Below, in pieces: positions 1-64,000 of a stretch of 64,000 nucleotides of DNA. The position numbers and the translations under genes are program-made. Within the stretch, counting starts at the first letter, position 1. The number at the start of each line of letters is the position of its first letter. Source of the DNA: Candidatus Methylacidiphilum fumarolicum (GTDB taxonomy: Bacteria > Verrucomicrobiota > Verrucomicrobiia > Methylacidiphilales > Methylacidiphilaceae); NCBI RefSeq assembly GCF_949774925.1, contig NZ_OX458932.1:2356001-2420000 (forward strand). The letters are read 5' to 3'. The notes below the pieces were generated by a model that saw only the letters and a program-made list of their open reading frames with translations, did no database searches and was not told where the DNA came from.

Positions 1-2
1 TA

Positions 3-1034
3 CAAAAAGTCCCTCTTTACGAATCTAGTGGAATTCATGGGTTTCTCTATTTTCCTCATTTTGCCATTTTTTTTACTCCCTTTGCCCTTCTGCCTCCTAT
101 TCCAAGAGAAATATTATGGAGAATATTTTCCCTTTTGATATTTGTTGGGGCACTCCGAAAACTCACGACCTCTTTTTTCCCACTCTATCCGGATAAGATC
201 TTTTTCTATTTTTCCCTACTTATATTGTTCAGTGCCCTAGCATCGATCCGAAATGGACAGACTAATCTAGCTCTTAGCGGCTCCTTAGTGCTTTCATTTT
301 TGGCCTGTGGGGAAAAACATTGGCTAAAAGCAGCTTTTTTTTTCTTCCTAAGCTTGATCTTCAAACCCATCGCGCTGTTTCCTTTTGTTTATGCCACCAT
401 TTTCTATCCTTCTTTCAAAAAAACTGCTTTTTGGCTCTTCCTGCTCTTTGTCCTCTTCCCCTTTTTCTTTTGCTTAGATCATCCACTCTACATTGTCGAA
501 CAGTACCTGCTTTTCATGAAGCGGATGACGACGGTTTCCCAGCCAAACGAAGCAAACTTTGCAGATATTCAAGGACTCTTTCATGTCGTACATGGGGAAC
601 TTCCTTTTGCCCTTTCTCTTGTGATCCGCAGTTTAGCAGCGATAGGAATAATTCTTTTGGCTTTTAGGCTTAAAAGATGGAGTAAAAGTCCATTATTTTT
701 TTCCATGCTTCTTTATTCTTTTTCTACTGCCTATTTACTCCTCTGCAATCCTCGCACAGAACTGAATTCCTATGTCTTTCTTGGACTCTCGCTGGGTTTC
801 TTCTCCCTCTACTTTTTATTTGTTGAAAAGCAAAACGCAATTGGACTCTTCTTGCTAGCTTTGCAACCTTTCCTAGGCATAGAAGCCTTTGGAAAAAGAT
901 GGGTAGAGATGGGACTCTGGCTTAAACCACTGATCTGTCTTTTTTCTCAGATTCTTTTAAGCTGGCAACTCTTTAAAGCACAAACAAAACCTAACGTCGA
1001 ATCAGATCCGAATAGCCAATCCTCTCTCCTTTAA
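3..1034 (+). CDS. GT87/DUF2029-like polytopic membrane glycosyltransferase, 5' end outside the window
   Basis: The reading frame is open from base 3, upstream of any start codon, so the gene begins before the window; a TTG at 135 is not needed as a start. The protein is almost entirely hydrophobic, with about eight to nine membrane segments. The segment FALLPP..RE.LW near the visible N-terminus and NGQTNLAL.GSLVL followed by LIFKP match the pattern of the DUF2029/GT87 family (polyprenyl-phosphate-dependent mannosyltransferase relatives), which act at the cytoplasmic membrane. The catalytic N-terminal loop is not visible. The 3' end overlaps the 3' end of the convergent hisF by 33 bases. The substrate cannot be told from the sequence. 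Confidence 0.65.
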   Translation, partial: QKVPLYESSGIHGFLYFPHFAIFFTPFALLPPIPREILWRIFSLLIFVGALRKLTTSFFPLYPDKIFFYFSLLILFSALASIRNGQTNLALSGSLVLSFLACGEKHWLKAAFFFFLSLIFKPIALFPFVYATIFYPSFKKTAFWLFLLFVLFPFFFCLDHPLYIVEQYLLFMKRMTTVSQPNEANFADIQGLFHVVHGELPFALSLVIRSLAAIGIILLAFRLKRWSKSPLFFSMLLYSFSTAYLLLCNPRTELNSYVFLGLSLGFFSLYFLFVEKQNAIGLFLLALQPFLGIEAFGKRWVEMGLWLKPLICLFSQILLSWQLFKAQTKPNVESDPNSQSSLL

Positions 1035-1775
1035 GTACTTTTTTAACTCGGCTATATGGATTTCACCACGGTGGAATACGCCGGCAGCTAGGACAGCATC
1101 TGCTTGGCCAATTTCCAGGGCTAGTGCAAAATCCTCCATTTTCCCTGCTCCTCCGCTGGCTACTACTGGAACCGAGACTGTACGTGATAAACTCCTAATT
1201 AAATCTAGATCGTATCCCTCCTTCATTCCATCTGCATCAATGCTATTAATAACTATTTCTCCAGCCCCCATTTCCACCCCTTTCTTAGCCCATGAGACAA
1301 CCTCCCATGGCGTTTCTTTTCTACCGCCATGACTGAATACTTTCCATTCATTAGTTTGTTTCCGTTTAGCATCGATAGATAAAACAATACATTGAGAGCC
1401 AAATTTCTTTGCTCCATCTTCAATGAGTGACGGATTTTCCAAAGCTGCGGTATTCAAACTGACCTTGTCGGCTCCAGAAAGTAAAACCTGCCTTATATCT
1501 TCTAGGGTTCGAATCCCACCGCCAGCAGTGATGGGGATGAAGCAGCGGCGCGCTACCGATTCTAGAACGTTCAGTAAAGCCCCTCTGCCTTCATGACTAG
1601 CCGTTATATCATAAAAGACGATCTCATCTGCCCCCTCTTCATTATATTTCAAAGCCAAAAGGGTCGGGTCTCCTACATCAGTCAGTTCGCCTAATTCGGC
1701 TCTTCCAAATTTTTTCCCACGCGTAACTCTCCCCGCATGAACATCCAGACAGGGAATAATTCTTTTTGCAAGCAT
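1002..1775 (-). CDS. hisF: Imidazole glycerol phosphate synthase cyclase subunit HisF
   Basis: HisF closes the imidazole ring in histidine synthesis, using ammonia channelled from HisH. The protein opens with MLAKRIIPCLDV, and the Asp of CLDV plus the Asp of LSIDAKR are the two catalytic aspartates of the family. The phosphate-binding glycine segments (TAGGGIRTLED and VASGGAG) are present. The open frame extends 17 codons further upstream, but starting at 1775 gives 257 residues, the usual length, and keeps the gene clear of trmL. hisH, hisA and the other his genes are not adjacent; hisB lies about 13 kb away, so the pathway is scattered here. Confidence 0.96.
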   Translation of the reverse strand: MLAKRIIPCLDVHAGRVTRGKKFGRAELGELTDVGDPTLLALKYNEEGADEIVFYDITASHEGRGALLNVLESVARRCFIPITAGGGIRTLEDIRQVLLSGADKVSLNTAALENPSLIEDGAKKFGSQCIVLSIDAKRKQTNEWKVFSHGGRKETPWEVVSWAKKGVEMGAGEIVINSIDADGMKEGYDLDLIRSLSRTVSVPVVASGGAGKMEDFALALEIGQADAVLAAGVFHRGEIHIAELKKYLKERGLAIRI

Positions 1776-1819
1776 ACAGGAAAAATAATGTTGAAAACAA
1801 AGCCTTTGTCTATCTATTC

Positions 1820-2314
1820 CTAGCACAAAGCAGAGATTTTTTTTCGAAGCAAGTTTTGCCTTATGGCTTCATAAAGGATGATTGAGACACAATTAGCTAG
1901 ATTGAGGCTACGCACGGAAGGGTTGAGAATAGGTATCGAAAAAATGGACTGAGGACTCAAAGAAAGAATCCTTTGGGAAAGGCCCTTTGTTTCTCGTCCA
2001 AAGACAAAGATATCATGAGGTTGAAAAGAAGCAGTAAAATAAGGTGGATAAGTACCTGTTTCAAAAAAGAACAATCTCCGTTCCCTTTGTTTTTCTAAAA
2101 AAAAATCCCAGCCCTTCCATAGAGACATCTTAACCGCTTTCCAATAATCTACCCCTGCCCTTTTCATTGCCGCATTGTCCAAAGAAAAACCGAGTGGCTC
2201 AATAAGATGCAGTTCAGAATTTGTGGCAGCACATATCCTTGCAATGTTACCCGTATTCTGAGGAATTTGAGGAGCAACAAGAACTATTCCAAAACCAAAG
2301 CCATCACATTCCAT
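1820..2314 (-). CDS. trmL: tRNA (cytidine/uridine(34)-2'-O)-methyltransferase TrmL (SPOUT family)
   Basis: This small SpoU/SPOUT methyltransferase 2'-O-methylates the wobble base of certain tRNA-Leu. Visible motifs are APQIPQNTGNIAR near the N-terminus, FGRETKGL, and the knot-forming SVRSLNLANCVSI near the C-terminus, all typical of TrmL/YibK. The open frame begins at 2341, but that start would lie inside a strong terminator-like hairpin (2331-2362). The ATG at 2314 gives 164 residues, close to the family's usual 155-165, and is preferred. It is followed closely by hisF on the same strand. Confidence 0.93.
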   Translation of the reverse strand: MECDGFGFGIVLVAPQIPQNTGNIARICAATNSELHLIEPLGFSLDNAAMKRAGVDYWKAVKMSLWKGWDFFLEKQRERRLFFFETGTYPPYFTASFQPHDIFVFGRETKGLSQRILSLSPQSIFSIPILNPSVRSLNLANCVSIILYEAIRQNLLRKKISALC

Positions 2315-2330
2315 ACTGAAATAAAAAGCG

Positions 2331-2362
2331 ATTCCCCGCACCTAGCAAATGGTGCGGGGAAT
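2331..2362 (-). terminator. Rho-independent terminator-like hairpin between a membrane-protein gene and trmL
   Basis: Perfect 12-base arms (2331-2342 and 2351-2362, GC-rich core) surround an 8-base loop. Read on the minus strand the hairpin is followed by GCTTTTTATT. It lies 9 bases past the stop codon of the upstream gene (stop at 2372). This is the expected layout of an intrinsic terminator for that gene, and it argues against translation of trmL from the 2341 start. Confidence 0.8.
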
Positions 2363-2371
2363 ACAAACTCA

Positions 2372-2833
2372 TTATATTTTTTTCTTTATTCCTTTAAAGA
2401 AAAGTTCATGGAAAGCAACTGCAATTAGGGCTAAAAAGAGTGCATATATTCCCATCCATAGATTCATTGGAATATGCCCCGGAGTGGATAGTCTTGCAAC
2501 AATATACCCAATCCAAAGGGTACCCCAAAAGGGAAGGAGGCTTTGGCTGGAAGTGGGCTGATCAGATACTTTTGTCCCCATAACCAAAAGCAGAGCGAGG
2601 GCAATCAAGCTGATATCAGCTATCAACAAATAGAAGTTCCTTTCCACAATTCTCTGGAATATGAAAAGATGATCAGCCCCAGCTCTAGCTGTCATTTCAT
2701 AAAAATAAGCCAAAAGCGCAGGCACGGCTATCCAGCAATACACTAAAGCAAAAAGACGGAGTAGAGGAATCATATCCATCCCTCTTTTTTTTAAAGTATG
2801 CTCCATATTCTGAACTGTTGAAGGTTCAGTCAT
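2372..2833 (-). CDS. Small four-helix membrane protein of unknown function
   Basis: The 153-residue protein has about four predicted membrane helices (near residues 24-44, 67-87, 100-116 and 122-145), a charged N-terminus and a C-terminal GIKKKI. I do not recognise the family. The gene is well supported as real: a very strong ribosome-binding site, AAAGGAGG, sits 6 bases before the ATG at 2833, and a strong terminator follows the stop codon. It appears to be a single-gene transcription unit, with an AT-rich leader region (2834-2976) between it and truA. Confidence 0.7.
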   Translation of the reverse strand: MTEPSTVQNMEHTLKKRGMDMIPLLRLFALVYCWIAVPALLAYFYEMTARAGADHLFIFQRIVERNFYLLIADISLIALALLLVMGTKVSDQPTSSQSLLPFWGTLWIGYIVARLSTPGHIPMNLWMGIYALFLALIAVAFHELFFKGIKKKI

Positions 2834-2976
2834 GCAATCCTCCTTTCATTGATTATTTTAATGAAATGAATATTGATGATATCTTATAATATGTCAAATA
2901 AAATTATATTTAGTTATCCTTATAATTTAAAAATAGTATAAACATTATAAATATAATAATAGAAAAAATAATTATT

Positions 2977-3750
2977 TTAATGATTTGTCTCCAGGTCTGG
3001 AGGATAATCGACTTTCAGGAGATACAAGCCCCATGGAGGGGCAGAGGCAGGAGAAAGCTTCCTATTTTTGCTTTCAAAAATATCTTTTAGCTTTTCAAGA
3101 TCCAATCGACCTAATCCTATTTTCACTAATGCTCCTACAATATTTCTGACCATTCTATAAAGAAACCCATTGGCTTTGATCGTAAAAAGGCACAATTGCC
3201 CTTGGACGGTAAAGCCACAGTCGAAAACAGTCCTTATTGTGTCTTTTAAGACAAAACCAGGGGAGCTAACAAAAGAAGCAAAATCTTTTTTGCCTACAAA
3301 AAGCGTTGCCGCTTCATTCATACTTTGTAAGTCCAGCTGTCTAGGAATATGCCAAGCTCGCCAGAGATAAAAAGGATCCATCACTGGATCATTCCATATC
3401 CAATATTGATAGGTTTTGGAAATAGCATGAAAACGGGCATGAAACTCTTTAGAGACAACTCTAATATGTAGAACCCTAATGGTTTCAGGTAAATAATAAT
3501 TCAATGCTCGTTGTAATACTTCCGCTTCAAGTTTTCTGGGAGCGATAAAAGAAGCGACCTGCCCCTTGGCATGAACGCCAGCATCTGTCCTGCTAGCTCC
3601 CTCAATATGAATTTCTGTTTGCCATATTTTAGCTACAGCTTCTTCTAGAAAGCGCTGGACTGTAGGTAATTGGCCTTGCTTTTGCCAACCATGAAAGCCA
3701 GTACCGCAATAAGAAAGAATTATCTTATAACCGACTAAAGGAAGATTCAA
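2977..3750 (-). CDS. truA: tRNA pseudouridine(38-40) synthase TruA
   Basis: TruA converts uridines 38-40 of the anticodon stem-loop of many tRNAs to pseudouridine. The protein (257 residues) carries the invariant catalytic motif SRTDAGVHA near residue 55, the early YCGTGFHGWQKQ segment, and the late GFLYRMVRNIVGALV motif of the family. The start appears to be TTG, overlapping the TGA stop of the preceding gene (TTGA at 3747-3750), which suggests translational coupling. It is the last gene of the leftward operon trpA-ruvX-pagL-like-truA. Confidence 0.95.
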   Translation of the reverse strand: MNLPLVGYKIILSYCGTGFHGWQKQGQLPTVQRFLEEAVAKIWQTEIHIEGASRTDAGVHAKGQVASFIAPRKLEAEVLQRALNYYLPETIRVLHIRVVSKEFHARFHAISKTYQYWIWNDPVMDPFYLWRAWHIPRQLDLQSMNEAATLFVGKKDFASFVSSPGFVLKDTIRTVFDCGFTVQGQLCLFTIKANGFLYRMVRNIVGALVKIGLGRLDLEKLKDIFESKNRKLSPASAPPWGLYLLKVDYPPDLETNH

Positions 3751-4430
3751 TGTGGCCGACCCAAGAGATAAGAAAATCCAATCATTCCACCCAACTCATT
3801 AACCCCAATATTTCTACTTGCCATGTCCGCATTAGACATATGATGGAAAAGAAGCTCAAAATTAAAAGACCAATGCGTATCAAGCATGTATCTGCAACCA
3901 GCACCCAATTGTGGGGTAAATTCTATTACCTGTCCAACCATTGATTGCGTCTTGACCGTATAGGCATCGTTATAAACGAATCCTAAACCTCCTTCAATAA
4001 AGGGAATAAAGCGACTATCAGGCTGTACAAAATTGTACCTAACCATAATTTGAGGGCCTATAACAGTACTACCAAAGCCTTTTTCTATGGCGCTAGCATA
4101 AAGGCCGACAAGCAATTCGAGATTCCCGCGCAAAATTCCCCCTTTATCCGGCGTAGTCAACATCCAACCCCAATAGGTTAAGGTGGGGATTTCATTAAAA
4201 GTATATCTTCCATTACCAGAACCTGTAGAAAAAAGGCCCCCAGCCATAAACATAATTTCGTTAGCGCCTTCTTTGAAAAGAGCCACCTCTGGAATTTCTT
4301 CTGTCTTCAAAGAGACATTTTCTACTTTCTGCCCACTTTCTTCTGAATAGTTAGATCCTCCAGGATTAGCCTTCAAAAGCGTAGGCAATAAAATAGCCAA
4401 GCTTAGGAGAAAAGAACATAAAAAGCGCAT
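3747..4430 (-). CDS. Outer-membrane acyloxyacyl hydrolase / PagL-like lipid A 3-O-deacylase
   Basis: A 21-residue signal peptide (hydrophobic LCSFLLSLAILLPTLL, then KANP) leads a protein rich in alternating beta-strand segments, as in small outer-membrane barrels. Near the C-terminus FHHMSNADMASRN is followed by NELG. The HxSN pattern plus a Glu about 13 residues later matches the His-Ser-Glu active site known for PagL-type lipid A deacylases and the broader acyloxyacyl hydrolase family. The inferred role is trimming of 3-O-linked acyl chains of lipid A, at the outer membrane. The gene is embedded between ruvX and truA, with 21 bases to ruvX and a 4-base overlap with truA. A non-enzymatic barrel remains possible. 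Confidence 0.65.
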   Translation of the reverse strand: MRFLCSFLLSLAILLPTLLKANPGGSNYSEESGQKVENVSLKTEEIPEVALFKEGANEIMFMAGGLFSTGSGNGRYTFNEIPTLTYWGWMLTTPDKGGILRGNLELLVGLYASAIEKGFGSTVIGPQIMVRYNFVQPDSRFIPFIEGGLGFVYNDAYTVKTQSMVGQVIEFTPQLGAGCRYMLDTHWSFNFELLFHHMSNADMASRNIGVNELGGMIGFSYLLGRPH

Positions 4431-4451
4431 CTGTTTTCTCTTTTCAAAATG

Positions 4452-4892
4452 TTAAACAACACTTCTAGCTTTTTTTTCTTTTAAAAGCAGTCCATCCAAG
4501 TAAGATTGTAGTACAACTGCAGCCGCACAACTGTCAATCCTTCTTTTCTTTTCTTTTCCGTGGCAGCCTCTTTCAGTCAATAGTCTATCTGCAAGCTTCG
4601 TGCTCAGTCTCTCATCTTGAAACTCCATAGGAATTTGAATCCATTGTCTAAGTTTAAAAACAAACTGTTTAACCTTTTCTGCCGCAATCCCATAGGAACC
4701 ATCCATGTTTCTTGGCAAACCTACAATAATAAGACTGACTTCAAACTGCCTTATCGTTTCTTTAAGCTTTCCAATAAACTTCCCAAACGGTTCAGCCTGC
4801 AATGGATCCAGAGGAACAGCAATGGACAAGGTCTCATCACTGATGGCTAATCCAATATGCTTCGTTCCATAATCTAAGGACAAAATAGACAT
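4452..4892 (-). CDS. ruvX: RuvX/YqgF family RNase H-fold nuclease (pre-16S rRNA processing, Holliday-junction resolvase-like)
   Basis: The 146-residue protein starts with SLDYGTKHIGLAISDE, the first catalytic-Asp strand of YqgF. It also has the later VGLPRNMDGS segment, DERLST with a conserved Glu, and IDSCAAAVVLQ with the last Asp. Length matches the family. YqgF is known as an essential nuclease for 16S rRNA 5'-end maturation in E. coli and as a candidate junction resolvase. It sits 18 bases after trpA, apparently in the same transcript. Confidence 0.92.
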   Translation of the reverse strand: MSILSLDYGTKHIGLAISDETLSIAVPLDPLQAEPFGKFIGKLKETIRQFEVSLIIVGLPRNMDGSYGIAAEKVKQFVFKLRQWIQIPMEFQDERLSTKLADRLLTERGCHGKEKKRRIDSCAAAVVLQSYLDGLLLKEKKARSVV

Positions 4893-4910
4893 TGTTTCTG
4901 CTTTTTCCTT

Positions 4911-5732
4911 TCACAATGATTGATTATTTTTTTGCTCTTTATGAATACTTTTTGCAAGCGAAAAAGCAAACTCCTTAAATTTCTCTAAGGTACTTTTACC
5001 TTCCACGATCCTGGCTAATTCATCAACTAACGCGCTACCCACGACCACTCCATCGGCATAGGATGCTACTGTTTTTGCCTGATGCGGAGTCGACACTCCA
5101 AATCCAACACAAAGTGGCACCTTGCTTAAAGTCTCCATTGATTTTACCAATTCATAAGCTTCCTTAGAAAGTTCTTTTTGTAAGCCAGTGATGCCGTTAC
5201 GCGAAACGCAATAAAGAAATCCCCTGGTTCTTTCCGCTATCCTCTTTTTTCTAAGCGTGGAGGTGGCAGGGGTAACAAGCAAAATTCGATCTAATTTTTC
5301 TTCCAAAGAATTGATTCCCTCAAGAGATTCTTCCGGGGGCAGATCGACGATCAATACCCCATCTGCACCATTGTCATAGGCTTTAGCAGCAAACCGTTCT
5401 ATGCCATAACGAAAAATTGGGTTTAAATAGGAAAAAAGAACAATTGGAATATTGGATTTCTTTCGGATTATATTCAAAAGAGAAAAAACCTGGTCGATAT
5501 GCACCCCCCCCTTGAGAGCTCGAAAAGCCGACTGTTGGATTATCGGGCCATCCGCTAAAGGATCTGAAAAGGGGATACCTACTTCTAAGATGTCTGCCCC
5601 TGATTCCTCAAGAATTTCCACTACATTAAGAAATACTTCAGGAGTTGGGTCTCCAGCCATTACAAATGGAATGAAAGCTTTGGTTCCACGCTTCTGTAAT
5701 TCTAAAAAAGTTTTTTCAATTCTGCCAATCAT
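4911..5732 (-). CDS. trpA: Tryptophan synthase alpha chain
   Basis: TrpA cleaves indole-3-glycerol phosphate to indole and glyceraldehyde 3-phosphate within the TrpAB complex. The protein (273 residues) has the catalytic Glu in LEVGIPFSDPLADGP and the catalytic Asp of the same segment, the phosphate-binding VGFGVST near residue 213, and GVVVGSALV. A GGAAG ribosome-binding site precedes the ATG at 5732. trpB is not adjacent. Instead trpA heads an operon with RNA-processing and envelope genes. Confidence 0.95.
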   Translation of the reverse strand: MIGRIEKTFLELQKRGTKAFIPFVMAGDPTPEVFLNVVEILEESGADILEVGIPFSDPLADGPIIQQSAFRALKGGVHIDQVFSLLNIIRKKSNIPIVLFSYLNPIFRYGIERFAAKAYDNGADGVLIVDLPPEESLEGINSLEEKLDRILLVTPATSTLRKKRIAERTRGFLYCVSRNGITGLQKELSKEAYELVKSMETLSKVPLCVGFGVSTPHQAKTVASYADGVVVGSALVDELARIVEGKSTLEKFKEFAFSLAKSIHKEQKNNQSL

Positions 5733-6212
5733 ATTGGATCTTCCTTATAGGTAAAATTTATCAATGATCTAGCTTAAAAAAAGACAAACCTATATAGTGG
5801 CTTTTGCTATCTATTCAGTCAAAAAATCCTCTTTAAAAACTAATTAGACGTTGGCATCCAAGCAATCGCTACTTTTCTCTTTCCTTCTAAGCGATTCTCC
5901 TAGAAGTTTTTGTGTGATCCCCCCCCTCCATCATGTTAAACTTTACACTACTCGGCCCCTTTGGAACTTAAAAGCTTTACCTTTGGCTTGATAAGCCCGT
6001 TGCTTCCTGAATAAAAACAATGACAAATCCCTACTGCTTCTTCCTGCATTGAGTCAGAGCTACTTAGCCAACCGCAATGCAACTTTCTGTCAGCCTCAAT
6101 GTGGATGCGAAAGGACTTTTTTAATGAATATTTTTTATTCATCAAATTATATAAGAAAAAAAACAAACGTGTATCTTGCCACTTTCGAAAAGATACCTAG
6201 AATTAACACAAC
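5733..6212. other. Gene-free divergent promoter region between trpA and gltB
   Basis: This 480-base gap separates the divergent trpA and gltB. It holds short open frames with no recognisable product (one of 72 codons on the minus strand at 5948-6166). A short AT-rich inverted repeat near 6124-6142 has TGAATA facing TATTCA. Promoters for both flanking genes are expected here, but no convincing -35/-10 pair could be fixed by eye. Confidence 0.4.
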
Positions 6213-9200
6213 ATGCATTTTGCAAAATTTTTAGACAATCAATCGCTTCCACCACTTTGGATTGAACAGATGGAGCGGTCAAGCTGTGGAGTAGGTTTTG
6301 TAGCGGATATCCATGGAAATTCAACTTACCACATCTTAGATGCTGCTCTACAATGCGTCTGTGCCCTTTCTCACAGAGGGGCTATTGATGCTGATATGAA
6401 AACAGGTGATGGGGCTGGGGTCATGACTAAGATCCCCTATGATCTCTTGCGTCCAGAAATAGAGAAATCCGGGCACCATCTTTTTAAAAACGAAGATTTA
6501 GCTGTCGGATTCTGTTTTCTTCCCGCCAAAGATCTATATGCGCAAGTCCATTGTAAAAAAATTATAGAGGAGACTGTTCTTGAACATGGCTTATATATTT
6601 TGGGATGGCGTCTTGTTCCCATCCACATGGATGCTCTTGGCGACAAAGCTCAAAGAACCTGTCCTCACATCGAACAGATTCTCTTGGCAAAACCTCTAGA
6701 TCGCTCTCTAGATTCGTTGGCTTTTGAACAGCTCCTTTTTTTATGTCGGAAAAAAATTGAAAATAAAATTGCTAAACAAAATATTAAAGATTTTTATATC
6801 CCTTCCTTTTCTTCTAAAACAATTGTATACAAAGGGCTTTTTGTCTCTCCTCAACTCCAAAAATTCTACGCTGATCTCCACGATCCTCTTTTCAAAACAC
6901 CCTTCGCTATTTACCATCAAAGGTATAGCACGAACACTTTCCCCTCGTGGTTTCTTTCACAGCCATTTCGAATGCTTGCCCACAATGGGGAAATCAACAC
7001 GATTCAGGGGAACCGATTATGGACCAAGGCAAGAGAAAAAGCGCTTGAAATGTGTGAACCCTGGGGAAATGAGATCGAAAACCTGCTACCAATCATTCCA
7101 CCTGGAACAAGTGATTCAGCAAGTCTTGATCATGTTTTTGAGTTCCTCACTCTTTCCGGAAGGGATACTTTAGAGGCTATCCTCATGCTTGTTCCTGCCG
7201 CATGGCAGGCTGAAAAGCACATTCCCGAAGAGTTGAAAAATTTTTATCTCTACCATGAACTTTTTTCAGAGCCATGGGATGGCCCCGCAGCTCTAGTATT
7301 TAGTGATGGGAAAATTGTCGGTGCATGTCTGGATCGCAACGGACTTCGTCCCTCCCGTTTTAGGATTACTTCCGACGGTTTGTTTATTCTTGGATCTGAA
7401 GCAGGTATCGGAAAGATCGATGAGAAAACTGTCATTGAAAAAGGAAGACTTGGTCCAGGAGAAATCATCGCCATTGATCTCGAAGCTAAAAAAGTTCTTA
7501 GGGATAAAGAAATTAAAGAACAGGTTAGCTCTAAATACCCTTACATTCAGTTCTTGCGAAACTCTCAACGCAAAATAGGAAAAAGCATTTTCTTTGCAGA
7601 CTCTTTCCACAATGATCCTGAAGAACTTAACAAAAAGCTTTTGTGTTTTGGATATGACGAAGAGGAAATACAATATGTTCTAAAACCGATGGCTCAAAAA
7701 GCTGAAGAAGCGGTTGGCTCCATGGGAGATGATGCCCCAATAGCAATTCTTTCGGATAAACCGAAAATTCTTTATTGGTATTTTAGACAACTTTTCGCAC
7801 AAGTAACCAATCCACCAATTGATCCTATACGAGAAAAACTCGTGATGTCTTTAGAAAATTGGTGTGGTCGACTACCGCAATGGCTTCTTACAGGTCCTAT
7901 AGACCATGAAGTCATTCGTCTATGCTCGCCTTTTCTTTTCAATGAAGAGCTTGAAGAATTAAGATCTAGACCAGAGCCATCCTTGCAAGCAAGGACTATC
8001 CAATGTCTTTTCCCTATCGATGGTTCAGAAGAAGCTTTTCTATCTAGGCTCTGGGAAATTAAAATGGAGGCTGAAGAAGCCGCTGATGAAGGCATAGCCA
8101 TTCTCATTTTGTCAGACAAAGGACCGTCCAAAGAGCTTGCTCCTCTCCCTATGCTGCTTGTGGTGGGGGCTGTTCATCATCACCTGATTAGGGTTGGAAA
8201 GCGAACCAAACTATCTATAATATGCGAAACGGGAGAATGTCGCGATGTTCACCATTTTGCTTGTCTTATCGGCTATGGGGCAACAGCAGTAAATCCGTAT
8301 CTTTGTCTGGAGCTTTTTTCTAATCTTCATCAAAATGGTGCATTTGGCAATTTGACAAGAGAAGAAATAGCTAAAAACTACAAATCGGCGATTGAAAAAG
8401 GGCTTCTAAAAATTATGTCAAAAATGGGGATTTCAACGATCGCCAGTTATCACGGCAGCCAACTTTTCGAAGCCCTTGGCATTGGGGAAGAAGTTATCAA
8501 TGATTGTTTTGAAAATACCCCTTCTCGTATAGGTGGGCTGACGTACAGGCAAATAGCCAAAGAAGCTATCCAAAGGCATGAGCTGGGATTCAGGGACCAA
8601 GCCCCAAAACTGATGGATTTGGGGTATTACCGTTATAAAAGAGAAGGGGAAAAACATGCGTTGATTCCTCAAGCTATTCACCCCCTTCATGTCTATGTTG
8701 GCTTAAAAGGCAAAGAAAAAGCAGGACAAATAGAAGAGTATAGAAAGTTTTCCAACCTCATCCTGTCAAGCGGTCCTATTTCAATAAGAGACTGTTTAAC
8801 CTTTCGTCAACAAACCCCCATTCCACTGGAAGAGGTGGAACAAATTGAAGAAATCAGGAAAAGATTCACCACGGCTGCCATGTCTTATGGTGCCTTATCC
8901 CCTGAAGCTCATGAAACTCTATCCATTGCTATGAATAGGATTGGAGGTAAATCCAATACAGGAGAGGGAGGCGAGGATCCAGAAAGGTATAGTCCTTTAC
9001 CTAACGGGGACTCGAAAAATAGCCTGATTAAACAAATTGCCTCCGGAAGATTTGGAGTGACAGCTGAATATTTATCCAATGCCGCTGAAATAGAAATCAA
9101 AATGGCTCAGGGATCAAAGCCTGGGGAAGGAGGTCAAATTCCTGGTTTCAAAATCGATGAAGTAATTGCCAGACTCAGAAGGAGTACTCCTGGAGTTCCT

Positions 9201-10772
9201 CTTATCTCCCCTCCTCCTCATCATGACATTTATAGCATCGAAGACCTCTCTCAGTTAATTTATGACTTAAAACAAGCAAATCCACGGGCAAAAATTTGTG
9301 TTAAGCTTGTCTCCGAAGCCGGCGTTGGAACAATTGCTGCTGGGGTTGCTAAAGCCCATGCTGACATCATCCTGATCAGTGGCAATGAAGGGGGAACGGG
9401 AGCCTCCCCAATTTCTTCTATAAAATATGCTGGAACCCCTTGGGAATTAGGGGTAGCCGAAACCCAGCAAGTTCTCATGCTCAATGGACTGAGGAGTAGA
9501 GTTACCTTGAGAACAGATGGTGGCTTGAGAACGGGAAGAGACATTGTCATTGCAGCGATCCTGGGTGCCGAAGAATTTAACTTTGGAACTATGGCCCTTA
9601 TTGCTATGGGTTGTGTTTATGTCCGCCATTGTCATCTCAATACTTGTCCCACGGGCATTGCTACTCAAGACCCAAAACTAAGAGCTCGATTTAAGGGAAC
9701 CCCTGAAGGCATTATTGCCTATCTCAATGCCGTTGCTCAAGAAGTCAGAGAAATATTAGCTAGTCTCGGAGCTCGGTCATTAAACGAAGTGATAGGAAAA
9801 ACAGAGCTTCTTGAACAAAAATCATTTCCTAATCACCCCAAATCCCATCTTTTGGATCTTCGTTCATTGCTCTGGAAACCCGAGGGAATGGAAACAGAAC
9901 CTCGGTATCATACGTGGGAAAGAAATGATCCTCAAGGCGATCGGCCGCTGGATGAACTACTTCTTCAACAAGCTAAATCAGCAATACGGACCAGAAAATC
10001 CGTTCTTATAACCCATAAGGTTAAAAATGTTAATAGAAGCATTGGAACTCAGCTCTCGGGGACTATTGCTTATCTTTACGGTGATAACGGTCTTCCTGAG
10101 GGCACCATCCAACTGAACCTATCAGGATGTGCTGGCCAAAGTCTTGGCGCCTTCCTGGTCAATGGAGTTAACATTCGGCTTGAAGGAGAAGCCAATGACT
10201 ACGTTGGCAAAGGAATGAGTGGTGGGGAAATTGTTCTTAAAGCCCCAGATTACGCCTTGTTCAAACCTGAAGAAAATGTAATCTGTGGCAATACAGTGTT
10301 ATACGGGGCAACAGGTGGGAGATTTTATGGTTGTGGAAAAGCGGGAGAAAGATTCGCCGTTAGAAACAGTGGAGCAACGGCAGTCATAGAAGGAATAGGC
10401 GATCACGGATGTGAATATATGACTAGGGGGAAAGTCGTCGTGCTTGGAAAGACTGGTAAAAATTTTGCAGCAGGAATGTCTGGTGGCATTGCTTATGTAT
10501 ACGACGAAGATGGCAGTTTTCCGGACAATTGTAACCTGCAGATGGTAAGACTGGAAAGATTTCCAGAAGAGGATGAAGCCAAAGACCTGCAACAGATTAT
10601 TTATTTTCATTTTGAAAAAACTGGTAGTACCAAGGCAAAGCACATTCTTGAGAACTGGAGAAAAGCAAAAGCTTTATTTTGGAAAGTCGTTCCCTTGGAA
10701 TCAGCTCACACGGGAAAACCAAAGACAGTGGAAAAACCTAAAAGGAGCATTTTACAGGAATCAAAAATTTGA
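6213..10772 (+). CDS. gltB: Glutamate synthase large subunit
   Basis: GltB makes glutamate from glutamine and 2-oxoglutarate. The 1519-residue chain matches the usual length. The N-terminal Ntn-hydrolase domain begins at the Cys of SSCGVGFVADI, after a short propeptide of about 24 residues. The central and FMN-binding domains follow, with KPGEGGQIPG and GNEGGTGASP. The 3Fe-4S cysteines lie in MGCVYVRHCHLNTCP. A glycine-rich C-terminal beta-helix domain has repeated GG.G.. segments (MSGGEIVL, GATGGRFYGCG). No gltD follows, so the electron-donating small subunit must be elsewhere or replaced by ferredoxin. The gene stands alone on the plus strand. Confidence 0.97.
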   Translation: MHFAKFLDNQSLPPLWIEQMERSSCGVGFVADIHGNSTYHILDAALQCVCALSHRGAIDADMKTGDGAGVMTKIPYDLLRPEIEKSGHHLFKNEDLAVGFCFLPAKDLYAQVHCKKIIEETVLEHGLYILGWRLVPIHMDALGDKAQRTCPHIEQILLAKPLDRSLDSLAFEQLLFLCRKKIENKIAKQNIKDFYIPSFSSKTIVYKGLFVSPQLQKFYADLHDPLFKTPFAIYHQRYSTNTFPSWFLSQPFRMLAHNGEINTIQGNRLWTKAREKALEMCEPWGNEIENLLPIIPPGTSDSASLDHVFEFLTLSGRDTLEAILMLVPAAWQAEKHIPEELKNFYLYHELFSEPWDGPAALVFSDGKIVGACLDRNGLRPSRFRITSDGLFILGSEAGIGKIDEKTVIEKGRLGPGEIIAIDLEAKKVLRDKEIKEQVSSKYPYIQFLRNSQRKIGKSIFFADSFHNDPEELNKKLLCFGYDEEEIQYVLKPMAQKAEEAVGSMGDDAPIAILSDKPKILYWYFRQLFAQVTNPPIDPIREKLVMSLENWCGRLPQWLLTGPIDHEVIRLCSPFLFNEELEELRSRPEPSLQARTIQCLFPIDGSEEAFLSRLWEIKMEAEEAADEGIAILILSDKGPSKELAPLPMLLVVGAVHHHLIRVGKRTKLSIICETGECRDVHHFACLIGYGATAVNPYLCLELFSNLHQNGAFGNLTREEIAKNYKSAIEKGLLKIMSKMGISTIASYHGSQLFEALGIGEEVINDCFENTPSRIGGLTYRQIAKEAIQRHELGFRDQAPKLMDLGYYRYKREGEKHALIPQAIHPLHVYVGLKGKEKAGQIEEYRKFSNLILSSGPISIRDCLTFRQQTPIPLEEVEQIEEIRKRFTTAAMSYGALSPEAHETLSIAMNRIGGKSNTGEGGEDPERYSPLPNGDSKNSLIKQIASGRFGVTAEYLSNAAEIEIKMAQGSKPGEGGQIPGFKIDEVIARLRRSTPGVPLISPPPHHDIYSIEDLSQLIYDLKQANPRAKICVKLVSEAGVGTIAAGVAKAHADIILISGNEGGTGASPISSIKYAGTPWELGVAETQQVLMLNGLRSRVTLRTDGGLRTGRDIVIAAILGAEEFNFGTMALIAMGCVYVRHCHLNTCPTGIATQDPKLRARFKGTPEGIIAYLNAVAQEVREILASLGARSLNEVIGKTELLEQKSFPNHPKSHLLDLRSLLWKPEGMETEPRYHTWERNDPQGDRPLDELLLQQAKSAIRTRKSVLITHKVKNVNRSIGTQLSGTIAYLYGDNGLPEGTIQLNLSGCAGQSLGAFLVNGVNIRLEGEANDYVGKGMSGGEIVLKAPDYALFKPEENVICGNTVLYGATGGRFYGCGKAGERFAVRNSGATAVIEGIGDHGCEYMTRGKVVVLGKTGKNFAAGMSGGIAYVYDEDGSFPDNCNLQMVRLERFPEEDEAKDLQQIIYFHFEKTGSTKAKHILENWRKAKALFWKVVPLESAHTGKPKTVEKPKRSILQESKI

Positions 10773-10866
10773 GAATTTCGAGGGCGTAACATCGTAATGC
10801 TGCTGCTGAAAAACACAGCTAAATGCTTATAAGGATTGTGAGGAAGCGGTTCCATTTTTCTCCTGA

Positions 10867-10916
10867 GGATAAGCCAAAGGTCGGTTTATCCCCTCCAATT
10901 TAGGCAATGGGCCTAA
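10867..10916 (+). terminator. Two tandem stem-loops after gltB
   Basis: The first stem pairs 10867-10875 with 10883-10891 (9 pairs, one G-T) around a 7-base loop. The second pairs TTAGGC at 10900-10905 with GCCTAA at 10911-10916. Neither is followed by a run of T, so they may be processing or stabilising structures rather than classic terminators. They lie in the 220-base gap between convergent gltB and the LysM gene. Confidence 0.45.
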
Positions 10917-10992
10917 GGCTAGTTACTGGTCAGCTAATCAAAAAGTTCGTTTAAAAGAAAATATGTTCCTTTCGGCCTAGATCAAAAAATAA

Positions 10993-11382
10993 TCATTGAC
11001 TTTGAGAAGGTGGAACAGTTTGAATTTTTGCTGAATCTTTTTTCTCTTCTTGGGATGGGGAAGGATTGATATCCTTAGGAGGTGGTGGCCGATATCCTTT
11101 CGGAGGAATGATTAATTCTTGACCAGGTTTTAAGCGATCGTCTTTTAATTCGTTGATTGCCATCAGTGCTTCAACTGTGACCTTATACTTTCTCGAAATT
11201 TTCCAAAGACTGTCTCCTTTTTTTACAACATACTTTATTTCGGTAGGTTTTTTAGTAGAACTGTCAACAGATTTTGTTTTAGAATCAGAAAGCTCTGTAG
11301 CTTGTGCAAACGAAATAAACAAAACAAAGACAATGATAAAAAGTGGCATGCTTTTATGATATCTTAGAGCCTTTTTTTTCAA
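10993..11382 (-). CDS. Secreted LysM-domain protein
   Basis: The 129-residue protein has an N-terminal hydrophobic stretch (PLFIIVFVLFISFAQA) that reads as a signal peptide. One LysM domain covers about residues 49-93 (YVVKKGDSLWKISRKY, then LKPGQELIIP). A proline-rich, charged C-terminal tail ends in PPSQSQ. LysM domains bind peptidoglycan, so a periplasmic or wall-associated role is likely. The track start is TTG; an ATG 11 codons later (11349) would also keep the signal sequence but lose its basic n-region. No enzyme domain is present. Confidence 0.8.
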   Translation of the reverse strand: MKKKALRYHKSMPLFIIVFVLFISFAQATELSDSKTKSVDSSTKKPTEIKYVVKKGDSLWKISRKYKVTVEALMAINELKDDRLKPGQELIIPPKGYRPPPPKDINPSPSQEEKKDSAKIQTVPPSQSQ

Positions 11383-12088
11383 AGTAGAAAAATATGTTTT
11401 TTTACAATTTCTTTAAATAATTTAATAGAGGCTACCAAAGTTTAAATCTCTGCAATCAAATTAGAAATTTGGATTAACTCCAGAATAGAATCCACTGAAG
11501 ATTTATATGTTCTAAAAACACTCTAAGTTTTTGACCAAAAGATTGAATTAGACCGTCAGATTATTTGATCGGTGGGCTATACAAACTGATAGAGTTGAGC
11601 CGTTACCACAGTCTCAAATATCTAAAACCCCTATTGAATTCGCTTGCATAAGAGGATGCAATTGATATCAGATAGTAGATTCATTAAACTTGCTTTTGCC
11701 AAGCTAATATTAGTTTTCCTATCTTGCCGCATGATGCCTGTCTTGGCACTGGGTAAAGATTTTGGCAGACTTCCTTATTCCCTCATCCATGCTTGCATGC
11801 CAAAACACTTGAGAATTCCCGTATGAGAGTGGATCATACATTCCCAGTTGATTTCTGGGATTCTAGTTCCCTGAGAATCCATTCATACCTAAAACCTCAT
11901 AGAGGAAATAGAAGTGTCTTCACTAATCAGTCCATGGCCCATGTATTGAAAACTAATAACCACGTGCGACTACACCTTTAGTTCTATTTTTATCATGAGG
12001 AGGCTTGCCATTTATTAGATTAAAAAAATTAGTTAGAAGTCTTCTAAAGAAAGAATAATATCATTTTTGCTGTTATTGAGGCAATAAT
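11383..12088. other. Gene-poor intergenic region
   Basis: About 700 bases lie between the divergent LysM and fkbM genes. The only open frames (11644-11826 and 11793-11981, plus strand) have no recognisable domain, no convincing ribosome-binding site and overlap each other out of frame. I see no RNA gene or clear repeat here. It may be decayed coding DNA. Confidence 0.4.
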
Positions 12089-13012
12089 ATGGGCCGTGGA
12101 ATGAATGGATATACTCGTTGGTATTATTGGAAAAGGAAATTAGCTCTTTACAAAAAAGATCTTGGTTCTTATACCAGAGAATCTTCCTGTTTTTTAAGAT
12201 CTAAAATTTGTCAAATTATCCTTTGGACCTTTTATAAAAAGATTTTTAAAGGAGACTGGAGTCTTTATCTTGATAACGGATCGAAATTTATTTACCGCTC
12301 TGAAAAGGGTTTTATACCCCTATCCTTTTCTTTTTCTGGAATTACTGATTATAGGGAGATGAAGTTCTTAAGCCGGTATTTGAGAGAAGGAGATTATGTT
12401 TTCGATTGCGGTGCCAATCAAGGTCTTTATAGCATATACATGGCAAAACTTGTTGGAGAAAAAGGTAAGGTTGTTGCCATCGAACCTTGCGAAAGATTTA
12501 TTCAATTTCTTAATAGAAATAAAAATGAAAATAAATTTTATTGCATTGAAGTCCATCAAATTGCTGCTGCTAACAAGGAAGGAAAAACATTCTTTCTTGA
12601 AAAGGGTCCCTATAGCCGCCTAGATCCAAAAAACACGGGACATGACTCAAAGGCAGTCGAGGTAAGATGTCTTGAAGATCTTCTTGACGACAGAATTCAT
12701 TATGTTTTCGGGAAAATAGATGTCGAAGGAGCTGAGCTTTTTGTTCTTCAAGGGTTGACAAAAATGCTTAAAAATGCAAATCCTCCCGCTATTCAAATTG
12801 AAATAACAAACTTGACCAAAGACTATGGATATTCAGCCTACGATCTTAAAGAGTTTCTTTTAACCTTTGGCTATCATATTTATCTTTACACTCCATGGTC
12901 TAACACTTTCATATATAAAAAAGAACCCTGGAAGCATTGTTTAAACTCTTTAGCCATCCATCAAAGGGAAATAGAATTTGTACAAAGCAGATTAAAAGGT
13001 AAGGCAGAGTGA
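12089..13012 (+). CDS. FkbM-family SAM-dependent methyltransferase
   Basis: The 307-residue protein has the Rossmann motif I VFDCGANQGLYSIYMAKL around residues 108-125, then VVAIEPCE, and the FkbM hallmark KIDVEGAE near residue 210. The family O-methylates sugars or polyketides; the acceptor here is unknown. An ATG at 12089 is preceded by GAGG at a good distance, which supports this start. No glycan cluster surrounds it: the nearest sugar-related genes are about 7 kb away. The composition is somewhat AT-rich. Confidence 0.85.
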   Translation: MGRGMNGYTRWYYWKRKLALYKKDLGSYTRESSCFLRSKICQIILWTFYKKIFKGDWSLYLDNGSKFIYRSEKGFIPLSFSFSGITDYREMKFLSRYLREGDYVFDCGANQGLYSIYMAKLVGEKGKVVAIEPCERFIQFLNRNKNENKFYCIEVHQIAAANKEGKTFFLEKGPYSRLDPKNTGHDSKAVEVRCLEDLLDDRIHYVFGKIDVEGAELFVLQGLTKMLKNANPPAIQIEITNLTKDYGYSAYDLKEFLLTFGYHIYLYTPWSNTFIYKKEPWKHCLNSLAIHQREIEFVQSRLKGKAE

Positions 13013-13261
13013 ATGAGGTTCGTTGATATGCTGTTTCAATGGGTATGTGAATAACTAAAGAAGCTTTCGAGGCTATGGCCAAAATCCAGCACCCATGAAA
13101 CTTATAATGCCATTCAAACTTGCTTTATTGTTCGTGAATCATCGGATGGAGATTATAGTTTTACTTTTTCTGCAACTGCCTATTCCTCTTCTCCGCCTTC
13201 TATTTTTCTATTACGCATAATGACTTCGAAAATACTTAAGCAACTGATCTAAGACAGATCC

Positions 13262-14164
13262 TTATGGATTTTTGCTTGAAAAAAGTTGCATCGTCTTTAC
13301 AACCCCAAGAACCTTGTTTATTTCATGGGTTCTTAAAAGATCCGTTTTGCCTAAAATGGCGAGCAGGGCGAAAAAAGCTTCCGCAGTCCTTACTTCATCT
13401 TGAAAACATTCAAAGGCATGAGGCAAGGCATGGCAAATTGGCCAACCAAACTTTCGAAGCCGAAAAGTATGAAGAAAGATTTCCATTTGCCTTTGGATTC
13501 GGGTAGGACCATCGAGGAGATTGGGATAATAAAATCCAAGACCAGGATCTAGCCATATCTTTCTCACTCCACAAGACAAAGCTTCTTCGATCCGTTTTTC
13601 AAAATAAGGGAACAGTAAACTTAGTGGATCTTTAGGAAGCTCAATCGGTTGTACCTCTCGGACATTATCACCTCGAACAAAGTTAATAATCACCCCCCCA
13701 TCATAATCAGCCACAACCTTAAAAAATTCTTTTAAATTATCCCCCTTTGTAAGATTTAAAATAGCTGCCCCTGCCTTAAAACAGCCTTTAGCTACATTTA
13801 GATGATAGGTCTCTACAGAAATGAGTATACCTGTAGTCGATAACTCTTTAATAATAGGAAGGAGCAGTTCAAGTTGTTGGATATCATCAATCCTTTGAGC
13901 ATATGACAAAGAAGACTCAGCACCAATATCGACTATATCCGCCCCGGAGGCTTGGAGAATCTTCGCCTTTCGTACTGCCGAAATTGAATCTAAAGCCACA
14001 CTTTCGCGGTACCAAGATTCTGAGGACAGATTAATAACTCCCATAAGATTTGGCTTATGAGGATCAGGAAAATATCTTCCGCAAAGCTCAAAACGACGAA
14101 CTTCTTTAGAATAATCGTTGGAATACAATAAATATAATTCAGAGAGATAAGATAACGTCAGCAT
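13262..14164 (-). CDS. Dihydropteroate synthase-like TIM-barrel protein, divergent active site
   Basis: The overall fold pattern is that of the pterin-binding (FolP/DHPS) family: NLMGVINLSSESW, GADIVDIGAESS, ISVETY, AAILNLTKG, and KIWLDPGLGFYYPN, ending with a late RTHEI segment. True FolP has NVTPDSFSDGG and GGESTRPG; here these read NLSSESWYRES and GAESSLSYA, so the two substrate loops are altered. It may be a paralogue with another pterin-like substrate rather than the folate enzyme. It lies 28 bases downstream of hisB on the same strand. The 300-residue length and N-terminal extension of about 35 residues are slightly long. Confidence 0.7.
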   Translation of the reverse strand: MLTLSYLSELYLLYSNDYSKEVRRFELCGRYFPDPHKPNLMGVINLSSESWYRESVALDSISAVRKAKILQASGADIVDIGAESSLSYAQRIDDIQQLELLLPIIKELSTTGILISVETYHLNVAKGCFKAGAAILNLTKGDNLKEFFKVVADYDGGVIINFVRGDNVREVQPIELPKDPLSLLFPYFEKRIEEALSCGVRKIWLDPGLGFYYPNLLDGPTRIQRQMEIFLHTFRLRKFGWPICHALPHAFECFQDEVRTAEAFFALLAILGKTDLLRTHEINKVLGVVKTMQLFSSKNP

Positions 14165-14192
14165 GAGATTTTCACTAAAGCCGTGTGAATCC

Positions 14193-14804
14193 CTATCCTA
14201 AAGTTCCTTTCGTGCTTGGAATACGCTCAACACATGCTGGGTCTAAACAAACAGCCATCTTTAAAGCTCTTGCCAAGGCCTTAAAGGTGCCTTCAATCAA
14301 ATGATGCGTCTCTTTACTTTCCAATATATGGATATGAAGGCAAAGTCTAGCATGTGTAACAAAGGCCCTTAAAAATTCTTCTAAAAGTTGAGCTTGAAAA
14401 TTACCAGCAGAAAGAAAAACTAGGGGCAAATGGTCAGGGGATCGAAAACAAAGATAAGGCCTTCCGCTGATATCTATTGCTGAGTGGACTAGAGTTTCAT
14501 CCATAGGTAAAAGACAATATCCATAACGAGCAATCCCTTTTTTATCGCCCAGAGATTTATTAAGAGCCTCTCCAAGCACAATGCCACAATCCTCTACTGT
14601 ATGATGAAAATCAACTCCAAGATCCCCTTTACATTCAAGGATTAAATCGAAAGAAGCATGATAGGCAAAGAGTTCAAGCATGTGATCAAAAAACCCAATG
14701 CCCGTTTTTATTTCGCTTGTCCCTTTCCCATCTAGGGTCATTTTTATGGAAATGTCCGTTTCCTTTGTTTTCCTTTGAATTAATGCAGTTCTTGAAGCAA
14801 TCAT
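14193..14804 (-). CDS. hisB: Imidazoleglycerol-phosphate dehydratase
   Basis: HisB dehydrates imidazole glycerol phosphate to imidazole acetol phosphate in histidine synthesis. The 203-residue monofunctional enzyme carries both metal-binding repeats: GIGFFDHMLELFAYH with DFHHTVEDCGI in the first half, and THARLCLHIH and ETHHLIEGTFKALARAL in the second. The C-terminus IPSTKGTLG is typical. The His/Glu ligands for manganese are intact. There is no fused histidinol phosphatase. Confidence 0.96.
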   Translation of the reverse strand: MIASRTALIQRKTKETDISIKMTLDGKGTSEIKTGIGFFDHMLELFAYHASFDLILECKGDLGVDFHHTVEDCGIVLGEALNKSLGDKKGIARYGYCLLPMDETLVHSAIDISGRPYLCFRSPDHLPLVFLSAGNFQAQLLEEFLRAFVTHARLCLHIHILESKETHHLIEGTFKALARALKMAVCLDPACVERIPSTKGTLG

Positions 14805-15148
14805 TACGATTTAATTAACCTATTGGAAAGCTATTTATAGAAATTTAAGGCCTTTTTAGCTCTGCTTTGAGAAACATTTCTTGGTCCATAATGTTGAGAT
14901 TTTCTAGAAAATTATCTAAGATTACATCAATGTCTTCCTTCCATCCAAAGCCTAAGGCCACCCCCACTCCCTAAGACCTTTGCTATCATACTCTAGCAAA
15001 GTAGTCAAGCGTTCACATTGGATGGTAGAAACCAGAAGAAAACTCCCCTTTTTCACTAAGGCTCCAAGGCTTCAATATAAATAGCTAGGAAAAAAAGAAA
15101 AACTTTTGTATTTCTTATTTTTTTATTGTGTTTTACAAACCTGTGGCT
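14805..15148. other. Intergenic region with a decayed minus-strand coding fragment and an inverted repeat
   Basis: Between the divergent hisB and the next secreted-protein gene, the minus strand holds a plausible C-terminal coding fragment (about 15075 down to 14851). It reads GSFLLVSTIQCER...LLEYDSKG, then after a frame change GVALGFGWKEDIDVILD...KAELKRP and a stop. The frame break lies in or near a run of five G (minus strand) around 14970. I do not recognise the family. Perfect 8-base arms CTTTGCTA (14978-14985) and TAGCAAAG (14994-15001) flank an 8-base spacer in the same stretch. Confidence 0.35.
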
Positions 15149-15772
15149 ATGGGAAAGAAAAGCTTCTATAATATCCTATTGTTTCTTTTTTTGTCTTATA
15201 ATGTTTCTATGAATGAAGGGAGTTATCCCAGTATCACAGCTCTACATGGAGAGGCTCTTCTTCCATCCTTCGATGATTTGTATTTAAAAAGTAGCGGAGG
15301 AAACAAAAAAAATGAAACGCTGAGTTCCAGAATCTATTTAATAACCTTGAATTCTGTCGGAATGGATACGGGCAGTTTCCCTGGTGGAGGAATATATTCT
15401 AGTGCTGCTGCTGTTAGTAAAATTTTAAGCCAAGCATTGGAAATTCCCCTAAAAATCCCTTATATAGCCGACTTATATGATTGGCTTAAAGCTCATGCAA
15501 TATTGATAAAAAAACCATCCGAACTGATTTCTGGAGATATCATTATTTCTCCTTCTTCCAGGGATGTCCAAGGGCATGTGGGAATTATAGGAGAGAGGAT
15601 TTCAGAGAGACCTGATTTTGCTATCTATTCGAATTCTCTCGATAGCTGCTTGTTTTTGAAGAATTGGACGCTTTCAAGATGGAGAGAATACTTTGAAAAA
15701 GATCTCAAGTTAAATGTTTATTATTTCCGGCTTCTCAAACCACTGCCTCAATCTACTTCCAACGGGTCATGA
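15149..15772 (+). CDS. Secreted CHAP/NlpC-P60-like protein, catalytic Cys apparently replaced
   Basis: A signal-like segment (NILLFLFLSYNVSM) leads a globular protein. The central and C-terminal parts resemble cysteine peptidase/amidase folds of the CHAP/NlpC type: GGIYSSAAAVSKIL, then LISGDIIISPSS...GHVGIIGE and IYSNS. In related proteins the first block usually carries a Cys before the helix (CAAAVS-like), whereas here it is YSSAAAVS, so the nucleophile may be lost or replaced by Ser. The His of GHVGI is kept. The first in-frame start is GTG at 15128; the ATG at 15149 fits the signal sequence better. The gene overlaps the next one by 4 bases (ATGA). Confidence 0.5.
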   Translation: MGKKSFYNILLFLFLSYNVSMNEGSYPSITALHGEALLPSFDDLYLKSSGGNKKNETLSSRIYLITLNSVGMDTGSFPGGGIYSSAAAVSKILSQALEIPLKIPYIADLYDWLKAHAILIKKPSELISGDIIISPSSRDVQGHVGIIGERISERPDFAIYSNSLDSCLFLKNWTLSRWREYFEKDLKLNVYYFRLLKPLPQSTSNGS

Positions 15773-16272
15773 AATACCTCATTTCTCTTTTTTTTCTTTT
15801 CTTTCTTGTGCATAATTCCCTTTCAGGGAAAGAAACACCCATACTGCTGCCCAACATCACACCAAGACTTGCAAAATTCCTTGAAAGTCTTCCTCAAAAT
15901 GCTCAAAATGAAATCACAAGTTCATTCAAGGAAACTCTTTCTTATGACCTCATAGGCGATAAAAAAGTTGAAGCCGAGCCTTCTAAACGGATTATTGAAA
16001 TTGATGAGGCCACCGAAGCAGGCCATGGGGTTCTAGTTTTTGAATTGACTCCATCGGGCAGCCGTTTTTTATTTCTTAATGACCTGCCCTATAAGATTCC
16101 TCTCCCGAACTTATCGCAAGCAGAACAGCTTACTATCGCTCTGATTTTCGCTGAGCATGAAAAAGCAATTTTTGTGGATAGGAATTGGGGAAGAATGTGG
16201 TTTGATCCTCCTTCAGCCATGACCGACATTCAAAAAGAAGCCTACAAAAAGTTGGGGTTGATACAGGACTAA
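15769..16272 (+). CDS. Secreted protein of unknown function
   Basis: The 167-residue product starts with a clear signal peptide (KYLISLFFLFFLVHNSLSG) and continues as a soluble alpha/beta-looking domain with TPRLAKFLESLPQNAQNEI and a conserved-looking VFVDRNWGRMWFDPPS-type end. I do not recognise the family. Its ATG overlaps the stop codon of the preceding CHAP-like gene, so the two are probably co-translated and may act together in the periplasm. Confidence 0.6.
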   Translation: MKYLISLFFLFFLVHNSLSGKETPILLPNITPRLAKFLESLPQNAQNEITSSFKETLSYDLIGDKKVEAEPSKRIIEIDEATEAGHGVLVFELTPSGSRFLFLNDLPYKIPLPNLSQAEQLTIALIFAEHEKAIFVDRNWGRMWFDPPSAMTDIQKEAYKKLGLIQD

Positions 16273-16347
16273 AAATGATTGAATGTTTTTGCGGAGTGAA
16301 TAGGTAGTTTTTTCCCTTCTTCTTTTTATCCTTAATTTATTTTCCTT

Positions 16348-17505
16348 ATGAATTTGAAACGCAATGAACTTGTCAAGATTTTGCATCAGAACTGGCTAAA
16401 TGAAAAGAAAACGGCAAGAGCCTATAGAGATATTGCAGAGATAGAAAAAAATCCCCACAAAAAAGAAATTCTCTTAAAACTCGCTGAAACTGAAGAAAAA
16501 CATGCTCTTAAATGGGAGCAAGAACTCAAAACATTGGGCCAAAGTTGCGAAGAAACGGATTCAAAATTCAAAAGAATTATTGAAAAGTGGTTAAATCAAA
16601 ATCTGGGTATCTGGAATGTAGTGAGAAGAATGGAAAATGCCGAAGCAAAAGATGAACTGAGATATTTGAAACAAAAAGAATTGTTTAAAGGATCGGCTAA
16701 GCTAGAACAGACACTTGCAGAATTAGCAAAAGATGAAAAGGATCATGTCTCCATTTTACATAATCTCATCAAAAAGAGTCCTGCCCCAGAAAACAAGATA
16801 GACACCATTTTGACTAGAGAAAAATGGCATGGTAAAGGGGGGAACTGGATAACCGACTCCATTTATGGCATCAATGACGGATTAGGAGCTGTTTTCGGAA
16901 TAGTTTCTGGTGTAGCTGGAGCTACAGAAAACCAAACCCATTACATACTCATATCTGGGCTTGCTGGAATGATTGCCTCATCTTTGTCTATGGGGGCTGG
17001 AGCTTATCTAGCTGCCAAAAGCCAGAAGGAAGTATATGAAGCGGAGATTGCTAGGGAAAAAAGAGAAATTGAAGAAAATCCGCAAGAAGAAATAGAAGAA
17101 ATGGCGCTTTTTTATCAACTACAAGGCTTTAACGAAGAAGAGTCAAAATGGATCGCAGAAAAGCTGTATCAAAAGCCAGAACACTTTCTTTCGGCGATGG
17201 TTAGCTCTGAGCTTGGTCTTTCGCAAGCTACCTTTCCAAAGCCCTGGAATGCCTGTCTATCGGCCGCTATTTCGACGGTTCTTGGCGCTTTTATCCCTTT
17301 GGTTCCTTTTTTCTTTCTATCAGGAATGTACGCCATTTCCTTTTCTTTTTTTATAAGCCTAGTAGCCCACTTTCTTGTCGGCGCCGCAAAAACTCTTGTT
17401 ACAGCAAGAAATTGGTTCTTTAGTGGTCTAGAAATGACAGTAGTGGGTGTAATCGAAGCAGTTGTCACTTATTCTCTTGGACTTCTTTTCCGACTTCCTT
17501 CCTAG
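16348..17505 (+). CDS. mbfA: MbfA-type iron exporter: rubrerythrin-like diiron domain fused to a VIT1/CCC1 membrane domain
   Basis: The N-terminal about 150 residues form a ferritin-like four-helix domain with two ExxH motifs (EEKH near 49-52 and DEKDH near 131-135) plus paired Glu on the preceding helices, as in erythrin domains. The C-terminal half, from GINDGLGAVFGIVSGVAGA, is the VIT1/CCC1 iron/manganese transporter domain with about five membrane segments and an EEIEEM loop. MbfA proteins in other bacteria export iron and protect against peroxide. The 3' end of this gene has a decayed copy about 6.18 kb downstream (23545-23690). Confidence 0.85.
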   Translation: MNLKRNELVKILHQNWLNEKKTARAYRDIAEIEKNPHKKEILLKLAETEEKHALKWEQELKTLGQSCEETDSKFKRIIEKWLNQNLGIWNVVRRMENAEAKDELRYLKQKELFKGSAKLEQTLAELAKDEKDHVSILHNLIKKSPAPENKIDTILTREKWHGKGGNWITDSIYGINDGLGAVFGIVSGVAGATENQTHYILISGLAGMIASSLSMGAGAYLAAKSQKEVYEAEIAREKREIEENPQEEIEEMALFYQLQGFNEEESKWIAEKLYQKPEHFLSAMVSSELGLSQATFPKPWNACLSAAISTVLGAFIPLVPFFFLSGMYAISFSFFISLVAHFLVGAAKTLVTARNWFFSGLEMTVVGVIEAVVTYSLGLLFRLPS

Positions 17506-17610
17506 TGGTTAGAAAGCCTTAATTTTCAGCTATATTCAAAAAGGGTTCAATAGTTTGATAAGAAATAACTAGTCTATTTTTGCATAAAAAAGAGAAACAA
17601 ATCCACAATG
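17340..17610. repeat. Left copy of a duplicated mbfA/hyhG junction
   Basis: The last about 165 bases of mbfA and the following about 100 bases match 23545-23790 with scattered substitutions and small indels. A 17-base stretch (TTCAATAGTTTGATAAG) at 17546-17562 is identical at 23724-23740. In this copy mbfA is intact, while the sequence beyond it is a broken minus-strand copy of the end of hyhG. Confidence 0.85.
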
Positions 17611-17620
17611 CCTTCCCTTA
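17520..17620 (-). pseudogene. Decayed 3' fragment of a second HyhG gene
   Basis: On the minus strand this segment resembles the last about 30 codons of the hyhG-like gene at 23697-24560: the coding sequence for the C-terminal [11 protein letters not shown] region is recognisable at the DNA level, then similarity fades beyond about 17620, with only short matches such as AAATAAATG near 17690. The frame is interrupted. It is the remnant half of the duplicated junction. Confidence 0.65.
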
Positions 17621-17879
17621 TTACTTTTTTCCCTTATTTTGCTTCCATCCTTCTTTAAAAAGCCAATCGGATACATTATTTTTAAATAAATGACAGGGCA
17701 GATCGTATTCTCGTTCTTCATTTGTCCTAATCGTAAGAGAGTATCCCCTCAACCTTTTTTCTAAATGGCATTCCACAAAACATAATTTAAAAAAGAAAAT
17801 TAGCTTTCCATGGAGAGTTCTATCGATCTTTTTGCCAGGATTCTTTTATCCACAACTGGTAACTTACCCAATGAGAAGA
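17621..17879. other. Remaining gene-free sequence after mbfA
   Basis: Together with the hyhG remnant this makes a 374-base gap between mbfA and the next, convergent gene. It is AT-rich. I see no gene, RNA or clear terminator beyond the duplicated segment. Confidence 0.4.
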
Positions 17880-18611
17880 TCATCTATTGTTCTTGCTCTT
17901 TTTCTTTTCTAACAGGCAACTGACTATGAGAGACCAGACAATATAACAACACATTGCAAAGGGAAGCTGCAAAGCCAAAGGCATCGCAAAAAGAAACGTA
18001 GTAGCGGGGACCCAAATGATCCAATTAGAAAGAAGCAACGAAGTTCCTTCTTTCGTATATATCAATGGATTCCAACACTTCCAAAATGGGAAAAACTGGT
18101 ATCTAGCTTCTTTCCACTTGAAAAGAGCCATAATAAAAGGAAGCCAAAAGAAAGGAGTATAAAGGAAATTGTCTACAAAAACCTTGCAGATAATCCCATG
18201 AAATGAAGGTTCTTCACCAAAAAGCAAGCTAACAGCTTTAAAGACATAATTTGAAAAGAAAATACTTAATCCAAAAATAAAAGCCTTGTAAACCGAGGAC
18301 TCAAGATGGTCATACCGGACTTTGCCTTTATCCCAGATTATCACATGTAACAATACTGCTAATGGTCCGCAGCAGATCGCATTCACACTGACTGTAAACC
18401 AAATCCCTTTTTCTCTGTTTAAACGTTCTAAATTCTCCAGTAATTCCTTAACTTTCCACCCCTGATAATAACCAATCGTAAGAAATGCAACAAAGACGCC
18501 AATAATTAACGCTGGTAGAAGATTTTCTTTAAAGACCTCTTTAATTTCCCCTTTCTTCTGAGAACACCAATCTGAAAGAAAAGAATGAGTGTTTCCCTTA
18601 CTGAAGGCCAT
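17880..18611 (-). CDS. Polytopic membrane protein of unknown function
   Basis: The open frame reaches 18845, but its first 78 codons are antisense-free shadow over the end of the aldehyde dehydrogenase. The ATG at 18611 (MAFSKGNTHSF) gives 243 residues and starts 19 bases after the dehydrogenase stop. Four to six membrane helices are visible (for example LLPALIIGVFVAFLTIGYY and IIWVPATTFLFAMPL), with a basic C-terminus KKKSKNNR. The arrangement is reminiscent of Mpv17/PMP22-type proteins (a WxP..Q-like end is loosely matched), but I cannot assign it firmly. Confidence 0.6.
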   Translation of the reverse strand: MAFSKGNTHSFLSDWCSQKKGEIKEVFKENLLPALIIGVFVAFLTIGYYQGWKVKELLENLERLNREKGIWFTVSVNAICCGPLAVLLHVIIWDKGKVRYDHLESSVYKAFIFGLSIFFSNYVFKAVSLLFGEEPSFHGIICKVFVDNFLYTPFFWLPFIMALFKWKEARYQFFPFWKCWNPLIYTKEGTSLLLSNWIIWVPATTFLFAMPLALQLPFAMCCYIVWSLIVSCLLEKKKSKNNR

Positions 18612-18630
18612 ATCCACTAAGATTTTTCGC

Positions 18631-20127
18631 TTAAAGCTGCACGCAGACTGATTTTGTTTGGAGATAATTTTCCAAAACTTCATGTCCCATTTCTCTACCC
18701 CAGCCTGATTGTTTGTACCCTCCAAAAGGAAGAGCTGGATCATCAACATTATAGCAGTTGATCCACACTGTCCCCGCTTTGATTTTTGCAGCAAGCCGAT
18801 GAGCCTTGGAAATGTCCTTTGTCCATATCCCTGCAGCCAAGCCATAAATAGTCTCGTTAGCCATTTTAATCAAATCTTCTTCCTTTTCAGAATCAAAAGG
18901 TACTGCGCAGACAACTGGACCAAAAATCTCTTCTTGATAAACTTTCATTTGCGCATGGACATTAGTCAGCAGAGTCGGAGCAAAAAAATAGCCTTTTTCT
19001 CCAACTCTAACTCCTCCACAGCCTACATTCGCTCCTTGGCGAATGCCCGACTGCACATATGAAGATACCCTTTGGAGCTGTTGGGCAGAGATTAAAGGAC
19101 CAATCTGACTGTTAGGATCAAATCCAGGACCTACCCTTAGCTCCTTGGCCTGTTGGGTTATGGCTTTTGTAAATTCCTCATAGATTTTCTTTTCAATGAA
19201 AAGTCGGCTCCCAGCACAACAGTTTTGACCACTGTTTATAAAAGCCGCATTTGCCGCTTCGCCAATCGCTTTATCCAATTCTGCATCGGCAAAGACTATG
19301 TTGGGGGATTTGCCTCCAAGCTCTAAGGTTAGTTTTTTTAAGTTCCCAACCGCTGCTCTAACGATGCTTTTGCCTACTTCTGTAGAGCCCGTAAAGGCCA
19401 CCTTATCAATGCCGCAATGGTTGGCAATTGCCGCCCCAGCAGTTTCACCAAATCCAGGAAGAATGTTCACAACTCCTTCTGGAAATCCCGCTTCCACAAT
19501 CAACTCTCCAAGCCTAAGGGCCGTAAGGGGTGTTTGTTCTGCTGGCTTAAGAATTATCGTACAGCCCGTTGCCAAAGCTGGAGCCAGCTTCCAGGTGGCC
19601 ATGAGAAGGGGATAATTCCATGGAATGATTTGTCCCACTACACCAATGGGTTCTTTTAAGATATAGGCTAAATAACGATATGGACTAGCCAAAGAAAAAG
19701 GGATGGTGTTCCCTTCAATCTTCGTAGCCCAGCCAGCCATATAGCGGAACAATTCAATCGAAGCGGGAACATCCGAGCTTTGGGCTGCACGAAGAGGCTT
19801 GCCGTTGTCTAAGGATTCAATCTGAGCAAGCTCTTCGGCATGCTTTTCCATCAGGTCGGCAAGCTTCATCATGAGCTTAGAACGCTCGGCTGGAGACATC
19901 CTTGACCATGCCCCATGTTCATAAGCCTGTCTAGCAGCATCGACAGCACGGTCCACGTCTTCTTTTCTTGCCTCATAAATTAAAGCAAGAGGTTGTTCAG
20001 TTGCTGGATCATATGACGGAAATGTATTTCCAGATAATGATTCCACCCATTTGCCATCAATCAACATTTTTTTTGGAGAAGCTGTCAAAAATGATTCGAC
20101 TTCAGGCAATACTTTTCTATCATTCAT
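18631..20127 (-). CDS. NAD(P)-dependent aldehyde dehydrogenase
   Basis: The 498-residue protein is a complete ALDH-superfamily enzyme. It has IIPWNYPLLMATWKLAPALA with the oxyanion Asn, KPAEQTPLTAL for cofactor binding, FTGSTEVG, the general base Glu in LELGGKSP near residue 268, and the nucleophile in GQNCCAGSR near residue 302. The C-terminal PFGGYKQSGWGREMG is also typical. It most resembles the broad-specificity betaine/retinal-type group; the physiological aldehyde is not readable. It probably shares a transcript with the membrane protein downstream. Confidence 0.93.
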   Translation of the reverse strand: MNDRKVLPEVESFLTASPKKMLIDGKWVESLSGNTFPSYDPATEQPLALIYEARKEDVDRAVDAARQAYEHGAWSRMSPAERSKLMMKLADLMEKHAEELAQIESLDNGKPLRAAQSSDVPASIELFRYMAGWATKIEGNTIPFSLASPYRYLAYILKEPIGVVGQIIPWNYPLLMATWKLAPALATGCTIILKPAEQTPLTALRLGELIVEAGFPEGVVNILPGFGETAGAAIANHCGIDKVAFTGSTEVGKSIVRAAVGNLKKLTLELGGKSPNIVFADAELDKAIGEAANAAFINSGQNCCAGSRLFIEKKIYEEFTKAITQQAKELRVGPGFDPNSQIGPLISAQQLQRVSSYVQSGIRQGANVGCGGVRVGEKGYFFAPTLLTNVHAQMKVYQEEIFGPVVCAVPFDSEKEEDLIKMANETIYGLAAGIWTKDISKAHRLAAKIKAGTVWINCYNVDDPALPFGGYKQSGWGREMGHEVLENYLQTKSVCVQL

Positions 20128-20153
20128 TTTTACCTCCAGATCGTTTATTTATA

Positions 20154-20999
20154 TTATAATATCTCGTTTATTTTTAGTATAACCTCATTGGCCTTCTTGT
20201 AGTTACTGAGTAATAGTTTCCCTTGTTTATCTATACGGTCGTGATGATGAATAATATAAGGATCGATTTCATCAGGATTATAATAAGGATGTATTGGATA
20301 TGCTGTTTGGAAATTCATCGAGATAGGCAAAGGTTCTATAGGTATTTTTGTTTTTTGAAGCATAAGAGAAAAAGCTATTTCATCTGTATAATAAGATTGC
20401 TTTTCAATCGTTTTAAGTTTTGGATATACTCTAATTAAATCATTAATACAGTTAGCCCATTCTTTTCTTATAATGTCAACATATATTTTAGGAATAATCA
20501 TAACACCAACATTATAATGCGGATATGTTAATTTATCGTGTGATTCCGTATTATATGTTTTTGATGGCATTTCTAAATTAAAATATTTAAACAACTGCAT
20601 ATAGTCTTCTAAAGAAAAAAGAGAAAGATAATCATGATAATCTATTTTTGCAAGAACATGACTCGATGATATATATGATGAAAAATCTCTCGCTATCACT
20701 ATATCATTGTCTAAAACAATAAGATAGTCATATTTTTTTTGTATTTCGAATATTCTCAGATTATTTGTGTGTGGGTATTGGGTATTAAACGGTTTGATTA
20801 TCTCAACTTCTACGTCCATTTCTTGAAATGCTTTTTGATATTCAGGTCGAATCGAATTAACAAAACAAACCACTGCTGCGGATTTCGCAAGGCATCCGCC
20901 AAAACGCCGTAAGCTTTTAAAAAGTATTTTACATTTTATATAATGCTCCTCGTTATTTTCCGCAACGCAAGCTATTAACACATTTGTATTTGTTTTCAT
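20154..20999 (-). CDS. GT-A-fold glycosyltransferase-like protein
   Basis: The 281-residue soluble protein has a nucleotide-sugar-transferase pattern: an early beta strand NVLIACVAEN, then YDYLIVLDNDIVIARDF with a DxD-type metal-binding motif around residue 97, and later HYNVGVMIIPK and IIHHHDR. The last resembles the C-terminal His motif of GT8/glycogenin-like enzymes. It is AT-rich compared with the neighbouring dehydrogenase. It lies 1 base after the aminotransferase gene, so the two form one transcription unit, probably for a surface sugar. Confidence 0.65.
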   Translation of the reverse strand: MKTNTNVLIACVAENNEEHYIKCKILFKSLRRFGGCLAKSAAVVCFVNSIRPEYQKAFQEMDVEVEIIKPFNTQYPHTNNLRIFEIQKKYDYLIVLDNDIVIARDFSSYISSSHVLAKIDYHDYLSLFSLEDYMQLFKYFNLEMPSKTYNTESHDKLTYPHYNVGVMIIPKIYVDIIRKEWANCINDLIRVYPKLKTIEKQSYYTDEIAFSLMLQKTKIPIEPLPISMNFQTAYPIHPYYNPDEIDPYIIHHHDRIDKQGKLLLSNYKKANEVILKINEIL

Positions 21000-21000
21000 T

Positions 21001-22086
21001 TTATCCTCTTAAAGCATTAATCACAATTTCACTGATTAAATCTACCGTCGACACTGAAAGGTTATTATACATTGGCAGGCAGAGAATTCTTTCTGCTATA
21101 TACTCACTTACTGGGCAAAATGTTCTTTTTTTCAAAAAGGAAAGCTGATTAAGAGAAGGATAAAAATAACGTTTAGGAAATATCCCCATTTTTTGGCATT
21201 GAGATACTGTCCATTCCAAAACATCTTTTTCAGGAAATATTACTGGATAATAGGAATAATTATATTGAGTTCCTTCTGCAATCTTCTGTTTTTTAATCGG
21301 TAATCCTTCTAGATTTTTATCATACCTCTCAGAGATTCTTTTCCTTTCATTTATAATGTCTTTTACATGAAACAGATTGCATAATCCCATCGCTGCGTGT
21401 AATTCTGAGTTTTTTGCGTTTATTCCTAAACCACAAATCGCATATTCATCGGCAAAGCCAAAATTCCTCATCATGCGCAGTTTTCTTTCAATTTCTTTCG
21501 ACCTCACAACCAATGCTCCCCCTTCAACAGTATGAAATAATTTTGTAGCATGAAAACTAATAGTAGCGATGTCGCCATAAGCAAATATAGACCTATTATC
21601 ATAATAAGTACCGAAAGCTTGAGCTCCATCATAAATGATTTTTAATCTATATTTTTTCCCAATCTCTTCTATTTTCTGCACATCACATGGATTACCAAAT
21701 ATATGAGGAACCAGAATAGCGCTAGTTCTGTCTGTAATCGCTTCTTCGATTAAGGAAGTATTGATGTTTAATGTATCAGAAAAAATATCAACCATTTGTG
21801 GCTCACATCCTTCCCATAAAATAGCTGACGTCGTAGCGATAAAACTAAAAGGAGAAGTAATAACTTCTCCTTTTATGTTTAAAATCTTAAGTGCAAGTTG
21901 TAAGGCGATTGTTCCATTGGAAACATATACAATATAATCTAAATTAAGATATTCTTTCAATCTCGCCTCAAATTCTCTTACCATTGGTCCATTGTTGGTC
22001 AACCATTCTTTCTCCCATATAAGCTTTAGATAAGATAAATAGCGCTCTAAGGGTGGTAAAAAAGGTTTACTCACTGTAATATTCAT
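21001..22086 (-). CDS. DegT/DnrJ/EryC1-family sugar aminotransferase
   Basis: This PLP enzyme family transfers an amino group to nucleotide-activated keto-sugars. Visible are WLTNNGPMVREFEARL, VSNGTIALQLALKIL, YDGAQAFG with the PLP-contacting Asp, and SFHATKLFHTVEGGALV with the Schiff-base Lys near residue 184. The ATG at 22086 is chosen over an in-frame GTG three codons upstream. The gene is AT-rich (roughly one-third GC) like its glycosyltransferase partner, suggesting joint transfer from elsewhere. The exact sugar is unknown. Confidence 0.88.
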   Translation of the reverse strand: MNITVSKPFLPPLERYLSYLKLIWEKEWLTNNGPMVREFEARLKEYLNLDYIVYVSNGTIALQLALKILNIKGEVITSPFSFIATTSAILWEGCEPQMVDIFSDTLNINTSLIEEAITDRTSAILVPHIFGNPCDVQKIEEIGKKYRLKIIYDGAQAFGTYYDNRSIFAYGDIATISFHATKLFHTVEGGALVVRSKEIERKLRMMRNFGFADEYAICGLGINAKNSELHAAMGLCNLFHVKDIINERKRISERYDKNLEGLPIKKQKIAEGTQYNYSYYPVIFPEKDVLEWTVSQCQKMGIFPKRYFYPSLNQLSFLKKRTFCPVSEYIAERILCLPMYNNLSVSTVDLISEIVINALRG

Positions 22087-23544
22087 ATGTATCACGTTAT
22101 TAAAAATGTAGTTAGTTCTTTTTTATGAAAAAAATAAAAAATACATTAAAAATCTTTTATACTTTATAGCTATATGTAATAATATTTTACATATATGTTA
22201 AAATAATTTACACACATATCGTTTTTACAATATATTATGACCTATTCTATTGATAGTAACATAGAATACTAAAAAAGGTTATCATACAGCTAAAACTATG
22301 AATATTTTTTAATAATTTATTAATGTGATATTCATAATCATATTTCTTCCTAGATTGCTTAATGGAAATTTCGATGTAAGAAATCAAATGATGGCAAATT
22401 GAATTTTGGGGGAACAACATTATAGTGCCTATTTGAAAAAAAACGGAATGGCGGAGAGTTGGATCAAAGATAAAAAATTAAAAGAGAGGGTAGAATTTAG
22501 AGCCATATATCTGTAGTACTGACTAGTTAGTCTTGAAGAAAGAGAAGACAAAAAACATGGAACAGTCAGAAAAGAATTGGTACTTTATTATTGCGACCGA
22601 AGCTAGATCACGGTGGCTAGTCTCCACGCTACTATTACACAGGAGCCTTCCCTAGCGCTGATACATGATGCACTTGGGAAACTCCACATGCTTTGTATCC
22701 CCAGTATTCCCATTTGGGCTCATGAGACAATGGTTGCATATAATACTCCGACTGGACCTGCCACGCTTCTCCCCAGTAATGCATACGATGTGGTCTTTTT
22801 GTGACTTATATTGTAAGCTAATAAGTATCCTTGCCCTTTCCCCGCCAGCTCATGCGCTGGCTGTGGTAAGGCATGTATGACTTCTTCTCATCACCCTCTG
22901 GGTTACCGAAAAAACGACTGTATGTCCCTTCTTTACAATGTTCGATGATGTGCCATCTCCTCTTGTTGCACAAGCCACACAGATGACGCTCGTGACGCAG
23001 CATGAGCTTGGCTCTGATCCCTCCAATTACCACCACCATTACAGGAAATTATGTATGTATAGCGGATTTCCCGGCCCCTCCCCCAACCTTATAGGTCCTT
23101 TGGGTCAATGAGGAGGGAATCTATAAACTTGTCTATCTTTTTGTCTCTTTCGCAAAGCGAATATTTCTTCAAAGAGATTATCCATTTTTGATTTAGGAAC
23201 AGCAATTAGAATCCGATGATTCCTACATTTAAAAACAACTGGATCTGAAAGCTTTTGAATAGGAATGAAAACTTTCCGCTCTTTTCTATAGTGAAAGTAA
23301 ACTAGCTAATTCTCAAAAGTTTTAATCACGTTAGCATACCTTATAAGCCACTTATTCCAACCCATTGACAAAATATCTTGCTGTTATAGTCCTTTATCAA
23401 AGGTTTGCTTCTGATATGGACATAGATTTTAATTCAACATTCTTTCAAAACCACTACCGATTTAAATATTATATCAAAAATAAAACAACAGAGCTTTGGT
23501 TAGAGCAGAGGGGAAAAACTGTAAGACCTTTTTTTATTCACAGC
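22087..23544. other. Long gene-free, decayed region
   Basis: About 1.5 kb hold no intact gene. 22100-22400 is very AT-rich and would contain the promoter of the aminotransferase operon. 22560-23100 is clearly richer in GC and has short frames on both strands (plus 22613-22804, minus 22818-23039) with no firm family match; it looks like old mobile-element DNA. 23109-23288 on the minus strand is an open stretch without a start codon (about 58 codons, KVFIPIQKLSDPVVFK...), also unrecognised. Confidence 0.4.
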
Positions 23545-23690
23545 CTTTTAAGCCTAGTACTCACTTTTTGTAGGCGTTGCATAAAGTTTGTTCTTTAGTG
23601 GTATAGAGAGGAAAGTAGTGTGGGTGTATGTGTGATCGAAGCAGCTGCCACTTATTCTTTTGGACTTTTTTTCCAATTTCCTCCATAGTG
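23545..23690 (+). pseudogene. Decayed 3' fragment of mbfA
   Basis: This stretch aligns with the last about 150 bases of mbfA (17355-17505), including ATCGAAGCAG.TG.CACTTATTCT and the final TAGTG after the stop, but with indels that break the frame. No upstream part of mbfA is recognisable. It forms the right-hand copy of the duplicated mbfA/hyhG junction, directly before the intact hyhG-like gene. Confidence 0.75.
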
Positions 23691-23790
23691 ATTGGTTTAA
23701 ATTTCGGCTATATGCAAAAACGGTTCAATAGTTTGATAAGAAAAAACCGGTCCATTTTTGCATAAAAACAGAGGGCCAAATTGACAATGT
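23545..23790. repeat. Right copy of the duplicated mbfA/hyhG junction
   Basis: Counterpart of 17340-17610, offset by about 6.18 kb in the same orientation. In this copy the hyhG-like side is intact and the mbfA side has decayed, the reverse of the left copy. Confidence 0.85.
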
Positions 23791-24560
23791 CCACAAGACC
23801 CAATAGCACATTGCATATTTCTTTCCATTGAAAAATAAATGTTCTCCTTAGCTATTCCATATTTTAAGAGGGTATAAGCACAAAAACGCATCATTGGCTC
23901 AGGACCGCACACAAAAACTATGGTGGAAGGAGGGCTGAATTGTGCATGAGAAATAAGATTAAGTACATTGCCAATATGACCGTTCCAGGTTCTAGCTGTT
24001 GCCAGTTCCACTGCAATTTTTACCGAAATATCTTTTCCATTAGAAAGAGTCTCTAGTTTATCCTTATAAAGGATGTCCTGTGGGGTCCTTACTCCATACA
24101 AAAGAGAAATCCTTCCATAACAAGATCGATTTTGAACAAAAAAAGGAATTGTTGACCAAAGAGGAGGAAGACCAATTCCTCCAGCGATAAGAAGGATATC
24201 CTTGGTCGATGCTTCTTGGATTGGCCAGCCATTGCCAAAAGGGCCACGAACGCCTAATATATCCCCTTCTTTTGCATGCTCAATTACTCGAGTAACACTG
24301 CCAACAGAACGGACCGTCAAAAGATATTTTTCTTGATCTCCTCCATTATCTGCAATCGAAAGAGCCACCTCGCCCACCCCAAAAACATAGACCATTAAAA
24401 ATTGTCCAGGATTAAAAGTGCATTCGTTTTTTTCTAGTGGTGCAATCCAAAGACTAACAATTCGAGTACATTCAACAACCTTCTTTTCGATTATGAAAGC
24501 CTTAGGAAGAAGAATAGAATCAGTAGGTTCGACAACAGATTGGCATTCCTTTGCTTTCAT
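23697..24560 (-). CDS. HyhG-like FAD/NAD(P)-binding oxidoreductase subunit (NifJ-linked paralogue)
   Basis: The 287-residue protein has the ferredoxin-reductase layout of sulfhydrogenase gamma / anaerobic sulfite reductase B subunits. The FAD site is around [23 protein letters not shown], the NAD(P) site around [12 protein letters not shown], and a C-terminal [2Fe-2S] site at [17 protein letters not shown] has four Cys. It is clearly homologous to the hydrogenase HyhG at 32059-32904 (shared SMERNM.CAIG.CGHCQ). It overlaps its HyhB-like partner by 4 bases and ends the nifJ operon. No hydrogenase genes lie downstream, so it should serve as an NAD(P)H-ferredoxin module. Confidence 0.88.
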
Positions 24561-25702
24561 TGGGAAACGTCTTCTTTTGATTGCACTCTTAAAGCCGCAA
24601 CCTCTTCCGTAATATCAATTCCAACAGGACACCAGGTTATACAACGGCCGCAGCCTACACATCCAGACATTCCAAACTGATCAATCCAACTTGCCAGCTT
24701 ATGACTTAACCATTGCCTATACCTTGATCTTATCGATGATCGAACACTTCCTGAAGGCAGATGGCTAAACTCCATGTTATAACAAAAATCCCATCTTTTC
24801 CATCTTTCCGCTTTTTGATCAGTTAAAGATATTGAATCTTCCACAGTCCAACAAAAACATGTAGGACAAACCAATGTACAGGTTGAGCAAGCAATGCATC
24901 TACTGGCAACATCATCCCAGCGGGGATGCTCCCAATTGCTATAAAATAGTTCTTTTATTCCCTTCGTATCCATTACTTTTGTCATTTGAGCCTTGGCATT
25001 GTCAATAACACGAGCAGCAAAGAGAAGCTCTTCTTCTTTTACATCTCTTAAAGGCAAAGAGCTGATAAGCTTTTCGCCTCTAGAGCTTCCAATTTCAATA
25101 AGGAAAAAGTGCTGTTGTCTATCGACACATTCTGTCAAAGCCAAATCAAATCTTTCTTCTGCTTTAGGCCCTGTTCCCATAGACAGACAAAAGCAACAAC
25201 TTGAAGACTGTCCACATTGAACTACAATGACAAATGCCTCTTCTCTTCTTCTCACATAAGCCTTGTCTCGAGAACTTCCTTCAGAGAATATCTTGTCTTG
25301 AATCAAAGCAGCATGAAGATCACATGCCCTTACTCCTAAAAAGGCATATTTCTGTATTTGCGGATTTTCCTCGACAAAAGTAAGACGTCCCGCTTTTTTA
25401 TCAACAGTAAAGAGGCGTTGTCTTGGAGGAAATAAATATTTTTTCATGCTCTGAAAGCCGACATTATAACCAAAAAGAGCTTCATCTGGTCGTCTTTTGA
25501 GTTGGTATTTCCCCGCCTCTTGAATATCTGTCCATCCAATGGGAAGATCAGTTTCAGATTGAATTTCTCCATAGCTAATCGCAGTCTCGCTCAACACAGG
25601 TCCAATGATGGTATATCCTTCTTGGTGCAATGCATCGATGAGCTTACCAAAATCTTGCCTTTGCAGTATCTTCTTTTTCTCTAAAAACATAGGATCAGGC
25701 AT
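24557..25702 (-). CDS. HyhB-like iron-sulfur subunit (NifJ-linked paralogue)
   Basis: The 381-residue protein matches the sulfhydrogenase beta / AsrA family. Two 4Fe-4S motifs, [14 protein letters not shown] and [14 protein letters not shown], lie near residues 267 and 348, and a cysteine cluster [10 protein letters not shown] lies mid-protein. It shares with the hydrogenase HyhB at 30448-31596 the near-identical [17 protein letters not shown] segment. It would pass electrons between the flavin of the HyhG-like partner and ferredoxin. It starts 20 bases after the dihydroorotate-dehydrogenase-like gene, so co-transcription with nifJ is likely. Confidence 0.88.
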
Positions 25703-25722
25703 TTCTGTTTAGTCTAGGTTGT

Positions 25723-26748
25723 CTACTTTTTTTCTAAACCAGATATAGAAGGGCTCGGATAAACAGACAGAGCATAAACATATTGGGCTCTTTCATAGCT
25801 AGAAGGATCCGGACAATTTTTCTGACTCAAAATTCCCCTGATTGACTCCACTGAGTAGTATCCTTTTTTTTCCATCCATTCAATGATCCCATTTTTAATT
25901 GTTTTCAAATAGTCTATGCCATGAAAAAGAAGTGCTGAGCAAAGTTGAACAGTTGTAGCACCTGAAAGAATGGCTTTCAAAGCGTCACTGGCAGACAATA
26001 CCCCACCTGTTGCCGAAAAATCCAGCTTAATTCTATCGTATAAGATTCCTATCCAAGTAATCCTCAAAAGAAGCTCACTTTCGGTACTGAGGGTAATTCT
26101 AGGTTCCACGTTCAAGTTTTCTAAATCAATATCTGGCTGGAAAAAACGGTTAAAAAGGACTAGTCCATTGATTCCTATTTTTGCAAGCTCTGTAGAAAAG
26201 GATAAAAAATTAGTAAAATAAGGACTTAATTTGACTGCAATCGGTATCTTTATAGATTGGCGACAGGATCTAATGATCTCTAAATATTTTTGTTCCAAAT
26301 CAGAAGAACTCATAGTGGGATCACAAGGGATAGAATAAATATTGAGTTCTAGAGCATCAGCTCCTGCTTGCTCAAGGAGCTTAGAAAACTTAATCCATTG
26401 CCCTGGACTTTGAGCATTTAAACTGGCAATTACAGGAATAGCAACCGTTTCTTTGACCCGCCTTAAATGATCAAGATAGTATTCAGGTCCTATTCTTAAT
26501 CCAGGGATTTCAGGAACATAGCTTAAGGCTTCAGCAAAAGATTCGCTCCCTACTGTTAATGACCTTTCCAAATGGAGGGCCTCTTTTTCAATATCTTCTT
26601 CAAAAAGGGAATAGAGCACGATGGCTCCTGCTCCGATTTCTTCTAAAGCCTTGACTGTATCCAATGATTTGCTCAGTGGAGAAGCCGAAGGAATAAGAGG
26701 AGATGACAATTTCAATCCCAAATAGGTTGTTTCCAAACTCACACTCAT
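25723..26748 (-). CDS. Dihydroorotate dehydrogenase-like FMN TIM-barrel protein
   Basis: The 341-residue protein has a class-1 dihydroorotate dehydrogenase framework: TTYLGLKLSSPLIPSASP, VIASLNAQSPGQW, ADALELNIY, IAVKLSPY and FSATGGVLSASDALKAILSGATTVQLCSAL with the FMN phosphate loop. The usual catalytic Cys loop is not obvious: residues around LNIYSIPCDP have a Cys, but not in the standard N.SCPN context. Homologues next to NifJ genes are known in cyanobacteria and green bacteria without a proven reaction. Its place between nifJ and hyhB/hyhG suggests a redox role linked to pyruvate or ferredoxin rather than pyrimidine synthesis. Confidence 0.8.
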   Translation of the reverse strand: MSVSLETTYLGLKLSSPLIPSASPLSKSLDTVKALEEIGAGAIVLYSLFEEDIEKEALHLERSLTVGSESFAEALSYVPEIPGLRIGPEYYLDHLRRVKETVAIPVIASLNAQSPGQWIKFSKLLEQAGADALELNIYSIPCDPTMSSSDLEQKYLEIIRSCRQSIKIPIAVKLSPYFTNFLSFSTELAKIGINGLVLFNRFFQPDIDLENLNVEPRITLSTESELLLRITWIGILYDRIKLDFSATGGVLSASDALKAILSGATTVQLCSALLFHGIDYLKTIKNGIIEWMEKKGYYSVESIRGILSQKNCPDPSSYERAQYVYALSVYPSPSISGLEKK

Positions 26749-26766
26749 TCTTTTCTTCCTTTTATT

Positions 26767-29700
26767 TTAACCGATCTTTTTGTAAGAATCGAGATGATTC
26801 CGACAATCGGAAATAGCCAGTGCTAGTAGTTCTTCGGCCTTCTCTGGATCGCTTAAAAAAAGCATTCTAAACCTATTTTCCATAAGTTCAGATTTTTCAA
26901 GATCACTTACTTGTTTGTCCCAATCTAATTTAAGGCGTTTCCCATCTGGATAACCTTTTGGATTATAACGAAAAATTGGCCAACGTCCTGAACCGACAAC
27001 CGATTTTTGATGGTGCATTGCCTTGGACATGTCAATACCATGAGCAATACAATGAGAATAAGCCAAGATAAGGCTTGGACCTTCAAAAGCATCGGCTTCT
27101 GTAAAAGCACTAAGCGTATGCTCTTCATCGGCGCCAATGGAGACCGAAGCTACATACACATTACCCAAGGATATTGCCATAAGGGCAAGATCCATTTTGG
27201 GAGTTGATTTGCCAGAAGTCGCAAATTTTGCCACTGCTCCCCTTGGGGTTGCTTTCGAAGCTTGTCCCCCTGTATTGGAATAAACTTCTGTATCCAATAC
27301 CAATATTTTAACGTTGAAATTTAAGGCTAGGACATGGATTAGTCCTCCTAGTCCAATATCATAAGCCCACCCATCTCCTCCTACAATCCACACGCTTTTT
27401 TTTGAAAGATAATCAGCCGCTGTCAAAAATATTTTCGATTCCGGAAGTTTCAATGCCTCCAATCTTTCCTTGAGAAACTTAATCCGCTTTCTTTGATCTG
27501 AATATTCCTTTGTCGTCTTCTCTTCGACATTAATCAATTCTTGAACTAGATTTTTATCTACCAAACCACTTTCTCCAAACTGGACTAAAAACTTGCGAGC
27601 CCACTGACCGATCGCATCCAATCCTAGACGAAAGCCAAGACCAAATTCCGCGTTGTCTTCAAATAGTGAATTTGCCCAAGCAGGTCCTCTGCCATCGTTG
27701 TCTTTTGCCCAAGGAGTAGTAGGTAAGTTGCCGCCATATATCGAGGAGCAACCAGTAGCATTGGCAATAAGCAGCCTATCCCCAAAGAGTTGGCTTAATA
27801 ATTTCAAGTAAGGTGTTTCCCCACATCCAGCACAGGCTCCCGGAAATTCGAATAACGGACGCAAAAGAGCCACTTGTCTTACAGATCCAAAGTCAATTTT
27901 TTCTTTCTCAACGTCTGGAATTCTTTGGAAATATTCAAAAAAACTCTCTTTAGTTTTAGTAAAAAGCTCCCTACGGCTTATCATATGTATTGCCTTTTTG
28001 CCCGGAGAGTACTTATCAAATGCTGGGCACACGTCTACACATATTCCACAGCCCGTACAATCGGCTTCTGAAACAGCAATGGTGTAGAGTAAACCATCCC
28101 ATTCAGGGTATCTTGCATCCGCTTTTAAAAAACCTTCTGGAGCTTTTTCAACAAATGTCGGATCATAAACTTTAGCCCGCAGCACCGCATGAGGACATGC
28201 AATGACACACTTACCGCATTGAATACAAAGGGATGGTTCCCAAAGAGGTACCTCAAGGGAAATATTACGTTTTTCCCACTGAGAGGTTGCCGTAGGAAAA
28301 GCACCAAAAGGAGAAAAAGCACTGACAGGAAGTCTGTCGCCACGCAATGCGATCATTTCTCCAATGACACTTTTCACATATTCAGGCGCCTCTTCAGAAA
28401 CCGGAGGTAGCAGCGGAACAGAACCAAGGCTTTTTCCATCTAGTTTAACTCTACAGAGAGCTTTTAATGCCTTTTCTAAAGCCTCGAAATTTTTTCTAAC
28501 CACTTCCTCTCCCCGATATCCATAACTGCTACGAATATGTTCTCTGAGATAATCCAAGGCCTCGTCAATTGGAATGAGTGCGGTAAGCTCAAAAAAAGCT
28601 ATTTGCATGATCGTGTTTATCCTGCTTCCCAAGCCGCAGTCTTTAGCGATCTTGTAGGCGTCTATAACAAAAAATTGGATACGCTCTGATAATATTTTCT
28701 GCTGGACTTCCCTCGGAATCTTATCCCAGGTTTCATCAGGACTAAAAGGGCTATTCACTAACAAAATGCCCCCATTTTTAATGCCCTTGAGGATATCATA
28801 TTTAAAAAGAAATTCGAACTGATGACAGCCCACAAAATCGGGTTTTTCCACTAAATAGGGTGCAGCAATGGGGCTGGATCCAAATCGCAAGTGTGAAATC
28901 GTCAAGGAACCAGACTTTTTAGAATCATAGACAAAATATCCTTGAGCAAAAAGACCTACATTTTCACCAATAATTTTGATCGTATTTTTATTAGCACTTA
29001 CCGTCCCATCAGAACCTAATCCATAAAATACCGCTTCATAGAGAGTTTTGTTTTCTATAGTAAAGGATTCATTGACAGCAATGCTGCTCTGAGTGAGATC
29101 ATCTTCAATCCCCACTGTAAATGATCCCTTAGGATCCTCTTTCGAAAGGTGATCAAATACCGCTTTTGCCATCGCTGGGGTAAACTCTTTGGATGATAGC
29201 CCATATCTGCCTCCTATGACTCGAGGCAGATCCAAGAATGGAAACCAACTTTTGTCTACGTTATTTAATATGGCCGAAGCAACCTGCACAAAAAGTGGTT
29301 CGCCCACAGAGCCTGGCTCTTTGCACCTATCCAGCACCCCAATAATCTTCGTGGTTCGAGGGAAGCACTTTAAAAAACTTTGTTGGTCAAAAGGACTAAA
29401 CAATCTAACTTTAACGACTCCAGTTTTATAGCCTAGAGAATTTAAGCTATCTACAACTCGACAAAGGGTTTCTGAAGCCGATCCCATCACAACCACAACC
29501 ATTGTTGCCTGGGGATCCCCATGATATTCAAATAACTTATAGTGACGCCCTGTGAGAGCCCCCACTCTATCCATTACGTTTTGCACTATCCCAGGACATG
29601 CCAAGTAAAATGGATTAGCTCTTTCCCTAGCTTGAAAAAACACATCGGGGTTTTGAGAGCTTCCATAAAGCAGTGGCCTTTCGGGATTGAGTCCACGCTG

Positions 29701-30315
29701 TCTAAACTTCAAAATTGCCTCAACAGAAATAAGCTCTTTGATTTGCCCCTCTTCTATTTGCTTAATGGTGTTGATTTCATGACTGGTTCGAAAGCCATCA
29801 AAAAAATGAAGAAAAGGTAAAGAGGCTTCTAAAGAGGAGAGATGGGCAATGAGTGCCAAATCTGCAGCCTCTTGCACAGAATGGGAGCATAAGAGAGCAA
29901 ATCCTGTAGTTCGAGCAGCCATGACATCACTATGATCACCAAAAATGGATAACGCATGGGTAGCAATGGTTCTAGAAGCAACATGAAAGACTGCAGGAAG
30001 CAGTTCCCCTGCCATCTTGTACATATTGGGCAACATTAATAAAAGTCCTTGGGAAGCAGTAAAAGTTGAAGCAAGGCTGCCAGTTAGGAGTGCACCATGT
30101 AATGCTCCAGCCACTCCACCCTCACTTTGCATTTCAACAACCTGAGGAAGAAGTCCCCATAGGTTTGTTTTTCTTTCTGCTCTCCATTTATCTACCCACT
30201 CTCCCATAGGCGAAGATGGAGTTATGGGATAGATGGCTATCACTTCGCTCAGAAGATAAGCAATTCTTGCAACCGCCTCATTGGCGTCGACTGTTCTGCA
30301 TAAACCTCCAGCCAT
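26767..30315 (-). CDS. nifJ: Pyruvate:ferredoxin (flavodoxin) oxidoreductase, NifJ type
   Basis: This 1182-residue single-chain enzyme interconverts pyruvate plus CoA with acetyl-CoA, CO2 and reduced ferredoxin. The domains read in order: AIYPITPSSPMGEW at the N-terminus, two 4Fe-4S motifs CIQCGKCVIACPHA (about 698) and CTGCGICVDVCPA (about 755), then the thiamine-diphosphate half with proximal-cluster Cys in CAGCGETP and ATGCSSIYGG. GGDGWAYDIG with VYSNTGGQ (Mg/TPP) follows, and the fourth cluster Cys is in AYSHCIAHG near 1088. All key residues are present. It heads a four-gene leftward operon. In an aerobe it is notable, because the enzyme class is usually oxygen-sensitive. Confidence 0.97.
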   Translation of the reverse strand: MAGGLCRTVDANEAVARIAYLLSEVIAIYPITPSSPMGEWVDKWRAERKTNLWGLLPQVVEMQSEGGVAGALHGALLTGSLASTFTASQGLLLMLPNMYKMAGELLPAVFHVASRTIATHALSIFGDHSDVMAARTTGFALLCSHSVQEAADLALIAHLSSLEASLPFLHFFDGFRTSHEINTIKQIEEGQIKELISVEAILKFRQRGLNPERPLLYGSSQNPDVFFQARERANPFYLACPGIVQNVMDRVGALTGRHYKLFEYHGDPQATMVVVVMGSASETLCRVVDSLNSLGYKTGVVKVRLFSPFDQQSFLKCFPRTTKIIGVLDRCKEPGSVGEPLFVQVASAILNNVDKSWFPFLDLPRVIGGRYGLSSKEFTPAMAKAVFDHLSKEDPKGSFTVGIEDDLTQSSIAVNESFTIENKTLYEAVFYGLGSDGTVSANKNTIKIIGENVGLFAQGYFVYDSKKSGSLTISHLRFGSSPIAAPYLVEKPDFVGCHQFEFLFKYDILKGIKNGGILLVNSPFSPDETWDKIPREVQQKILSERIQFFVIDAYKIAKDCGLGSRINTIMQIAFFELTALIPIDEALDYLREHIRSSYGYRGEEVVRKNFEALEKALKALCRVKLDGKSLGSVPLLPPVSEEAPEYVKSVIGEMIALRGDRLPVSAFSPFGAFPTATSQWEKRNISLEVPLWEPSLCIQCGKCVIACPHAVLRAKVYDPTFVEKAPEGFLKADARYPEWDGLLYTIAVSEADCTGCGICVDVCPAFDKYSPGKKAIHMISRRELFTKTKESFFEYFQRIPDVEKEKIDFGSVRQVALLRPLFEFPGACAGCGETPYLKLLSQLFGDRLLIANATGCSSIYGGNLPTTPWAKDNDGRGPAWANSLFEDNAEFGLGFRLGLDAIGQWARKFLVQFGESGLVDKNLVQELINVEEKTTKEYSDQRKRIKFLKERLEALKLPESKIFLTAADYLSKKSVWIVGGDGWAYDIGLGGLIHVLALNFNVKILVLDTEVYSNTGGQASKATPRGAVAKFATSGKSTPKMDLALMAISLGNVYVASVSIGADEEHTLSAFTEADAFEGPSLILAYSHCIAHGIDMSKAMHHQKSVVGSGRWPIFRYNPKGYPDGKRLKLDWDKQVSDLEKSELMENRFRMLFLSDPEKAEELLALAISDCRNHLDSYKKIG

Positions 30316-30447
30316 GGTCTTTAATGTAGCTTAGCAGCAGGGATCGTTAAACTTTAAAGAACCTTAGGATTTAACCCTAATTAAAAGCACTAATGAAATG
30401 AGAGCTTTTTCTGTTTTTGGCTAAAATCATAGGTTATAGTATGGTCA
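30316..30447. promoter_or_regulatory. Divergent promoter region of the nifJ and hydrogenase operons
   Basis: Only 132 bases separate the divergent starts of nifJ and hyhB, so both operons must be controlled from here. A small palindrome, TTAGG (30364-30368) facing CCTAA (30376-30380), lies near the centre and could be an operator. No reliable -35/-10 pair was identified by eye. Confidence 0.55.
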
Positions 30448-31596
30448 ATGGATAGATTTGGCTCAAATAAGTTTAAAATCACCAAAAGAGAACTTCAATC
30501 CATCCTCGATGCTCTCAAAAGAAAAGGCTTCAAAACCATTGGCCCAACAGTTTCAAAAGATGCTATTGTCTATGACGAGATAGACTCTTTGAACGATCTT
30601 CCCATAGGTATAGGAGATGAACAGGAAGCAGGAAGCTATCGACTAAAAAAAAGAACAGATGCTACTCTTTTTGGTTTTGCATCTTCTCCCCATAGCTGGA
30701 AACAGTTCTTGTTCCCTGCCCAAGAGAAAATATTTTCCATCCATCAGCCCACCGAAAAAACGTCGCCCCCTTTGATTGATCCATCAGTTAGGCAACATCC
30801 TCCACTTGCTTTCATTGGAGTCAGGTCTTGTGATCTGCAGGCTATTGCTATACAGAACCGTGTTTTTTTGGAAGGTCCCTACCCTCATGCCGGTTATAAA
30901 TCCAGAGCCAAAGCTCTATTTATTCTTGCTGTTAATTGTGCTTATCCTTCTGCCACTTGCTTCTGTTCTTCAATGGGGACAGGACCAAGAGCTAAAAGTG
31001 GTTTTGATCTTCTTGTAACCGAAATTTTAAACGGTCAAAAAGAACATTTCTTTTTAATCGAAGCTGGTAGTTCTCAGGGAGAAGAAATCATTGCGCAAAT
31101 CGAAAAGACCGATGCTACCGAAGAAGACTTAAAAAAAGAGAATGAAGTGATTCAACATGCTGAAAAACAGATATTTCGTCGCATTGAAACCCAAGGAATT
31201 AAAGAACTGCTTTATAACAACTTGCAACACCCTCGATGGGAAGAAATAGCACAAAGGTGTCTTTCCTGTGCCAACTGCACTTTTGTTTGTCCTACCTGCT
31301 TTTGTTCCACTCTTATTGATATTCCAAAAAAGGCACAAGAAATAGAAAGATGGATGGTATGGGATTCCTGCTTTACTCTGAATTTCACGCATACTCCAGC
31401 TGGAAGTGTAAGAAAAAGCGTTTTATCTCGCTACCGACAATGGATGACTCATAAACTAGCTTCATGGATAGATCAATTTGGGACATCCGGTTGCGTAGGC
31501 TGTGGCCGTTGCATCACCTGGTGTCCTGTTGGCATAGATATCACGGAGGAAGCTGAAATTATTAGAAAAACGAGCCCCGTTAAGATGCCCTCTTAA
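30448..31596 (+). CDS. hyhB: Group 3b NiFe hydrogenase iron-sulfur (beta) subunit HyhB
   Basis: The 382-residue protein carries the two-cluster layout of sulfhydrogenase beta subunits: [14 protein letters not shown] and [14 protein letters not shown] near the C-terminus, and a mid-protein [10 protein letters not shown]. It relays electrons between the flavin subunit HyhG and the hydrogenase small subunit. The ATG at 30448 is used because an upstream ATG at 30441 runs into a stop after four codons. It is the first gene of the rightward hydrogenase operon and has a close paralogue in the nifJ operon. Confidence 0.93.
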
Positions 31597-31613
31597 AGGA
31601 GGAAAACAAACAT

Positions 31614-32075
31614 ATGAATCCATCATCCTCGCTGCTTTGTGAACACCCTTTTCTAAAGGGAATGCCAGAGACCTTTATCCAAAAATTATCTGCAATAGCC
31701 ACTCATTTGTCCTTTAAAGCTCAGAGCTATCTTTTTGTAGAAGGCCAGAAGGCAGATAAATTTTTCCTTTTACAAAATGGACTTGTGGCTCTCGAAACTT
31801 ATTTTCCAGAAAGGGGAATCGTGGTCATACAAACTGTCGGGATAGGACATGTCGTAGGATGGTCATGGTTATGTCCTCCTTTTCTTTGGCACTTTTCCGC
31901 TCGCGTAATCGATCCTGTGAATGCTTTTGTTTTTGATGCAACTTGCCTTAAGCAAATGATGGAAGAAGATCCTTCCTTTGGCTATGAGATAACCAAAAGG
32001 ATCATTCCTTTGATGCTCGAAAGGTTACAGGCAACTAGACTCCAATTTCTCGATATTTATGGACCACCTTCCTGA
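31614..32075 (+). CDS. Cyclic-nucleotide-binding-domain protein without a DNA-binding domain
   Basis: The 153-residue protein is a single Crp-like sensor domain: LSFKAQSYLFVEGQKADKFFLLQNGLVAL, then VGIGHVVGWSW in place of the usual phosphate-binding cassette (the family's GE.R.A..A motif is not well kept). It stops before any helix-turn-helix. It lies between hyhB and hyhG, 17 bases past hyhB, and overlaps hyhG by 17 bases. Similar small proteins occur in other group 3b operons as far as I know. A role as an allosteric or assembly subunit of the hydrogenase is inferred; the ligand is uncertain. AGGAGG precedes the ATG. Confidence 0.82.
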   Translation: MNPSSSLLCEHPFLKGMPETFIQKLSAIATHLSFKAQSYLFVEGQKADKFFLLQNGLVALETYFPERGIVVIQTVGIGHVVGWSWLCPPFLWHFSARVIDPVNAFVFDATCLKQMMEEDPSFGYEITKRIIPLMLERLQATRLQFLDIYGPPS

Positions 32076-32904
32076 TTCCCCAGAAAATCCATTCATTCCT
32101 AAACCTTTTGTCATCGAAGAAAAAAAGAGAGAATCCTCATCTATTTTTAGTCTTTATCTCAGGCCAATAGACTCATTACCCTTTTATTTTCTTCCTGGAC
32201 AATTCAACATGATTTCAGCTATTGGAGGAGGAGAAGCGGCTATTTCGATCGCCAGTGATCCAACTAATCCTCATATTCTTATTCATACGATTCGCATCGT
32301 AGGAAACGTGACGAAGGCATTAAGCAAACTTGAAAAAAATGATTTTGTACTGATTCGAGGGCCTTATGGTAGAGGTTGGCCAATAGATTTAGTCAAAAGG
32401 AAAACATTAATTCTCGTTGCTGGCGGAATCGGATTGCCTCCCCTTCTCCCAATCCTTTATATGGCTCAAAAAAACAAAGGATATTTTAAAAATCTGATTC
32501 TTCTCTATGGGGCTAGGACAAAAGATGATCTTCTTTTTATGCCTTTACTTCATAAACTGACAGCAGACCAAATAATCACCCTGCATGTTTCAGTGGACCG
32601 TCCTAGTCGTGAGTGGAAAGGTCATGTAGGAACAGTGACAGCCCTTATTCCTTCCATTAGTTTTGATAATAAAGAGACTTTCGTGTTCAGTTGTGGGCCT
32701 GAAATTATGATGCGATTTATGGCCAGAGCGTTCATTCAAAAACACCTCCCTAGAGAACATATCTTTTTTTCTATGGAAAGGAATATGAAATGCGCTATTG
32801 GAATTTGTGGACATTGCCAACTTTCCCCATTTTTTATATGCAAGGATGGCCCAGTTTTCCCCTATGAACAAATTGAGCACTTATTGACCGTTGAAGAATT
32901 ATAA
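32059..32904 (+). CDS. hyhG: Group 3b NiFe hydrogenase flavoprotein (gamma) subunit HyhG
   Basis: The 281-residue ferredoxin-reductase-type subunit contains FLPGQFNMISAIGGGEAAISIASDP for [15 protein letters not shown] for NAD(P), and CAIGICGHCQLSPFFIC for a [2Fe-2S] cluster. It exchanges electrons with NAD(P)H. The start overlaps the end of the cyclic-nucleotide-binding gene. A 328-base gap with a hairpin separates it from hyhS, an unusually long gap within this operon. Confidence 0.93.
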   Translation: MDHLPDSPENPFIPKPFVIEEKKRESSSIFSLYLRPIDSLPFYFLPGQFNMISAIGGGEAAISIASDPTNPHILIHTIRIVGNVTKALSKLEKNDFVLIRGPYGRGWPIDLVKRKTLILVAGGIGLPPLLPILYMAQKNKGYFKNLILLYGARTKDDLLFMPLLHKLTADQIITLHVSVDRPSREWKGHVGTVTALIPSISFDNKETFVFSCGPEIMMRFMARAFIQKHLPREHIFFSMERNMKCAIGICGHCQLSPFFICKDGPVFPYEQIEHLLTVEEL

Positions 32905-32990
32905 TGCATAACATACCCTGTAGTTAAGAATGCATCAGTAGAATGTTACTTATAGAGAATCTCGCAAAGGACCAAAGAAAGCTCTCTTGT

Positions 32991-33024
32991 AGACTCTCAA
33001 ACCATTCCTATGCTTGCAGAGTCT
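32991..33024 (+). other. Inverted repeat in the hyhG-hyhS gap
   Basis: Seven-base arms AGACTCT (32991-32997) and AGAGTCT (33018-33024) surround a 20-base spacer, followed by a pyrimidine-rich run ending in five T. This 328-base gap otherwise has no gene. The structure could attenuate transcription between hyhBG and hyhSL or serve as a processing site. Confidence 0.35.
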
Positions 33025-33232
33025 TTCTCTCTCTGTTTTTCAAACTCCCTAGATATAAGGACTAAAGATGTATCCCACGGCCCTTTCAGTTAAGTCCAAA
33101 GACCTCTAAATCTTGCTTTTTCTGCTTTCTAGACATCCTAGGAATATATGTTTTGCTTCCTTATCCCTCATATGTCCATATTATTTTATTAATCAATCGA
33201 CCCCTATTTATTTCGACGACGAGAGGATGGTG

Positions 33233-33994
33233 ATGAAGAAGATAGCTGTTTGGAAATTTACATCCTGTGACGGGTGTCAGCTTTCCCTATTAGACCTTGA
33301 AGATGAGCTTTTAGAAATAGATAAAAATTTTGTTATCTCTTATTTTTTAGAAGCCAGTAGTCGGTCCCCTGAGCCACCTTTCGACATATCTCTTGTCGAA
33401 GGCTCAATAACTACCGAAGAGGCAAAAAGAAAAATCATCGAAATACGAAATCATTCCTCCATTTTGATAACAATCGGAGCCTGCGCAACAGCTGGAGGCA
33501 TTCAAGCACTAAGAAATTTTGCTTCTCTCCAAACAGTAAAAGAAAGAGTTTATCCCCAGCCTGAACTCATCGATGTTCTTCCTACCTCTTTACCTATCTC
33601 CCAGTATGTACAGGTAGATTATGAGCTTCAAGGCTGTCCTATCAACAAACAACAGCTCCTTTCTGTTTTGTATTCCTACTTATTTGGATTTCGTCCATCT
33701 TTAAATTCTGGAAGCGTTTGTATGGAATGCAAAATGAGAGGGACTCCCTGTGTTATGGTGACTTCCAAGACACTATGCCTTGGCCCAGTAACTCATGCTG
33801 GTTGTGGAGCAATATGCCCAAGCTTTGGAAGAGGTTGTTATGGCTGTTACGGACCAAAAGAAACGCCGAATAGTCCATCTCTTTCTCGATGGGCAAAAGA
33901 AAAATTATGTATTGAGCCCACTGCATTAAAACAGGCTTTTCATACCTTTAATTGTATAGCCGATGGATTCAAAAGATTTGATGAAGACGACTGA
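33233..33994 (+). CDS. hyhS: Group 3b NiFe hydrogenase small subunit HyhS
   Basis: The small subunit holds the iron-sulfur relay next to the NiFe site. It starts KKIAVWKFTSCDGCQLSLLD with the proximal-cluster CxxC. It continues with GACATAGGIQ and LQGCPINKQQLL, and ends with CMECKMRGTPC and a multi-Cys region CGAICPSFGRGCYGCYG for further 4Fe-4S clusters. The open frame begins at 33113, but GAGAGG just before the ATG at 33233 and the family's usual N-terminus favour this later start (253 residues). It overlaps hyhL by 32 bases or fewer. Confidence 0.94.
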   Translation: MKKIAVWKFTSCDGCQLSLLDLEDELLEIDKNFVISYFLEASSRSPEPPFDISLVEGSITTEEAKRKIIEIRNHSSILITIGACATAGGIQALRNFASLQTVKERVYPQPELIDVLPTSLPISQYVQVDYELQGCPINKQQLLSVLYSYLFGFRPSLNSGSVCMECKMRGTPCVMVTSKTLCLGPVTHAGCGAICPSFGRGCYGCYGPKETPNSPSLSRWAKEKLCIEPTALKQAFHTFNCIADGFKRFDEDD

Positions 33995-35276
33995 GCCACA
34001 AAAGATCCTATCTGTTTCTGCACTGGCGCGAGTTGAGGGAGAAGGCGGGCTTTTCATTAAAATGGATAATGGGAAAGTCACCAGCTGCGAATTAAAAATC
34101 TTCGAAGCTCCCCGGTTTTTTGAGTCGTTATTGATTGGAAGGAATTTTCATGAACCTCCTGACATTACTTCAAGAATCTGTGGAATCTGTCCTGTTGCAT
34201 ATCTCATAAGTTCCATAGCAGCGATTGAAGATGCCTGTCAGGTTCAAATTCCCGAATATATCTGGAATCTTCGCCGACTGCTCTACTGTGGGGAATGGAT
34301 TGAAAGCCACAGCCTACATGTTTTCTTTCTTCATGCTCCCGGGTTTTTGGGATACCCAAGTCTTATGGAAATGGCGAAAGATTTTCCAAAAGAGGCTGCA
34401 TGGGCACTTCAAATGAAAAAAGCAGGCAATACTCTCATCCAGAAGATTGGCGGTAGAGAAATTCATCCTGTAAATGTTCGCATTGGGGGATTCTACAGTT
34501 TTCCCAAAAAATTAGAACTTCGATCCCTTCTAGATATTCTAAAAAGAGGCTTGGACTATAGCCTATTAGCCTTACAATGGATAGGTTTGAAATGTAATTT
34601 TCCTGATTTCAAGAGGAATTATATCTATGTAGGATTAAAACATCCTAAACAATATCCAATTGAAAGAGGGATAATCTGTTGTGGGGACTCTCAATTCGAT
34701 GCCAAGGAATTTGAAAAGAATTTTATAGAAGAACAAACAACCTATTCCAATGCTCTTAGATGGAAGGCTACCGATTCTCGATCCTGTCTTGCTGGTCCAC
34801 TGGCTCGATACCATTTAAACTATTCTTTGTTACCTACTTTTTTACAAGAAAAGCTGAAAGAAATTGGCTTGGAATATCCCTGCCATAATCCCTTCCAATC
34901 TATACTAGTCAGATTAGCAGAAATTGCCTATGCCTTTTACGAAGCCATAAGGCTTATAGAAGATTATGAACCTTTCTCTCCCTCTTTTATTCCCTTTGAT
35001 CCAAATCCACAAACTGGTTATGGAATTAGTGAGGCTCCACGTGGCCTTCTATACCACAAATATGAACTTGACGATAAGGGGAGTATTAGAAAAGCAAAAA
35101 TTGTTCCTCCAACCTGTTTTAATCTAGCATCTGCAGAAGATGACTTAAAAACGTGGATCGAAACCCATTCTGAAGATTCCATTGAAAGAATGACGCTCGA
35201 TTGCGAGCAAATCGTTCGAAATTACGATCCTTGTATATCATGCGCTACTCATTTTCTAAAACTCCACTTTTGGTAG
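33963..35276 (+). CDS. hyhL: Group 3b NiFe hydrogenase large (catalytic) subunit HyhL
   Basis: The large subunit binds the NiFe centre. Both nickel-binding cysteine pairs are present: SRICGICPVAY near residue 76 and DPCISCATH at the C-terminus. The short tail FLKLHFW after the His is consistent with a cleavable C-terminal extension. RVEGEGGLFIKM near the N-terminus is typical. The 437-residue length fits group 3b. A second ATG at 33981 would reduce the overlap with hyhS to 14 bases. The hyp maturation genes and a maturation protease are not in this window. Confidence 0.95.
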   Translation: MDSKDLMKTTEPQKILSVSALARVEGEGGLFIKMDNGKVTSCELKIFEAPRFFESLLIGRNFHEPPDITSRICGICPVAYLISSIAAIEDACQVQIPEYIWNLRRLLYCGEWIESHSLHVFFLHAPGFLGYPSLMEMAKDFPKEAAWALQMKKAGNTLIQKIGGREIHPVNVRIGGFYSFPKKLELRSLLDILKRGLDYSLLALQWIGLKCNFPDFKRNYIYVGLKHPKQYPIERGIICCGDSQFDAKEFEKNFIEEQTTYSNALRWKATDSRSCLAGPLARYHLNYSLLPTFLQEKLKEIGLEYPCHNPFQSILVRLAEIAYAFYEAIRLIEDYEPFSPSFIPFDPNPQTGYGISEAPRGLLYHKYELDDKGSIRKAKIVPPTCFNLASAEDDLKTWIETHSEDSIERMTLDCEQIVRNYDPCISCATHFLKLHFW

Positions 35277-35347
35277 GGCTGCAAGCTTCCAAATTTAACA
35301 AAATAGTTTGAAGGCATTTGTTTGCTTACCTCCATTTTGGAATTATT

Positions 35348-37165
35348 CTATAAAGGTTGATTTAAAAGGCCAGCAATATGCAATTTGCGCAGCATGGAAC
35401 GCTTTTTTCTCTGATGGGTTTCCATTCTTTTCAAAATGTCTACCAGTGATTTTACCGCTTCAACAATATAAGGGCCTTTATTGAGCATTACGCATTCCGA
35501 TCTTTGAGCCATAGCTGCATCAGTCACCTCAGCTCTAGAAGGAATCCCAGTCTTTGCTAAAGACTCCAAGACTTGAGTAGCCCAAATGACTGGAATATGC
35601 GCTGCTTCGGATATCCAAAGGATTTCTTCTTGAACCTCAGCCAGTCTTTCATAGCCACATTCGACGGCAAGATCTCCTCTAGCAATCATGACTCCAACAC
35701 TACGATTCTTCATCGCTTTGAGTAAAATTAAAGGTAGGTTTTCAAAGGCTTTTCTAGTCTCGATTTTGAGGATTATACCTAAATTCTGTGTTGATTCGTA
35801 GTTCAAAGCCTTTTCAAGATCATCTATATCGGATGGTATCCTTAAAAATGAAATTCCAACAGCATCAGCATGCTTACCAATAAAGGATAGAATCTTAAGA
35901 TCTTGATCAGTTATAGCAGAAATTTTGAGATCTGATACAGGAAGGTTTATGCCTCTATCAACACGAAGTTTTAAGCCTTTAGAGGGAGCATGTGTGATCT
36001 CTACGGCAGCTCCATCGTCAGTGCATTGGAGGATTCTTCCTCCAATTTTTCCATCATCAAACCAGATTGGTTCATCCACCTTAACATCATGGAGAATTTG
36101 TGGCTGGGAAATCCATAACGTACCGACCATACCTTCTTGCTTTATCCCTTTTATAGGGGATTGCCCACCCTGAATCCATAGTCTATCATTTTTCTTGACT
36201 AATAGAAAAGGTTGTTGCGGAGAAAGACTTTTCAGAGTCGTAGCCCTTTGGGGTAATTCTGGGCTATCAGGAAGATGAACGAAAACAATACCTTCTTTTA
36301 GATAACCTGTTTGGGTGGAATAAGAAAGCCATCCCCTTTCGACTACATGATCGATTCTAAGAGTTCTTGCTTTTCCTCTAGCATCAAAAAATCTGACAAC
36401 ATCTCCCACTTTTAGCCCATCAATCCATTCTTTGTCGAATTTCAAAAACAAATCTGCTTCTAGGATTGGATCAGCCATGGATTCATCATTGCCAATCCAA
36501 ACTTTAGCTGGTTCTATTATTCTTCCAAAGGGATCTCTTAATGGTCTAAAAAAGCACGCCTTAACAGATGGATCTATTGCTACTATCCGCAACTTCGGCC
36601 CAGGCAAATCCATCACTATTTTACAGGAATATCCTAATTCTTGAGAGAGTCTGCGGCTATTTTCAATCATCCGTATCCATACATCGGGAGAATCATGGGC
36701 ACAGTTGATTCGAATTACATTCATGCCTGCTTTTAGAAGATCCACAAGAAGCTTCTGATTCTCTGCAGCTTCTGTTGGCAGGGTAACCATAATACTGGTA
36801 TGACAGCCTGGATGAGGTTCTCCTAAAAGTCTTCTAGTGTTTCGTAGAAGCAATTCGGCACCCTCATTCCGACTAATATGTTTGGTCGGAGAATGTACTT
36901 TTTTCCCCAATGCATTGAGAACATTTTCAAGACTCCATATGACGCAAGATTCAGAACGTCCCAAAGAGGATATACCTATATCAGTGAGTTCATCTTGGAT
37001 CTGTCGAAGGTCAAAGCGGCGTAACGCTAAATAATGAATCAGGTTAGCTGCACTTAATCTGTTGTCTTCATGGACAGAGTCAATAAAATTTTGATGAGCC
37101 TTTTCAGCTTGAAGAATTTCATTATATAGATCCACCAAAGAATTGATAAGTTCGGCTCGGCTCAT
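35348..37165 (-). CDS. Pyruvate kinase-family protein with long N-terminal extension and no C-terminal regulatory domain
   Basis: The C-terminal two-thirds (from about residue 123) show the pyruvate kinase barrel: AGMNVIRINCAHDS, IVMDLPGPKLRI, a B domain with IWFDDGKIGG, then ILKIETRKAFENL with the catalytic-Lys/Glu region, MIARGDLAVECG and VIWATQVLESLAKTGIPSRAEVTDA. The first strand, normally TIGPA, reads VTLPTEA. About 120 helical residues precede it, and the allosteric C-terminal domain is absent: the protein ends about 45 residues after the barrel. It probably converts phosphoenolpyruvate to pyruvate, but without the usual allostery. It lies convergent to hyhL. Confidence 0.8.
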   Translation of the reverse strand: MSRAELINSLVDLYNEILQAEKAHQNFIDSVHEDNRLSAANLIHYLALRRFDLRQIQDELTDIGISSLGRSESCVIWSLENVLNALGKKVHSPTKHISRNEGAELLLRNTRRLLGEPHPGCHTSIMVTLPTEAAENQKLLVDLLKAGMNVIRINCAHDSPDVWIRMIENSRRLSQELGYSCKIVMDLPGPKLRIVAIDPSVKACFFRPLRDPFGRIIEPAKVWIGNDESMADPILEADLFLKFDKEWIDGLKVGDVVRFFDARGKARTLRIDHVVERGWLSYSTQTGYLKEGIVFVHLPDSPELPQRATTLKSLSPQQPFLLVKKNDRLWIQGGQSPIKGIKQEGMVGTLWISQPQILHDVKVDEPIWFDDGKIGGRILQCTDDGAAVEITHAPSKGLKLRVDRGINLPVSDLKISAITDQDLKILSFIGKHADAVGISFLRIPSDIDDLEKALNYESTQNLGIILKIETRKAFENLPLILLKAMKNRSVGVMIARGDLAVECGYERLAEVQEEILWISEAAHIPVIWATQVLESLAKTGIPSRAEVTDAAMAQRSECVMLNKGPYIVEAVKSLVDILKRMETHQRKKRSMLRKLHIAGLLNQPL

Positions 37166-37669
37166 GGTTTTTCATACCCTTGATAAAATCTTCAGGGGTT
37201 TTAGCAATTGACCTTTCTTTTTGGCCACAAATTTCAAAGTTTCTCCTTCTTCCTTATGCAAAAGCACTCTATCCCCATTGAATCCATTTCCTAAGAACAC
37301 TTTAACAGTACTGATAAAAAGAAAATACTAAAACGAAAATGAAGGGTTTAGCTTGATTTTTTTCTCTCAACCCTAAACCATCGAAACCCTTCAGGGTTGA
37401 AAAAAGCTCAAGGGTTGACATACCCGGCCCGCAAAGCATAGACAGACCTTCTTTTAACCCTTTCAACTCTATTTTTACATATTTCTATATTTTTTTGGGG
37501 AAGCAATTTTTCCATGCAAAAAAAAATCTAAAATTTTTTTTCTTTAAGTGGTGGTTTTAAAAAGAAAAAAACTTTTTTACATTCTGATTTCTCTTTCTCC
37601 TCGCAATTCCTTTTTCTCTATTCTCTTTTCCGGTTCATGTTCTATTTTTTATATTAACATTTGCTGTTA
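37166..37669. promoter_or_regulatory. 504-base gap with a cluster of AGGGTT/AACCCT repeats
   Basis: This region lies upstream of the pyruvate kinase gene and downstream of the restriction-modification gene. Six copies of the hexamer AGGGTT or its complement occur at 37343, 37369, 37385, 37393, 37411 and 37456; two form a compact palindrome, AACCCTTCAGGGTT (37385-37398). The rest is AT-rich, including an A-run/T-run near 37517-37543 that could end the minus-strand transcript. No open frame of note. Confidence 0.45.
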
Positions 37670-40390
37670 TTATGCAAAAATCTTTTCATATATTTCTTCA
37701 TAAAGCCTTGCCATATCTTCTAACTTCTGCTGTGGGATATCAACTTTGTAAAATTCTGCTTTTACCAAGTTCTTTTTACTCTTTATTTTAGGATAACCAC
37801 TTTTACCTACTGATGAAAGGTGTTCTAATATCTTTATATTTTCATCTTGTAGTAAAGAATAAAATAAAGCAAAAGAGCCTATCATACTTGGATTGTTTTT
37901 CTTTCTTAATACTATAAAGTCTTTTGAAAATAAAAATCGTGAGCTGGACTTAGTTACTACTGCTATCTTCTTTTGATAAACTCTCACTGGGGCAATGATA
38001 ACATCACCTTCTTTTAGATAACCAAACTTACCATTTCTTATTTTCTTAAGCATTCGTTCTCGGTTTGACGTAGTTGTAAAGGATAGGTTTTTAGGAGTAA
38101 TTATCCCTGATCCACCTGCAACTATATCCCTTGTTTCACATAAAAATAAATCGGTTTTTAAGTTAATATTTCTTTGCTTTTCAACTTCTCCGATCTCCCA
38201 ATCTATTAATGCGAATGTTTCTTTTGTAGGAGATACTGCTTGAGATACGGTAGGGCTTAGGTTTAGATTCCTTTTGATTAATAATTCCTGTAATGTTAAA
38301 ACATTGATTTTCTCATCTTTTACTTCAATACTACCTTCAAAAGCTGATGCTATTATAGCTGCAATATCATCAGTTAAATCATTCTCAGAACTCTCTATGG
38401 TTGTAACTGTTTTTTGTTTCTTTAGTCTTACATATCCAATATTTTTGGCATCGTAAAACATTATTCTTTCATCTTTGATTTTTTCTATAAACTGCTCTGG
38501 CGAATTGATAATATTATGAAATAGTTTGTTGCTTGTCCCTAAATCTCTTTTCTCGACAAAAACTAAAACTGTTCTTTGCTGCGCGTGGGGTGCGAAAGCA
38601 TGCTCTGGCAACCCTACAACAGCAACTATCTTGAAATAACATAAGAATAATAGTTTTGCTTTAAAGTATTCTTGGCCATCAAAAAGTGATATCGGAAATA
38701 CAGCCCCTATTCTTCCTTTGGTGTTTAAAAGCTGGAACCATCTTTCAGCGAAAAAGCATTCCGATGCTGTTGTGGTGTTGTTTTTAAATGAAACAAAAGC
38801 GTTAGTTCTAAAATATGGGTATTCTGTTGACTTTATATCCAAACTAAAAGGAGGATTTGTGATGATAAAGTCAAATCCGGAGCCGTCTTTTAATACTTCA
38901 AAAGTGCTACCGCTATTAAATCTTTGAATAGATTCCTTTTTTATATTAGGAAATGGTAGGTTAGATAAAGGAGACAGGCTATCCCTTGTGTAAATATTGG
39001 CTGATCCATCTCCGTGGATTACCATGTTAACTTTGCATAATGCTGTGGCTTTTTCATTGTTATCAATTCCAAAAAGTATTTTTAAAGCATTTTCTCTAAT
39101 TTTATCAATAGGTTCATCTTTAAAAATTAATCTTAATGCTTCAATTAAAAAGGTTCCAGATCCACAAGATGGATCAAGGATATACTTATAATCTCCTTCC
39201 TTTAAGCTTTCTTTTACTTTTTCAATATTTAATGCTTTGCATACAAACCTAGAGATATTAGGATGCGTAAAGAATAAACCTCTACTTTGTCTAAAAATAG
39301 AATGCATAAAATCAAGGAATATATCCCCCATGGAGTCTTCGCCTAAGAACCTTAAGCTTCTTAGTCTAATCCGCTGAAGATACGGTATTATTTCTAATAA
39401 AATCTTTGCTCTATTTTGATGATTTAAAATTTCTCTTCTTTTTGCACTTTTTGCATCTTCACCTAAAAGATGAATTGATGCGTTTTCAAGCAGTTCTTTT
39501 ATCCTATTGTAAAAATCGTCTTGATATAAATAATCAGAAGGTTTTACTTGAAATTTTAGTTCATAATCAGGATTACCAACGGAGCATATTTCGTCGTAAA
39601 TCTTTGCTATAAGTAAGTTTATGATGGTGTGGAAAGCGTCTTCTTCAACGATACCATTTTTTCTTAATCCTTGATGTATTTTTTCTTTTAAGAGCTTTTT
39701 AAACTCATTATGTTGTTTAATTTCTATTAGATCTTTTGCTTTGAGAATTTTTAGTTCTTTTGAGAAATATAATCCTTCAGCCGGAAGATTTAAATGAGTA
39801 AACGGAGAATTTCTTGATATTATTTCATCTAATGTAGCTTGCCCTGTTTCTACCGTTTTTTCTATGTCTGGATAAAAAAACCAATAGTATGAAAAATTAA
39901 TCTTGTCGTTTTCATATAGAACTTCACAACTAATGAGCACTAAAGGATAAGGTTTTGTTAGATCCTTCGCATAAGAATGGGCAATATTGTAAAGCTGTCT
40001 TTTAAAATAGCTAGTAAATTCAGCATCAGATATTCTGTGTATGGAAGTTTTACATTCAACCAGTGCTGTACACTGCCTATTTTTATAAACATCTCCAATG
40101 TCAATAGTAATATCTACTCTTTTAGAAGGTGCACCTACTAACGATGTTTCTTCTTTTGACATTCTATCCCTTGGTATTTTAAATTTTTCCATAAGCTGTA
40201 AGATTGCATAAGCTCTTCCTAATTCACCTAGAACTCCTTGATTATAAGAAGAAATATTATATTGTGCTTGCTTCTTAAGTGAATACACTAATGTATTGTT
40301 TTCTATTTTAACTGCTTGTTTCCCTGTTCTTATAATTTCGTCTTTTAGAGAATTAATAAATTCTTTGATTTTGTTTGTTTCGCTTTGCAT
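37670..40390 (-). CDS. Single-chain (type IIG-like) restriction-modification enzyme: nuclease, N6-adenine methylase and specificity domain
   Basis: In one 906-residue chain, an N-terminal PD-(D/E)xK-like region (VDITIDI...ALVECKTS, about residues 87-115) precedes an N6-adenine methyltransferase. Motif I ILDPSCGSGTFLIEA lies near 407 and the catalytic FIITNPPF near 510. A C-terminal type I S-like target-recognition region follows (about 720-900; GSGIITPKNLSF, KEGDVIIAPVR). This is the layout of type IIG or fused type I enzymes that cut and methylate with one polypeptide. It stands alone, is far more AT-rich than its neighbours, and is followed by IS debris, all signs of horizontal transfer. 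A methylase-only role is possible if the nuclease motif is inactive. Confidence 0.85.
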   Translation of the reverse strand: MQSETNKIKEFINSLKDEIIRTGKQAVKIENNTLVYSLKKQAQYNISSYNQGVLGELGRAYAILQLMEKFKIPRDRMSKEETSLVGAPSKRVDITIDIGDVYKNRQCTALVECKTSIHRISDAEFTSYFKRQLYNIAHSYAKDLTKPYPLVLISCEVLYENDKINFSYYWFFYPDIEKTVETGQATLDEIISRNSPFTHLNLPAEGLYFSKELKILKAKDLIEIKQHNEFKKLLKEKIHQGLRKNGIVEEDAFHTIINLLIAKIYDEICSVGNPDYELKFQVKPSDYLYQDDFYNRIKELLENASIHLLGEDAKSAKRREILNHQNRAKILLEIIPYLQRIRLRSLRFLGEDSMGDIFLDFMHSIFRQSRGLFFTHPNISRFVCKALNIEKVKESLKEGDYKYILDPSCGSGTFLIEALRLIFKDEPIDKIRENALKILFGIDNNEKATALCKVNMVIHGDGSANIYTRDSLSPLSNLPFPNIKKESIQRFNSGSTFEVLKDGSGFDFIITNPPFSLDIKSTEYPYFRTNAFVSFKNNTTTASECFFAERWFQLLNTKGRIGAVFPISLFDGQEYFKAKLLFLCYFKIVAVVGLPEHAFAPHAQQRTVLVFVEKRDLGTSNKLFHNIINSPEQFIEKIKDERIMFYDAKNIGYVRLKKQKTVTTIESSENDLTDDIAAIIASAFEGSIEVKDEKINVLTLQELLIKRNLNLSPTVSQAVSPTKETFALIDWEIGEVEKQRNINLKTDLFLCETRDIVAGGSGIITPKNLSFTTTSNRERMLKKIRNGKFGYLKEGDVIIAPVRVYQKKIAVVTKSSSRFLFSKDFIVLRKKNNPSMIGSFALFYSLLQDENIKILEHLSSVGKSGYPKIKSKKNLVKAEFYKVDIPQQKLEDMARLYEEIYEKIFA

Positions 40391-40534
40391 CTATAGTCCC
40401 TTTCTATATCTAGCTGATCTTCCACAAGTTTATAATCATTTTGCCGATGCATCAATGACTTATATAAATCCGTGTAGGACTCAATAATTTATTTAATTTT
40501 ATTATTTTGTTGGCATCGTGGCGAAAACATGTTA

Positions 40535-41017
40535 GTCAGGTAGGCATGTACTTGCAAGTGATCCACACACGCCACAAGGGGGAAGATCTATCGATCCTAT
40601 ATCGTCCGAGAGTCCTACCTGGTGGGGAAACAGGTAAATACACGCCGGATCGCCAACGTGACCCAGTTGCCGGAAGAGGCTCGAGAAGTGCTGGCGGCGG
40701 CCTTCCAAAAGAAGCATCTTGTTCCTGTAGAGGGGTTCGAAGCCTAGGAGGCACTTGATTACGGAGGATTGTCCGTTCTCGAAGAAGCCTGGCGTCGCTT
40801 TGGCCTCGATGAAGTCTTTGCCAGTGTTGGCTCGGAGCGGAAACAAAGGGTTTTGAAGGCGATGATCTTTGGCCGGATTCTTTTTCCTTCCTCGAAGCTG
40901 GCCCTTCGGGAGGAAGCGCGGGGTACCCTTCTGGCCAAGGCTTGTGGGCTCGAAGAGAAGGATCTAGATGAGGATGAGCTCTACCGGGCGATGGATGAGT
41001 TAACCCATGTTTTGTGA
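40535..41017 (+). pseudogene. N-terminal part of an IS1634-like transposase, frameshifted and with an in-frame stop
   Basis: The reading starts MYLQVIHTRHKG, then must shift frame at the G-run near 40575 to continue KIYRSYIVRESYLVGKQV...QLPEEAREVL. A TAG at 40745-40747 then interrupts, before SVLEEAWRRFGLDEVFASVGSERKQRVLKAM. The pattern is that of the N-terminal domain of IS1634/IS4-type transposases. The fragment ends at THVL just where an inverted repeat begins (41002-41020). It is much richer in GC than the flanking restriction gene. Confidence 0.75.
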
Positions 41018-41409
41018 AAATTTCGTAATTTATTGATTATCTATGGTCCTTTTTTCAATGTGTCACTATGTAGGGATTTTAGAGGTTCTTTTTTTGGATT
41101 TCCAAGGCTCTAAGGAGCTGATTTTCAGGGCGGAAAGGATCTGACACGCCTTTCGGTTTCCTGCTGTGGCCCCGCGGTGTTTGGTACCTCCAACGTCTGC
41201 TTCGACGACGTGGACGATACGTAGGTGAGTCAAGGCCTCTTCGGTGGAAAAGGGAAGCTTGGCTAGCTTTAGCTTTTTCTCCAAGAGTCGGTTGTGCAAG
41301 AAGGCCAAGGCGGCAACAAAGACATGGGCCTGGACCCGCTGGGGATCATGGTGATAGATCGGACGCATCTCTAGGACATCCTTTAGCCCATTTTCACCAA
41401 ACATGGGTT
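41002..41409. repeat. Pair of 19-base inverted repeats bracketing an inverted transposase segment
   Basis: AACCCATGTTTTGTGAAAA at 41002-41020 and its reverse complement with one mismatch at 41391-41409 flank about 370 bases. The transposase N-terminal part lies outside on the plus strand and the C-terminal part lies inside on the minus strand, consistent with inversion of the segment between the repeats. Confidence 0.7.
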
Positions 41410-41416
41410 CTGCCAT
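41066..41416 (-). pseudogene. C-terminal part of an IS1634-like transposase, in opposite orientation
   Basis: The 116-codon frame reads GLKDVLEMRPIYHHDPQRVQAHVFVAALAFLHNRLLEKKL and STEEALTHLRIVHVV, the typical C-terminal end of IS1634/IS4-family transposases (the region around the last catalytic Glu and after). No N-terminal or central catalytic part is attached. It faces the N-terminal fragment at 40535-41017. Either one element suffered an internal inversion with deletion of the middle, or two copies decayed side by side. Confidence 0.75.
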
Positions 41417-41538
41417 GAAAAGTTACAAAGCGTTGCTTTTTGGAGACAAAATCGAACCTATTACTTTTTGATTCCGGTTTAAAAATTACGGTATCGTTTG
41501 GCTACGTTGTCTTGGTGGTTTCTATGAAAAGGCTACAT

Positions 41539-42429
41539 TTAAACAGCTGATCTTGGAGCTTCTAGCAGATGACGAAGGTAAGTTGAATACGTGGAATTCC
41601 CCATCTTTTCTATCTGAGAACGAAGTTCCTGAGGCCCAATCCATCCTTTGTGGTAGGCTATTTCTTCTAGACAGCCAATTTTTAATCCTTGCCTTTGCTC
41701 TATAGTTTTCACAAACAGTGATGCATCATAGAGCAGATCATGAGTACCTGTATCCAACCAAGCTATCCCTCTTCCCAGCAACTCAACCTCAAGACTGCCC
41801 TCTTCTAGGTATTTCTTATTGAGATCGGTTATCTCCAACTCTCCTCTAGCCGATGGCTTCAGTTGGCTAGCAAAAATAGAAGCCCTACCATCATAAAAAT
41901 AGATCCCAGGCACTGCAAAGGAAGATTTCGGTTGGGCAGGTTTTTCTTCTATCGATACAACTTTCATAGATTGGTCGAATTCCACAACACCATAAGCAGA
42001 AGGGTTCGAAACATGATAGCCAAATATTGTAGCCCCATGTTTTTTTTGGGCTGCTTTGTTTAAAGTTGCACTTAAGCTGTGTCCATATAACAAATTGTCA
42101 CCAAGTACCAAACAAGAAGGCCTTCCGTTGAGAAATTTTTCACCGATAAGGTAGGCTTCGGCAAGTCCATTAGGATAAGGTTGTACCGCATAGCTAAAAT
42201 GGAGTCCGAATTGTGAGCCATCTCCTAAGAGCCTTTCAAACAACCCTATGTCACGAGGGGTTGAAATCAACAGTATGTCTCTGATGTTTGCCAACATCAA
42301 AATGGAAATGGGATAGTAGATCATCGGCTTATCATGGATTGGAAGCAGTTGTTTGCTAAGAGAAACAGTTACTGGATAAAGCCTGCTTCCAGTTCCTCCA
42401 GCAAGGACAATACCACATCTTTCCATCAT
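41539..42429 (-). CDS. rfbA: Glucose-1-phosphate thymidylyltransferase
   Basis: RfbA/RmlA makes dTDP-glucose from dTTP and glucose 1-phosphate. The 296-residue protein begins with the nucleotide loop [15 protein letters not shown], then [23 protein letters not shown] with the metal-binding Asp, and [19 protein letters not shown], all standard. The C-terminal helices expected for the allosteric site are present. It lies 45 bases downstream of rfbB on the same strand. rfbC and rfbD are not in the window, so whether rhamnose or another 6-deoxyhexose is made cannot be told. Confidence 0.95.
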
Positions 42430-42474
42430 TTCCTCATTCTTTGTTTCTTTGGGTCGATTCTAGAAAATCCAGCT

Positions 42475-43563
42475 TTATGCATTATTCACTACAGATCGAC
42501 AGAGTCCTTGTCTTTTTAATAGATACCCTCTATCCAATACTGACCGAATCCAATCTTTATGTTGGACATACCATAAAATCGTTTTCCGCAACCCTTCCTC
42601 TAATTCTACCTGAGCCTCCCATCCCAATTCATTTTTCATCTTGGCGACATCGATCGCATATCTTAAATCATGACCTGGTCGATCAATTACAAAACGAATG
42701 AGCTCAGCATACCTTCTTCCAGAAGATCTTGGAAAGAGTTCATCTAATTGGGAACATATTTTTTGAACAAGCTCGAAATTGGTCATTCCCTTTCCTTTAG
42801 CAATATGATAAACCTCTCCAAGCCTCCCCCGATTTAGAACTCTCCATATGCCTGCACAATGATCTTCCACATAGATCCAATCTCTAACATTCAACCCTTT
42901 TCCATACACAGGGAGTTCCTTTTCCTCCAACGCATTGCATATCATATGTGGAATCATTTTTTCTGGATGTTGTCGAGGTCCGTAGTTATTGGAACTATGG
43001 GTAATCATCGCTGGAAATCCATAGGTCTTATGATAGGCAAGGACAAAATGATCTGAAGCTGCTTTTGAGGCTGAATAGGGACTGGAAGGATCATATACTC
43101 CACCCTCTTTTACTGGGGGATCCTCCAATGGAATGGAACCATAGACTTCATCTGTTGAAATGTGCACAAACCGAAATTTATCCCTCTCTTTTCTAGGAAG
43201 AGAAGACACATAATGGAAGGAACTCTCCAAAAGTTTAAAAGTCCCAAGAACATTGGATTGCACAAAAATTTCTGGATTATCGATCGATCGATCCACATGC
43301 GATTCAGCTGCAAAATGAACAACCGCGTTAATCTTTTCCTCGAATAGGATATTAGAGACTATTTTTTGATCACAAATATCAGCTTGTATAAATACAAAAT
43401 TATCTCTATTTTGAAGTTCTTTTATATTTTCGATCGATCCAGAATAGCCAAGCTTATCGATAACGATTATTTTTTCTACAATGCTTGAAGGCTCATTTGA
43501 AAAACAATAATCACAAAAATTGGATCCGATAAAACCCGCCCCCCCAGTAACAAGAATTTTCAT
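42475..43563 (-). CDS. rfbB: dTDP-glucose 4,6-dehydratase
   Basis: RfbB/RmlB converts dTDP-glucose to dTDP-4-keto-6-deoxyglucose. The 362-residue SDR-type protein starts MKILVTGGAGFIGSNF for NAD binding. It has HISTDEVYGS with the catalytic Asp-Glu pair, SPYSASKAASDHFV with the YxxxK motif and HSSNNYGPRQHPEKMIP, all as in RmlB. Together with rfbA it supplies the keto-sugar precursor that deoxysugar pathways and DegT-type aminotransferases use. Confidence 0.95.
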   Translation of the reverse strand: MKILVTGGAGFIGSNFCDYCFSNEPSSIVEKIIVIDKLGYSGSIENIKELQNRDNFVFIQADICDQKIVSNILFEEKINAVVHFAAESHVDRSIDNPEIFVQSNVLGTFKLLESSFHYVSSLPRKERDKFRFVHISTDEVYGSIPLEDPPVKEGGVYDPSSPYSASKAASDHFVLAYHKTYGFPAMITHSSNNYGPRQHPEKMIPHMICNALEEKELPVYGKGLNVRDWIYVEDHCAGIWRVLNRGRLGEVYHIAKGKGMTNFELVQKICSQLDELFPRSSGRRYAELIRFVIDRPGHDLRYAIDVAKMKNELGWEAQVELEEGLRKTILWYVQHKDWIRSVLDRGYLLKRQGLCRSVVNNA

Positions 43564-43913
43564 TACAAAGATTCCTTATGTTGTATTTTTAGTTGCAATA
43601 AGGCTTTAGAGCGAGAACCTAACTTATATATCATGTGAAAGATAGTTGTAAAGCATTCATTTGAGACTTTCAAGAAAAGCATTCCTTAGCCTTTTTCCAG
43701 ATAATTCACTTTTTAAATAGCTAACTACTCAATGTTATCATCGGCGAAGAGAGGCCTTTTGCCTTTTTTTATATTAAAATAATATTGTAGATGGAAGTTG
43801 TTCTTGGCGTGATTAAAGAAACATCTATGGGCACCTATCAAATAGCCTATTATTGCATAGGGATTGTACATTACCGCTGCGAAGATCTGACATAGAAAAT
43901 AATCGCAAGCCAT
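43564..43913. other. Gene-free region between rfbB and the IS605 element
   Basis: About 350 bases with no recognisable gene. A weak stem (GGC...GCC) followed by a T-run occurs near 43742-43770. The rfbB promoter should lie next to 43563. The left end of the IS605 element is expected near the right edge. Confidence 0.35.
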
Positions 43914-46000
43914 TCATCTTTGAATACAGCAATCTATTCGACTTCCAATTATTGGCCATGGAGAGAAAGGAGGGGGATCGTTGTGTGTCAACTCTACCCT
44001 CTCTGGCGGCCAGTGCTCCAGCCAGAGCCTTGGGCTTGGCTGGTGGTGAAGGCCGCCCTTTTCCGGCGTTTCTTGCCGTTCGATGTACTGTTTGAGGACG
44101 GTTAATGGGGCGCCCCCGCACGTGATAACGCAGTAGGAACGGCTCCAAAGAACTGCCTTACGATAGAAACGGGCGACCGTTGTGGCAAACTCTCTGCGGA
44201 GAAGCCTGGAAGAAGTTGTCTTGAGATGGTTCAGGAAGCGGCTGAGTCCAAGATTTGGTGGCAACGCAACTAGCAAGTGAACGTGGTCAGATTCTCCGTT
44301 GCACTCAAGCAGCTGTCCGCCCCATCCATCCCAGCGCATTTCCGCAATAGCACGCAACCGGTCAAGCATGGGGCGGGTGAGCGCCTTGCGGCGGTATTTT
44401 GTGACAAGAACTAAATGGTAGTGCAGCGCGTAAACGCAGTGATGCAGAAGGTGCAAACGCACTTGACCTGTCATTACACTAAATGATAGACCATATTGCT
44501 GGCCACTGTCCAGCGTCGCCTCATGATGATCGCATCACCCGCTGGTCTTCCCGTTCTGGGCCCGGTCGAGCGCAAGGTCACCTACCGGCTCTATCCATCC
44601 AAGACCGTCCGGGATGAGCTTTTGCGGACTCGCTGGGTCCATTGCTTTCTCTGGAACCTAGCTTTGGAGGAGCGCAGGCGGGCGTGGAAGGAGGAAAAGC
44701 GGAGCATCGGTTTCGCCGAGCAGTGCCGATGGCTCACCGAGCTCCGTTCCTGCAGCGCGCTTCTCTCCTCGATCAACGCTCAATCCGCCCAGGTAACGCT
44801 CAAGAGGTTGGATCTCGCCTTTCAGGCGTTCTTCCGCCGCATCCGGCAAGGCGAAAATCCGGGATGCCCGCGTTTCAAGCAGGCAGGGCGATTCAGCGGC
44901 TTCGGCTTCAAGCAGCACGAAGGTGACTGGCGGCTGATCGCCAGAGAGCGAAGCGCTCACCTGAAGCTTCGTCTCTCCGGCATTGGGGAGATCCCGATCC
45001 GGGGCAAGGCCCGTACTCCCGGGGAACCCAGGACATGCGAGATCTTTCTTTCCGGCGGCCGATGGCATGCGTCGGTCACGATGCGTTGCCGGCCGGCGCG
45101 GGAGCATGGCTGTGGAGCCGAGGCTTTCGACCTGGGCACGGAGCGGTTCCTGACCAGCGCCAGGTTGGAGCCGGAAAAGAGCGAGCCGGACGTTTCCGAG
45201 GGAGCCAATCCGCGCCATCTGCGCAAGGCGCTTAAGAAGCTCAGGAAGCTCGGACGGACGATCTCCCGCAAGATGGAGGCGGCGATCCGCAAGCACGGGA
45301 AACGGAAGGGATTTCGCATTTCCAAGAGGTTGCGCAAGCAGTACGAGCTGCTCGCCCGGATGCACGCCAAGGTGGCGAACGTCAGGAAGGATTTCCTGCA
45401 CAAGCAGAGCGCCGCGATGGTAAGACGCAGCGGACTGTTGATCACGGAGGAGCTGGAGCCGAAAAGGATGACGGCTTCGGCCCGGGGCAGCCGGAAAAAG
45501 CCCGGGAAACGTGTGCGGCAAAAAGCCGGGCTGAATCGAGAGATGTTGGACGCATCGTTCGGAGCTTTCGGGGCGATGGTCGGATACAAAGCGGAAGAGG
45601 CTGGTATCGGATACCTGGAAGCACAGGCGAGGACGTTGAAGCCAAGCCAGAGATGCCACCGATGCGGCGGCGTCGAGAAAAAGACCCTCGGCGACCGGTG
45701 GCATGAGTGCGCATGCGGAGCGTCCTGCCATCGGGACGAGAACTCGGCACTCGGGCTTCTCGACTGGGGCTTGGCGAAATGGGAGAAGGAGCACGGCTTC
45801 GCCTTTCCGGGGCCGAAGGTCGTTGTATACGGAAAGGAATGGACGGGAACCGATCCATGCGTGGAGCGGGAAGCTCTGGCCGGATGGAACCTCGCTGCGG
45901 GCTGGAAGTCCGCGAGCCGAGCATACTCCGGTGAAACTGCCCGCAGGGAAGCGCGAAACTCCATCCCAGAGCCCTCAGGCTTGGATGGAGTAGTTCATCA
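43905..46000. mobile_element. IS200/IS605-family insertion sequence with divergent tnpA and tnpB
   Basis: An apparently intact element, distinctly GC-rich (near 60%) within about 40% GC flanks. A leftward HUH transposase tnpA and rightward tnpB are separated by 21 bases. A right-end hairpin lies at 45958-45991. Near the left end an inverted repeat CTCTGGC (44001-44007) / GCCAGAG (44021-44027) lies in the tnpA tail. TTCATC occurs at both edges (43913-43918, 45994-45999) and may mark the cleavage or target sites. The exact ends are uncertain. Confidence 0.75.
43914..44474 (-). CDS. tnpA: IS200/IS605 HUH-type transposase TnpA
   Basis: TnpA is the single-strand 'peel-and-paste' transposase. The 186-residue protein has YHLVLVTKYRRKAL near the N-terminus, the HUH metal motif in SDHVHLLVALPP, and the catalytic Tyr in VLKQYIERQ. 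All catalytic residues are intact. It is longer than the usual 130-155 residues: the last about 40 residues (from about PSPRLWLEHW) overlap the left-end hairpin and may run through the element boundary. The gene is divergent from tnpB. Confidence 0.92.
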   Translation of the reverse strand: MTGQVRLHLLHHCVYALHYHLVLVTKYRRKALTRPMLDRLRAIAEMRWDGWGGQLLECNGESDHVHLLVALPPNLGLSRFLNHLKTTSSRLLRREFATTVARFYRKAVLWSRSYCVITCGGAPLTVLKQYIERQETPEKGGLHHQPSPRLWLEHWPPERVELTHNDPPPFSPWPIIGSRIDCCIQR

Positions 46001-46025
46001 TTATGAGCACTGGAATTCCTTTTAA
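44496..46025 (+). CDS. tnpB: RNA-guided nuclease TnpB (IS605 OrfB)
   Basis: TnpB is the RuvC-type nuclease ancestral to Cas12, guided by the element's own RNA. The protein (509 residues, longer than the usual about 400) has an N-terminal helical/OB part (YRLYPSKTVRDELLRTRWVH). The RuvC Asp is in AFDLGTERFLT, the Glu in LLITEELEPKRM, and the last Asp in CHRDENSALGLLDWG. The zinc finger is CHRCGG...CACGASCH. The three catalytic acids and four Cys are intact. The C-terminal about 80 residues after the RuvC end overlap the putative guide RNA/right-end region and may not be needed for activity. Confidence 0.9.
   Translation: MLATVQRRLMMIASPAGLPVLGPVERKVTYRLYPSKTVRDELLRTRWVHCFLWNLALEERRRAWKEEKRSIGFAEQCRWLTELRSCSALLSSINAQSAQVTLKRLDLAFQAFFRRIRQGENPGCPRFKQAGRFSGFGFKQHEGDWRLIARERSAHLKLRLSGIGEIPIRGKARTPGEPRTCEIFLSGGRWHASVTMRCRPAREHGCGAEAFDLGTERFLTSARLEPEKSEPDVSEGANPRHLRKALKKLRKLGRTISRKMEAAIRKHGKRKGFRISKRLRKQYELLARMHAKVANVRKDFLHKQSAAMVRRSGLLITEELEPKRMTASARGSRKKPGKRVRQKAGLNREMLDASFGAFGAMVGYKAEEAGIGYLEAQARTLKPSQRCHRCGGVEKKTLGDRWHECACGASCHRDENSALGLLDWGLAKWEKEHGFAFPGPKVVVYGKEWTGTDPCVEREALAGWNLAAGWKSASRAYSGETARREARNSIPEPSGLDGVVHHYEHWNSF
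45850..46015 (+). ncRNA. Putative omega RNA (reRNA) 3' scaffold and right-end hairpin of the IS605 element
   Basis: TnpB guide RNAs are derived from the 3' part of tnpB and the right end. Here ACTCCATCC (45958-45966) pairs with GGATGGAGT (45983-45991), and inside it AGCC (45970-45973) pairs with GGCT (45978-45981), a two-part stem. Bases after about 45998 (flanking DNA) would form the guide. The 5' end is not determined. Confidence 0.5.
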
Positions 46026-46213
46026 AACTTCTCAAGGATAGACTTCGCTTAAACGGAAGGAATACTTTCCAAAACTTGATCAATTTTCTCATCAGAAACA
46101 ACAAATGCGCAGTCCGTTGAGCTCCCCTCTCATGAGATAGAAAATAGCTATTCTTCCAGCTAACCTTTTACCCCTCTCCATTGAGAGTGGGATCCTCACC
46201 ATTCCGTAACAAT

Positions 46214-46816
46214 TCAGTAATTAGAGCCCATCCGTTCGTTTATGATTTTTTGAGCATATTTTGCCAAAAGATCAAACTCCAGATTGACTTTGTCTCCCGG
46301 TCTTTTGGTCCTTAAATTTGTATGGTTTAAAGTAAAGGGAGTAATCCAAACACAAAAACTTTCATTAGTTATCTTCCCTATAGTTAGACTAATCCCTTCA
46401 ACGGCAATTGAGCCTTTAGGAACCATGTAGGATTTAGCAAAGGAAGGATAATGTATCCATATCTCTTTTTCCTCTCCTAATTTTTCGATCGCACATATGG
46501 TTTGTTTGCAATCCACATGGCCTGTAACAAAATGGCCTCCGAATCGGTCACTCATCCTTAGAGGAAGCTCCAAATTCACTTCATCGCCCATTTTCAATTC
46601 TCCCAAGGTTGTAGCACGTAGAGTTTCTTCAAGAATGAAAAACTGCACCTCCTCTGCGATTATCTGCGTAACTGTAAGACAGCAGCCATTGACTGCAAGG
46701 CTTATCCCTGGCTTCAATTCAGCAGCAAGACATCCTGCTCTTATGCTGAGTGTTTTGTTTTTTGAATCAGGTACCCGCTCAACGATTCCCCTCGATTCGA
46801 TAATCCCTGTGAACAT
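46214..46816 (-). CDS. ribE: Riboflavin synthase, alpha subunit
   Basis: Riboflavin synthase dismutates two 6,7-dimethyl-8-ribityllumazine molecules to riboflavin. The true start is MFTGIIESRG at 46816; the open frame extends 14 codons upstream, but this N-terminus is invariant in the family. The two tandem lumazine-binding repeats are seen: LAVNGCCLTV with RFGGHFVTGHVD in the first, and SIAVEGISLTI with an NLEFDLLAKY end in the second. It follows the SDR gene by 46 bases on the same strand. No FMN riboswitch was recognised upstream. Confidence 0.96.
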   Translation of the reverse strand: MFTGIIESRGIVERVPDSKNKTLSIRAGCLAAELKPGISLAVNGCCLTVTQIIAEEVQFFILEETLRATTLGELKMGDEVNLELPLRMSDRFGGHFVTGHVDCKQTICAIEKLGEEKEIWIHYPSFAKSYMVPKGSIAVEGISLTIGKITNESFCVWITPFTLNHTNLRTKRPGDKVNLEFDLLAKYAQKIINERMGSNY

Positions 46817-46862
46817 CTTAAACCCTAATCGTTTCTTTTCCTTTAAAAGTCTATCCAATCCC

Positions 46863-47591
46863 TCATCGAAGATTCCATCCTCCGCTTACAATGAGATGTG
46901 AGCCAGTAATATAGCTCTGTTTTTCATCCAAAAAAAATTTTACTCCTCGCCATATATCTTCAAAGGTACCATATCGGCCAGCTGGAATTTTACTAAGTGG
47001 AGGAAGTCCTTGGCTGTTTTCAAGATAACCTGGAGAAACGACATTAACGGTGATGCCATAACGCGCATTTTCCCTAGCAAAGGATTTGGTTAAAAGATAC
47101 ACTCCTATTTTGCCTAAATGATATCCGAGTGCCATTTCCCTACTTCCGATTCGGTCACAACTCGAATCGCCTATATTGACAATCCTTCCTCTGCCTGAAA
47201 GCCTTAAAAGAGGCAATGAGGCAAGAGTGGTAAATAAGACCGCGCTAGCTGTAGAATTAATGCCACGAAACCAATCCTTTTCTTCTGTTAATTCTAGAGG
47301 AACGGCATCATAGACACCAGAATTATTGATGACCGCATCCAGTCTTCCAAAAACTGTCCTAATTTTATCAATTATTCCCCTTGCTTCGTTCTGTTTGGAA
47401 AGGTCTGCTTGAACCGTGAGCGCCTTTTTCCCTTCCCTTTCAAATTCCTTTTCCAAAGCAGAGGCTTGTTCTTCACTTTTGTAGTAGTGGATGACGACAC
47501 TCCAATCTTCCGAGCTAAGCTTACGGCACAAATAAGCACCTAATCCCTTAGCTCCTCCAGTGACCAAAACGACTTTCTCTTTTCCTATCAT
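46863..47591 (-). CDS. Short-chain dehydrogenase/reductase
   Basis: The 242-residue classical SDR has LVTGGAKGLGAYL for the cofactor, INNSGVYD, a Ser in NIGDSSCDR, the catalytic GYHLGK (YxxxK), and VNVVSPGYLEN. It resembles 3-oxoacyl-ACP reductase and pteridine reductase (FolM) types. Proximity to riboflavin synthase, whose pathway shares pterin-like intermediates, is compatible with a pteridine reductase role, but this is only context. It probably shares a transcript with ribE. Confidence 0.85.
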   Translation of the reverse strand: MIGKEKVVLVTGGAKGLGAYLCRKLSSEDWSVVIHYYKSEEQASALEKEFEREGKKALTVQADLSKQNEARGIIDKIRTVFGRLDAVINNSGVYDAVPLELTEEKDWFRGINSTASAVLFTTLASLPLLRLSGRGRIVNIGDSSCDRIGSREMALGYHLGKIGVYLLTKSFARENARYGITVNVVSPGYLENSQGLPPLSKIPAGRYGTFEDIWRGVKFFLDEKQSYITGSHLIVSGGWNLR

Positions 47592-47662
47592 GGCTATGTG
47601 GTTATGAAGAAATTTTCCTTTTACTCATTGTAAAGAAAAAACAGTTTATTCATTTTATTTCG

Positions 47663-48646
47663 ATGAAGTCTATTCCATATTTTCCTATTCAAGTTTTTCT
47701 TTCCCATTCCTTATCAGCATGGGAAGAAAGAAAATATAACTGTCTTCTACATGGTGAAATAGACCCTATTTTTCATTATTCAACTGCATGGCAATCTTTT
47801 CTCTGGAAAAGGGTCTTCGAACGTTATTCCCCTTTTAAAGATGCGCAAGGCTATCAGTTTTATAAAGATACACTGAAGAACGTTATCCCCTATCTACCGA
47901 CCTCCCTTCCCTATGAACTTATTAGTTTGGGATGTGGAACAGGAGAAAAAGATCATATTTTTCTCAATGAACTGCTTGCGATCGCTAGCGAGCTGAGCTG
48001 GATTTGCATCGATACAAGCTTACAACTTCTCCTTGAAGCCTGTATCCATTGTCCAATCAACAAAGAGAAAATAACCCCCATTTTATCCGACATTCTTTGG
48101 AAAGACACACTCGAAGCCTTGCAAACAGATCATATGGGACGAAGAATTTTTACCCTTTTTGGGATCCTACCCAATATCGATCCTTTTTTGCTTTTCAGAA
48201 GCCTTGAATCAATCCTTTCACCAAAGGATTATTTAGTTTTAAGCGCTCATTTGGCACCTGTCAAAACCGAATCTACAGAAGATTATCTTGAAGGCATTGA
48301 ATCTGTTCTTGATCAATACGACAATGCCGAAACACGTTTATGGCTGACAGAAATCCTTCGGGATTGGGGAATAGAGGATAAAACGGAGTTGTTTAACATT
48401 TCCATAGGAATGGAAAACAATTTCTTTCGAATTGAAGCAACGGTGTATTGGAAGGAAAGCGGGTCTATCCCTGTGGGTAGCGGAAAGGAAGTGCCGATAA
48501 TCAAAGGAAAGCCATTGCGCCTATTTTATAGCTATCGGTTTACAGTGGAAAGACTGGAGGAGTTTTTTTCAAAATGGCATTACAAGGTGCTTGATCGCTG
48601 GATATTCCACAATAAAGAAGAAGGGATTTGGCTTCTACAACACTGA
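47663..48646 (+). CDS. EgtD-like (histidine-specific methyltransferase family) SAM-dependent methyltransferase
   Basis: The 327-residue protein has LPYELISLGCGTGEKDHIFL as SAM motif I (about residue 90), then ICIDTSLQLLLEA, and RRIFTLFGILPNIDP, the pattern of the Methyltransf_33/EgtD family. EgtD makes hercynine for ergothioneine. The substrate-binding Asn/Tyr positions of true EgtD cannot be checked by eye and no egtB lies nearby, so the substrate is open. The gene is transcribed away from the SDR-ribE pair and converges on comEC. Confidence 0.6.
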   Translation: MKSIPYFPIQVFLSHSLSAWEERKYNCLLHGEIDPIFHYSTAWQSFLWKRVFERYSPFKDAQGYQFYKDTLKNVIPYLPTSLPYELISLGCGTGEKDHIFLNELLAIASELSWICIDTSLQLLLEACIHCPINKEKITPILSDILWKDTLEALQTDHMGRRIFTLFGILPNIDPFLLFRSLESILSPKDYLVLSAHLAPVKTESTEDYLEGIESVLDQYDNAETRLWLTEILRDWGIEDKTELFNISIGMENNFFRIEATVYWKESGSIPVGSGKEVPIIKGKPLRLFYSYRFTVERLEEFFSKWHYKVLDRWIFHNKEEGIWLLQH

Positions 48647-48663
48647 ATGCCAACTAATTAGGC

Positions 48664-50774
48664 TCATTTTTCTGCTATTATCTGCAGTTTTTCTTTGCCT
48701 ACAAACACCCATATTCCTTTTCTATAATATGTTCTTGAAGAATTTACATAAAAAGGCACAACGCCTGCTGGAAACTGACGCCTTCCATAAGTGGTTCTAA
48801 TAAAAGAGGAAAATGGCAGTCGATGGTTTTGGTGAGACCCTAGCGATTGCTCAATCAATAAGTCTATTTGTAAGTCCTTGATGGAAGAAAAGTTATAAGT
48901 AGAAAGAGATCGAAAAAAAATATTTTTATTTTTTATTCCTATTAAACATTGTATCTCCCCTCGACTTGTCCCTCGAAAGAACAACCGCAAGCCTTCGGGA
49001 CCTTCTTGTCCCTTCCACCATTGATTACCAATCGACTTCTCTTTATAGAACCATTCTCCATTTCGAAATGTTAAAGAGGGGGAGTTGTACGGAAAAAATA
49101 AAGCTTTTTGTAGAATTGGCATGATTCGCTCTTCTTCCCATGGCTGTAAGGAGTTAACTATGAAATAATTTTTTTTATTATTTATAGCCAAAAAACAACC
49201 GGATTGTGCATGCGCTACATAAAGCCATGAGTCAAAAGGATGAGATAAGATTTTCATGTCTGGTATAGAAATTATTGCCCCTGGAATTTTGGTAGACGAA
49301 TGAACAACTGCTAGTAACAGCAAGAGGAACATATGCGTAATTTTGTTTAAAATGGAAGCCAACAAACTTGAAACAAAACCACCCACTGCCGCTAGAGAAC
49401 CTAGCAGTACGATAATTTCAGCAATAGGAACCGCTATGATGTTGTAGAAAATCCCTAACCAAGAGATGGAGTGAAAGAGGCAAAACTCCCATGGGCAGGC
49501 TCCTAGCCAAGCGGAGAGTGATGTTGATAAAAGAAGGCAAAAGGATTTTCCAATCCGATCAATGAATTGCTTGCCTATTGATGCCAGTTCTAAAGGCAAA
49601 TAAGGATCCAGTTTAAAAAAACTATAAAAAAACTGAAAAAGTGGCTTTGAAATAAGCAATAATGCCAAAACAACTGAATAAGAGAGTTCTAAACTTGCAT
49701 CCATTATAGAAAGAGGCTCAAAAAGCAAGAACAAAAGAAGGGTAAAAGCCCAGCAATTAAGCCCGCTCACCTTCCTTTTGAGAAACCAACCGATCGTACA
49801 ATAAACTGCAGCAGAGAAAGCACGGAGTACGCTAGCACTGTTTCCGGATACCATACTGAAAACAAAAAGAACTGGAATAAAAACGAGCGAATATTTCCAT
49901 CGATTGGTTCCAGTAGATTGCAGCAAAAGAATCCAAAACCCCAGCATTATTCCTACATTTTGCCCGCTGACGGCAAACAAATGATAGGTCCCTGCTCGTT
50001 GGAAAGCCAGAGCATCCTCTTGATCAAGACCGGAAACATCCCCATAAACCATTCCACAGAGCAACGAATGAGCTTTAGGATCTTCAATGCCAAGAGAAAG
50101 ATTTTTTTTTATCTTTTTTCTTATCTTCTCGATCCAAGACCCAAAGCTCTTATCGGTATCATCATTGTAAAAAAAAACTTATCCTTACTTAACAATTCAA
50201 AACTTATTCCTTTTTCCACCAGATACTTATAAAAGTCGACTTCTCCAGCATTACTCTTTTTATGAGGCAATATTATTTTTCCACTTACCGTAATCAGCTG
50301 TCCCAGATGGACTCTGCCCTGCCAATCCTCCACTCTACATAAGGCTTTCCCCTTCATTGGGAGCCACTTTCCCCCCGATTCGATTGCCTTGAGATTCAAA
50401 AGAAAATAGGTAGCTCTCTCTTTTTGTTGAGGAAAACTGGACACATAGCCTAAGCAATGGAGATTTTGGAAGGCTGCCAACTTTTCGTGAAGCATGGCCA
50501 TTTCTTTTTCTGCCAAATACCTATGGAATCTACAATTGAATAGTCCAAGAAGAAAAAGACTACAAAGACAAACCACTTCGCTAAAGAGTCGATTGCGACT
50601 AGCTTGACTCCATAAAGATAGGAAAAAAATAAGGCTACCCAAAAGAAGTCCTAAATTAAACATTCCTTGAGAACCTAGATAACACCCTGTAGCAAAGATA
50701 ATGGCAGGGAAAAAAAGGGGAACCTTTTCCTGCTCTTTTCTATCCATTCCTTTATTTTGTGCTTCGAATCCCAT
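48664..50774 (-). pseudogene. comEC: ComEC/Rec2 DNA-uptake channel, split in two frames by a homopolymer frameshift
   Basis: ComEC carries transforming single-stranded DNA through the inner membrane. The N-terminal part (50774 to about 50170) is the DUF4131 domain with three membrane segments. The rest, in another frame, is the competence domain (AGTYHLFAVSGQNVGI, then many helices) and a C-terminal region that looks like a degenerate metallo-beta-lactamase domain without HxHxDH. At a run of nine A (50169-50177; T on the coding strand) one added base would join the frames, giving ...KFFFYNDDTDKSFG... into the linker before LLCGMVYGDVSG. Otherwise no part is missing. It may be a sequencing error, a true mutation, or slippage. 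Confidence 0.85.
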
Positions 50775-50836
50775 TCCCTCGCTTTTTATTAATTCTGTAA
50801 GATGAAAGGAATGGATACGATGAAGAAAATTAGAAA

Positions 50837-51598
50837 TTATTTTTTTGTTTTTTTATCTACTCTCCAAAACCAGAATTGTGGCTTCTGAAATCCTGTTATT
50901 TTTCTTAATTGACATCTTTCGTTAAATTGATCAATCATATGCTGGCTTGGCCATGAGGGACCAAGAATTTTTTTTAACTCCATTAAAAACTTCTGCTCAT
51001 TTTCCGAGCTAATGCATACCTGTTCAAGAAGCGTGGCATCGATACAGAGTAGTTCGAGAATGGCCTTGTCCCAATCGTCCTGGAGATATTCTGTAGGAGG
51101 CAACTTCGAAGAATATAGCCCTTTTATTTTATCAAAGAGCCTGGGCAAATAACAAATACCCCCTAATTTTTCCAAGGGATCTCTCATTTCTATCCCCTCG
51201 GCAGCACGGATAGGATATTTCTTTTCTTTCCACCCTTCCCATCCTTTTTCCATCCAGTAAGTATTTATGTATCCCATTTCATTCAGAGTATAGGCAGCCA
51301 GAATAGATTGCGCTCCATCTTCACCATAACAGATGATTTTGCTTTCCGATTGTGGCACAATATTTTCCACTTCTTTTTCTAGCTTAGATCTCTCAATCCA
51401 AATAGCCCCTGGAATATGCCCCATGAACCAATCTTCCTTTTTCCGTACATCAATCACAAGGCCACTTTTATTTTGTAAATCTGAAAAAGTATCCTTTAGA
51501 GTAATGCTTTTTAGCCTTCTTTTAATTTTTTCTAAATAGGCATTAAACCGAGAATGGGGCAATGGATTGTTCTTGTTTGCCTTCATTTCATTATTCAT
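50837..51598 (-). CDS. Rhodanese-like domain fused to a DUF5069-like domain
   Basis: Residues about 35-130 form a rhodanese domain: GLVIDVRKKEDWFMGHIPGAIWI with the active-site Cys in IICYGEDGAQS. From about 150 a second domain reads LGGICYLPRLFDKIKGLY...YLQDDWDKAILELL, the pattern of DUF5069. Start: the open frame reaches a TTG at 51628, but AAGGA before the ATG at 51598 supports the later start (253 residues). The fusion suggests sulfur transfer or phosphatase-like sensing, but the substrate is unknown. Confidence 0.78.
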   Translation of the reverse strand: MNNEMKANKNNPLPHSRFNAYLEKIKRRLKSITLKDTFSDLQNKSGLVIDVRKKEDWFMGHIPGAIWIERSKLEKEVENIVPQSESKIICYGEDGAQSILAAYTLNEMGYINTYWMEKGWEGWKEKKYPIRAAEGIEMRDPLEKLGGICYLPRLFDKIKGLYSSKLPPTEYLQDDWDKAILELLCIDATLLEQVCISSENEQKFLMELKKILGPSWPSQHMIDQFNERCQLRKITGFQKPQFWFWRVDKKTKK

Positions 51599-51679
51599 TC
51601 TTATATCCTTAGCATTTTCCCAAAGCAAACTAAGAACCTAAAACCATAGCTCCACTGTATTTAAGGCTCAAAAATACAA

Positions 51680-53539
51680 TCAACTCAAGACTGCTTTTTT
51701 CTTAGACCATACGATTAAAATGGAGACATCCGTTGGATTGACACCCGGAATTCTTGAAGCTTGCCCAAAAGTCAAGGGTCTTATCTTCATAAGTTTTTCC
51801 CTTGCCTCTTGTTTTAACCCTGGAATTTTTTCATAATCGATATTTGCAGGAATCAAGGTTTCTTCTAGTTTATGGCTCTTCAAAATCGATTCTTTTTCCC
51901 GGGCGATGTACCCCGCATATTTAATTTCACATTCAATATGCAAAGCCACTTCTTTGGGAACCTTTTGAAACTCTTCTGGAAGGTCCTTCCAGGAATATTC
52001 CGGCCGCTTCAGCAAGTCTTCACAACTCATCCCATTATATCGATATTTTCTTATTTTTTGAAAAGTCTCATCAATAAGCCTCTTTTTCTCCTCTAAACGA
52101 ATAGCTCTGGCCTTAGACACCAACCCAATTTCATAACCTATTTCAGTAAGACGCAAATCTGCATTATCCTGGCGAAGCAATAGCCGATGCTCAGCTCTTG
52201 AAGTAAAAATCCTATAGGGTTCTCTGATGGGCTTGGTTGTTAAATCATCCACTAATACCCCTATGTAGGCTTGATCCCTTCCCAAGACTATTGGGGGACG
52301 ATTTTGAATCTTTCTTGCTGCGTTAATCCCTGCAAGTAATCCTTGAGCGGCTGCTTCTTCATAGCCTGTTGTTCCGTTAATCTGACCAGCAAAAAACAGT
52401 CCCGAAATGTTCTTTGTTTCCAATGTAGGATAGATCTGAGTAGCGGGACAATAATCGTATTCAACGGCATATCCAGGTCTAATAATCTGGCATTTTTCTA
52501 AACCTGCAATGGTATGGATGAATTGGTCTTGCACCTCATATGGTAAGCTGGTCGAACAGCCATTCACATAATACTCTTCTGTATGTTTGCCCTCCGGTTC
52601 CAAAAAAATTTGATGCCGTTCTTTATCGGCAAAACGAACAATTTTATCTTCTATGGATGGGCAGTATCTTGGACCAATGCCTTGAATCTCTCCACAATAC
52701 AATGGAGATTTATCTAGATTTTCCTTGATAATGTCATGGGTTTTTGCATTGGTATAGGTTATGGCACAAGATAATTGTTCCACGTGGAACATTCCATCCT
52801 TCCATTGATTGAGGGTAAAAAGACCTTCCGATGCCATATCAATATCTGGTAATGCAAAAGAAAAATGAGGGGGAGGAAAGTCTCCAGGCTGTAGGATACA
52901 CTTAGAAAAATCGATGGTCTTCCCATTAATCCTCGGCGGAGTCCCAGTTTTTAATCGACCGACTTCAAATCCATATTTTTTTAGGATCTCTGATAGACCG
53001 CTAGAGGACTCACCCATTCTTCCCCCCATCTTCTTGCTTCTGCCGACATGTAATAAGCCCTTCAAAAAAGTGCCAGTGGTAATAATAACTGTCGAGCTAT
53101 GGATGATCATTCCTAGTTCTGTGATTACCCCCATGACTCTATCTTCTTTGACAATAAGATCAGCAACCGAAGCTTGAAATAAATCTAACAATGGCGTTCT
53201 TTCACATACAGCTTTTAGCCGAAACTGATAGGCCTTTTTATCACATTGGGCTCGAGGGGCTTGCACACTATATCCTTTTCTCATATTGAGCATTCTAAAC
53301 TGTATTCCCGTAAGATCTGTATTGATCGCCATTTCTCCACCAAGAGCATCAATTTCCCTGACTAGATGTCCTTTCCCAATGCCTCCAATCGATGGATTGC
53401 AAGACATCTGGCCAATAGTATCAAGATTCATTGTCAACAGCATAGTGCGACACCCCATGCGCGAAGAAGCCAACGCGGCTTCGACTCCAGCATGCCCTGC
53501 TCCAACAACAATAACATCGTATGTTTTTGCGTATTTCAT
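51680..53539 (-). CDS. mnmG: tRNA uridine-5-carboxymethylaminomethyl modification enzyme MnmG (GidA)
   Basis: MnmG, with MnmE, modifies the wobble uridine of several tRNAs. The ATG at 53539 has a GGAAAGAAG ribosome-binding site and starts MKYAKTYDVIVVGAGHAGVEAA, the FAD-binding N-terminus; the open frame extends 42 codons upstream without family similarity. Conserved blocks NPSIGGIGKGHLVREIDALGG, RMLN.RKG.SVQAPRAQCDK and GLFFAGQINGTTGYEEAAAQG are all present. The 619-residue length is normal. mnmE is not adjacent. Confidence 0.96.
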   Translation of the reverse strand: MKYAKTYDVIVVGAGHAGVEAALASSRMGCRTMLLTMNLDTIGQMSCNPSIGGIGKGHLVREIDALGGEMAINTDLTGIQFRMLNMRKGYSVQAPRAQCDKKAYQFRLKAVCERTPLLDLFQASVADLIVKEDRVMGVITELGMIIHSSTVIITTGTFLKGLLHVGRSKKMGGRMGESSSGLSEILKKYGFEVGRLKTGTPPRINGKTIDFSKCILQPGDFPPPHFSFALPDIDMASEGLFTLNQWKDGMFHVEQLSCAITYTNAKTHDIIKENLDKSPLYCGEIQGIGPRYCPSIEDKIVRFADKERHQIFLEPEGKHTEEYYVNGCSTSLPYEVQDQFIHTIAGLEKCQIIRPGYAVEYDYCPATQIYPTLETKNISGLFFAGQINGTTGYEEAAAQGLLAGINAARKIQNRPPIVLGRDQAYIGVLVDDLTTKPIREPYRIFTSRAEHRLLLRQDNADLRLTEIGYEIGLVSKARAIRLEEKKRLIDETFQKIRKYRYNGMSCEDLLKRPEYSWKDLPEEFQKVPKEVALHIECEIKYAGYIAREKESILKSHKLEETLIPANIDYEKIPGLKQEAREKLMKIRPLTFGQASRIPGVNPTDVSILIVWSKKKAVLS

Positions 53540-53767
53540 CTTCTTTCCATGATCCCCAATTGACGAGCCATTCACCACAAGTAATCTACTTATTTGCCCC
53601 TTCAAAGAAAATAGGCTACTACCAGAAGACTCAGGATACTGTAATGATCTTTTGATAAGGTTCAAGAAAGAGTTTGTACTGCAGTATCTTCTTCATTATA
53701 AAAGACATATTCTTTTATCTCTAAGAAAATATGCTTGTCTTTTGTGCCCCTCCTTCACTATGAAATA

Positions 53768-55192
53768 ATGGATATGACTAAAAACATGAAAAGAAAAGGG
53801 GTCGATACAATCAAAGAAGCGATTCCTGCTCTTTTTAGTGCTGAAGCTGAAAAAGCTTTACTAGGATTAATGTTGACTAATCCTGAATTGGTTTTCGATC
53901 AAATCAGGGAACGATTAACAGTCGAGGATTTCTACATTCCAGCTCATCGGATTCTGTTTGAAGCTATAAGTGAATTACACGCAAAAAAAATAGCTATTGA
54001 TCTAACTACTGTTCACCAGTATCTAGTAGATCACCATCTGGATGAAAAAATTGGTGGAGCCGCTCTTCTTGCTGATTTAGTCGCTTCATTTGCCACCCAT
54101 CTGAACCTCGAATCTTACATCAAAATACTTAAAGAAAAAAGTATTTTACGTCGTCTCCATTCCGCAGCCTTAACGATCGTACAAAACATTTATGAAAATT
54201 CACATTCTGTTTCCCAAGTCCTTGACCAAGCAGAAAAACAGATTTTTGAAATAACTGATCTTGCAGTGACTCGCTCCACTGTCAAGGCATCTGTTGAGAT
54301 CCAAAAAGCGATAGAACTCATCGATTGCTTTCATAAAAGAAAAGGTAGATTGTTTGGCATCCCTACTGGATTTCATCATTTGGATCAAATTACGACAGGA
54401 TGGCAAAATGGAGACATGATTGTTTTAGCAGCAAGGCCTGGAGTAGGGAAAACAGCCCTGGGGCTTACTTTTGCTTGTCGCGCCTTAAAGGAAAGATATG
54501 ATCAAACCAAAGATCTCTGGATTAAACCTGGCTATTCAGTAGGATTTTTCAGCTTGGAAATGACTGCTGTACAGATCATGCTCAGACTGTTAGCCGCCAT
54601 AGGCAGTGAAAGTCTTCAAAAAATCCGACGAGGCGAACTCGAGCCAGCTAGCCTCGAAAAATTAAGAATGCTTGCTGATGATGCCAAAGAGTGGCCATTC
54701 TACATTGATGATTCTAGTGATTTAACTATTCATCAGTTGCGAGCCAAAGCTAGAAGAATGAAAAATCAGTTTGGCGTAGATCTCATTATCATTGATTACC
54801 TGCAGCTTTTACATTCGGACTCCCAGCAGGCCAAAGAGAATCGACAGGTTGAGATTTCAGAAATATCTAGGGGCATTAAAGCCTTAGCCAAAGAACTTAA
54901 TATTCCCATTATTGTTCTAGCTCAATTAAATAGAAGAATGGAAGAGGGAAGAAGCGAACCAGCTCTTCATCATTTAAGAGAATCTGGCGCTATTGAACAA
55001 GATGCTGATGTAGTCATTCTTCTCCATAGACTGGAATCCGATTCAGTAACGGATGTGACCAAAATTCCCTATCTTATTCATGTTGCTAAACAAAGAAATG
55101 GACCAACAGATAAAATCGAAGTTTTATTTAATGCTCCCTATACACGATTTGAAGATCCCTTGCGACACGAAATCGAGCAGTCCTATGCTTAA
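53768..55192 (+). CDS. dnaB: Replicative DNA helicase DnaB
   Basis: DnaB is the hexameric helicase that unwinds DNA at the replication fork. The N-terminal domain (SAEAEKALLGLMLTNPELV) is followed by the RecA-like core: Walker A ARPGVGKTALGL near residue 240, FSLEM, Walker B LIIIDYLQLL, and LAQLNRRMEEG with RESGAIEQDADVV at the end. The frame opens with a TTG at 53735; ATG at 53768 (or 53774) gives the usual N-terminus and about 474 residues. There is no intein. The gene diverges from mnmG. Confidence 0.96.
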   Translation: MDMTKNMKRKGVDTIKEAIPALFSAEAEKALLGLMLTNPELVFDQIRERLTVEDFYIPAHRILFEAISELHAKKIAIDLTTVHQYLVDHHLDEKIGGAALLADLVASFATHLNLESYIKILKEKSILRRLHSAALTIVQNIYENSHSVSQVLDQAEKQIFEITDLAVTRSTVKASVEIQKAIELIDCFHKRKGRLFGIPTGFHHLDQITTGWQNGDMIVLAARPGVGKTALGLTFACRALKERYDQTKDLWIKPGYSVGFFSLEMTAVQIMLRLLAAIGSESLQKIRRGELEPASLEKLRMLADDAKEWPFYIDDSSDLTIHQLRAKARRMKNQFGVDLIIIDYLQLLHSDSQQAKENRQVEISEISRGIKALAKELNIPIIVLAQLNRRMEEGRSEPALHHLRESGAIEQDADVVILLHRLESDSVTDVTKIPYLIHVAKQRNGPTDKIEVLFNAPYTRFEDPLRHEIEQSYA

Positions 55193-55277
55193 AAGAAAGA
55201 AAACAGTTTCCCCGCCTAGTTGTGGTTGAGAGGATATAGCTATAAAAGGTATAGGCACATATTTGTGTCTACTTAAG

Positions 55278-56072
55278 TCATTTCCAAAGAAAAGATTCTA
55301 TGGGGCTTGTAGCCATCGCAAATTTCGAGGCTTGTCCAGATCCATACTCATAAGCAATTCTTCCGGCTACCACAGCATTTTTAAAAGCCAAAGCCATCTG
55401 AAGAGGATCCTCAGCAATAGCAATAGCCGTATTAATAAGCACTCCATCAGCGCCCATTTCCATGGCCAATGCCGCATGTGAAGGCTTTCCGATTCCAGCA
55501 TCAATAATCACCGGCACATTTGCCTGTTCTATAATAATTTCAAGCTGTGATCTAGTTTCTAATCCTCTCATCGAACCTATCGGAGAGCCAAGAGGCATAA
55601 CAGCAGCGGAGCCAACTTCTTCTAGTCTTTTTGCAAGTACTGGATCTGCATTAATATAAGGTAAGACAACAAAGCCATCTTTAACTAACTGTTCTGTAGC
55701 CTTCAGCGTCTCAATCGGATCGGGCAACAAATACCGAGGATCAGGATGGATTTCAAGTTTTATCCATTTGGGCAAACCCGCTTTTTCAGCGATTTTTGCT
55801 ATTCGTATCGCTTCTTCAGCATCCATTGCTCCACTCGTATTTATGACTATCAGATATTTTTCTGAATCAATAAAAGACAGAATATCCTCTTCTTTTTTAT
55901 GGGAACCAATTTCCACTCTTCTCAAAGCAACCGTCACAATTTGGCTTCCACTAGCTTCCAAAGCTTGAGCCATTTGTAAATGAGAACCAAACTTTCCGGT
56001 CCCGATAAGAAGACGTGATTGAAAATGTTTGCCAGCAATGACAAAATCACTCTTTGTAGCTATACAATCCAT
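55278..56072 (-). CDS. thiG: Thiazole synthase ThiG
   Basis: ThiG forms the thiazole phosphate of thiamine from deoxyxylulose phosphate, ThiS thiocarboxylate and dehydroglycine. The 264-residue TIM barrel has the early [39 protein letters not shown] with the Schiff-base Lys, and [32 protein letters not shown]. thiS, thiH and a TPP riboswitch are not seen here. It lies 60 bases after mqnD on the same strand. Confidence 0.96.
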
Positions 56073-56131
56073 GGTTTAATATGCAACATAAGAGCTTTAT
56101 TGCAAAAGCTGATATAAAACCTAAGGCTTTT

Positions 56132-56980
56132 TCATTCTACAAATTCAATTTTCATATTCTGATCCACAACCCCAAGAGATTTTCCTCTTTCAATAAACTC
56201 AGAAACAGCTGCCTTCCCCTCTTGACCATAATCCAACGTCCTCTCATTTACATACATCCCTACAAATTCATCGATCATTGAAGCCTGACTCCCCCTACTA
56301 AACTTTCTTGCATAGCTGATAGCCTCGTCACGATTTTCCAATGCCCACCGGATACTTTCTTTTACAATCGATTGTAGCTCCCTGCACCTCTCCATTCCCA
56401 AGGAGCGACGTACAGCATTACCCCCCAGTGGTAATGGTAATCCAGTGCTCTGTCTCCACCACTTGCCCAAATCCTCACATAAAACCAAGCCTTCCAATAC
56501 GTAAGAAAGCTGCCCTTCATGGATAATCAAGCCCACATCAGCAGATCCACTCTTGACCATATCAAATATTTTATCAAACGGGCAGACTAAGAGATTTAAC
56601 TCCGTTGGTCTCTTTCCAAAATATAGGGAGAGAGCCAAACAAGCACTAGTATTCAAACCTGGTACCGCTATCTTTTTGTCCACCATTTCCTTCTTATCAA
56701 AGTATTGTTTTGCTATGAGTCTTGGTCCATAGCCTTCGCCCATACTTGCCCCACAAGACATAAGCAGATAGTTTTTTGCCCCCTTACAATATGCATAAAT
56801 GGACAAGGCTGTTAGATCGATCTTTTCAGAAAAAGCTAAATTATTCAGTGTTTCAATGTCGACTATGAGTTCCTTAAACACATAGTTATGGGTGGAGATT
56901 TTTTTCTTTGAAATGGCATAAAACATAAATGCATCGTCAGCATCCGGCGAATGACCTAAGGAAATTTCCATTAAATTCAT
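56132..56980 (-). CDS. mqnD: 1,4-dihydroxy-6-naphthoate synthase (futalosine menaquinone pathway)
   Basis: MqnD converts cyclic dehypoxanthinyl futalosine to 1,4-dihydroxy-6-naphthoate in menaquinone synthesis. The family signature SLGHSPDADDAFMFYAI is at the N-terminus. MSCGASMGEGYGPRLIA, IHEGQLSY and LPLPLGGNAV follow, all as in MqnD. The open frame begins at 57019; the ATG at 56980 (MNLMEISLG) is the more natural start, giving 282 residues. Its presence means the organism probably makes menaquinone by the futalosine route, though mqnA, mqnB and mqnC are not in the window. Confidence 0.93.
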   Translation of the reverse strand: MNLMEISLGHSPDADDAFMFYAISKKKISTHNYVFKELIVDIETLNNLAFSEKIDLTALSIYAYCKGAKNYLLMSCGASMGEGYGPRLIAKQYFDKKEMVDKKIAVPGLNTSACLALSLYFGKRPTELNLLVCPFDKIFDMVKSGSADVGLIIHEGQLSYVLEGLVLCEDLGKWWRQSTGLPLPLGGNAVRRSLGMERCRELQSIVKESIRWALENRDEAISYARKFSRGSQASMIDEFVGMYVNERTLDYGQEGKAAVSEFIERGKSLGVVDQNMKIEFVE

Positions 56981-57057
56981 ATTAAATCCTTTTGAGAAAT
57001 TGATGTTAACATTGTTCATGCTTGCTTCAACAGAGAAATATAGAATAATTCTTAGGT

Positions 57058-58002
57058 ATGGATCTAAAAACAGCTATAATAACTAGCGAAAAATTTGCCC
57101 TGCATACACCACCCTCTGGACATCCAGACGCTCCTAATCGTATCAGTTCTGTTCTTCCTAAACTCAAAGATGCATTTGGCGATTCCTTGCTATGGATAGA
57201 ACCTTCTCCGGCCTCTTTAGATTGGGTATTATCCGTTCATACCCCAGAGTATGTGGAAAAAGTAAAAAAAACACAGATCGTTCCAATGGTTTTATTAGAT
57301 TGGGGAGACACTTATGCCCATGGTCCTTCCTTTGATGTTGCTCTATTAGCTGTTGGTGCAGCTTTAGAAGCAGTAGATAAAGTGATTACTAAGCAAATAA
57401 AAAATGCCTTTTGCTTAGTACGACCTCCCGGACACCATGCCCTTCCCAACTCAGCCATGGGCTTCTGCATATTTAATACCGTGGGAATTGCAGCTCGCTA
57501 CGCAATTAAAAATTATGGGATAAAGAGAATTTTAATCTTAGACTGGGATGTGCATCATGGGAATGGCACGCAAGACATTTTCTATGAAGATCCCCAAGTT
57601 TATTTTATTAGCTTGCACCAATTTCCATATTATCCTGGAACTGGAAAAGCAAGCGATATTGGGAAAGGAGCAGGAGAAGGCTATACAATGAATATATGCA
57701 TGCATAGGGGAGCTACGGATAAAGAATATGTAGAAGCTTTTCATACAAAAGTCCTCCCAGCTATTGATAAATACAAACCGGAAATCATTTTTATTTCTGC
57801 TGGTTTTGACGCACATAAAGACGATCCATTAGGAGAAATCTGTCTAACAGAACAGGGGTATGAAACAATGACCCAACTTCTTAAAAATGCTGCACAAAAG
57901 CATTGTGAAGGCAAAATAATTTCTGTTTTGGAAGGAGGATATAATACGGAAAGTCTCTATAACTCCATTAAGAGTCATTTAAAAGCTCTTTCAACCCCTT
58001 AA
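57058..58002 (+). CDS. Histone deacetylase/AcuC superfamily deacetylase
   Basis: The 314-residue protein is a complete HDAC-fold zinc hydrolase: SGHPDAPNRI, RPPGHHALPNSAMGFCIFN with the His pair, LILDWDVHHGNGTQDIF with two zinc ligands (Asp and His), and ISAGFDAHKDDPLG with the third Asp. The catalytic Tyr region LEGGYN is present. Bacterial members remove acetyl groups from proteins such as acetyl-CoA synthetase or from acetylpolyamines; the substrate here is unknown. It diverges from mqnD. Confidence 0.92.
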   Translation: MDLKTAIITSEKFALHTPPSGHPDAPNRISSVLPKLKDAFGDSLLWIEPSPASLDWVLSVHTPEYVEKVKKTQIVPMVLLDWGDTYAHGPSFDVALLAVGAALEAVDKVITKQIKNAFCLVRPPGHHALPNSAMGFCIFNTVGIAARYAIKNYGIKRILILDWDVHHGNGTQDIFYEDPQVYFISLHQFPYYPGTGKASDIGKGAGEGYTMNICMHRGATDKEYVEAFHTKVLPAIDKYKPEIIFISAGFDAHKDDPLGEICLTEQGYETMTQLLKNAAQKHCEGKIISVLEGGYNTESLYNSIKSHLKALSTP

Positions 58003-58101
58003 TTGTCCTGTATACTTATACATATTTTATAGAAAACCGACGCGGGAATACCTATCCCCATTAGTGGATTGAGATGAGAGCGCCGCACTCAAGAATTAGA
58101 G

Positions 58102-58516
58102 CTATTTGCCTTGACGTTCCGCAATAAATCGGCGGGTGACTTCCGCTGATACGGTCCAAGCTGTTCCCACATAATAGGATTGCGTCCTTAGATGTTCCCG
58201 GCGATACCCAATGTTTTTGAGCTTCGGAAACCTTTTTCGAGAGCCACGCAGAACGTGTAACTCTTGAGGAGTCCCACGATTGTTGAAGTCGCTCAACGAG
58301 GCGGGCCGATACGAAGCGATGCCCATGGTCGACGTCCTTTTCCAAAGCTGGCAGCCGAAAGCCGTGCTGCCGCCAGCATTTGGCGATCAGAGCCTTGCAG
58401 GCTACCCCCACCTCGCCTGAGTGGATTCTGCGTTAGTATTTTAGTATCCATACGAAGGGATAGGCGAGCTGATAGTGCGGCCATTGCGTTTTTCCAGTTT
58501 GCAATGGATCAGTCAT
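58102..58516 (-). pseudogene. IS200-type tnpA remnant
   Basis: Frames joined together read MTDPLQTGKTQWPHYQLAYPFVWILKY, then ACKALIAKCWRQHGFRLPALEKDVDHGHRFVSA. In place of the intact HUH motif (DHVHLFVSA) it has DHGHRFVSA. After a frame change it continues KRFPKLKNIGYRREHLRTQSYYVGTAWTVSAEVTRRFIAE. A stop follows ILKY, and at least one shift breaks the chain. Confidence 0.7.
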
Positions 58517-58534
58517 AGCGCGAAGATAACACCT

Positions 58535-59650
58535 ATGGAACGGATCCGCCTCCTATCCCTAAAGCGTATCTCCAGAAGATAGGCTCCCATCATCCGAAAA
58601 GGCCAGATGGATGCGGCCAAGGTCTGGATGGTCTGTCATGACATGCATCTCGAGGCTTACCAGACGAATGCACCATGACCTGGAGATAGAGAATACCACA
58701 AAGCTACCACGTAGGCTGCAGCGGCCATCCGCTATCCATATAAGGGCAAGCGCTATTTCCCCTCTGATGCAGCCGGTCTAAGCAATGGGAATGGAGGAAA
58801 AGCGGAGCGTTCTCTCTATGGGACGAGGAGGGTCGTTTCTAATATTATCGCGTCCCGCTTGGCTTTTGCGCAAATCCGCTTGCCTGATCCTCTGGAATGA
58901 TCTGTCCAACGAATGGCACCTAGCCCTGGTTGAATCGGCACTCGCTTCGGACTCGCAAGGGACCACGGAAAGGCATGCGCTGGGGAACCTTGGTCGGATC
59001 CACCAGACTGCCGCAGTCTCCAACAATGGGGGGGTAGCCTGGTCGTTTCCGGGCAAGGCTAGCGCACCATCAAGCGGTTGTCCAGCAAGCAACTTTGCGA
59101 AATCCAGAAAAAGCGGTCCCGATGCAGGAAGGGCAGCCGGCGATTGCGCAAGCTCGGACGAGCCAGAGCGAAGGGCATACTGCGTTATAAACGCAGGCAT
59201 CTCGACCTGCGCCATCAAGGCATCCGTAAGGTCGTGGACTTCTGCCTGTATCATGGAATTCAGTCCATATTTGCAGACAATCCGGATAGCGTTCGTCGCG
59301 GCTCCTGCGGGTGCGATCATGACCAGCGGATCAGCCAGTGGGAATATGGCAAGGAGGTAGACTATTTGATACAGAAGAGGGAGCAAACCCACATCGGGTG
59401 CTTTACTGGGGATGAACGGGGAAGGCCCTGCTGCTGTTCAGAAGGTGGCCATCGCCATAAGCCCAAAGGACGGAATGGGCGAGGTCAGAAATGAGGCTTG
59501 CAGGGCCACCGGGATGAATAACCGGCAGCCGGGAGGCAGTAGTAGCCTGGACAGGGGCCAAAGTCGTCTAGCTGAAGGAAGGCTTCAAGCATCACCAGTT
59601 CAACGGCGGGTTTCCAACGGGGACTGCCCACAAGTTGGGTGTACTAGCTA
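58535..59650 (+). pseudogene. IS605-type tnpB remnant
   Basis: Starts MERIRLLSLK and is broken soon after. Pieces in different frames recall TnpB: LILSRPAWLL...LGRIHQTAAVSNNG (RuvC-I region, where the expected DLGE is NLGR), KKRSRCRKGSRRLRKLGRARAK, GIRKVVDFCLYHGIQSIFADN, WEYGKEVDYLIQKREQ and the zinc-finger end GHRHKPKGR. Multiple frameshifts make it non-functional. Confidence 0.7.
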
Positions 59651-59708
59651 GAAGCTTGCTCGATTTAGCGGGTAGAGAGTGTCACAGTCACGCTTATTCT
59701 ATAAATTA

Positions 59709-60272
59709 TTATTTTTCAATAGATTGAAGCTCCTCCTCCGTTTTATTTATCAAAGCGTCTCTTTTAGTATTTTGCTCACTTAAACTCTCCAAATAAAGGG
59801 TAATGGCCAGGGCATCTTTGTGACTCATTCGATAGGGAGGCATAGGAAGCCTGGAATAGCCGCCTCTAGGTAGTATGCCTGTTTCCAGGTACTGTACCAT
59901 ATCTGATTCTTTCCATCCCTCAGGCAAACCAACGAGGGATCTAGCATACGAAGCCCATTCTTTTTGGCCCGATTGATCCACCCATTGTAAAGGGGAACCT
60001 TGAAGCCATTTATCCATAATGAGCTGTCCATTGCTATCTCTTGGTGTATGACACTCTGCACAAAGTGCCACAGCTTCCACCAAATACTTTCCATGTTGAA
60101 TCATTTCTCCGGTCTTTGTAGTGGAGGTTTGTTTTACAGGAGGGGGCTGAGACTGAGAAAGCTCTTCTTTAGATAGTGGAGCTAAATTGAGCTCTTCTTC
60201 TGCCCCCATCAATTGGCAAAGTATAAAGAGGCTTAGCAAACAAACCAAAACGATTTCCTTCACCGGTTTCAA
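59709..60272 (-). CDS. Periplasmic class I c-type cytochrome
   Basis: The 187-residue protein has an N-terminal signal peptide (EIVLVCLLSLFILCQL), a linker rich in Gln and Pro, and one haem motif CAECH (about residues 87-91). A later MPPYRMSHKDALAITLYLESL supplies the Met axial ligand. The tail from NKTEEELQSIEK is helical. It is a soluble or lipoprotein-like electron carrier of unknown partner. The start is not ATG: TTG at 60272 or GTG at 60263 fits. It is flanked by IS debris. Confidence 0.85.
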   Translation of the reverse strand: MKPVKEIVLVCLLSLFILCQLMGAEEELNLAPLSKEELSQSQPPPVKQTSTTKTGEMIQHGKYLVEAVALCAECHTPRDSNGQLIMDKWLQGSPLQWVDQSGQKEWASYARSLVGLPEGWKESDMVQYLETGILPRGGYSRLPMPPYRMSHKDALAITLYLESLSEQNTKRDALINKTEEELQSIEK

Positions 60273-60467
60273 CCACTTGCTTGATTTTCCTATAAGTAGG
60301 CAAGTCGCGTTGCTATCTCAAGTACAAATCAAATGGAATTATAATATGTTGGTTTTTAATGTTTTTGGCAGTTAGTTTCTTGCAGCAGAGATCTACTATA
60401 CTTTTTGTCTAGTTTTTTGAGTATTTATTACTCTTGTGTTTCATGCAAAAGATTTTTATTCATTTTT

Positions 60468-61373
60468 CTATAAGGGCTTAGCCAAATGAGCAATACGCAA
60501 ACCAAAGTTATCAGGTTTTAAAACTAAGATTTCACCAGGAATACCCAATTTTAACAATTCTTCTTTCAAGGCTAGAACAACATTGGTTGGATTTTTATAA
60601 GCAAGGGACATCAACGTAGAACCAGATCCACTCAAATAAAATCCCAAAGCACCAGCTTTTAAAGAAGTATCTCTGAGTTTTTCCCAAAAAGGAATAGCTG
60701 GAAGCCGATATGGCTCATGAAAATAATCGACAAACAATCCTGAGAGAGCTTCATATTTCTTTTCAAAAAAGCAAATTGCCATTGAAGTGGCACGTTGCAG
60801 ATTCAGAATAGCTTCCTTTAGTTTAATTTCTGTAGGAAGGATGCGTCTTGATAACTCCGTGGGTATTTCGATTTGAGGCACAAATGCAACGAAAAAAAGC
60901 TTACTTTCAATTCGACATCGTAAAATTTTTTTGGCTGGACCACATATGGTAAAACCTCCAAAGAGAGCAGGGGTAACATTATCTGGATGTCCTTCGAGTT
61001 CCGAAGCGATCTCAAGTAGTTCTTCCCTCTTTAAAGAATTGCCTGAGAGCGCATTCAAACCAGCCAAGATACCTAAACGGATGGATGCACTGCTCCCAAG
61101 TCCACGAGCTTGAGGAATTTGTGATTTTACAGACCATTTAAAGGGGATTGCAGCAGATTGAATTTTCTTTTCAAAAGCTTTAACTGTTTCATAAACCATT
61201 GGATGGTGTGGCTCAGGAGAAGGAAGAGAATCGTCGTTTGCTTCAATAAGAAATTCATTATATAGACTAAGAGCAGCTCCGAAGGTATCAAAACCAGGAC
61301 CAAAATTTGTAGTTGTCGCAGGGACTTTGACTAACCACCTTTTTTTTTGATTAGTTGCACTCACTGATAGCAT
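60468..61373 (-). CDS. thrB: Homoserine kinase
   Basis: ThrB phosphorylates homoserine in threonine synthesis. The 301-residue GHMP kinase has VKVPATTTNFGPGFDTFGAAL at the N-terminus, the phosphate loop PQARGLGSSASIRLG near residue 90, and GFYLSGSGSTLMSL near the C-terminus. It belongs to the short GHMP type, not to the APH type. It lies 13 bases before the start-side of the rhomboid gene's stop, so they may be co-transcribed. Confidence 0.92.
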   Translation of the reverse strand: MLSVSATNQKKRWLVKVPATTTNFGPGFDTFGAALSLYNEFLIEANDDSLPSPEPHHPMVYETVKAFEKKIQSAAIPFKWSVKSQIPQARGLGSSASIRLGILAGLNALSGNSLKREELLEIASELEGHPDNVTPALFGGFTICGPAKKILRCRIESKLFFVAFVPQIEIPTELSRRILPTEIKLKEAILNLQRATSMAICFFEKKYEALSGLFVDYFHEPYRLPAIPFWEKLRDTSLKAGALGFYLSGSGSTLMSLAYKNPTNVVLALKEELLKLGIPGEILVLKPDNFGLRIAHLAKPL

Positions 61374-61386
61374 CCAGCAAAATGAT

Positions 61387-62097
61387 TTAAGAAGAACTTT
61401 TCGTGTGAGCCAATGGCTTTATTGGCCAAAGCCTAACATAAAGATATCCAAATATAGCCCCAGCCAAATGGGCAGTATGGGAAGAGCCAGTAGGAATATC
61501 AAAGACAAGGCAAATAGCTTCAAAAATGACGAATATAAGCACAACGACTTGAATGGAAAGAAAAAAGGTAGGGTTAAAAATAAACCGATTGGATTGAATA
61601 TCATAATGGAAGGTCAAGGATCTTACCCATATTTCTTGAAGACAAAAAGCGAAAGCGAGCAAAAAAGAAAAAACAACGCCACTGGCTCCTATCAAGCCTG
61701 GCTCATGAATGGGTCCTCCAAAAAAATACCATCCCATTCCTCCAGCAATAGCTCCACCAATAAAAAGAAGCGCCAGCCTGAAATGCCCAAGAACTTTCTC
61801 CAGTTGGTTTCCAAGAAAATAAATGGCTATGGCATTGGTTAGAAGATGGAGTGGTTCGAGTTCATCATGGAGAAACGCATAGGTCAAAAATTCCCAAATC
61901 TTTCCATGGGCAACGCCTTCTGTTGTCAAAGCAAAAGAAGATCTAAACCAAGTGGAGCCAAAAATGAATAAAAAAGTAATCTGAATAAAATAAACAATAA
62001 AAAGGAAGGTGACTAAAGCTTGAGTCAACCAAGGCAATGTCTTGAAAAAATCATTGGAAGAAAAGTCCTTCAATAAAACCATCTTGTCTTTTTTCAT
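61387..62097 (-). CDS. Rhomboid-family intramembrane serine protease
   Basis: The protein has about six membrane helices. The active-site Ser lies in LIGASGVVFSFL and the catalytic His in SHTAHLAGAIFGYLY; the HLLTNAIAIYFLG helix is also typical. Rhomboids cleave membrane proteins within the bilayer. The frame opens at a TTG at 62196, but an ATG at 62097 or 62082 is the more likely start (about 236 residues). The C-terminus ends shortly after the last helix. Confidence 0.9.
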   Translation of the reverse strand: MKKDKMVLLKDFSSNDFFKTLPWLTQALVTFLFIVYFIQITFLFIFGSTWFRSSFALTTEGVAHGKIWEFLTYAFLHDELEPLHLLTNAIAIYFLGNQLEKVLGHFRLALLFIGGAIAGGMGWYFFGGPIHEPGLIGASGVVFSFLLAFAFCLQEIWVRSLTFHYDIQSNRFIFNPTFFLSIQVVVLIFVIFEAICLVFDIPTGSSHTAHLAGAIFGYLYVRLWPIKPLAHTKSSS

Positions 62098-62236
62098 TGT
62101 ATCTTTTGTTTCGGCAAAAAACGCATTTTGTAATTTGTGACATTCGAACAAAATCAATGGTTTTTCTAAGATGGCTGTTAAAAAGGCAAAAATCAACTGC
62201 TTTCAGATAGAATCTCTCGTGATTTCAGCTATTTGA

Positions 62237-63121
62237 TCAAAGAATATCCATGGAGACATCTACAGCTTGAGCACTATGTGTAAGCAGCCCAAGGGAGACA
62301 AAATCAACTCCTAATCGAGCCACTGCTTGTAACTTTTCTAAATTGACTCTTCCAGATACTTCAACTAAAGCCTTATGATTTATAATTTTCATCCCTTCTG
62401 AAATCTGATTAAGCTCCATATTGTCAAGCATTATTATGTCTGGGGATAAAGTACAAATACAGGAAAGCTCTTCTAAAGTTTTAGTTTCGATTTCTATTCT
62501 GACTAATGGCTTGTGTTGCCGGATGATAGTGATCTTTTCTTGCAACCATTCAAGCCAGCTTTCTCCCATCTTTCTTCTTATAAGGCTTAAATGGTTATCC
62601 TTAATAAGAATGTGATCACTAAGAGAATATCTATGATTAGCTCCTCCTCCACACAAGACAGCGTATTTCTGTAAGAACCGAAGGCCAGGAAGAGTTTTTC
62701 TTGTATCAAGAATTTTTGTCTTTGATTCTCGAAGCACCTCAACAAAACGATAAGTCAATGTGGCGATGCCGCAAAGATGAGACAAAAAATTTAGAGCCAC
62801 TCTTTCTCCCATCAAAAGTGTTTGAGCATTCCCACTAATTTCAATAATGGGAGTGTTTTTCTCTACTTTTTGACCATCCATAAAAAGAGAAACGCAACGA
62901 AGAGAAGGATCGATATAAGAAAATACCTGACAAGCCACTTCAAGACCACTTAACACTGCCTCTTCTCGGACAATGATATGCGCCTTTGCTTTTTCATTTC
63001 TAGGTATAAAGAGAGAGGAAGTTAAATCCCCATTTCCAATATCTTCTTCTAAAGAACGTTTAATAACTTCTCTTAGAAGAAAATCAGGAATAGAATAACT
63101 TGGAAAATTTTTGTTTTCCAT
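62237..63121 (-). CDS. nadC: Nicotinate-nucleotide pyrophosphorylase (quinolinate phosphoribosyltransferase)
   Basis: NadC turns quinolinate and PRPP into nicotinate mononucleotide in NAD synthesis. The 294-residue protein has EEDIGNGDLTSSLF, VREEAVLSGLEVA, then TRKTLPGLRFLQKYAVLCGGGANHRYSLSDHILIKDNH, which contains the substrate-binding Arg, Lys and His, and VDFVSLGLLTHSAQAVDVSMDI at the end. The motifs are complete. The gene is single and leftward, with an AT-rich region upstream. Confidence 0.96.
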   Translation of the reverse strand: MENKNFPSYSIPDFLLREVIKRSLEEDIGNGDLTSSLFIPRNEKAKAHIIVREEAVLSGLEVACQVFSYIDPSLRCVSLFMDGQKVEKNTPIIEISGNAQTLLMGERVALNFLSHLCGIATLTYRFVEVLRESKTKILDTRKTLPGLRFLQKYAVLCGGGANHRYSLSDHILIKDNHLSLIRRKMGESWLEWLQEKITIIRQHKPLVRIEIETKTLEELSCICTLSPDIIMLDNMELNQISEGMKIINHKALVEVSGRVNLEKLQAVARLGVDFVSLGLLTHSAQAVDVSMDIL

Positions 63122-63393
63122 TTTCTTATTAATTAATTATTAAAAGGACTAATTTATTCATTTATAGTGTGAAAGGCAAAATAGAAAAGCCGTTTAGCAG
63201 TCTAAGGAAAATATGGTAATTATTAATATTTTTTCTAATTTTATTAATTATAAGAAAATTACTATATCCTTGGGAAAGGCTTTGAAATAACTACAGCCAA
63301 AAAGATACAGGCAAAAAAGAAGAGAATAAATTTTTTTCTTTGTTTCTTTTTGTTAAACTTTATTCAAATACAAGCTAAGTTGACAACTAAAAT

Positions 63394-64000
63394 ATGCTTT
63401 TTGGGAAAATAAAATCGATTCCGCTTCCTCAAATTGTTAGAATGATCGGGGAAAAAAGCGGTGTTTTAGAAATAAAATCCCCAGAAAATACTCTCTATAG
63501 CTTTCGCTTTTCAAGACGATTGTTTTTAGGTGCCAAAAAACAAGATATGCCAATTGAGGATACCTTTGAACTCAAATCGATGCTTCTGGAATTATCACAA
63601 AAAGAAGAGAGTTTTTTTATTTTTAAGGAAATTGAACTACAAGAAGATAATGTTTCTTTTTCACTGCCAGCCGTGCAGCTTATCATCGCCTCTTTGCATT
63701 CTCTTCGGGCAATGTATCAAAAGAATCTGCCTATTTTTTTTCCAGATCCAGAAACTGTTTTTCTTTCTACAGGGAATGACCCAAGTTGGATAGGCAGTGA
63801 ATTTTTTTCCTTTTGGATAGAAGCGGAACCTTTTTTTTCCAAGGGCTCTAGTGCAAAGGAATTAGCCAAATATCTTCCCTTCGAACTCGAAGACATCTTA
63901 TTTCATCTCTATACGTTACGACTTTTGAACATGATCAAGACAGCAAGCAAAAAAAGGACTTTTTATTTACCCATTTCCGATCAAGCTGATTTAAACAGCA
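63394..64000 (+). CDS. DUF4388-like (PATAN-type) protein, 3' end outside the window
   Basis: The frame is open from an ATG at 63394 to the window end without a stop, encoding at least 202 residues: MLFGKIKSIPLPQIVRMIGEKSGVLEIKSPENT... The motif IPLPQIVRMIG..SGVLEI resembles the start of DUF4388 domains, which occur in signalling and gliding-related proteins of deltaproteobacteria and others. The following text has a helical segment from VQLIIASLHSLR and a winged-helix-like end. Function unknown. Confidence 0.55.
   Translation, partial: MLFGKIKSIPLPQIVRMIGEKSGVLEIKSPENTLYSFRFSRRLFLGAKKQDMPIEDTFELKSMLLELSQKEESFFIFKEIELQEDNVSFSLPAVQLIIASLHSLRAMYQKNLPIFFPDPETVFLSTGNDPSWIGSEFFSFWIEAEPFFSKGSSAKELAKYLPFELEDILFHLYTLRLLNMIKTASKKRTFYLPISDQADLNS

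Follow-up and report, generated by a model that had tools for sequence, protein, structure and literature searches.

A gene junction present twice in SolV

The window analyzed here is a 64-kb stretch of the genome of Methylacidiphilum fumariolicum SolV, a member of a genus of methane-eating bacteria. It carries mbfA and a convergent hyhG-like gene on either side of an insert. The 3′ end of mbfA, together with the last ~92 bases of hyhG, is present twice in direct orientation, once at each edge of this insert. The features of the locus, with their positions in the window, are as follows.

16348..17505, plus strand: mbfA, intact, membrane-bound ferritin (rubrerythrin + VIT1); open reading frame (ORF), Pfam Rubrerythrin and VIT1
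17349..17610: mbfA/hyhG junction, left copy of the duplication; its match to the right copy ends near 17610 in SolV, Kam1 and Yel
17519..17610, minus strand: hyhG′ 3′ fragment of ~92 bases, decaying; 85% identical to hyhG nt 772-864, diverging faster than intact hyhG
17611..17879: non-coding left margin of the insert; first ~205 bases retained in Yel
17880..18650, minus strand: insert, membrane protein with a weak Mpv17/PMP22-like match; ORF, Pfam 9e-5, below cut-off
18631..20127, minus strand: insert, aldehyde dehydrogenase (ALDH); ORF, Pfam, 69% amino acid identity to a separate chromosomal ALDH
20154..20999, minus strand: insert, glycosyltransferase-like protein (label from the first-pass annotation); ORF, no Pfam match
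21001..22095, minus strand: insert, DegT/DnrJ-type aminotransferase; ORF, Pfam
22096..23148: insert, decayed DNA common to SolV and Kam1; 81% then 71% identity
23149..23534, minus strand: insert, 5′ remnant of an FkbM methyltransferase gene plus its upstream region; gene intact in Kam1 and Yel
23546..23789: mbfA/hyhG junction, right copy of the duplication; repeat search, BLAST and relatives
23546..23688, plus strand: mbfA′ 3′ fragment, frameshifted; comparison with relatives
23697..24560, minus strand: hyhG-like NAD/Fe-S oxidoreductase subunit, intact; ORF, Pfam

The repeated segment spans ~262 bp, with the left copy at 17349-17610 and the right copy at ~23546-23789, and the two copies are 79-80% identical. 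A repeat search of the window resolved the segment into three ungapped direct-repeat blocks, spaced by 6175-6183 positions.

17404-17450 / 23579-23625, direct, 79% identity
17447-17510 / 23630-23693, direct, 84% identity
17519-17590 / 23697-23768, direct, 89% identity

When the 64-kb window was searched against itself by BLAST, the core of the repeat (17409-17610 versus 23584-23789) matched at 79% identity with an E value of 1e-44, far beyond chance, and the only other matches were two pairs of paralogs. The left copy reaches out to 17349 when aligned with the right copy of strain Yel (80% over 264 bp). A 22-base exact match at 17544-17565 / 23722-23743 can be read directly from the sequence. 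In a search of the entire SolV genome, the junction sequence was found at these two places only. The part of the window between 10 and 32 kb contained no RNA families.

The junction duplication is confirmed. The first-pass annotation had described two copies in the same orientation, about 6.18 kb apart and sharing at least ~250 bases with scattered changes, and had proposed the alignment of the two segments that gave the significant match above. The 17-mer it placed at 17546 and 23724 is real and lies within the 22-base match. Its report of reciprocal decay is also borne out: mbfA is complete on the left, where ~92 bases of hyhG remain, and hyhG is complete on the right, where mbfA has lost its 5′ part and carries a frameshift. 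The insert measures about 5.9 kb rather than the 5.6 kb originally given. The FkbM remnant (23149-23534) and the ~1 kb of decayed DNA (22096-23148) had been missed.

Gene order in relatives and the age of the insertion

Within the genus Methylacidiphilum, SolV was compared with Kam1, strain Yel, V4 and G001, of which G001 is nearest to V4 (82% over the 3′ end of mbfA). Nucleotide identity to SolV mbfA is 95-97% in Kam1 and Yel and 73-74% in G001 and V4; for intact hyhG it is 93-94% in Kam1 and Yel. Both of these close relatives carry the two junction copies, with the same outer limits as in SolV, around differently eroded inserts. Their left copies stop matching hyhG at the same point as one another and as SolV; in their right copies the match to mbfA likewise gives out in a common stretch, adjoining the start of the FkbM methyltransferase gene.

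In G001, which lacks the insert, mbfA and hyhG are direct neighbors 133 bp apart. In V4 the two genes are ordered and oriented in the same way, 2.7 kb of unrelated DNA separates them, and the junction is not duplicated. Adjacency of the two genes is therefore the likely ancestral state of the genus, which bears out the earlier proposal that they were once direct neighbors and that strains without the insert should show them side by side. Most genomes of the sister genus (g2) have relatives of both genes, which lie far apart in the single-contig genome G007.

The fragments themselves date the event. Over the mbfA segment, identity among the three right-hand fragments is 83-88%, as against 77-81% to the intact ingroup copies and 56-61% to those of G001 and V4. 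They form one clade (bootstrap 100) and have small deletions and indels in common, and the three left hyhG fragments split from the intact genes with a support of 90. In these junction trees, whose groupings and branch lengths rest on segments of 90-270 bases, all fragments lie within the SolV/Kam1/Yel lineage, at a clear distance from G001 and V4, which argues for a single insertion on the stem before the three strains split. Both copies are thus of the host's own lineage, and the duplicated DNA came from that lineage or from one very near it.

Judging from these alignments and trees, we consider it very probable that the stem ancestor of SolV, Kam1 and Yel, after its split from G001 and V4, gained a block of genes at the mbfA/hyhG junction, with a ~262-bp piece of that junction on both edges, and that the redundant fragments then decayed. 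With a junction copy on each side, each neighbor kept one complete gene and neither was broken.

Content and erosion of the insert

The fullest insert is that of Kam1, which holds the Mpv17-like gene, the aldehyde dehydrogenase, the glycosyltransferase-like gene, the DegT aminotransferase, decayed DNA, a frameshifted glycosyltransferase-2 (GT2) gene and an intact FkbM gene. SolV retains the first four genes and only the 5′ part of FkbM. A deletion there took the rest of FkbM together with GT2 at a short microhomology, ending at a short repeat that reads TTCTCAAAGC at both ends in Kam1 and TTCGCAAAGC at the SolV joint. The Yel insert keeps GT2, FkbM and ~205 bases of the left margin and is without the ALDH-to-DegT block. 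Since the mbfA gene of SolV is 97% identical to that of Yel versus 95% to that of Kam1, the simplest history would be one larger ancestral insert followed by separate deletions.

A comparison with 289 genomes of the phylum found the 281-aa glycosyltransferase-like protein in SolV and Kam1 only, so the insert is at least partly foreign, and the view that it is no copy of adjacent genes is supported. No plasmid, replication or integrase genes were recognized among the insert ORFs examined, a scan that for integrases covered the inserts of SolV, Kam1 and Yel, and no transposase was seen among the insert ORFs of the mbfA/hyhG locus. An IS element or composite transposon was rejected on this ground and because the ~262-bp duplication contrasts with the short 2-14 bp of such elements. 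A site-specific island was likewise rejected, given a duplication of the wrong length and the lack of a recognizable integrase among those ORFs.

Two further loci with flanking duplications

A decayed mbfA fragment in contig C16 of Yel led to a second locus. There, a duplication of 137-146 bp surrounds a 1.66-kb insert found only in Yel, which contains a VapBC-like pair and, in decayed form, a 5′ fragment of mbfA, and the duplicated site is single-copy in SolV and Kam1. The flanking copies are 94% alike and 89-91% identical to SolV and Kam1. They are each other's closest relatives, indicating that they arose in Yel's own lineage.

The third locus came from a scan for inserts with flanking duplications, in which repeats with spacers above 300 bases were counted across sampled stretches of SolV (~840 kb), Kam1 (780 kb) and Yel (350 kb). 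At this locus the comF/accD junction is duplicated (>500 bp) in SolV (838601-838973 / 849668-850320) and Kam1 (690944-691458 / 696007-696676), around an insert with a TonB receptor and a TPR protein gene. In the left copy accD is intact and a 3′ fragment of comF remains; in the right copy comF is intact and a 5′ fragment of accD remains. The accD fragments of SolV and Kam1 group together (support 97), and comF and accD lie side by side in G001 and V4, with 34-36 bp between them.

These were the only three loci with an insert-flanking duplication in the sampled SolV, Kam1 and Yel stretches. The same stretches held clean insertions without a long duplication, 27 in SolV and 7 in Kam1, most of the SolV ones being multi-copy elements. 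The cargo is unrelated between the three loci (ALDH/DegT/FkbM/GT2, TonB receptor plus TPR gene, and VapBC). Several other repeats were set aside. The direct-repeat pair at 819431/821016 of G000 is a duplicated HNH-domain toxin cassette, the pair at S1 113054 recurs elsewhere in the manner of a mobile element, and for self-repeats examined in V4, G001 and Yel contig C5 an insertion duplication was not established.

The attachment sites of some prophages restore gene ends, as the duplications described here do, and one could picture an integrase-type island whose long attachment site restored the 3′ end of its target gene and which has since decayed. The three target sites are unrelated and differ in length, and one of them joins the 5′ start of accD to the 3′ part of comF rather than comprising a gene end alone. 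With no integrase among the ORFs examined, we regard such an island as extremely unlikely.

Routes to a duplicated junction

Reciprocally truncated direct copies have the topology expected of a Campbell-type integrant formed by a single crossover. The first-pass annotation had proposed that a circular molecule bearing a homologous junction integrated in this way. The topology fits, and there is a precedent in Escherichia coli, where linearized plasmid DNA that matched the chromosome at one end was for the most part recircularized and then integrated by single crossover, duplicating 109-950 bp of the homologous locus (PMC3240628). A foreign circle bearing a diverged junction is rejected as stated, since both copies belong to the host lineage.

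In the form that we favor, the incoming DNA would have brought along or picked up a stretch of a few hundred bases that matched the junction and would have been closed into a circle, possibly via Ku-type end joining. One RecA-dependent crossover would then have integrated the circle, leaving the common segment on both sides. The same process might have acted at comF/accD in SolV and Kam1 and at the Yel-specific VapBC insert, and the E. coli duplications cover the range of lengths seen here (PMC3240628). Several observations count against this route. The incoming DNA must carry a piece of exactly the junction concerned, three times at three loci; the insert genes are missing at these sites in both G001 and V4; and the ORFs examined held nothing recognizably derived from a plasmid. 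Divergence of the copies also masks any difference between them at the time of insertion. As for Ku, its presence in Kam1, Yel and G001 speaks for the route and its absence from SolV and V4 today against it. A single crossover of a circular or recircularized molecule is nevertheless the likeliest route, although we favor it only tentatively. The complete account, which combines the insertion history with this circular route, is the best explanation available, and we believe and doubt it in about equal measure.

Alternatively, the DNA could have been captured at a staggered break. The two strands would be nicked at sites a few hundred bases from each other, the overhangs filled in and free DNA end-joined into the gap, so that the stretch between the nicks would come to lie on both sides. 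Such capture needs no homology in the incoming DNA, and it suits duplicated copies that are of host lineage at all three loci, cargo that is unrelated from locus to locus, and the distribution of Ku in Kam1, Yel and G001. Patch-mediated break repair that yields tandem duplications is discussed for eukaryotes. The overhangs required, from 137 to several hundred bases, are a difficulty, and the literature searched contained no bacterial experiment of this kind. SolV, with two of the loci, lacks Ku, though both of its insertions predate SolV. On balance, we think this mechanism possible but somewhat unlikely.

A third scenario involves two steps. The first-pass annotation had judged simple tandem duplication to be less likely, correctly observing that the insert is no copy of its neighbors. 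This dismissed the idea too quickly, because a ~260-bp tandem duplication of the junction, before or together with the insertion, gives the same picture. A short tandem duplication could have come first, and the redundant spacer could then have accepted foreign genes because an insertion there breaks nothing. The resulting topology is identical, a redundant junction would be a harmless landing site in a gene-dense genome, and the unrelated V4 insert at mbfA/hyhG, which lacks a duplication, indicates that the site is permissive. Two rare events at one place would nonetheless be needed three times over, and among the genomes and stretches surveyed, in a scan that counted spacers above 300 bases, no relative had the duplication without the insert. 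This sequence of events therefore strikes us as unlikely.

Going beyond single crossover as the favored route at each locus, one might propose that Methylacidiphilum has a recurrent pathway, perhaps tied to Ku, that adds foreign DNA at gene junctions, duplicates 140 to several hundred bases and spares the neighbors, with the presence or loss of Ku setting its rate. We consider this broader idea doubtful, and more so than either of the alternatives just described. Because three independent loci are available in the sampled stretches and Ku is variously present or absent across species, the mechanism is testable by comparison.

Comparison with known systems

The arrangement described here is ordinary in kind and is a clear multi-locus case. 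What is new is that it recurs at three loci within a single genus of the Verrucomicrobiota and that the cargo there does not consist of restriction-modification genes. Dated and traced across several genomes, it exemplifies how genes that have no transposase enter a small bacterial genome and leave their neighbors unbroken, and it extends a pattern known from Helicobacter restriction-modification genes to other cargo and to the Verrucomicrobiota.

That pattern, called insertion with long target duplication, comes from Helicobacter pylori (Nobusato, Uchiyama, Ohashi and Kobayashi 2000, cited in PMC1643837 and PMC3874152), where the duplications are in the order of 100 bp (PMC1643837; PMC3874152). 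As the class is outlined in these two papers, the Methylacidiphilum loci match it. In both cases a strain-specific insert lies between directly repeated copies of a target of which a relative has just one, the duplication is long and variable, in the order of at least 100 bp, and no classical transposon is involved. An empty single-copy site exists in a close relative at each of the three loci (G001 for mbfA/hyhG, G001 and V4 for comF/accD, SolV and Kam1 for the Yel insert). Each is flanked at both edges by a direct target duplication of at least ~100 bp and of variable length (~262 bp, >500 bp and 137-146 bp, respectively), and all copies derive from the target itself, within the host lineage.

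Two differences emerge from the same descriptions. Restriction-modification systems, which are frequent but not required in the known class, are the cargo often found in H. pylori; none is present at the three loci, which instead carry surface-glycan and metabolic genes, a TonB receptor with a TPR gene, and VapBC. In addition, two of the three segments duplicated in Methylacidiphilum cover the meeting point of two genes, and the copies of these two are old, with visible decay.

The integrants formed by recircularized linear DNA in E. coli similarly have a direct duplication of 109-950 bp of the homologous locus around the insert, but they involved an engineered plasmid under selection (PMC3240628); no plasmid sequence was recognized among the Methylacidiphilum insert ORFs examined. 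A further parallel is provided by transposed genes with flanking repeats in Arabidopsis, in which moved genes lie between direct copies of mostly genic target sites and for which circular intermediates have been proposed (PMC2869330). Unlike Methylacidiphilum, Arabidopsis is a eukaryote, and some of its moved genes have known donor sites (PMC2869330).

Target duplications at other loci

A second insertion with target duplication is present in Yel, where two target copies of approximately 125-144 bp bracket a 1.66 kb insert; comparison with SolV and Kam1 reveals a single copy of the site in each. Besides VapB/VapC-like genes, the insert carries a degraded 5' piece of mbfA that matches the mbfA genes of SolV, Kam1 and Yel at 76-77% and that of G001 (the Methylacidiphilum genome closest to V4) at 70%. 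This divergence is similar to that of mbfA', the frameshifted 3' fragment at the main locus, and the piece in Yel may be the missing 5' portion of mbfA'. In a third case, found in SolV and Kam1, the comF/accD junction occurs twice, with genes for a TonB receptor and a TPR protein between the copies; comF adjoins accD in G001 and V4.

Features (L numbers denote extracted stretches)
C16:12042-13972 (L016:4043-5973), Yel: second insertion with target duplication
L016:5487-5847, Yel: mbfA fragment within this insert (mbfA nucleotides 219-578)
G003:C1:690944-696676 (L205:10944-16676), Kam1: third target duplication
G000:C1:838601-850320, SolV: third target duplication
L015:9221-11905, V4: mbfA-hyhG intergenic stretch
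G003:C1:740600-741127, Kam1: Ku (PF02735)
G001:C1:2004488-2005006, G001: Ku (PF02735)
G004:C27:4074-4598, Yel: Ku (PF02735)

A search for Ku in SolV and V4 found none.

The V4 junction

The mbfA/hyhG junction of V4 was invaded independently, because the two genes are separated by 2.7 kb of unrelated DNA with no duplicated flanks, and an IS607-like element (resolvase/TnpB) lies just upstream of mbfA.

Other repeats and paralogues

The window contains a second hyhG-like gene (32083-32898, strand opposite to hyhG; 42% amino acid identity) with a paralogous partner gene (30448-31596), and the two gene sets are oppositely oriented. Elsewhere in SolV, a 480 bp direct repeat (96%; G000:C1:819431-821494, L184/L185) is part of an HNH-domain toxin cassette that is present in duplicate, with the copies separated by an SMI1-like gene; this is probably a polymorphic toxin module.
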